Positions 1-20,348 of a stretch of 20,348 nt of DNA are shown here, piece after piece. The first letter of the stretch is position 1, and every line of letters starts with the position of its first letter. The notes below the pieces were generated by a model. The model was not told the origin of the DNA and made no database searches. It saw only the letters and a list, made by a program, of their open reading frames with translations. Made by a program: the position numbers and the translations under genes. The stretch comes from a virus. The stretch is from IMG/VR virus record IMGVR_UViG_3300043570_000966, positions 1-20,348 of that record. One strand, written 5' to 3'.

Positions 1-183
1 TGCGATAGCTTGAACTTTTGGGTCTTCGTTTACAATACTATCACCAGGTGAAAGTACATGTCTATGAAATGTTCTTGCAATTTCAGTACCATCTTTTTCA
101 ATGATATTTGCAGTACGAACTTGAATAGAATTTGTTTGTATCAACTCTATTTTATCTACGATTTGTTTTTCTATTAATGCCAT
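1..183 (-). CDS. Small conserved phage virion-associated protein, N-terminal part only
   Basis: The reading frame starts at an ATG at 183 and stays open to the left window edge, giving 61 residues with the C-terminus outside. It begins MALIEKQIVDKIEL and continues through VRTANIIEKDG, RTFHRHVLSPGD and a final PKVQAIA. I recall this pattern (RTA-I-EKDG, then R-HRHVL-PGD) from small proteins of unassigned function in structural regions of many phages; this is recognition from memory, not a search. The start lies 16 bp after the stop of the tail-fibre gene, in the same operon orientation. The leader is pure A/T with no Shine-Dalgarno match. Its position after the fibre suggests a virion or fibre-assembly role, but no biochemical function can be assigned. 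Confidence 0.8.
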   Translation of the reverse strand, partial: MALIEKQIVDKIELIQTNSIQVRTANIIEKDGTEIARTFHRHVLSPGDSIVNEDPKVQAIA

Positions 184-199
184 TTTATATTAATTTATA

Positions 200-2620
200 T
201 TAGAATGTTTGATATGTTACAGTACCTCTTAGTATTTTAGTACTTAAATTTGCATTTGTTGGGTCTGTATTATCTGCGTTTCTACGAACAGATAATGTAG
301 ATGTTGTATCAATTGCCATTAATGTTAAAACCATACTAGCATCTGTCCAATGTACCACACCACCCATATAATTATTTCCAGAATCAACTACATATGGCAA
401 TCCACCAATTATAGCCGCTGTAGCATCTGCAGTCGATGGATAATTCACTCTAAAATGTACAGTTACCTGTTTACCTATTTTTACATATCTACCAAATACA
501 GTTGTAAATGTCAATCCAGCACCAGTTCCATCTGTAGGAGTCCATGTACCTACTTCATAATCATCTAATATTTCGGAAGTCACAGTTGAACCACTATTTG
601 CAGTTGCCGAGAAGTCTATACCTTTACCATTTGCAAAAATAAGATTTCCTGTTTTAAGATTAACATCACCGCCACCTGTTATAGATACTCTTGTCAAAGT
701 TGATGGTAAAGTTGTATGGTCATTGGATACCTGTAAATCTATTGTTCCCCATGCTTCATAGTTTGAAACAAATCTCCAGTTTCTAGCAGATGAGTTAGCC
801 TGTGCTAATTGTGTAAAGTTTAAAGTTGGGTTATCATTACTTGAGTTGATTGAAATACCACTAGCTCCAGTTGAATTAACCGTCAATGAACCACTTATAT
901 TTTGATTACCATAGAATGTATTTGCCGATGCCGTTTCAGCGAACTTATAATAGTTTGTTATTTGTTGTGAAGATGATACAATTGCTGCTCCTTTTAATGA
1001 TGCCGTATATGCTTCAATACCACTTACCTCACTTTGTATAGAACCAGTAAATGTATTTAGTGATGCCGTTGCCTGTAATATTGGAAGTAATTGTGCATCA
1101 GTTGCGTATGTTGAATCTAAAGCTGCAGTAAATGCCATTAAACCATTTGTAATTCCTATAAGAGAACCCGTAGTTAAGTTTATGGATGCCGTTGCTTGAT
1201 ATAATTCTAATAATTGCGTATCAGTTGCATATGTACTATCCAATGCTGCCGTAAATGCCATTAAACCATTTGTAATTCCTATAAGAGAACCCGTAGTTAA
1301 GTTTATGGATGCCGTTGCCTGTAATATTGGAAGTAATTGTGCATCAGTTGCATATGTACTATCCAACCCAGCAGTAAATGCCATCAAGCCATTTGTAATT
1401 CCTATTAATGAACCACTAAGTATTTCTAAAGAACGAGTAGCTTGATATAATTGTAATAATTGTGCATCAGTTGCATATGTACTATCTAATGCAGCAGTAA
1501 ATGCCATTAATCCGTTTGTAATACCAATCAGCGAACCACTAAATGTATTTAAAGATGCAGTTGCTTGGTATACTGGTAATAATTGTGAATCCGATGCGTA
1601 TATAGAATCTAAACTAGAAGTCCATGCTTCAATACCGTCAATTTCAGCTCTTATACCACTTCTCCAAGTTTGGTTGGATGCCGTATAAGCCATCAATCCG
1701 TTTGTAATACCAATCATAGAACCGCTCAATATTTCTAATGAACGAGTAGCTTGTAATATTGGAAGTAATTGTGCATCAGATGCGTATATAGAATCTATAC
1801 TAGAAGTCCATGCTTCAATACCATCGATTTCAGCTCTTATACCACTTCTCCAAGTTTGATTAGATGCGGTATATGCCATTAAACCATTTGTAATATCTAT
1901 CATAGACCCACTAAGTAATTCTAATGAGCGAGTAGCTTGTAATATTGGAAGTAATTGTGCATCGGTTGCAAATGTATTATCCAACGATGCAGTCCAAGCC
2001 ATTAAACCATTTGTAATACCAAATAAAGAGCCAGTTGCTGTATATAAGTTTGAATTCAATGCAAATACATCATAATTTTGTATTTGTGTTGATGATGATA
2101 CAATTAGTTTTGATTTTAACGATGAAGTATATGCTTCAATACCATTAATTTCATTTCTAATAGAACTACTGAAATTATTTAATTGAGATAATTCAAGTAC
2201 ACTACCATTTAATATAATTGTACCTGTAATTGTATGTGTATCATCTATTGAATCACCAAATTCAGTTGAACCACTTTTAAATTGAACAGAAGATGATACA
2301 TAAGTTACATTGAATTGTTGTGCGGTAATCATTCCCAACACATTTACATTCTGCCCACTTACTTCAATTGCACCTTTAAGAGATGCAGTATAACTTCCTA
2401 AACCAATTGTATCTTGTGATGTTGTATTAGATGAATTTGCTACCGAAGAACTAAATGTACTCCAACCAGTTATAGATTCTAAATTAGTTAAATTTCCTTT
2501 GGTTATTTTTTTTAACGCATTGCTACTATCGGAATCAAGTAAAGGTAGTAAATCGTTATTCGAAATACTACCCTTTGAATTTAATGATTCTAAGTAATCT
2601 TTTAATTTTATCGAAGCCAT
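200..2620 (-). CDS. Repetitive tail fibre / receptor-binding protein (806 aa)
   Basis: This is a long fibrous protein that probably forms a trimeric fibre contacting the host surface. Residues 1-50 form a short N-terminal head, likely the baseplate attachment. Residues 192-520 are a tandem array in which the motif ITNGLMA recurs seven times (residues about 201, 242, 304, 366, 407, 448, 489), spaced 41 residues apart or 62 where a 21-residue extra unit is inserted. Similar segments (GIEAYTSSLK then IVSSS-QI-NY) bracket the array at about 159-183 and 534-557. Residues about 688-806 begin EVGTWTPT and run through GRYVKIGKQVTVHFRV, a beta-rich C-terminal pattern typical of phage fibre tips. No Peptidase_S74 chaperone signature is visible. 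It is Ser/Thr/Ala-rich with no cysteine. The leader lacks a Shine-Dalgarno sequence. The fibre call is firm; the receptor is unknown. Confidence 0.88.
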   Translation of the reverse strand: MASIKLKDYLESLNSKGSISNNDLLPLLDSDSSNALKKITKGNLTNLESITGWSTFSSSVANSSNTTSQDTIGLGSYTASLKGAIEVSGQNVNVLGMITAQQFNVTYVSSSVQFKSGSTEFGDSIDDTHTITGTIILNGSVLELSQLNNFSSSIRNEINGIEAYTSSLKSKLIVSSSTQIQNYDVFALNSNLYTATGSLFGITNGLMAWTASLDNTFATDAQLLPILQATRSLELLSGSMIDITNGLMAYTASNQTWRSGIRAEIDGIEAWTSSIDSIYASDAQLLPILQATRSLEILSGSMIGITNGLMAYTASNQTWRSGIRAEIDGIEAWTSSLDSIYASDSQLLPVYQATASLNTFSGSLIGITNGLMAFTAALDSTYATDAQLLQLYQATRSLEILSGSLIGITNGLMAFTAGLDSTYATDAQLLPILQATASINLTTGSLIGITNGLMAFTAALDSTYATDTQLLELYQATASINLTTGSLIGITNGLMAFTAALDSTYATDAQLLPILQATASLNTFTGSIQSEVSGIEAYTASLKGAAIVSSSQQITNYYKFAETASANTFYGNQNISGSLTVNSTGASGISINSSNDNPTLNFTQLAQANSSARNWRFVSNYEAWGTIDLQVSNDHTTLPSTLTRVSITGGGDVNLKTGNLIFANGKGIDFSATANSGSTVTSEILDDYEVGTWTPTDGTGAGLTFTTVFGRYVKIGKQVTVHFRVNYPSTADATAAIIGGLPYVVDSGNNYMGGVVHWTDASMVLTLMAIDTTSTLSVRRNADNTDPTNANLSTKILRGTVTYQTF
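1128..1195. repeat. 68-bp exact direct repeat, copy 1
   Basis: By eye this stretch is identical base for base to 1251-1318, 123 bp away, within the tail-fibre array. The flanks differ by single bases on each side (for example a/c just before the repeat). The length is enough to support RecA-dependent or slippage-type copy-number change without breaking the frame. Confidence 0.95.
1251..1318. repeat. 68-bp exact direct repeat, copy 2
   Basis: This is the partner of 1128-1195 at a 123-bp (41-codon) offset; recombination between the two would delete or add exactly one fibre repeat unit. Confidence 0.95.
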
Positions 2621-2646
2621 ATTTGATTAAGAGTTTTAAAAATTTA

Positions 2647-3858
2647 TTAAAACGATAGTTTAACTTTTATAAGAACTTCCTTATCAAATGATTTGTTTAT
2701 TGGTTGTGATGTTTTAGCTACTGCGATTAATTCGTTTGAATCGTTTAATAGACCAACAGTTGTTATATAAGTTTGTGGGTCAGTTTCAAATGTAGATTCT
2801 GCGAAAAATCCGTTTGCATCTAAATAAGTAGGGTTGTTAGAGTAATTAAACTCTCTATTTGTTGCTCTTACAAAGAAATGTTGTGTTGATACATTTTCAG
2901 TTCTTCTTGCTTCAAAATCACCAGCACCACTTATAGCAGATATTAATCTTTTATGATTATATTGTTCAGCTGCGGTAGATATACTACCACTTAAATTAAC
3001 AGCAACACCATTAACAGTAACATTACCAACTAATTGACCAATTGCTATTGGATTCAATATAATTATACCTCTATCTGGGTAGAATTTTCCATACCCAAGA
3101 CCATTTGTTGGGTTTGTTGTATTTTCAACAGTTGCATCTAATTGAGTACCTAAATTCAATGCTCCACTTACCACATTAAATACTCTACCAGATTTACCTA
3201 AATTATCTCCAAACTTTTTACCACTATCATCAATAAAATTAAAAGTACCATTAGTACCTTTAAGTCTTAATTGCCAGTTACCAGCATCCATAGATTCTCT
3301 ATAACGAGCTCTAGCTATATTGATTGCGTAAATTGAATCAGAATCAGTTGTTGTTCCAGTTGAATTATCAAATGAGAATTTAGTATCTGTTGGCTCTAAT
3401 AACATTGATTTATATTGAGCGTAAGTTCCTTTTGTTGCCAATAGTGAATTATCATTCAAATCTAATGTCATTGAACCATTTCCAGTGTAGTTACCATATG
3501 CTACAGCGAATTGAACATCAGCTGAAGAATTTGATTGTGGATTTGTTTCATATACATTTAAATAATATTGTCCGCTATTTGCAGAGTCATTTGTTGATGA
3601 TGTAAAGAACGAAGTAAGTGAACCACTATCTCCACTCCATAGACCTGTTGTTACCACTTCTACTTTTGCATTAACCTTATCAAAATCACCAAATCTTTTA
3701 TAAACTCCAGTAGTTACACCACCAGTGTTTGTAGAAATTTGTTGGCCTGTTGGTAATACAGAGTTTAAAAGTGATACTATTTGGTTCGTATCAACTTGTC
3801 CAGAATTAGCCAATGCTGATATCTGGGATGTTATATTTGGGTCGTTAATTAATGCCAT
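2647..3858 (-). CDS. Baseplate/tail structural protein (403 aa), function not assigned
   Basis: No enzymatic motif is visible. The protein is beta-rich and Asn/Ser/Thr-rich with no signal peptide, membrane segment or cysteine. The best-marked region is the C-terminus: FFVRATNREFNYSNNP at about 328-343, then YITTVGLLNDSNELIAVAK at 364-382 and a final KVKLSF. I recall very similar endings in structural proteins of marine T4-like myoviruses, where they are annotated only as virion proteins. It lies between the collar-like 207-aa protein and the fibre, so a role in connecting fibre to baseplate is plausible. This gene has one of the few recognisable ribosome sites in the window: AAAGGAT about 6 bases before the ATG, inside a 13-bp gap. 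That supports the chosen start. Confidence 0.78.
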   Translation of the reverse strand: MALINDPNITSQISALANSGQVDTNQIVSLLNSVLPTGQQISTNTGGVTTGVYKRFGDFDKVNAKVEVVTTGLWSGDSGSLTSFFTSSTNDSANSGQYYLNVYETNPQSNSSADVQFAVAYGNYTGNGSMTLDLNDNSLLATKGTYAQYKSMLLEPTDTKFSFDNSTGTTTDSDSIYAINIARARYRESMDAGNWQLRLKGTNGTFNFIDDSGKKFGDNLGKSGRVFNVVSGALNLGTQLDATVENTTNPTNGLGYGKFYPDRGIIILNPIAIGQLVGNVTVNGVAVNLSGSISTAAEQYNHKRLISAISGAGDFEARRTENVSTQHFFVRATNREFNYSNNPTYLDANGFFAESTFETDPQTYITTVGLLNDSNELIAVAKTSQPINKSFDKEVLIKVKLSF

Positions 3859-3871
3859 TTCTTATCCTTTT

Positions 3872-4495
3872 TTATGCTTTATATGTTACTGTTACAGGAA
3901 TAGTTTGAGAACCACCAGTTTCGTTACCATATACCGTGATAGTTGTTTTAACATCTCCCGTTAAGTTTGGATTTGGTGTGAATCTAAATTCTAATCCACT
4001 CACAACTTGTGCAGTTGTTGTTATTTCTTCTCCTAAGAACACAGGAACACTACCAGTTGCAGTTGCTCCTTTTGTTACTGTTAATGTACCAGCTCTTTGG
4101 TCTGCTAATACAACAGTGTATCCAGCATTTGAGTTTCCAGCAGGAGATGTAGTTGGAGTCATACCAACACCACCTTCACTTTGGTAAACACCAATTGCAC
4201 CTATACCTAAAGAAACAAATGGTATTTTTGTTGTACCCTTTGGTAAAGTTACTAATTTATATCTTAGTACTTGAGTTTCATCAGGCGATGCTTCCGTAAT
4301 AGGAATTGCTCTGATTGCCGAATCATAATAAGCCGAACCCTTTGGGTGTGCAGGCTCATATAATGTATAATCAATCTCATCATCCCCCAAAGCGAACTTT
4401 GTAATGTTAAGAGATTGACCCGATGCTAATTTTTGTCTTCCTTTTTTGGTAAGAACTGCATCTACAGTAATTTCTGTGTTATCTAAATATGCCAT
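3872..4495 (-). CDS. Collar-like baseplate/fibre-adaptor protein (207 aa)
   Basis: The N-terminus reads DAVLTKKGRQKLASGQ, then LNITKFALGDDEIDY (residues 12-43). This resembles the tail-collar fibre N-terminal pattern (a 'lT-G--kLa---l-IT--a-GD' arrangement, as in P2-type tail-fibre proteins), which attaches fibres to the baseplate; the resemblance is by eye. Conserved PAHPKGSAYYDSAIRAIP (48-65) follows; I know this combination from marine phage structural proteins. Residues about 120-207 are a beta-rich, probably Ig-like domain ending TIPVTVTYKA. The gene follows the giant wedge protein after a 56-bp AT-rich gap and precedes the 403-aa protein by 13 bp. An adaptor role between wedge and fibre fits the order. 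There is no Shine-Dalgarno match before the ATG. Confidence 0.8.
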   Translation of the reverse strand: MAYLDNTEITVDAVLTKKGRQKLASGQSLNITKFALGDDEIDYTLYEPAHPKGSAYYDSAIRAIPITEASPDETQVLRYKLVTLPKGTTKIPFVSLGIGAIGVYQSEGGVGMTPTTSPAGNSNAGYTVVLADQRAGTLTVTKGATATGSVPVFLGEEITTTAQVVSGLEFRFTPNPNLTGDVKTTITVYGNETGGSQTIPVTVTYKA

Positions 4496-4551
4496 TTGAT
4501 ATTGTTTTATTCTATTTCTTAAAATAAATATAACTAATTAATATTTTCAAT
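4496..4551 (-). promoter_or_regulatory. 56-bp AT-rich intergenic gap, possible promoter
   Basis: This is one of only two gaps of 50 bp or more. In mRNA sense it contains ATATTTAT followed by AATAGAATA before the ATG of the 207-aa gene. The other long gap (15969-16029) contains the same two short words at a different spacing. A late promoter or leader is possible, but in DNA this AT-rich the match could be chance. No terminator-like GC-rich hairpin is visible. Confidence 0.25.
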
Positions 4552-7500
4552 CTAATCAACTTCAAGAATTGGTTCACCTGAGCCTCTACCTGTCTTAGCC
4601 ACTCTAAGAATGTTAGGATTAGTTGTAAATGTTTCCACTGGGTCTAATCCATCTGGAGTTGTTGCTGTGGTTTGTATCGAACCTTGCCAAAAAGAACGTT
4701 TCAAACCTTCAGCTAAATTGTTTTTGAATATATAGTGAGTTGGGAAATATCCATTTAATTTAGAAGCCTCCACAATATTACCACCAGTACTAACACTATC
4801 CCCCATAGGAACTATTGATACTTTATATTCGAAACTAGTAACAGGAATATCTGCATATCTAACCTGGTCACCTGGATTTGCACCATTTGTTGGCCATCCA
4901 GATATTTGCGTACTAACTTTCTTAACAGATTGATTTTTAGTTAAAAATACATTTTGTATGCTTGATGTTGTGTTTCCAAAAATTTCATCATATTTTGTTA
5001 TCTTAGATTCACCACCGATTGCAAATAATCCAAATCCTAAATTAGATAAAGAATTTTTATCCATTCCAATTTGTTGTAGTTTAAATGAATCTACCTCACC
5101 AACTAAACTTTCACCATTTGGAATAGTAAGTTCAATATTATACATAGGAGCAGTTGCTTCTATATTACTTGAGTATTGTATTAACGTATCATAGAAAGGC
5201 GCAAATCCCTCCAACACAGTACCATTTTCTACATTTAGAGATGCTTCAAAGTTATTCCAATCATATGATAATGTAACAACATCAGTTGCATCTATAAAAG
5301 CTTCTTTACTTTCATATGATGATTCAATAGTAGTATTATCATCTATATTTATAAATGTTTCATAATCATTTCTTTCAGATTGTATAGGATTCCATCTAGT
5401 TTTACTTCTTTCCAAATAATGTGGTTCTATTAATAAACCTTTGGAAACTTTTGCTCTAGCAGGTGCCAAATCAGCAAGTACATCAAATAATGATTTATCT
5501 ATACATCTTACTAATTGTATATATTCATTTATATTTCTATCAAGTCTTTCAAAATAGTAATGTCTTAATTCACCAAGTTCTCTATATTCATCTTTATATT
5601 CATCTCCATAATCTCCAATATAATTATCAATATTAAAATCGCCAAATGCTTTTAGGATATCCATATTCAACTCCTTAATTGGTGAGAAGAATAATCCTAA
5701 ACGATTTGAATCTATTGGAGCTCTATCAAATGCTTTTTTAGTTGCCCTAGCTTTATATGAAAGGTCACCAACTAAAGATGATGATTCAAAACGAATTTTG
5801 TTACCATATGAAAACCCTAAAGATGGAACGTTTGCAGTTACAGTTCTATCATATGGAGTATATTGATACGGATATGTTGATGCTGAATAGAAATTTTGTG
5901 CATATGCAAATTGCTCACCATATTCTGTATTTATAGAAACGTTTTTAATATTATTATCATTCGTTCTATCCTTTGGGTATTCAAAATCTAAACGGAATAA
6001 TAAATCCGATGTAGATGCTGTATATGAATTACCATTTATTGCGTCTGGGAATAATGTGTGATTATCAAATTTGCTTCTTTGTAATGGAACGTTCCATAAG
6101 CGGAACTCATCCATATTACCAACATATCCCTCACCACCTGCTAATAAGAAAGAACCACTCTCCCATTCGGTATCAGGTGCAAATATAGACATACTAACCG
6201 AAGTTATTATTCTTTGTCCATCGGATGTACCCAACCAAACTTCATACATTATATCACCAGAATAATCATGTCTATTTATAACAACGTTTGAATAATACTC
6301 TGTTGATATTGGGAAATCTAAACTTCCACTTTTTAAATCAGGTCCATAAACATATGTTATTGAACTTGTTACATAAGTTGTATATACTGCCGGCGAACCA
6401 CTTAAGAATGGTTCTGCGAAATAAGTACTTGTTGATGAATCTGCTCCAAAATTTAATTCTAATTTACCAAATGAACCAGTTGTTTTTATCAAATCAAGTT
6501 TAAAACCACTTCCAGAAATTAAAGTTGCAGTTGATGCTACTTCAGTTGGTTTAATTCTAAATTCTATACAATTTGGATTTTCTCCAGTAGATGGAGTAAC
6601 ATGCCAAGGTATTTTAACACTTGAATTTGCATCCAATAAAATTGCAGCTGTTCTATCATCAAATGTAAATTGTGAAACTGCGTCTGTTGTTGGGTCTTGT
6701 GGACCTCCAAATTCCATTATTGTCAACATAGATTGTGGTACACCATAACAAGCCATAATAGCTTTCATAGCTCTACCAGTTCCCTTATGCTTTAATAGAT
6801 ATGGTAAGTTGTTTAGGATTCTTCTCCAAACTTCATCGTTTGCAGCAGATAAACTCATTCCATATTTTTGAGTACCATCTTTATTAGTACCAAATGCATA
6901 TTCCCACAAAAATTGAGAATCAAATGCTCTCTTACCTTGCCATCCCATTGATTCGAGCATATGATAAATCATTTGATTCAATATACCACTATCCGATTTA
7001 TGTTCAAGAAGTTTATTTTGTTTTAATCCATTTATGTACATCCATATAGAATCAAAATGATGACCTATCATATCCAAAAATGTTATGAAATCATCATTTT
7101 CAGAATCATCTCTAAGATATTCAGGTAAGTTATTTGCTAAATAGTTTGGATTTTCTTTATCGTATGTACCAGCATCTGCTACAATTGCATTATACCAAGC
7201 TGTTACTAAATTGTTATTTGATGCAAGCGGTACACCTCCTACTTTTGGATATGCTAAATCGGATAAATCATTATATAAGAAATGTTCAAATCCATCAAAT
7301 CCATTTTTAACTGAATTTATATAGTCTAATGTTCTTATTGTATCTGTTGATACTGCGTATGAACTTGATGCCGAATTCAGTATTAAATTATCATATGTAT
7401 ATTGGTAGTTTTCTATTAACTCTACTTTATATAAAAAGTTATTAACTTTTTCTTCAGCTGAACTAAAGTTTACAAAGTTAGAGAACATATATTCAGAACC

Positions 7501-9627
7501 ACTAACATATTGTATATTTATATTAGTAGTATCGATACCAATCTTTTCTGTATATTTTTTTATTAAATTTGCTGAAGTTTCTGTATTGTTTGAAACTAAA
7601 TCCTCAAATACTCTATATCCTAATCCGTTTTCACTTTCAATAGAAAAATTAGGCCCTTTTAACGGTGTACAATACTCATTCAGTTGCCCAACTAAAGTTG
7701 AAACTTCTACAATTGGACTTGATTGTAATTTGGAAATCCAAACTAATTGATTTGGTTGTACTGATGTGGGTATTGGTTCATACAATTTTGCTACAATAGA
7801 ACCCTCACTACCTGTCCAAGTAGTTATTACTTTATTATCACCACCGCCAAAATGTAAAAGATGTGTAAGATATTTAGATGAATCATCTTCTACTTGTATC
7901 GAATCTATTTGTGTTCTAAAAGCTTCAGCTAATCTATTAAGAGCAACTATTCTTGGAATTGTAAGTTTTCCTTTATTAAACTTTATAGTTATTATTTCTT
8001 CCTTACCAACAACAGCCTCTTTACCGCTTATATTATACGGAACTAATTTTAATTGAAACGATATTATTCCTTCGTTTTCGGAATATTTGTTATTACCTAA
8101 TTCTAATACTTTTTTTACATTTAAACTATGTTCGCCTAATGCAGCTACTTGGTAATATCCAGTTCCACTATATATTCTTACATAATCAGTACTTACAGAT
8201 TCCCAAGATATTGTGAAATCTACATCAGTACCAATATAATCGGGTCCTCTTAATTCGGATGGATACCTTATGTTTGTTAAATCGGGAACACCAACATAAA
8301 CATCATCAACTACATTATAGTTTAAATTAATAGAATCACCATCACCTTCATCATTCGATGGTACTAATATTATTTTATAGATTCCAATTTTAGAAAAAGC
8401 CGCGGCTGGAATAATAATACCAGATGAAAGATTTTGTCTTCTGCCCAATAAACTATTGATTGCGTTTTGAGCAAAATCCCTAAATTCAAATTTTTGATTA
8501 TTTACATATGCGGTTACCTTTTCTAAATTACCAGAATAGTTAATCCCAATTGGAACATCTGCTTTAGAATTTATATTATAGATTCTATCAATCTCAGTAT
8601 TATTTAAAGTAATTGTAGGAGTTGCTTTAAATGTTACTTTTACAATATCCGTTAATATTACAATATTATAATCAGAATCTAATTTTATAGTAGCTGATAG
8701 AGTTTCTAAATTGGTTGGGTCTGAACTATTTGCTTCTAAAGTTTCGCTTATTCTATTTGATGCAGATGTATCAATTTTTATAACTCTAAATTGACTTGCA
8801 TCTGCGGTTGATATTGTAAACAAATCGTCTAATATACCTGTTATTGTATTAAGACCTCCTTTTAAAGTTATTTTCTCAGATTGATTTTTTATAAAAATAA
8901 CTCTATCATCCGAATCACAAGTAACTGTTATTTTGTATTCTTGTGGAGTTGGGTCTGGTGTTGCTACTTTTTTATTTAAAATAAACTCAATGTTTTTTAT
9001 TTCATCAAATTCATCATAATCAAATGTCTGAGCTACTCCATTTTCATATTTAGCTACTCTAAATTTATAAGGATGAACGTTACCATATACAACTTGATTT
9101 GATGAAAAATCAATCAAACCATTGTAATTGGTTTGGTTCATATTACCAGACATCCCACCCATAAACATGGATGAGAATGCGTTTGTATTAAAATTTAAAG
9201 AACTATAAACAGGTTGATATTCATTATTATTTACTACATTAATTACATATTCACAATTTGATTCAAATCCTTCTTTTTGTAATGTTATTCTTTTTGCCCC
9301 ATTCTGCTGAAGTATTGTATCACTTAAAAAATTTGTTATTTTTTGAGGCGTTACTTTGTATGTGTTTTCCCCATTTATAAAAATACTAGCTCCAGCTTCA
9401 TTAGACGTTATATATAATAAATTAGATAAATCAGCGTTTATTGTACCAGATGAACCAGGTATTATCGGTGGGAACGTAGCACTGCTACCACCACCACCGC
9501 CGCCCGGAGATGGTACAACAAGTCCCATTCCATTACCACCAAATTCAATTCCATTGAATCCGTTATTAATGTTGTCAACGGCACCTACTATACCACCATC
9601 AAAAGCCATATCATCTAATGCCCTCAT
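4552..9627 (-). CDS. Giant baseplate wedge protein with tail-protein-I/gp7-like core and LamG-like domain (1691 aa)
   Basis: Order of parts: residues 1-60 are Gly-rich (GGGGGG at 42-47); 66-130 look like a PEGA domain (LYITSNEAGASIFING, then ITLQKEGFES); about 225-550 are beta-rich, probably Ig-like repeats. Residues about 825-975 carry the pattern of P2 tail protein I / T4 gp7-type wedge cores: NLPEYLRDD, then RRILNNLPYLLKHKGT, then AIMACYGVP and IMEFGG. Residues about 985-1215 resemble a LamG/concanavalin-like lectin (VKIPWHVTPS, then GYVGNMDEFRLWNVPLQRS). Residues 1300-1415 are helical and charged, and the C-terminus is beta-rich. With the gp6/J and gp25/W genes upstream it would complete the wedge. 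T4 gp7 is about 1030 residues, so this is much larger. The start ATG at 9627 lies one base after the upstream stop; M7 is an alternative start. The core call is inference from pattern; domain edges are approximate. Confidence 0.75.
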   Translation of the reverse strand: MRALDDMAFDGGIVGAVDNINNGFNGIEFGGNGMGLVVPSPGGGGGGSSATFPPIIPGSSGTINADLSNLLYITSNEAGASIFINGENTYKVTPQKITNFLSDTILQQNGAKRITLQKEGFESNCEYVINVVNNNEYQPVYSSLNFNTNAFSSMFMGGMSGNMNQTNYNGLIDFSSNQVVYGNVHPYKFRVAKYENGVAQTFDYDEFDEIKNIEFILNKKVATPDPTPQEYKITVTCDSDDRVIFIKNQSEKITLKGGLNTITGILDDLFTISTADASQFRVIKIDTSASNRISETLEANSSDPTNLETLSATIKLDSDYNIVILTDIVKVTFKATPTITLNNTEIDRIYNINSKADVPIGINYSGNLEKVTAYVNNQKFEFRDFAQNAINSLLGRRQNLSSGIIIPAAAFSKIGIYKIILVPSNDEGDGDSINLNYNVVDDVYVGVPDLTNIRYPSELRGPDYIGTDVDFTISWESVSTDYVRIYSGTGYYQVAALGEHSLNVKKVLELGNNKYSENEGIISFQLKLVPYNISGKEAVVGKEEIITIKFNKGKLTIPRIVALNRLAEAFRTQIDSIQVEDDSSKYLTHLLHFGGGDNKVITTWTGSEGSIVAKLYEPIPTSVQPNQLVWISKLQSSPIVEVSTLVGQLNEYCTPLKGPNFSIESENGLGYRVFEDLVSNNTETSANLIKKYTEKIGIDTTNINIQYVSGSEYMFSNFVNFSSAEEKVNNFLYKVELIENYQYTYDNLILNSASSSYAVSTDTIRTLDYINSVKNGFDGFEHFLYNDLSDLAYPKVGGVPLASNNNLVTAWYNAIVADAGTYDKENPNYLANNLPEYLRDDSENDDFITFLDMIGHHFDSIWMYINGLKQNKLLEHKSDSGILNQMIYHMLESMGWQGKRAFDSQFLWEYAFGTNKDGTQKYGMSLSAANDEVWRRILNNLPYLLKHKGTGRAMKAIMACYGVPQSMLTIMEFGGPQDPTTDAVSQFTFDDRTAAILLDANSSVKIPWHVTPSTGENPNCIEFRIKPTEVASTATLISGSGFKLDLIKTTGSFGKLELNFGADSSTSTYFAEPFLSGSPAVYTTYVTSSITYVYGPDLKSGSLDFPISTEYYSNVVINRHDYSGDIMYEVWLGTSDGQRIITSVSMSIFAPDTEWESGSFLLAGGEGYVGNMDEFRLWNVPLQRSKFDNHTLFPDAINGNSYTASTSDLLFRLDFEYPKDRTNDNNIKNVSINTEYGEQFAYAQNFYSASTYPYQYTPYDRTVTANVPSLGFSYGNKIRFESSSLVGDLSYKARATKKAFDRAPIDSNRLGLFFSPIKELNMDILKAFGDFNIDNYIGDYGDEYKDEYRELGELRHYYFERLDRNINEYIQLVRCIDKSLFDVLADLAPARAKVSKGLLIEPHYLERSKTRWNPIQSERNDYETFINIDDNTTIESSYESKEAFIDATDVVTLSYDWNNFEASLNVENGTVLEGFAPFYDTLIQYSSNIEATAPMYNIELTIPNGESLVGEVDSFKLQQIGMDKNSLSNLGFGLFAIGGESKITKYDEIFGNTTSSIQNVFLTKNQSVKKVSTQISGWPTNGANPGDQVRYADIPVTSFEYKVSIVPMGDSVSTGGNIVEASKLNGYFPTHYIFKNNLAEGLKRSFWQGSIQTTATTPDGLDPVETFTTNPNILRVAKTGRGSGEPILEVD

Positions 9628-9628
9628 A

Positions 9629-10846
9629 TTATTGTAAATTTTCTCTTTGATTCATATCTCTTTCAAAAACTTGCTCTCTACCATAACCTCCACCTCTTTC
9701 AAAGTAATCGGAACTACCTCCTCCACCGCCTCCGCCACCACCAGTATATGGTGGGTGGTAAATTGGTTCTGGTGCTGGTTCTACATTTGGTGGTGGTGGC
9801 GATGGGTCTTCTTTTTTAATTTCCAACGCCAACTTAATATCCGCATCTTTTTGATTCACTTTAACTCTCTGAACCTTTTTTATTTCAGGATTAGTAGTAT
9901 CAATTTGAGTATCGGATTTTGTTCTTTGTAACACCTGCCCAACTATATCTTTACTTTCATCAATTGCCGTATCGGATGATACGTTACCAACAACATCAGG
10001 AGTAAGTAAATAAAAATCAATTGCTCTTATAATTAAATTAAAGCACATATCTTTTATTTTACTTTTAGATAATTCTAATTTAGGTTTATTTTCTTTTGGT
10101 TTTCCATAATTTAAATCACGTAAATCGGATATTCTATTTGTAAATTCATATAAAGCGGATTGCATAAATTTATTATGAATATCTGTTGTAAATGATTCAA
10201 ATGTTTTAATTTTAAACTCTGCTCTCATTTTATCAAACCACTCAGAACCATATTTTGATTTTATAAAAGATGATATTATAGATGGATTTATTTTTTCTAT
10301 AAAATTAATAGCATATGCAATAGTATCTTCTCTAAACTCCCCATCATTTAAAAATATACCATATCTTTCAAACAATTCTGTATTTATGGTTTCTTTTCTT
10401 TTTAATGGTAATAATCTAACCTCAGTTCTTGATGGTGATATTTCGGATATCCAAAGTTTGTCATATTTGGAATCACTACCCACTCTTTTATTTATAAGAG
10501 TTATTTGTGTTTTAAATATACCATTATCATACCCAGCTTCTTTAATTAATCTCTCAATATCTATAAAATATTCATTTGGAAAATAAAAAGCTTGAAATAA
10601 AGTTCCTTCAGCTATTAAAAAATAATCACCTATATTTTGAGTAGTAAGTGGTATATATCTAGCCATACCATAATTAGATTGTGGTAGTTGGTTATCGTTA
10701 GCATCGTATAATACAAATTCAATTGCATCAGAATCACTAAGTCCAAAAAAAGACTGAAGGTCTTCTCTTTCAAAGATTTCTCTATCTTTTGAATCTATTC
10801 GATAACCTTTCGAATCAACTACTTCTTTAAAAAATCGTATAGCCAT
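9629..10846 (-). CDS. Baseplate-region structural protein with Pro-rich and poly-Gly tail (405 aa)
   Basis: I do not recognise a named family. Residues 1-150 are a mixed alpha/beta domain ending in WISEISPSRTEVRLLPLKR (132-150), a segment that also looks familiar from marine phage tail proteins. Residues 150-285 are mainly helical and charged. The C-terminal 60 residues are low-complexity: PSPPPPNVEPAPEP (349-362), then nine glycines (369-377), then a charged RG-rich end. That tail is probably disordered or a flexible tether. The stop is followed after one base by the ATG of the giant wedge protein, whose own N-terminus also has a Gly run, so the two may be coupled in translation and in assembly. 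Five bases separate the start from the upstream stop, with no Shine-Dalgarno match. Role inferred from position only. Confidence 0.75.
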   Translation of the reverse strand: MAIRFFKEVVDSKGYRIDSKDREIFEREDLQSFFGLSDSDAIEFVLYDANDNQLPQSNYGMARYIPLTTQNIGDYFLIAEGTLFQAFYFPNEYFIDIERLIKEAGYDNGIFKTQITLINKRVGSDSKYDKLWISEISPSRTEVRLLPLKRKETINTELFERYGIFLNDGEFREDTIAYAINFIEKINPSIISSFIKSKYGSEWFDKMRAEFKIKTFESFTTDIHNKFMQSALYEFTNRISDLRDLNYGKPKENKPKLELSKSKIKDMCFNLIIRAIDFYLLTPDVVGNVSSDTAIDESKDIVGQVLQRTKSDTQIDTTNPEIKKVQRVKVNQKDADIKLALEIKKEDPSPPPPNVEPAPEPIYHPPYTGGGGGGGGGSSDYFERGGGYGREQVFERDMNQRENLQ

Positions 10847-10851
10847 ATTTG

Positions 10852-11901
10852 TTATAATCTATAATTACTTACTCTACACAAAAAGTCTTTAGTTTCATCT
10901 GCTTTCCCTGCTGATTTAATTACAATCTTAAGAGTAGTTTCATACTCATTGTATTTTTGTGCAATTGTACCAATCCAAGTTCGCCAACCACCATCCATTT
11001 TTGTATTTAATTTAACAGATGGTTTAATATCAAACTTTTGTGTTTTTCCTTTACCAATAGTTGCTTTATTAGAAGGAGTCCAATCAAATACACCTGTACT
11101 ATCTGTTATTTCAACAGTAATATCAGATGCTACTGCAAATATTTCTATAAACTTACTTGCTGCTCCTTTATACCCACCATCTTTAAAAGTACCATGGTCA
11201 TTATCCAATCCAATGAAATATGTCTTATCGCCAATTTTATTATCAGTCAATGGTGATTTTTCAAATTTAATAGTTGCCAAATCTCCACTTGAAATTGCAC
11301 CAGCTTCTATTTTAGATTTTTTACCAAAAAGTTCTTCTCTTAGTAAATCGTTTTGTTCTTTTAAAGATTGATTTCTAGCAAATAAAGAAACCCTTTGAAT
11401 TGCTTCCGAAGTTGCTTTTTGAATTGCGTTTTGTAAATCAACAATTGTAGTTTGTACTTTAGAAGTAGTAGATGTAGTTTGGTTTTGAGAAGCTGCTGCA
11501 AGTAAAGATTGGTTATCCACATCAACTCTTAAACTTTGCGATACTATTTCAAGTTGTTTTACTTTTCCACTTAAATCTAAAATTTCAACATTAAGTACTT
11601 GTATTTCATTTGTCAAATCTATAACAGATTGAGTTACAACATTATAAACAGAACGAAGTACAGTATCAGGTAAATCAGGTAATTTTATTGGTATTAATTC
11701 TATTATCGTAGTATCAATTGATTTTAATAACTCCTCATTATCATATTTTGGTTTTACTAACTTTGCAGAAGTGACACCATCCTTTATATCAACTTGTTCA
11801 AATAAATTAATACCATTGCTGCCTTTTGATATGATTCCAGAAGAACCACTTATCATAAGTTTACCAATTAACTCCTCGTTTTGTAATCCTGTTTTTATCA
11901 T
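10852..11901 (-). CDS. Coiled-coil baseplate/tail structural protein (349 aa)
   Basis: Not assignable to a named family. Residues 1-60 are a short N-terminal region; 85-195 are a long helical stretch with hydrophobic spacing suited to a coiled coil (for example VIDLTNEIQVLNVEILDL and SLKEQNDLLREELFG), consistent with a trimeric stalk. Residues 205-349 form a beta-rich C-terminal domain with GGWRTWIGTIAQKYNEYETT at about 304-323 and a final CRVSNYRL. The head-stalk-domain plan resembles baseplate peripheral proteins or short fibres, but no sequence match to T4 gp8, gp9, gp10 or gp12 is evident to me. It sits three bases after the stop of the wedge-adjacent upstream gene's ORF end and five bases before the next gene's start, in the baseplate cluster. 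No Shine-Dalgarno sequence precedes the ATG. Confidence 0.75.
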   Translation of the reverse strand: MIKTGLQNEELIGKLMISGSSGIISKGSNGINLFEQVDIKDGVTSAKLVKPKYDNEELLKSIDTTIIELIPIKLPDLPDTVLRSVYNVVTQSVIDLTNEIQVLNVEILDLSGKVKQLEIVSQSLRVDVDNQSLLAAASQNQTTSTTSKVQTTIVDLQNAIQKATSEAIQRVSLFARNQSLKEQNDLLREELFGKKSKIEAGAISSGDLATIKFEKSPLTDNKIGDKTYFIGLDNDHGTFKDGGYKGAASKFIEIFAVASDITVEITDSTGVFDWTPSNKATIGKGKTQKFDIKPSVKLNTKMDGGWRTWIGTIAQKYNEYETTLKIVIKSAGKADETKDFLCRVSNYRL

Positions 11902-11904
11902 ATA

Positions 11905-12990
11905 TTAACTTACTACACTAAATGTTATACCATCATCAAAATATTCAATAGCTCCATTGACATCAATTTTAAATTCAAGTTTGTACAATCTATTAATTTC
12001 CCAATTCATTAAATCTAATATAATATAATTTCCAGATGTATCGCAATTAACTTTTGAATATTCTGAAAACGGAATTATTATATCATCTGAATTAAAATCT
12101 CTGATTTGATAGTACGTTGTTTTCGGTAAATATTTAGTATTACCAGATTGTAATGTATTACTAAAAGTTTTAAGTGGATATAACTCTCTACCAAATATTT
12201 TAATTTTTGGTTTAGACCCAACAGCGTATTCTTTTTTGAAATTGGATACTCCTACTTTAATATTATCTGCTATTAATTCTGTCAAAGAACCAGTTACAAA
12301 ATATTGGTCATCCCACCCTAATCTTATTTTAGGTTGATATATTGTATGAGTTTCTTTTGAAAACAATCTTACAATTCCGTATTCCTTTGTATTATTTTCA
12401 AATTCAGCTGATAACTTTAGAAGAATTCCATCATTTTTAATTGAACCAGAAACCCAAGCTTTTAAAAAGCCACTAACATTCATCGATATATCCGCCTTAC
12501 TATATGAAAAGTTTTGACTTGATGAATAGTTAGAATACCATATACCACCATACCCTTGATAAGACCCAGTTGAGTTTGGAGCAAAATTAGGTAAAATACC
12601 ATCTGTGGTAGTATCACCTAACCAATTTACTTTAGTATCACCTTCTCTATATCTCCAAGTTACACCGGCCGTTGATAAATCATCAAAACGAGTTCCAATT
12701 CCCATTTCCCAACTTTGCGATATTGGGTATGCATATATTGTATATTCTAATGGTAATTCTTCACTTCTAGTTTCTTTCATCACTAAAGTAGCATCACCTA
12801 TATCGGTTTTACCATCTGCAATAGATTTTGAAAGATATGATATGTCAAATTGTATCAAAGCTCTTGACACATCTTTTACACTCCCATAATAAACTTTACT
12901 AACTTCTAATACTTGGTCTAAACCAGTATTTTGATTTGGTTGTTGTAAATAAACCGATGCATCTTTTGATGCTGTAATGAATTGATACAT
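11905..12990 (-). CDS. Baseplate-region protein with DNRLRE/CBM96-like domain (361 aa)
   Basis: Residues about 4-215 follow the pattern of DNRLRE/CBM96-type beta-sandwich domains: TASKDASVYL near the N-terminus, SRALIQFDIS (42-51), then SGFLKAWVSG (173-182) with NDGILLKL (186-193). In secreted enzymes and surface proteins such domains bind polysaccharides; here it might bind surface glycan or simply be a structural fold. Residues about 216-361 form a second beta-rich region with no recognised family. The gene lies directly after gp6/J (one-base gap) and before a coiled-coil protein (three bases). It has a purine-rich ribosome site, GGGAGGG about 9-10 bases before the ATG, provided by the 3' end of the gp6-like gene. 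The domain call is by eye and moderate. Confidence 0.68.
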   Translation of the reverse strand: MYQFITASKDASVYLQQPNQNTGLDQVLEVSKVYYGSVKDVSRALIQFDISYLSKSIADGKTDIGDATLVMKETRSEELPLEYTIYAYPISQSWEMGIGTRFDDLSTAGVTWRYREGDTKVNWLGDTTTDGILPNFAPNSTGSYQGYGGIWYSNYSSSQNFSYSKADISMNVSGFLKAWVSGSIKNDGILLKLSAEFENNTKEYGIVRLFSKETHTIYQPKIRLGWDDQYFVTGSLTELIADNIKVGVSNFKKEYAVGSKPKIKIFGRELYPLKTFSNTLQSGNTKYLPKTTYYQIRDFNSDDIIIPFSEYSKVNCDTSGNYIILDLMNWEINRLYKLEFKIDVNGAIEYFDDGITFSVVS

Positions 12991-12991
12991 A

Positions 12992-15028
12992 TTATTTTAC
13001 CCTCCCTCTTATATCCGAATCCGGAAATTTAATTTCAAAAACCGAAGGGTCTAAAGATGGATATACAATCTTACCTTTAGTTGCCGCTGCTATATTGTAT
13101 GAATTGTTTGCATACTGTCCACCACATTTGTTTGTTATTTCAAACATAGGAACAGAAGCAACACCCTCTACATTTGATATTAATAATTCAACTTCGCTTA
13201 AATTAATAGTTTGGTTGAATGTTAAATTATCCATAGAAAAATATTTCTTTAGTTCCGTTATACAATTGGTAAGTACTTCACTCTTATTATAATTTTTATA
13301 AGTTGATATTTCAAAATCCAAACCAATATTAATTATAAAACCATCGCTTATATTTACACCATCAGTAAGAATCTTATACTCATTTAAATAAGTTTTAAGA
13401 TTTTCTTTTACTGCTCTATTAATATTTGTAAGATTACCATTAATATCATAACCTAACAAATACAAGTTAATTGCAAATGGATTATTTTTTTCATTATCGT
13501 TTGAAGTTTTTCCAACTAAAAAATTTCTTATTTCACTTTGTACAGTTTGTTGATTTGGTTCTTCTGTATCTGGTTTGTTTATAAAACTCATAACCAAATC
13601 GGTAAATTCTTGCAAATGATTTGGAGATGCCAATATAGATGATGGTGAATTATTATCCAATGTACCATCTGCGGTTGCATATGCTTTAGCTATACCACCA
13701 TATTTTGATGGCATTGATAATACTCTTACTTGATAATCTTTTGCAGTTACTGCTCTATTCTGAGAACCAAAGTTTGCTAATGCATTTTGTCTAATTTCTT
13801 CTATTGTTTCACCACTTCTACCACCAACTGCCGGTACTTCATTATCAACTGCAACAGATGATAAAATTGAATTGTATATAGCTTGTTCAGCTGCAGTTAG
13901 AATAGATACATCATTATCAAATTCAATTGTATCAATTCTTATTAATGTATTTGTTTGAACATTTGATTCAATACCACCACCAATTAAATACTTTACAGTA
14001 ATTTCAGTATTTGCTGGGGATGTTCCGTATGTTTTTGTTTTTAAAAAGTTTGTTGGGTCAAATGATTCTTCCAATCTACTAATAGAGTTTGGTAATCCCA
14101 ATCCAACATTTTTAAGGTTTGGAATCAATTGCTCATCTGATGCAGATGGGTCTCCAGCTCCAAATTGAATAGTAGTTGTACTATCTTGATTTATTTTAGT
14201 TACAAATCTTTTTGGAGTTTTAATTGTTTTTAAAATGTAAGGTACAGTTGATTTAAATTGATATAAATCAGGGTCATTAGCTTCAGTATTAGGATGGTCA
14301 ATAAAAACCATTTCTTGTGCTAAATATGGAACTTCATACCATTTATTTCCGTTTGAATCTCTAACGTCAACTATTTGTATTACATTTGTTTCTTGTAAAT
14401 CTATCTTTTGAAAGTCTGTATAACTTCCGAATGTAAAAGTTTCTTCTACTACAGTTGCTGATATTACTTGTACATATTTTTTTACTAAATATAATGTTGG
14501 TTCTCCTGTAATTCCATCATTTTGATAAACCATAACTTCTCTATCTGTGCTATCAGAGAAATCAACAATGTCTGTTGTTCTAAACATTACATTTTCCAAA
14601 GTTGGTCTGATTTGCATACCTTCCTTTATCCTTAGATAAAATTTTTCATCAGGTTTATTATTTTCACCACTTCCTATTGCTGGTACAAGTTGGTAAACAG
14701 AAAGAGTTGCTACTGCAGGGCTTGTTACTTTTGGTTTATATCCAAGATATTGAGATAATGCCAATACGTTATTTATATCCTCTGCATATACCATCATAGA
14801 TTCTTTCATAGTATCATCTATGTAATATGAAAGAACGTCACCAATATAAGATGCCATTTCGATAAACATCATACCAGGCGATGTTTCATTAAAATCCGAA
14901 TATGTTTTGGGGAAATATGTTTTAGCAAATTCTATTAAGCCATTACGAAATCCTACAAAATCTTTATTAAGATATTTTATATCCTTTCCTTTGTTTTTAA
15001 ATATTTTATTTGTAGTTTGTATTGCCAT
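12992..15028 (-). CDS. Baseplate wedge protein, gp6/J-like (678 aa)
   Basis: This is the main wedge component that polymerises around the hub and couples sheath contraction to baseplate opening. Length is close to T4 gp6 (660 residues). Residues 46-72 (FNETSPGMMFIEMASYIGD and following YYIDD) are the N-terminal wedge motif, and residues 402-440 (GGRSGETIEEIRQNA, then RAVTAKDYQVRVLSMPSKYG) are the baseplate-J signature. Residues 520-630 carry a further conserved alpha/beta region. It lies immediately after the gp25-like gene, the usual W-J order of contractile tails, with an 11-bp gap. The start at 15028 follows an AT-only leader with no Shine-Dalgarno sequence; MAIQTTNKIFKNKGKDIKYL is a typical N-terminus for the marine T4-like version of this family. 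Confidence 0.92.
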   Translation of the reverse strand: MAIQTTNKIFKNKGKDIKYLNKDFVGFRNGLIEFAKTYFPKTYSDFNETSPGMMFIEMASYIGDVLSYYIDDTMKESMMVYAEDINNVLALSQYLGYKPKVTSPAVATLSVYQLVPAIGSGENNKPDEKFYLRIKEGMQIRPTLENVMFRTTDIVDFSDSTDREVMVYQNDGITGEPTLYLVKKYVQVISATVVEETFTFGSYTDFQKIDLQETNVIQIVDVRDSNGNKWYEVPYLAQEMVFIDHPNTEANDPDLYQFKSTVPYILKTIKTPKRFVTKINQDSTTTIQFGAGDPSASDEQLIPNLKNVGLGLPNSISRLEESFDPTNFLKTKTYGTSPANTEITVKYLIGGGIESNVQTNTLIRIDTIEFDNDVSILTAAEQAIYNSILSSVAVDNEVPAVGGRSGETIEEIRQNALANFGSQNRAVTAKDYQVRVLSMPSKYGGIAKAYATADGTLDNNSPSSILASPNHLQEFTDLVMSFINKPDTEEPNQQTVQSEIRNFLVGKTSNDNEKNNPFAINLYLLGYDINGNLTNINRAVKENLKTYLNEYKILTDGVNISDGFIINIGLDFEISTYKNYNKSEVLTNCITELKKYFSMDNLTFNQTINLSEVELLISNVEGVASVPMFEITNKCGGQYANNSYNIAAATKGKIVYPSLDPSVFEIKFPDSDIRGRVK

Positions 15029-15039
15029 TTTTAATTTTA

Positions 15040-15468
15040 TTATGCACCAACATTAAAAGTTACGCTATCTAATTGAGGGTTTCCATTAGATGTAAAAGAT
15101 AAAGATATATTTACTGTATTAGTATCTTTAAGTCTATCATTTATATCCACAACTATTTCCTCTATATTAACATAAGGTAACCATTTATCCATAGTAGATG
15201 TTATTGCATCTTCTATTTGAATTTTAGTATCATCATCAATTTGTTCAAATAATATTTCATCAAGACCACTACCAAATTCAGGTTGCATTAACCTTTCTCC
15301 TTTTTTTGTTTGTAGTAAATTTTTTATATTTGAACGAAGTTGTTCTTTTGTTGTAAATGTTTGATTAAAAGCTGTATTAGTAATTTGAATTGGCAAAGAA
15401 ATACCTATGGCATAATCATTATATGTCGTTGTATCTTTTACTAATTTATTTCCTAATATTATTGCCAT
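15040..15468 (-). CDS. Baseplate wedge initiator, gp25/W-like (142 aa)
   Basis: This is the small GPW/gp25-family wedge protein that nucleates sheath assembly on the baseplate, where it binds gp6/J. Length fits the family (T4 gp25 is 132 residues). The diagnostic core is at residues 47-74: NIKNLLQTKKGERLMQPEFG followed by SGLDEILFE. That is the conserved segment with a Gly-Glu-Arg turn and Pro-Glu-Phe-Gly. Despite the old name 'gp25 lysozyme', no lytic activity is implied. The start overlaps the upstream stop as TAATG at 15466-15470, so translation is probably coupled to the 166-aa gene. Confidence 0.93.
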   Translation of the reverse strand: MAIILGNKLVKDTTTYNDYAIGISLPIQITNTAFNQTFTTKEQLRSNIKNLLQTKKGERLMQPEFGSGLDEILFEQIDDDTKIQIEDAITSTMDKWLPYVNIEEIVVDINDRLKDTNTVNISLSFTSNGNPQLDSVTFNVGA

Positions 15469-15968
15469 TATTTCTTTTTAAATCTTTTTACAAGTTCAGA
15501 GTAATCTCTATTCAATGCTTTATCCAATTCAGGCACTCCAGTTTGAACACCCAATCCAGTTGGTTGAGGTCCTCTAGCTAAATCACCATATCCCATCTTT
15601 TCAGCTACTGCCGTTCTACCTACAACAGAACCCATATCACCTTGTCCAAAATTCATTGTTCTAAATCCACCATCGCCTTGTGGTATTCCACCTCTGGTTT
15701 CATTTAATATTTGGTTAATCATTGGGTTTTTGCTATATTGCTTTGTTGGCGCTGTTTTGGTTTGAACCGATTCTTGTATTGGTTCTTCTTCCAAAATAGC
15801 CTTAGCCATTGAAATACCCTTTGATTGTGGTTTTGGTGCTACTTTTGTTTCAGATAGCATTTTTTTCATTTCAGCCTTCACTCCTTCCTTAATTAAAGCA
15901 GGTAATTGCTCTTTAAGCTCCTCTTTAATAAGAATTTGAATGGCTTCCAATAGTTTATCCATGTCCAT
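15468..15968 (-). CDS. Unidentified baseplate-cluster protein (166 aa)
   Basis: I do not recognise a characterised family. Residues 1-40 are a charged amphipathic helix (MDMDKLLEAIQILIKEELKE), 41-80 are a Lys/Pro/Gln-rich linker, 81-100 contain KNPMINQILNETRGGIPQGD, and the Gly-rich stretch that follows ends in a basic tail (DKALNRDYSELVKRFKKK). There is no signal peptide, membrane segment, cysteine or catalytic motif. The plan of a helix, a disordered middle and a basic end suggests an assembly chaperone or a linker between hub and wedge. It is the first gene after the second-longest break in the operon (61 bp) and overlaps the gp25-like start by TAATG, so it may be co-translated with the wedge genes. 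Two in-frame ATGs (residues 1 and 3) are possible starts. Confidence 0.72.
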   Translation of the reverse strand: MDMDKLLEAIQILIKEELKEQLPALIKEGVKAEMKKMLSETKVAPKPQSKGISMAKAILEEEPIQESVQTKTAPTKQYSKNPMINQILNETRGGIPQGDGGFRTMNFGQGDMGSVVGRTAVAEKMGYGDLARGPQPTGLGVQTGVPELDKALNRDYSELVKRFKKK

Positions 15969-16029
15969 AATATTCTATTCTTTGTTTGTTATGTTTATAA
16001 ATATTTAAATAAAGTATTTTTGAGATTTT
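15969..16029 (-). promoter_or_regulatory. 61-bp AT-rich gap with TATAAACA, candidate late promoter
   Basis: This is the longest non-coding gap in the window. In mRNA sense it contains TATAAACA (15992-15999), one mismatch from the T4-type late promoter word TATAAATA, about 23 bases before the 166-aa start codon, followed by AATAGAATA. Spacing would allow a short leader. No GC-rich hairpin with a U-tract is present, so I see no intrinsic terminator for the peptidase genes here. The base composition makes chance matches likely. Confidence 0.3.
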
Positions 16030-17091
16030 CTAAACTGGGGCAATAACGTAGAATCCCCAATACTCCCAATGCCACATTTCATCAACACCACCACCATCTG
16101 CTAATCTAGCTGGATTATACCAACCATATTTAGGTCCATTATTAGATAACCACCTATATAAAGATGATTTTTCTCTACCTGCTTTATTGATAGCGGGATT
16201 ACCACTACCTCCAACTTGTTGATATAATTCTGAAAAATCAAGTGCAACTCCCCAACCATGTGGAGATTTACCAGGTGCAGCAACAGTTGGTCTTGGTTTA
16301 CCACCTTGGATGCTAAGTTGGTGTGCAACACTTCTATATGCAGATGAAACAGTCCATTGAACCTTAGCATCTAATGCTGCTTTTTTTAATTTAAAATATT
16401 GTTGAGCTGCCTCTGGGTGTAATAAATACTTACCACCATATTCTGCACGACCACCACCTGCAATTGCAGTCATTGCTGTAATTGGAATATATCCGTTAGT
16501 ATATTGTCCACGAAAAATAGGTGGTGCTACAACTGCAGTTGCTCCAACTTTACCATGTATTACAGGCGGCGGTCCTAAATCACCTGCGGGGAATGTTCCC
16601 AATGCACCTGCTGCTCCAGGTTGTTGCCCAAATCTAAAAGGTTGTGTTTTTGTTTTAAATTTTTCTTTTTTTGGTGGGAAATCCCCCGGATCATCCACTG
16701 ATTCAACAGGAGGTTTTTGTGCAAGTAAGTCCTCATCAACAATAACCTCTCTACTTAAAGTTATTTGTTCTTCTTTTGGTGGTATTGTCTCATCTGCTTC
16801 TGTTATAACATTATTTCTTTCATCGTGTTCTTTTGCATCTCTACCATCAACAGGTGGTGCATCATCCCCAGTTTCCTCAGTAGCATCTTCTTCGTCCGAA
16901 TTGAGTGATTGTTGAGGGCCATCTACAGTATAACCAGTCCATTGAACTACACCCGGTGATGGAGTTCCCAATGGTGGATATAATGAAACTGTATTTACTA
17001 TACCAGATACAGTTGCCAAATGAGATTGTGCATACTGAATAAAATCATTTACAATTAATTCGGGATTATTTGTTGGTTGTAATGCTGACAT
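16030..17091 (-). CDS. Virion M15-type zinc D-Ala-D-Ala peptidase, second copy (353 aa)
   Basis: This is a predicted peptidoglycan peptidase (VanY-like, M15 family) that would cleave stem peptides or cross-links during DNA entry. Catalytic parts are intact: SAYR with R253, SPHGWGVALD with zinc ligands H278 and D285, and DEMWHWEYWG with catalytic E338 and zinc ligand H341. N-terminal residues 1-60 form a small helix/loop head unlike the other copy. Residues 65-108 are very acidic. Residues 111-155 form the conserved linker shared with the 600-aa paralogue (AQKPPVESVDDPGDFPPKKE). The protein ends 12 residues after the WHWEYW motif, so it lacks the hydrolase-like extension of its paralogue. It starts five bases after the upstream stop, with no Shine-Dalgarno sequence. 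There is no signal peptide or hydrophobic segment, as expected for a virion protein rather than an exported lysin; an endolysin role is less likely in this position. Confidence 0.88.
   Translation of the reverse strand: MSALQPTNNPELIVNDFIQYAQSHLATVSGIVNTVSLYPPLGTPSPGVVQWTGYTVDGPQQSLNSDEEDATEETGDDAPPVDGRDAKEHDERNNVITEADETIPPKEEQITLSREVIVDEDLLAQKPPVESVDDPGDFPPKKEKFKTKTQPFRFGQQPGAAGALGTFPAGDLGPPPVIHGKVGATAVVAPPIFRGQYTNGYIPITAMTAIAGGGRAEYGGKYLLHPEAAQQYFKLKKAALDAKVQWTVSSAYRSVAHQLSIQGGKPRPTVAAPGKSPHGWGVALDFSELYQQVGGSGNPAINKAGREKSSLYRWLSNNGPKYGWYNPARLADGGGVDEMWHWEYWGFYVIAPV
16627..16761 (-). repeat. Conserved linker repeat in peptidase copy 2
   Basis: This segment encodes residues 111-155 and matches 18222-18359 in the paralogous gene with only a few differences, including a 33-bp exact match (16648-16680 with 18243-18275). 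The protein segments differ at three substitutions plus one extra Asp. It is markedly more alike in DNA than the catalytic domains downstream. Confidence 0.9.
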
Positions 17092-17096
17092 AGTTA

Positions 17097-18899
17097 TTAT
17101 AATTTGTGTCCATATAATTGGAAAAATTTAGCAGGAATTGCGGAATGGTTTAGTGAAACTTTTACAGCGTTTGCTCCCAAATATCCAGCTGCTGTTACTT
17201 GTCTTTCACCTATTGCTTTATATTTATTATTCCAGTTTCCATTATTATAATACATAACAACACCGCTCCAATTTGCCGCCGATACACTTGCCGAAGCAAC
17301 TGCTTTTTCACTTGTAGATGGGTCTATTAAACCAGTAAATTTATATTTTCCAGCATGCGGCCAAGTTTGATTACCTCCTGCAGAAAACCCACTTACCGAA
17401 TTTACAGTTATTCCTTTAAATTTAACCAATATAGTTTCCAATGGTATTGTATATGGTGCTATTATAATTTTTTTAGAATTTTTAAGTTCTTGTGGAATTT
17501 GCTGAGCCATCCAACTTGGTGTTGCAAAATCAATACCACCCCATATAATAGCAGTTGGTAAGTTTTTATCAATATTAAATGTTACATAATCGCCTGTACT
17601 TGTTTCCGTTGATGATTTTGGTGGGTTTACTGCCCAATGTCCCCAATATTCCCAATGCCACATCTCATCAACTGTTCCAGCATTATCTGCTAATCTATAT
17701 GGATTATACCACCCAAATTGAGGTGCGTTATTTGATAACCATCTATATAAGGCTGAACGTTCCCTACCTGCTTTATTAATTGCAGGACTTCCACTACCTC
17801 CAACTTCTGCATATAATTCTGCAAAATCAATAGCCCCGCCCCAACCATGCGGTGAACTACCTGCACTGGCCACAGTAGCTCTTTTTTTATCACCTATCAA
17901 TTCCGTCTGATGTGCAAAGTCTCTATAAGCTGATGATATAGTCCATCGAATACCCGCTGCTAGTGCTGCAGTTTTTAATTTAAAATATTGACTAGCTGCT
18001 TCTGGGTGTAGTAACATCCAACCCGCAGTTCCGTTGTAAGTGTACCTAGGACGACTTCCTTTTTCAATACCAACTAAAGCCGTTAAAGGAATATATGCAT
18101 TTTTATAGTTTTTTCTAAAATCATCTGCACCTGGATATGCAGTTGCGCCTATACTACCATATACTTTTGGAGCCGGTCCCAAATTACCGGGGGGATATGC
18201 TCCGGGAGGAGTACCAGTTGCACCAAATCTAAAAGGTTGTGATTTTGTTTTAAATTTTTCTTTTTTTGGTGGGAAGTCACCGGGGTCATCAACAGCTTCA
18301 ACAGGTGGTTTTTGTGCAAGTAAGTCCTCATCATCAACAATAACTTCTCTAGTTAAAGTTATTTCTTCTGATTTCGATTCTACCGATTCGCCTGCTTCAA
18401 TTATAACATCATTTCTTTCTTCATATTGTTCTTTTTCCCTACCTTCGATAACTGGAGTATCGTCCGCATTACCAGCTTCATCTGTTTCAACTTCATCCGA
18501 ACCTGCTTTTGATATGGATGTTTGCCATTGCCCCACATTTGTAACAACATTGGTTGTAACAGATACATTTTGAGTTGAACCAACTGCTGGTATTTTTGGT
18601 ATTGGATATTGATTTAATGTTGCGCCTGCCCAATATGCTTTAACACCCTCACCCATTTGCCCAACTAAATCATATGGTTCTTTTGATGTAAGGCCTTTTT
18701 CTAAAGCTGCCTTAAACATTTGTTTCATAATATCAACATTACCACGCATCAACGCAACATTGTTTATGGTATCATGTCCTCTTTTTATAGCAGCATCGTA
18801 TTCTGTTGCATATAAATTAGCCACAGTATCCGTATCGGGTATACCATCTGGATTATTAGCTACTCTTAATATATTTTGTTTAAATATCTCCCAAGACAT
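17097..18899 (-). CDS. Virion M15-type peptidase fused to an alpha/beta-hydrolase-like domain (600 aa)
   Basis: The N-terminal 1-95 is a helical head (MSWEIFKQNILRVANNPDGI) that could dock on the hub; 96-130 is a Thr/Val-rich stretch and 133-178 is acidic. The conserved linker is at 181-226. The M15 peptidase domain spans about 290-420: SAYRDFAHQ with R326, SPHGWGGAID with H351 and D358, and DEMWHWEYWG with E412 and H415, so metal-binding and catalytic residues are present. Residues about 440-600 are an added domain: a strand ending IIWGG (451-455, possible oxyanion site), the nucleophile elbow GFSAG (504-508, Ser506), Asp526 in GLIDP, and His585 in VSLNHSAIP. The strand/helix order fits a small alpha/beta-hydrolase of about 160 residues, and Asp after the strand following the elbow occurs in some lipases. 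A peptide plus ester/lipid target in the envelope is inference. The start overlaps the gp5-like stop by TAATG. Confidence 0.85.
   Translation of the reverse strand: MSWEIFKQNILRVANNPDGIPDTDTVANLYATEYDAAIKRGHDTINNVALMRGNVDIMKQMFKAALEKGLTSKEPYDLVGQMGEGVKAYWAGATLNQYPIPKIPAVGSTQNVSVTTNVVTNVGQWQTSISKAGSDEVETDEAGNADDTPVIEGREKEQYEERNDVIIEAGESVESKSEEITLTREVIVDDEDLLAQKPPVEAVDDPGDFPPKKEKFKTKSQPFRFGATGTPPGAYPPGNLGPAPKVYGSIGATAYPGADDFRKNYKNAYIPLTALVGIEKGSRPRYTYNGTAGWMLLHPEAASQYFKLKTAALAAGIRWTISSAYRDFAHQTELIGDKKRATVASAGSSPHGWGGAIDFAELYAEVGGSGSPAINKAGRERSALYRWLSNNAPQFGWYNPYRLADNAGTVDEMWHWEYWGHWAVNPPKSSTETSTGDYVTFNIDKNLPTAIIWGGIDFATPSWMAQQIPQELKNSKKIIIAPYTIPLETILVKFKGITVNSVSGFSAGGNQTWPHAGKYKFTGLIDPSTSEKAVASASVSAANWSGVVMYYNNGNWNNKYKAIGERQVTAAGYLGANAVKVSLNHSAIPAKFFQLYGHKL
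18222..18359 (-). repeat. Conserved linker repeat in peptidase copy 1
   Basis: This segment encodes residues 181-226 and is the partner of 16627-16761. It carries one additional Asp codon in the Asp run (VDDEDLL versus VDEDLL). It joins variable N-terminal heads to the catalytic domains in both paralogues. Confidence 0.9.
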
Positions 18900-20131
18900 T
18901 ATGCTGTTTGATTTAATTCACTTAATATAGTTTTCAATTGTGATTTGATGGAATTAAATGCGGGAACATTTTCAGGTCCTATCTTAGATGGACCCGATGG
19001 AGTTAAATAATTTTGCTTTACTATTTCATCTATTAATTGTCCTAATAAATCAACCAATTTATTTCCCTTAACCATTGGTTCTAAATCTTTACTACCAGCA
19101 TTTATCTTACCATTATCAGTTGTTAGATTTATATTTCTACCATTTGTTTTTATGTTAATATCACCACCAACAACAGCTTCAATACCCAATTTATTATCAA
19201 TTGACATTCCACCATCCGAAATAAATCCATAATTCTTTTTTGAAAAGAACATCATTTCTGCATTCTTAGATGATAATATAATTCTTCCAGAATTTATTAA
19301 TATTTGGTCTCCAACTAATTTAGATGGAAAATTTTTAAATGCTACTGGATTTTGGCTAAAATCGGTATTACCTTTATCATCGTTTGTTCCAGGTGAAAAT
19401 TGTAATTCGTATTTATCCGAAGTTAATGCTATTATACTACCATCTCTATTTACATCTTCTTCTACACTAACACTTACTTCTTTTTTTCTAGATGAATAAC
19501 TTTCCGAATTTCTTATTATGATTACTGGTGAGAATTCATTTTTTACATTATTGTATCCAGAAAATCTTATCGATTGCCCAAATCTAGATTCAATTAAAGA
19601 ATCTCCCTCATATAATTTAAGTTTGTGTATTCCGATTTCAGAATTAAAATATTTTCCAAATCCATCATATTTTTTAGAACTATCTTTATTTGTTTTTGTT
19701 ATACCTGTATTTTCTACTTTTGAATAACTATCATTTTTGTTTTCAACTCCATCTGATTTAGAGGAGTAATTTTTCTTAATATATTCAGGATCTGCATTTA
19801 CATTTGGTGATAATTCTGCACCAATTCTTCGATACATTATAAGTCCGTTTTCACCAGGCAATATTTCAACAGATTCATTTCTAACAGGTAAATTTTTAAA
19901 GTTTTTGTCCGAAGGATATGCAATTGGTAATTTTTCTTCGCTATCCGCCGTTTTTCCAGTATATCTAAATTCAATTGCCCCTATTTCTGCTGTTGTTTTT
20001 TCTCCATTTTTTATCAATGGATGTGTTTCATCTAAAATAACAGAATAAACTATACCGTTACCATTTGATGATTTTTCCTTACCCATTTGGGTAAACGAAT
20101 TTGCTACAATTGATGCATTTTGCAGTGCCAT
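18899..20131 (-). CDS. Baseplate hub/spike protein, gp5-like without lysozyme domain (410 aa)
   Basis: This is the probable central spike that sits under the tail tube and pierces the envelope. Residues about 25-105 resemble the OB-fold opening of gp5-type proteins; residues 172-207 contain LYEGDSLIESRFGQSIRFSG and SPVIIIRN, the gp5-like conserved segment I know from marine T4-like phages. Residues about 265-345 are a run of short beta-repeats (ILINSGRIILSS, then GGDINIKTNGRNINLTTDNG) suited to a trimeric beta-helix needle. Residues 352-410 are helical. T4 gp5 is 575 residues with an internal lysozyme; no lysozyme motif is visible here, and the following two genes encode peptidases instead. 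The N-terminal half also has a Ser/Lys/Asn-rich loop (115-155), probably disordered. It starts one base after the upstream stop. Confidence 0.82.
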   Translation of the reverse strand: MALQNASIVANSFTQMGKEKSSNGNGIVYSVILDETHPLIKNGEKTTAEIGAIEFRYTGKTADSEEKLPIAYPSDKNFKNLPVRNESVEILPGENGLIMYRRIGAELSPNVNADPEYIKKNYSSKSDGVENKNDSYSKVENTGITKTNKDSSKKYDGFGKYFNSEIGIHKLKLYEGDSLIESRFGQSIRFSGYNNVKNEFSPVIIIRNSESYSSRKKEVSVSVEEDVNRDGSIIALTSDKYELQFSPGTNDDKGNTDFSQNPVAFKNFPSKLVGDQILINSGRIILSSKNAEMMFFSKKNYGFISDGGMSIDNKLGIEAVVGGDINIKTNGRNINLTTDNGKINAGSKDLEPMVKGNKLVDLLGQLIDEIVKQNYLTPSGPSKIGPENVPAFNSIKSQLKTILSELNQTA

Positions 20132-20132
20132 A

Positions 20133-20348
20133 TTATTTCATTTTCTTTTTTAGTTCTTCCATTTCAAATTCCAAATCATCTACCCTTTCAACTTCTTCCT
20201 TAGTATTTTCTAAATCTCTAAGTAATTGTTCTTTCTCAAATGGTGATAGGAATCCTTCTTGGCCTTCAGTCTTTTTATCAGCTGCTACAATCTTAGTTGC
20301 AATAGCTGCTAACTTAACCAAATGGTCATCGTTTCTAATTGAACTATC
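20133..20348 (-). CDS. C-terminal part of an unidentified coiled-coil protein (71 residues visible)
   Basis: The frame is open through the right edge: nine further codons before the in-frame TTG at 20321 read DSSIRNDDH with no stop, so the gene very likely begins outside the window and the TTG is not the start. The visible part is DSSIRNDDHLVKLAAIATK, then a Gly/Glu-containing loop, then a charged helix ending EFEMEELKKKMK with coiled-coil spacing. I do not recognise a family. It ends one base before the gp5-like ATG, in the same operon. Hub- or tube-associated function is only a guess from position. Confidence 0.72.
   Translation of the reverse strand, partial: DSSIRNDDHLVKLAAIATKIVAADKKTEGQEGFLSPFEKEQLLRDLENTKEEVERVDDLEFEMEELKKKMK

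Follow-up and report, generated by a model that had tools for sequence, protein, structure and literature searches.

Lysins that are carried in the virion are, to our knowledge, mostly peptidoglycan hydrolases alone. In T4 gp5 and other myovirus virion-associated lysins, a peptidoglycan-cutting enzyme is encoded in the baseplate cluster near the gp25 and gp6 homologues, and the gene of the 600-aa protein described here has the same placement. The protein differs from the gp5-type lysins in that its peptidase is an M15 zinc enzyme joined to a second, serine-hydrolase domain, and in that its putative docking domain had no detected relative of known structure. The other relevant system is LysB, the mycolylarabinogalactan esterase, which is a phage alpha/beta-hydrolase aimed at the envelope, as the present domain would be. 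However, LysB is a separate lysis enzyme, whereas this domain sits in a tail cluster, comprises about 150-160 aa and has its acid at beta6. LysB of phage Ms6 has an N-terminal peptidoglycan-binding region (PMC8309991), an arrangement comparable with that in one of the viral contigs examined below (L046). No sequence kinship between LysB and the hydrolase domain was detected by tblastn among 50,697 phage records, while the fold search is compatible with kinship. No description of an M15 peptidase fused to an alpha/beta-hydrolase was found in the open-access literature. LysB is the nearest known idea, and we infer that a virion-associated lysin has here gained a module from a phage hydrolase family outside the reference libraries searched.

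Domain layout and the M15 peptidase

The stretch of viral DNA that was analyzed (the window) is 20,348 nucleotides long, and the positions of the relevant features are given in Table 1. The original prediction had located the hydrolase motifs and domain correctly: nucleotides 17097-17582 of the minus strand encode residues 440-600 plus the stop codon, with IIWGG at 451-455, GFSAGG at 504-509 (S506), GLIDPS at 523-528 (D526) and H585. It had also placed a complete M15 domain ahead of the hydrolase, and the features by which M15 (VanY) membership is judged were all found in residues 296-420; the match to PF02557, the sole Pfam domain identified in the ORF, scored 69.3 bits against a cut-off of 25, the zinc signature S-x-H-x6-D was intact (SSPHGWGGAIDF, residues 348-359) and the H-x-E element was HWE (residues 415-417). 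The 600-aa ORF recurred in two further viral contigs, in one of them with the 3' half alone, indicating that an assembly chimera is unlikely.

Table 1. Positions in the window of the 600-aa protein gene, its domains and catalytic codons, and related or neighboring genes
Feature	Position	Strand	Description or evidence
600-aa ORF	17097..18899	minus	N-terminal domain, low-complexity linker, M15/VanY peptidase, alpha/beta-hydrolase
N-terminal domain, residues 1-125 (about)	18525..18899	minus	Probable docking domain
M15/VanY peptidase domain, residues 296-420	17640..18014	minus	PF02557, E=3.7e-19
Alpha/beta-hydrolase domain, residues about 440-600 plus stop	17097..17582	minus	AlphaFold2, Foldseek, VIA-align, family conservation
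Ser506 codon, nucleophile elbow GFSAGG	17382..17384	minus	Invariant, 57/57
Asp526 codon, GLIDPS, proposed catalytic acid	17322..17324	minus	Invariant, 56/56
His585 codon, proposed catalytic base after strand beta8	17145..17147	minus	Invariant, 55/55
353-aa paralogue, M15 without hydrolase	16030..17091	minus	PF02557, E=3.1e-16, residues 223-346
gp25-like baseplate wedge protein	15040..15468	minus	phrog_261, E=2.3e-23
gp6-like baseplate wedge protein	12992..15028	minus	phrog_219, E=1.3e-16

The paralogue does stop just after its peptidase, as had been read from the sequence, with the M15 domain at 223-346 and the protein end at 353. The linker and M15 domain of the 600-aa and 353-aa proteins were about 61% identical while their N-termini differed, which suggests copying of a linker-peptidase piece from one of the genes to the other (window 16030-18899). 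The order of events in the movement of the hydrolase between the two M15 genes was not resolved by the M15-domain tree. A related M15 domain (44% identity) was observed at the C-terminus of a 1014-aa protein in another contig (L028, 380-3421), a different carrier of the peptidase.

Fold, catalytic residues and relatives of the hydrolase domain

An AlphaFold2 model of the hydrolase domain built with 12 family members had a pLDDT of 88.8 and a pTM of 0.87, with strands and helices in alpha/beta-hydrolase order; the fold, the G-x-Ser-x-G elbow and the His after beta8 by which the superfamily is recognized were all present in it. The best Foldseek matches in the PDB were EstA, S-formylglutathione hydrolases and a feruloyl esterase (E down to 4e-5), and the neighborhood also included acylaminoacyl peptidase, DPP8 and a mycoloyltransferase. 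Structural comparison of the model with VIA-align 2 gave a best Z of 15.2 (169 residues aligned, 3.0 A), and 952 of the 1000 aligned PDB chains had a Z of at least 8. Esterase D, S-formylglutathione hydrolase and CE1-type feruloyl and acetyl-xylan esterases were the top structural neighbors (Z 13-15 over about 170 residues), and the leading entries lay within about 1 Z of each other, so that no one enzyme family stood out as the closest. These neighbors were only 7-14% identical to the phage domain and larger by about 80-180 residues, and the phage domain matched no CE1 or esterase D model of Pfam or NCBIfam at the family cut-off. The alpha/beta-hydrolase fold that had been proposed was therefore supported by a confident model with esterase-type structural neighbors.

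In the model, Ser506 (model residue 79) was in the elbow that joins beta5 (strand 72-79) to helix 82-88, Asp526 (model residue 99) at the end of beta6 (strand 94-100), and His585 (model residue 158) in the loop and helix start following beta8 (strand 150-153). The proposed Ser-Asp-His order was supported by both the model and the family alignment. At the beta7 acid position (after strand 120-124), no conserved Asp or Glu was present among the relatives, and the group A placement of the acid was thus absent. Alpha/beta-hydrolases in which the catalytic acid closes strand beta6 are known as "group B" (PMC7034887), and the modeled domain fits this group, with Ser after beta5, Asp526 at the end of beta6 and His after beta8. 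The assignment of Asp526 as the acid stood, the residue being invariant, while its site was refined to the end of beta6 and not after beta7. No solved group B enzyme with sequence similarity to the domain was found. W556 (window 17232-17234), which follows beta7 near the usual acid site, was also invariant in the family.

The first relatives to be found in a scan of uncultured viral contigs were M15 fusions at 61-63% identity (L006-L008), and a further scan gave relatives of the hydrolase domain at about 35% identity. A wider scan of uncultured viral contigs yielded 87 relatives, 80 of which were kept, and 57 non-identical encoding ORFs were extracted, the most distant about 25% identical. Conservation of the three proposed catalytic residues among homologues was complete in the alignment of these 57 relatives (Table 1), in which Gly455 (the WGG glycine, 56/56), Trp556 (55/55) and GF-S-x-GG did not vary either; Ser506, Asp526 and His585 were the sole fully conserved Ser, acid and His of the domain. 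An alignment of 41 members, 24-63% identical to the window domain, agreed with this result. In pairs at 85-90% identity, dN/dS was 0.07-0.10, indicating purifying selection. Conservation, purifying selection and the confident predicted fold confirmed that the observation was more than chance, and residues 440-600 are almost certainly a serine alpha/beta-hydrolase that is predicted to be active.

The hydrolase domain alone had no tblastn match in the 50,697 phage records, residues 440-600 had no match above cut-off in Pfam, NCBIfam or PHROGs, a domain-only phmmer search of the PDB returned no usable match, and profiles built from either four or 41 family members found nothing significant among PDB sequences. 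Two pattern-based scans of bacterial genomes, which could miss distant relatives, found no relative of the hydrolase. Matches of the window domain to Tad_C and AUDH_beta_propeller were weak; they did not reach the cut-off and disagreed with the fold. A tblastn match to Staphylococcus phage vB_SpsX-DS12 (E=0.04) fell within a tail-like ORF that lacked the motifs, and it was attributed to chance. By these sequence comparisons, none of Pfam, NCBIfam and PHROGs holds the family, and only viral members have been found so far.

The baseplate slot and other settings of the hydrolase domain

The genes of the gp25 and gp6 homologues follow the 600-aa gene in the same direction, within a series of genes on the minus strand. 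Among cultured phages, the gp6-like protein was closest to proteins of Microcystis phage Mel-JY01 (43%) and Flavobacterium phages immuto (37%). In Mel-JY01 an annotated chitinase is encoded two genes before the gp25-like gene, the slot that is held in the window by the M15 paralogue, and the same slot order was observed in related contigs and in Mel-JY01. The N-terminal domain of the 600-aa protein (about residues 1-125) was shared, at 59-75%, by proteins that carry CHAP in the baseplate clusters of related phages; the proteins with this domain carry either CHAP (L007, L008, L009) or an M15_4 peptidase (L018). The model of this domain was of moderate quality (pLDDT 68) and had no match in the PDB. 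The baseplate slot appears to hold exchangeable wall-degrading enzymes, which argues for an entry role of the 600-aa protein, and gene position and domain company suggest that the protein is in the virion and acts at entry.

The hydrolase domain was found in six settings. It was fused to M15 in baseplate clusters in the window and in L006-L008, where it is carried on the other M15 gene, and to a different, M15-like peptidase in L099, L105 and L106. The matches of the latter peptidases to PF13539 (E=0.003 in L099 and E=0.0009 in L105) and, in the family scan, to VanY (E=0.036 in L106, weak) were below the curated cut-offs; S-N-H-x6-D and HIEF motifs were visible in the three sequences. A possible, more divergent peptidase without Pfam support precedes the hydrolase in L096. 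In L046 the domain follows a weak PG_binding_1-like segment (E=0.08), and in L038-L040 it forms the C-terminus of a 376-aa protein near gp25- and gp6-like genes. Identity of the N-terminus of the L038 protein with the hub protein of the 410-aa ORF of the window was considered and was unsupported by BLASTP or hhalign. Stand-alone proteins of 175-182 aa were encoded in a cluster before the tail sheath gene (L033-L037, L042, L102). Outside tail clusters there were further stand-alone proteins, of about 150 aa, whose neighbors were terminase, nuclease-like and uncharacterized genes. The terminase of the one phage of this last group that was tested (L064) had its nearest relatives in Flavobacterium and Cellulophaga phages. 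Several of the small hydrolases (L057 5992-6432, L065 4348-4797 and relatives) had 147-150 aa, which looks unusually short for the alpha/beta-hydrolase fold.

The hydrolase had been described as a module added to the peptidase, and this held; however, the fusion is not unique to the locus, as L006-L008 and, with the different M15-like peptidase, L099, L105 and L106 show. The two kinds of fusion fell in separate, well-supported clades of the hydrolase tree (99/95 and 100/99; some long branches were uncertain), which favors two separate occasions on which the hydrolase was joined to M15-like domains. As a separate observation, a similar short leader was present on hydrolase fusions and many neighboring ORFs in L105, L106, L099, L046, L102 and L096. 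Examples from the viral contigs are MKRLIISESEKK, MRVIITESQKK, MKILVTESQYK and MRRTVRLTESDLVKLVKRV, which share an (I/L/V)-x-E step that we take to resemble the T4 prohead-protease cut site; by this analogy, the leader-bearing proteins could be packaged propeptides.

Proposed role and alternative explanations

Cleavage of peptidoglycan stem peptides is a known activity of the M15 family. We consider it fairly likely that the 600-aa protein is a virion-associated lysin, combining a zinc peptidase with a serine esterase, of a T4-like myovirus baseplate cluster. The N-terminal domain would dock the protein to the baseplate, and the zinc M15 peptidase would cut the stem peptides. The C-terminal 160 residues would act as a minimal serine hydrolase with a Ser506-Asp526-His585 triad, its oxyanion hole made up of the WGG loop that follows beta3 and the residue that follows Ser506. 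This hydrolase would most likely cleave an envelope ester in or near the peptidoglycan layer at the moment of entry, for which O-acetyl groups on glycan or surface polysaccharide, lipid esters and lipoprotein esters are candidate substrates. Judged from gene position and domain company, the peptidase and the hydrolase probably cut two different envelope bonds at entry.

Against the virion-lysin reading, most relatives by number stand alone outside tail clusters (of the 55 domains in the hydrolase tree, 35 are small proteins of about 150 aa encoded away from tail genes), indicating that not every phage uses the hydrolase domain for entry. The same count favors a true serine hydrolase that works on a small molecule, lipid or thioester inside the cell or at lysis, with the M15 fusion as a side branch of mainly intracellular phage enzymes. 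The stand-alone proteins start at or near the first core strand of the domain and thus have no obvious signal peptide, which is also in line with an intracellular enzyme. However, every remaining branch either lies in a baseplate or neck-sheath cluster or is fused to an M15-like domain, two separate clades pair the hydrolase with such domains, and some of the small-protein phages have putative secreted or holin-like ORFs at a distance of 2-4 kb; we therefore regard the intracellular or lysis role as unlikely.

The chemistry bears on two further explanations. No Pfam alpha/beta-hydrolase model passes its cut-off, and the bond that is cleaved does not follow from fold similarity alone; the peptidase, amidase or acyltransferase-type enzymes among the fold neighbors (acylaminoacyl peptidase, DPP8 and mycoloyltransferase) would agree with a domain that cuts, for example, a second amide bond. 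The best structural neighbors were nevertheless carboxyl- and thioesterases, and such an activity seems still less probable than the intracellular one. That the domain is a former hydrolase retained for binding or structure would be in keeping with its very small size, the lack of a lid domain and the lack of a conserved acid at the usual beta7 position. The Ser, Asp, His and oxyanion-loop glycine were, however, invariant across the relatives, an acid at beta6 is a known alternative (PMC7034887) and purifying selection was strong; with an invariant triad, a dead enzyme is very improbable.

Beyond this locus, the virion-lysin reading can be extended, tentatively and with somewhat more doubt than confidence, to the family as a whole. 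It may be a virus-specific family of minimal (~150 aa) group B alpha/beta-hydrolases that acts, mainly in phages of Bacteroidota-like hosts, as an envelope-ester-cutting module; M15-like peptidases, peptidoglycan-binding segments and baseplate proteins would each have acquired it, repeatedly giving two-bond lysins for Gram-negative entry. With only 147-150 aa, the small stand-alone relatives lend themselves well to testing. If true, a serine esterase coupled to a peptidase would point to a second bond that needs to be cleaved at entry, and many viral genes that now lack annotation would gain a name and an activity that can be tested.
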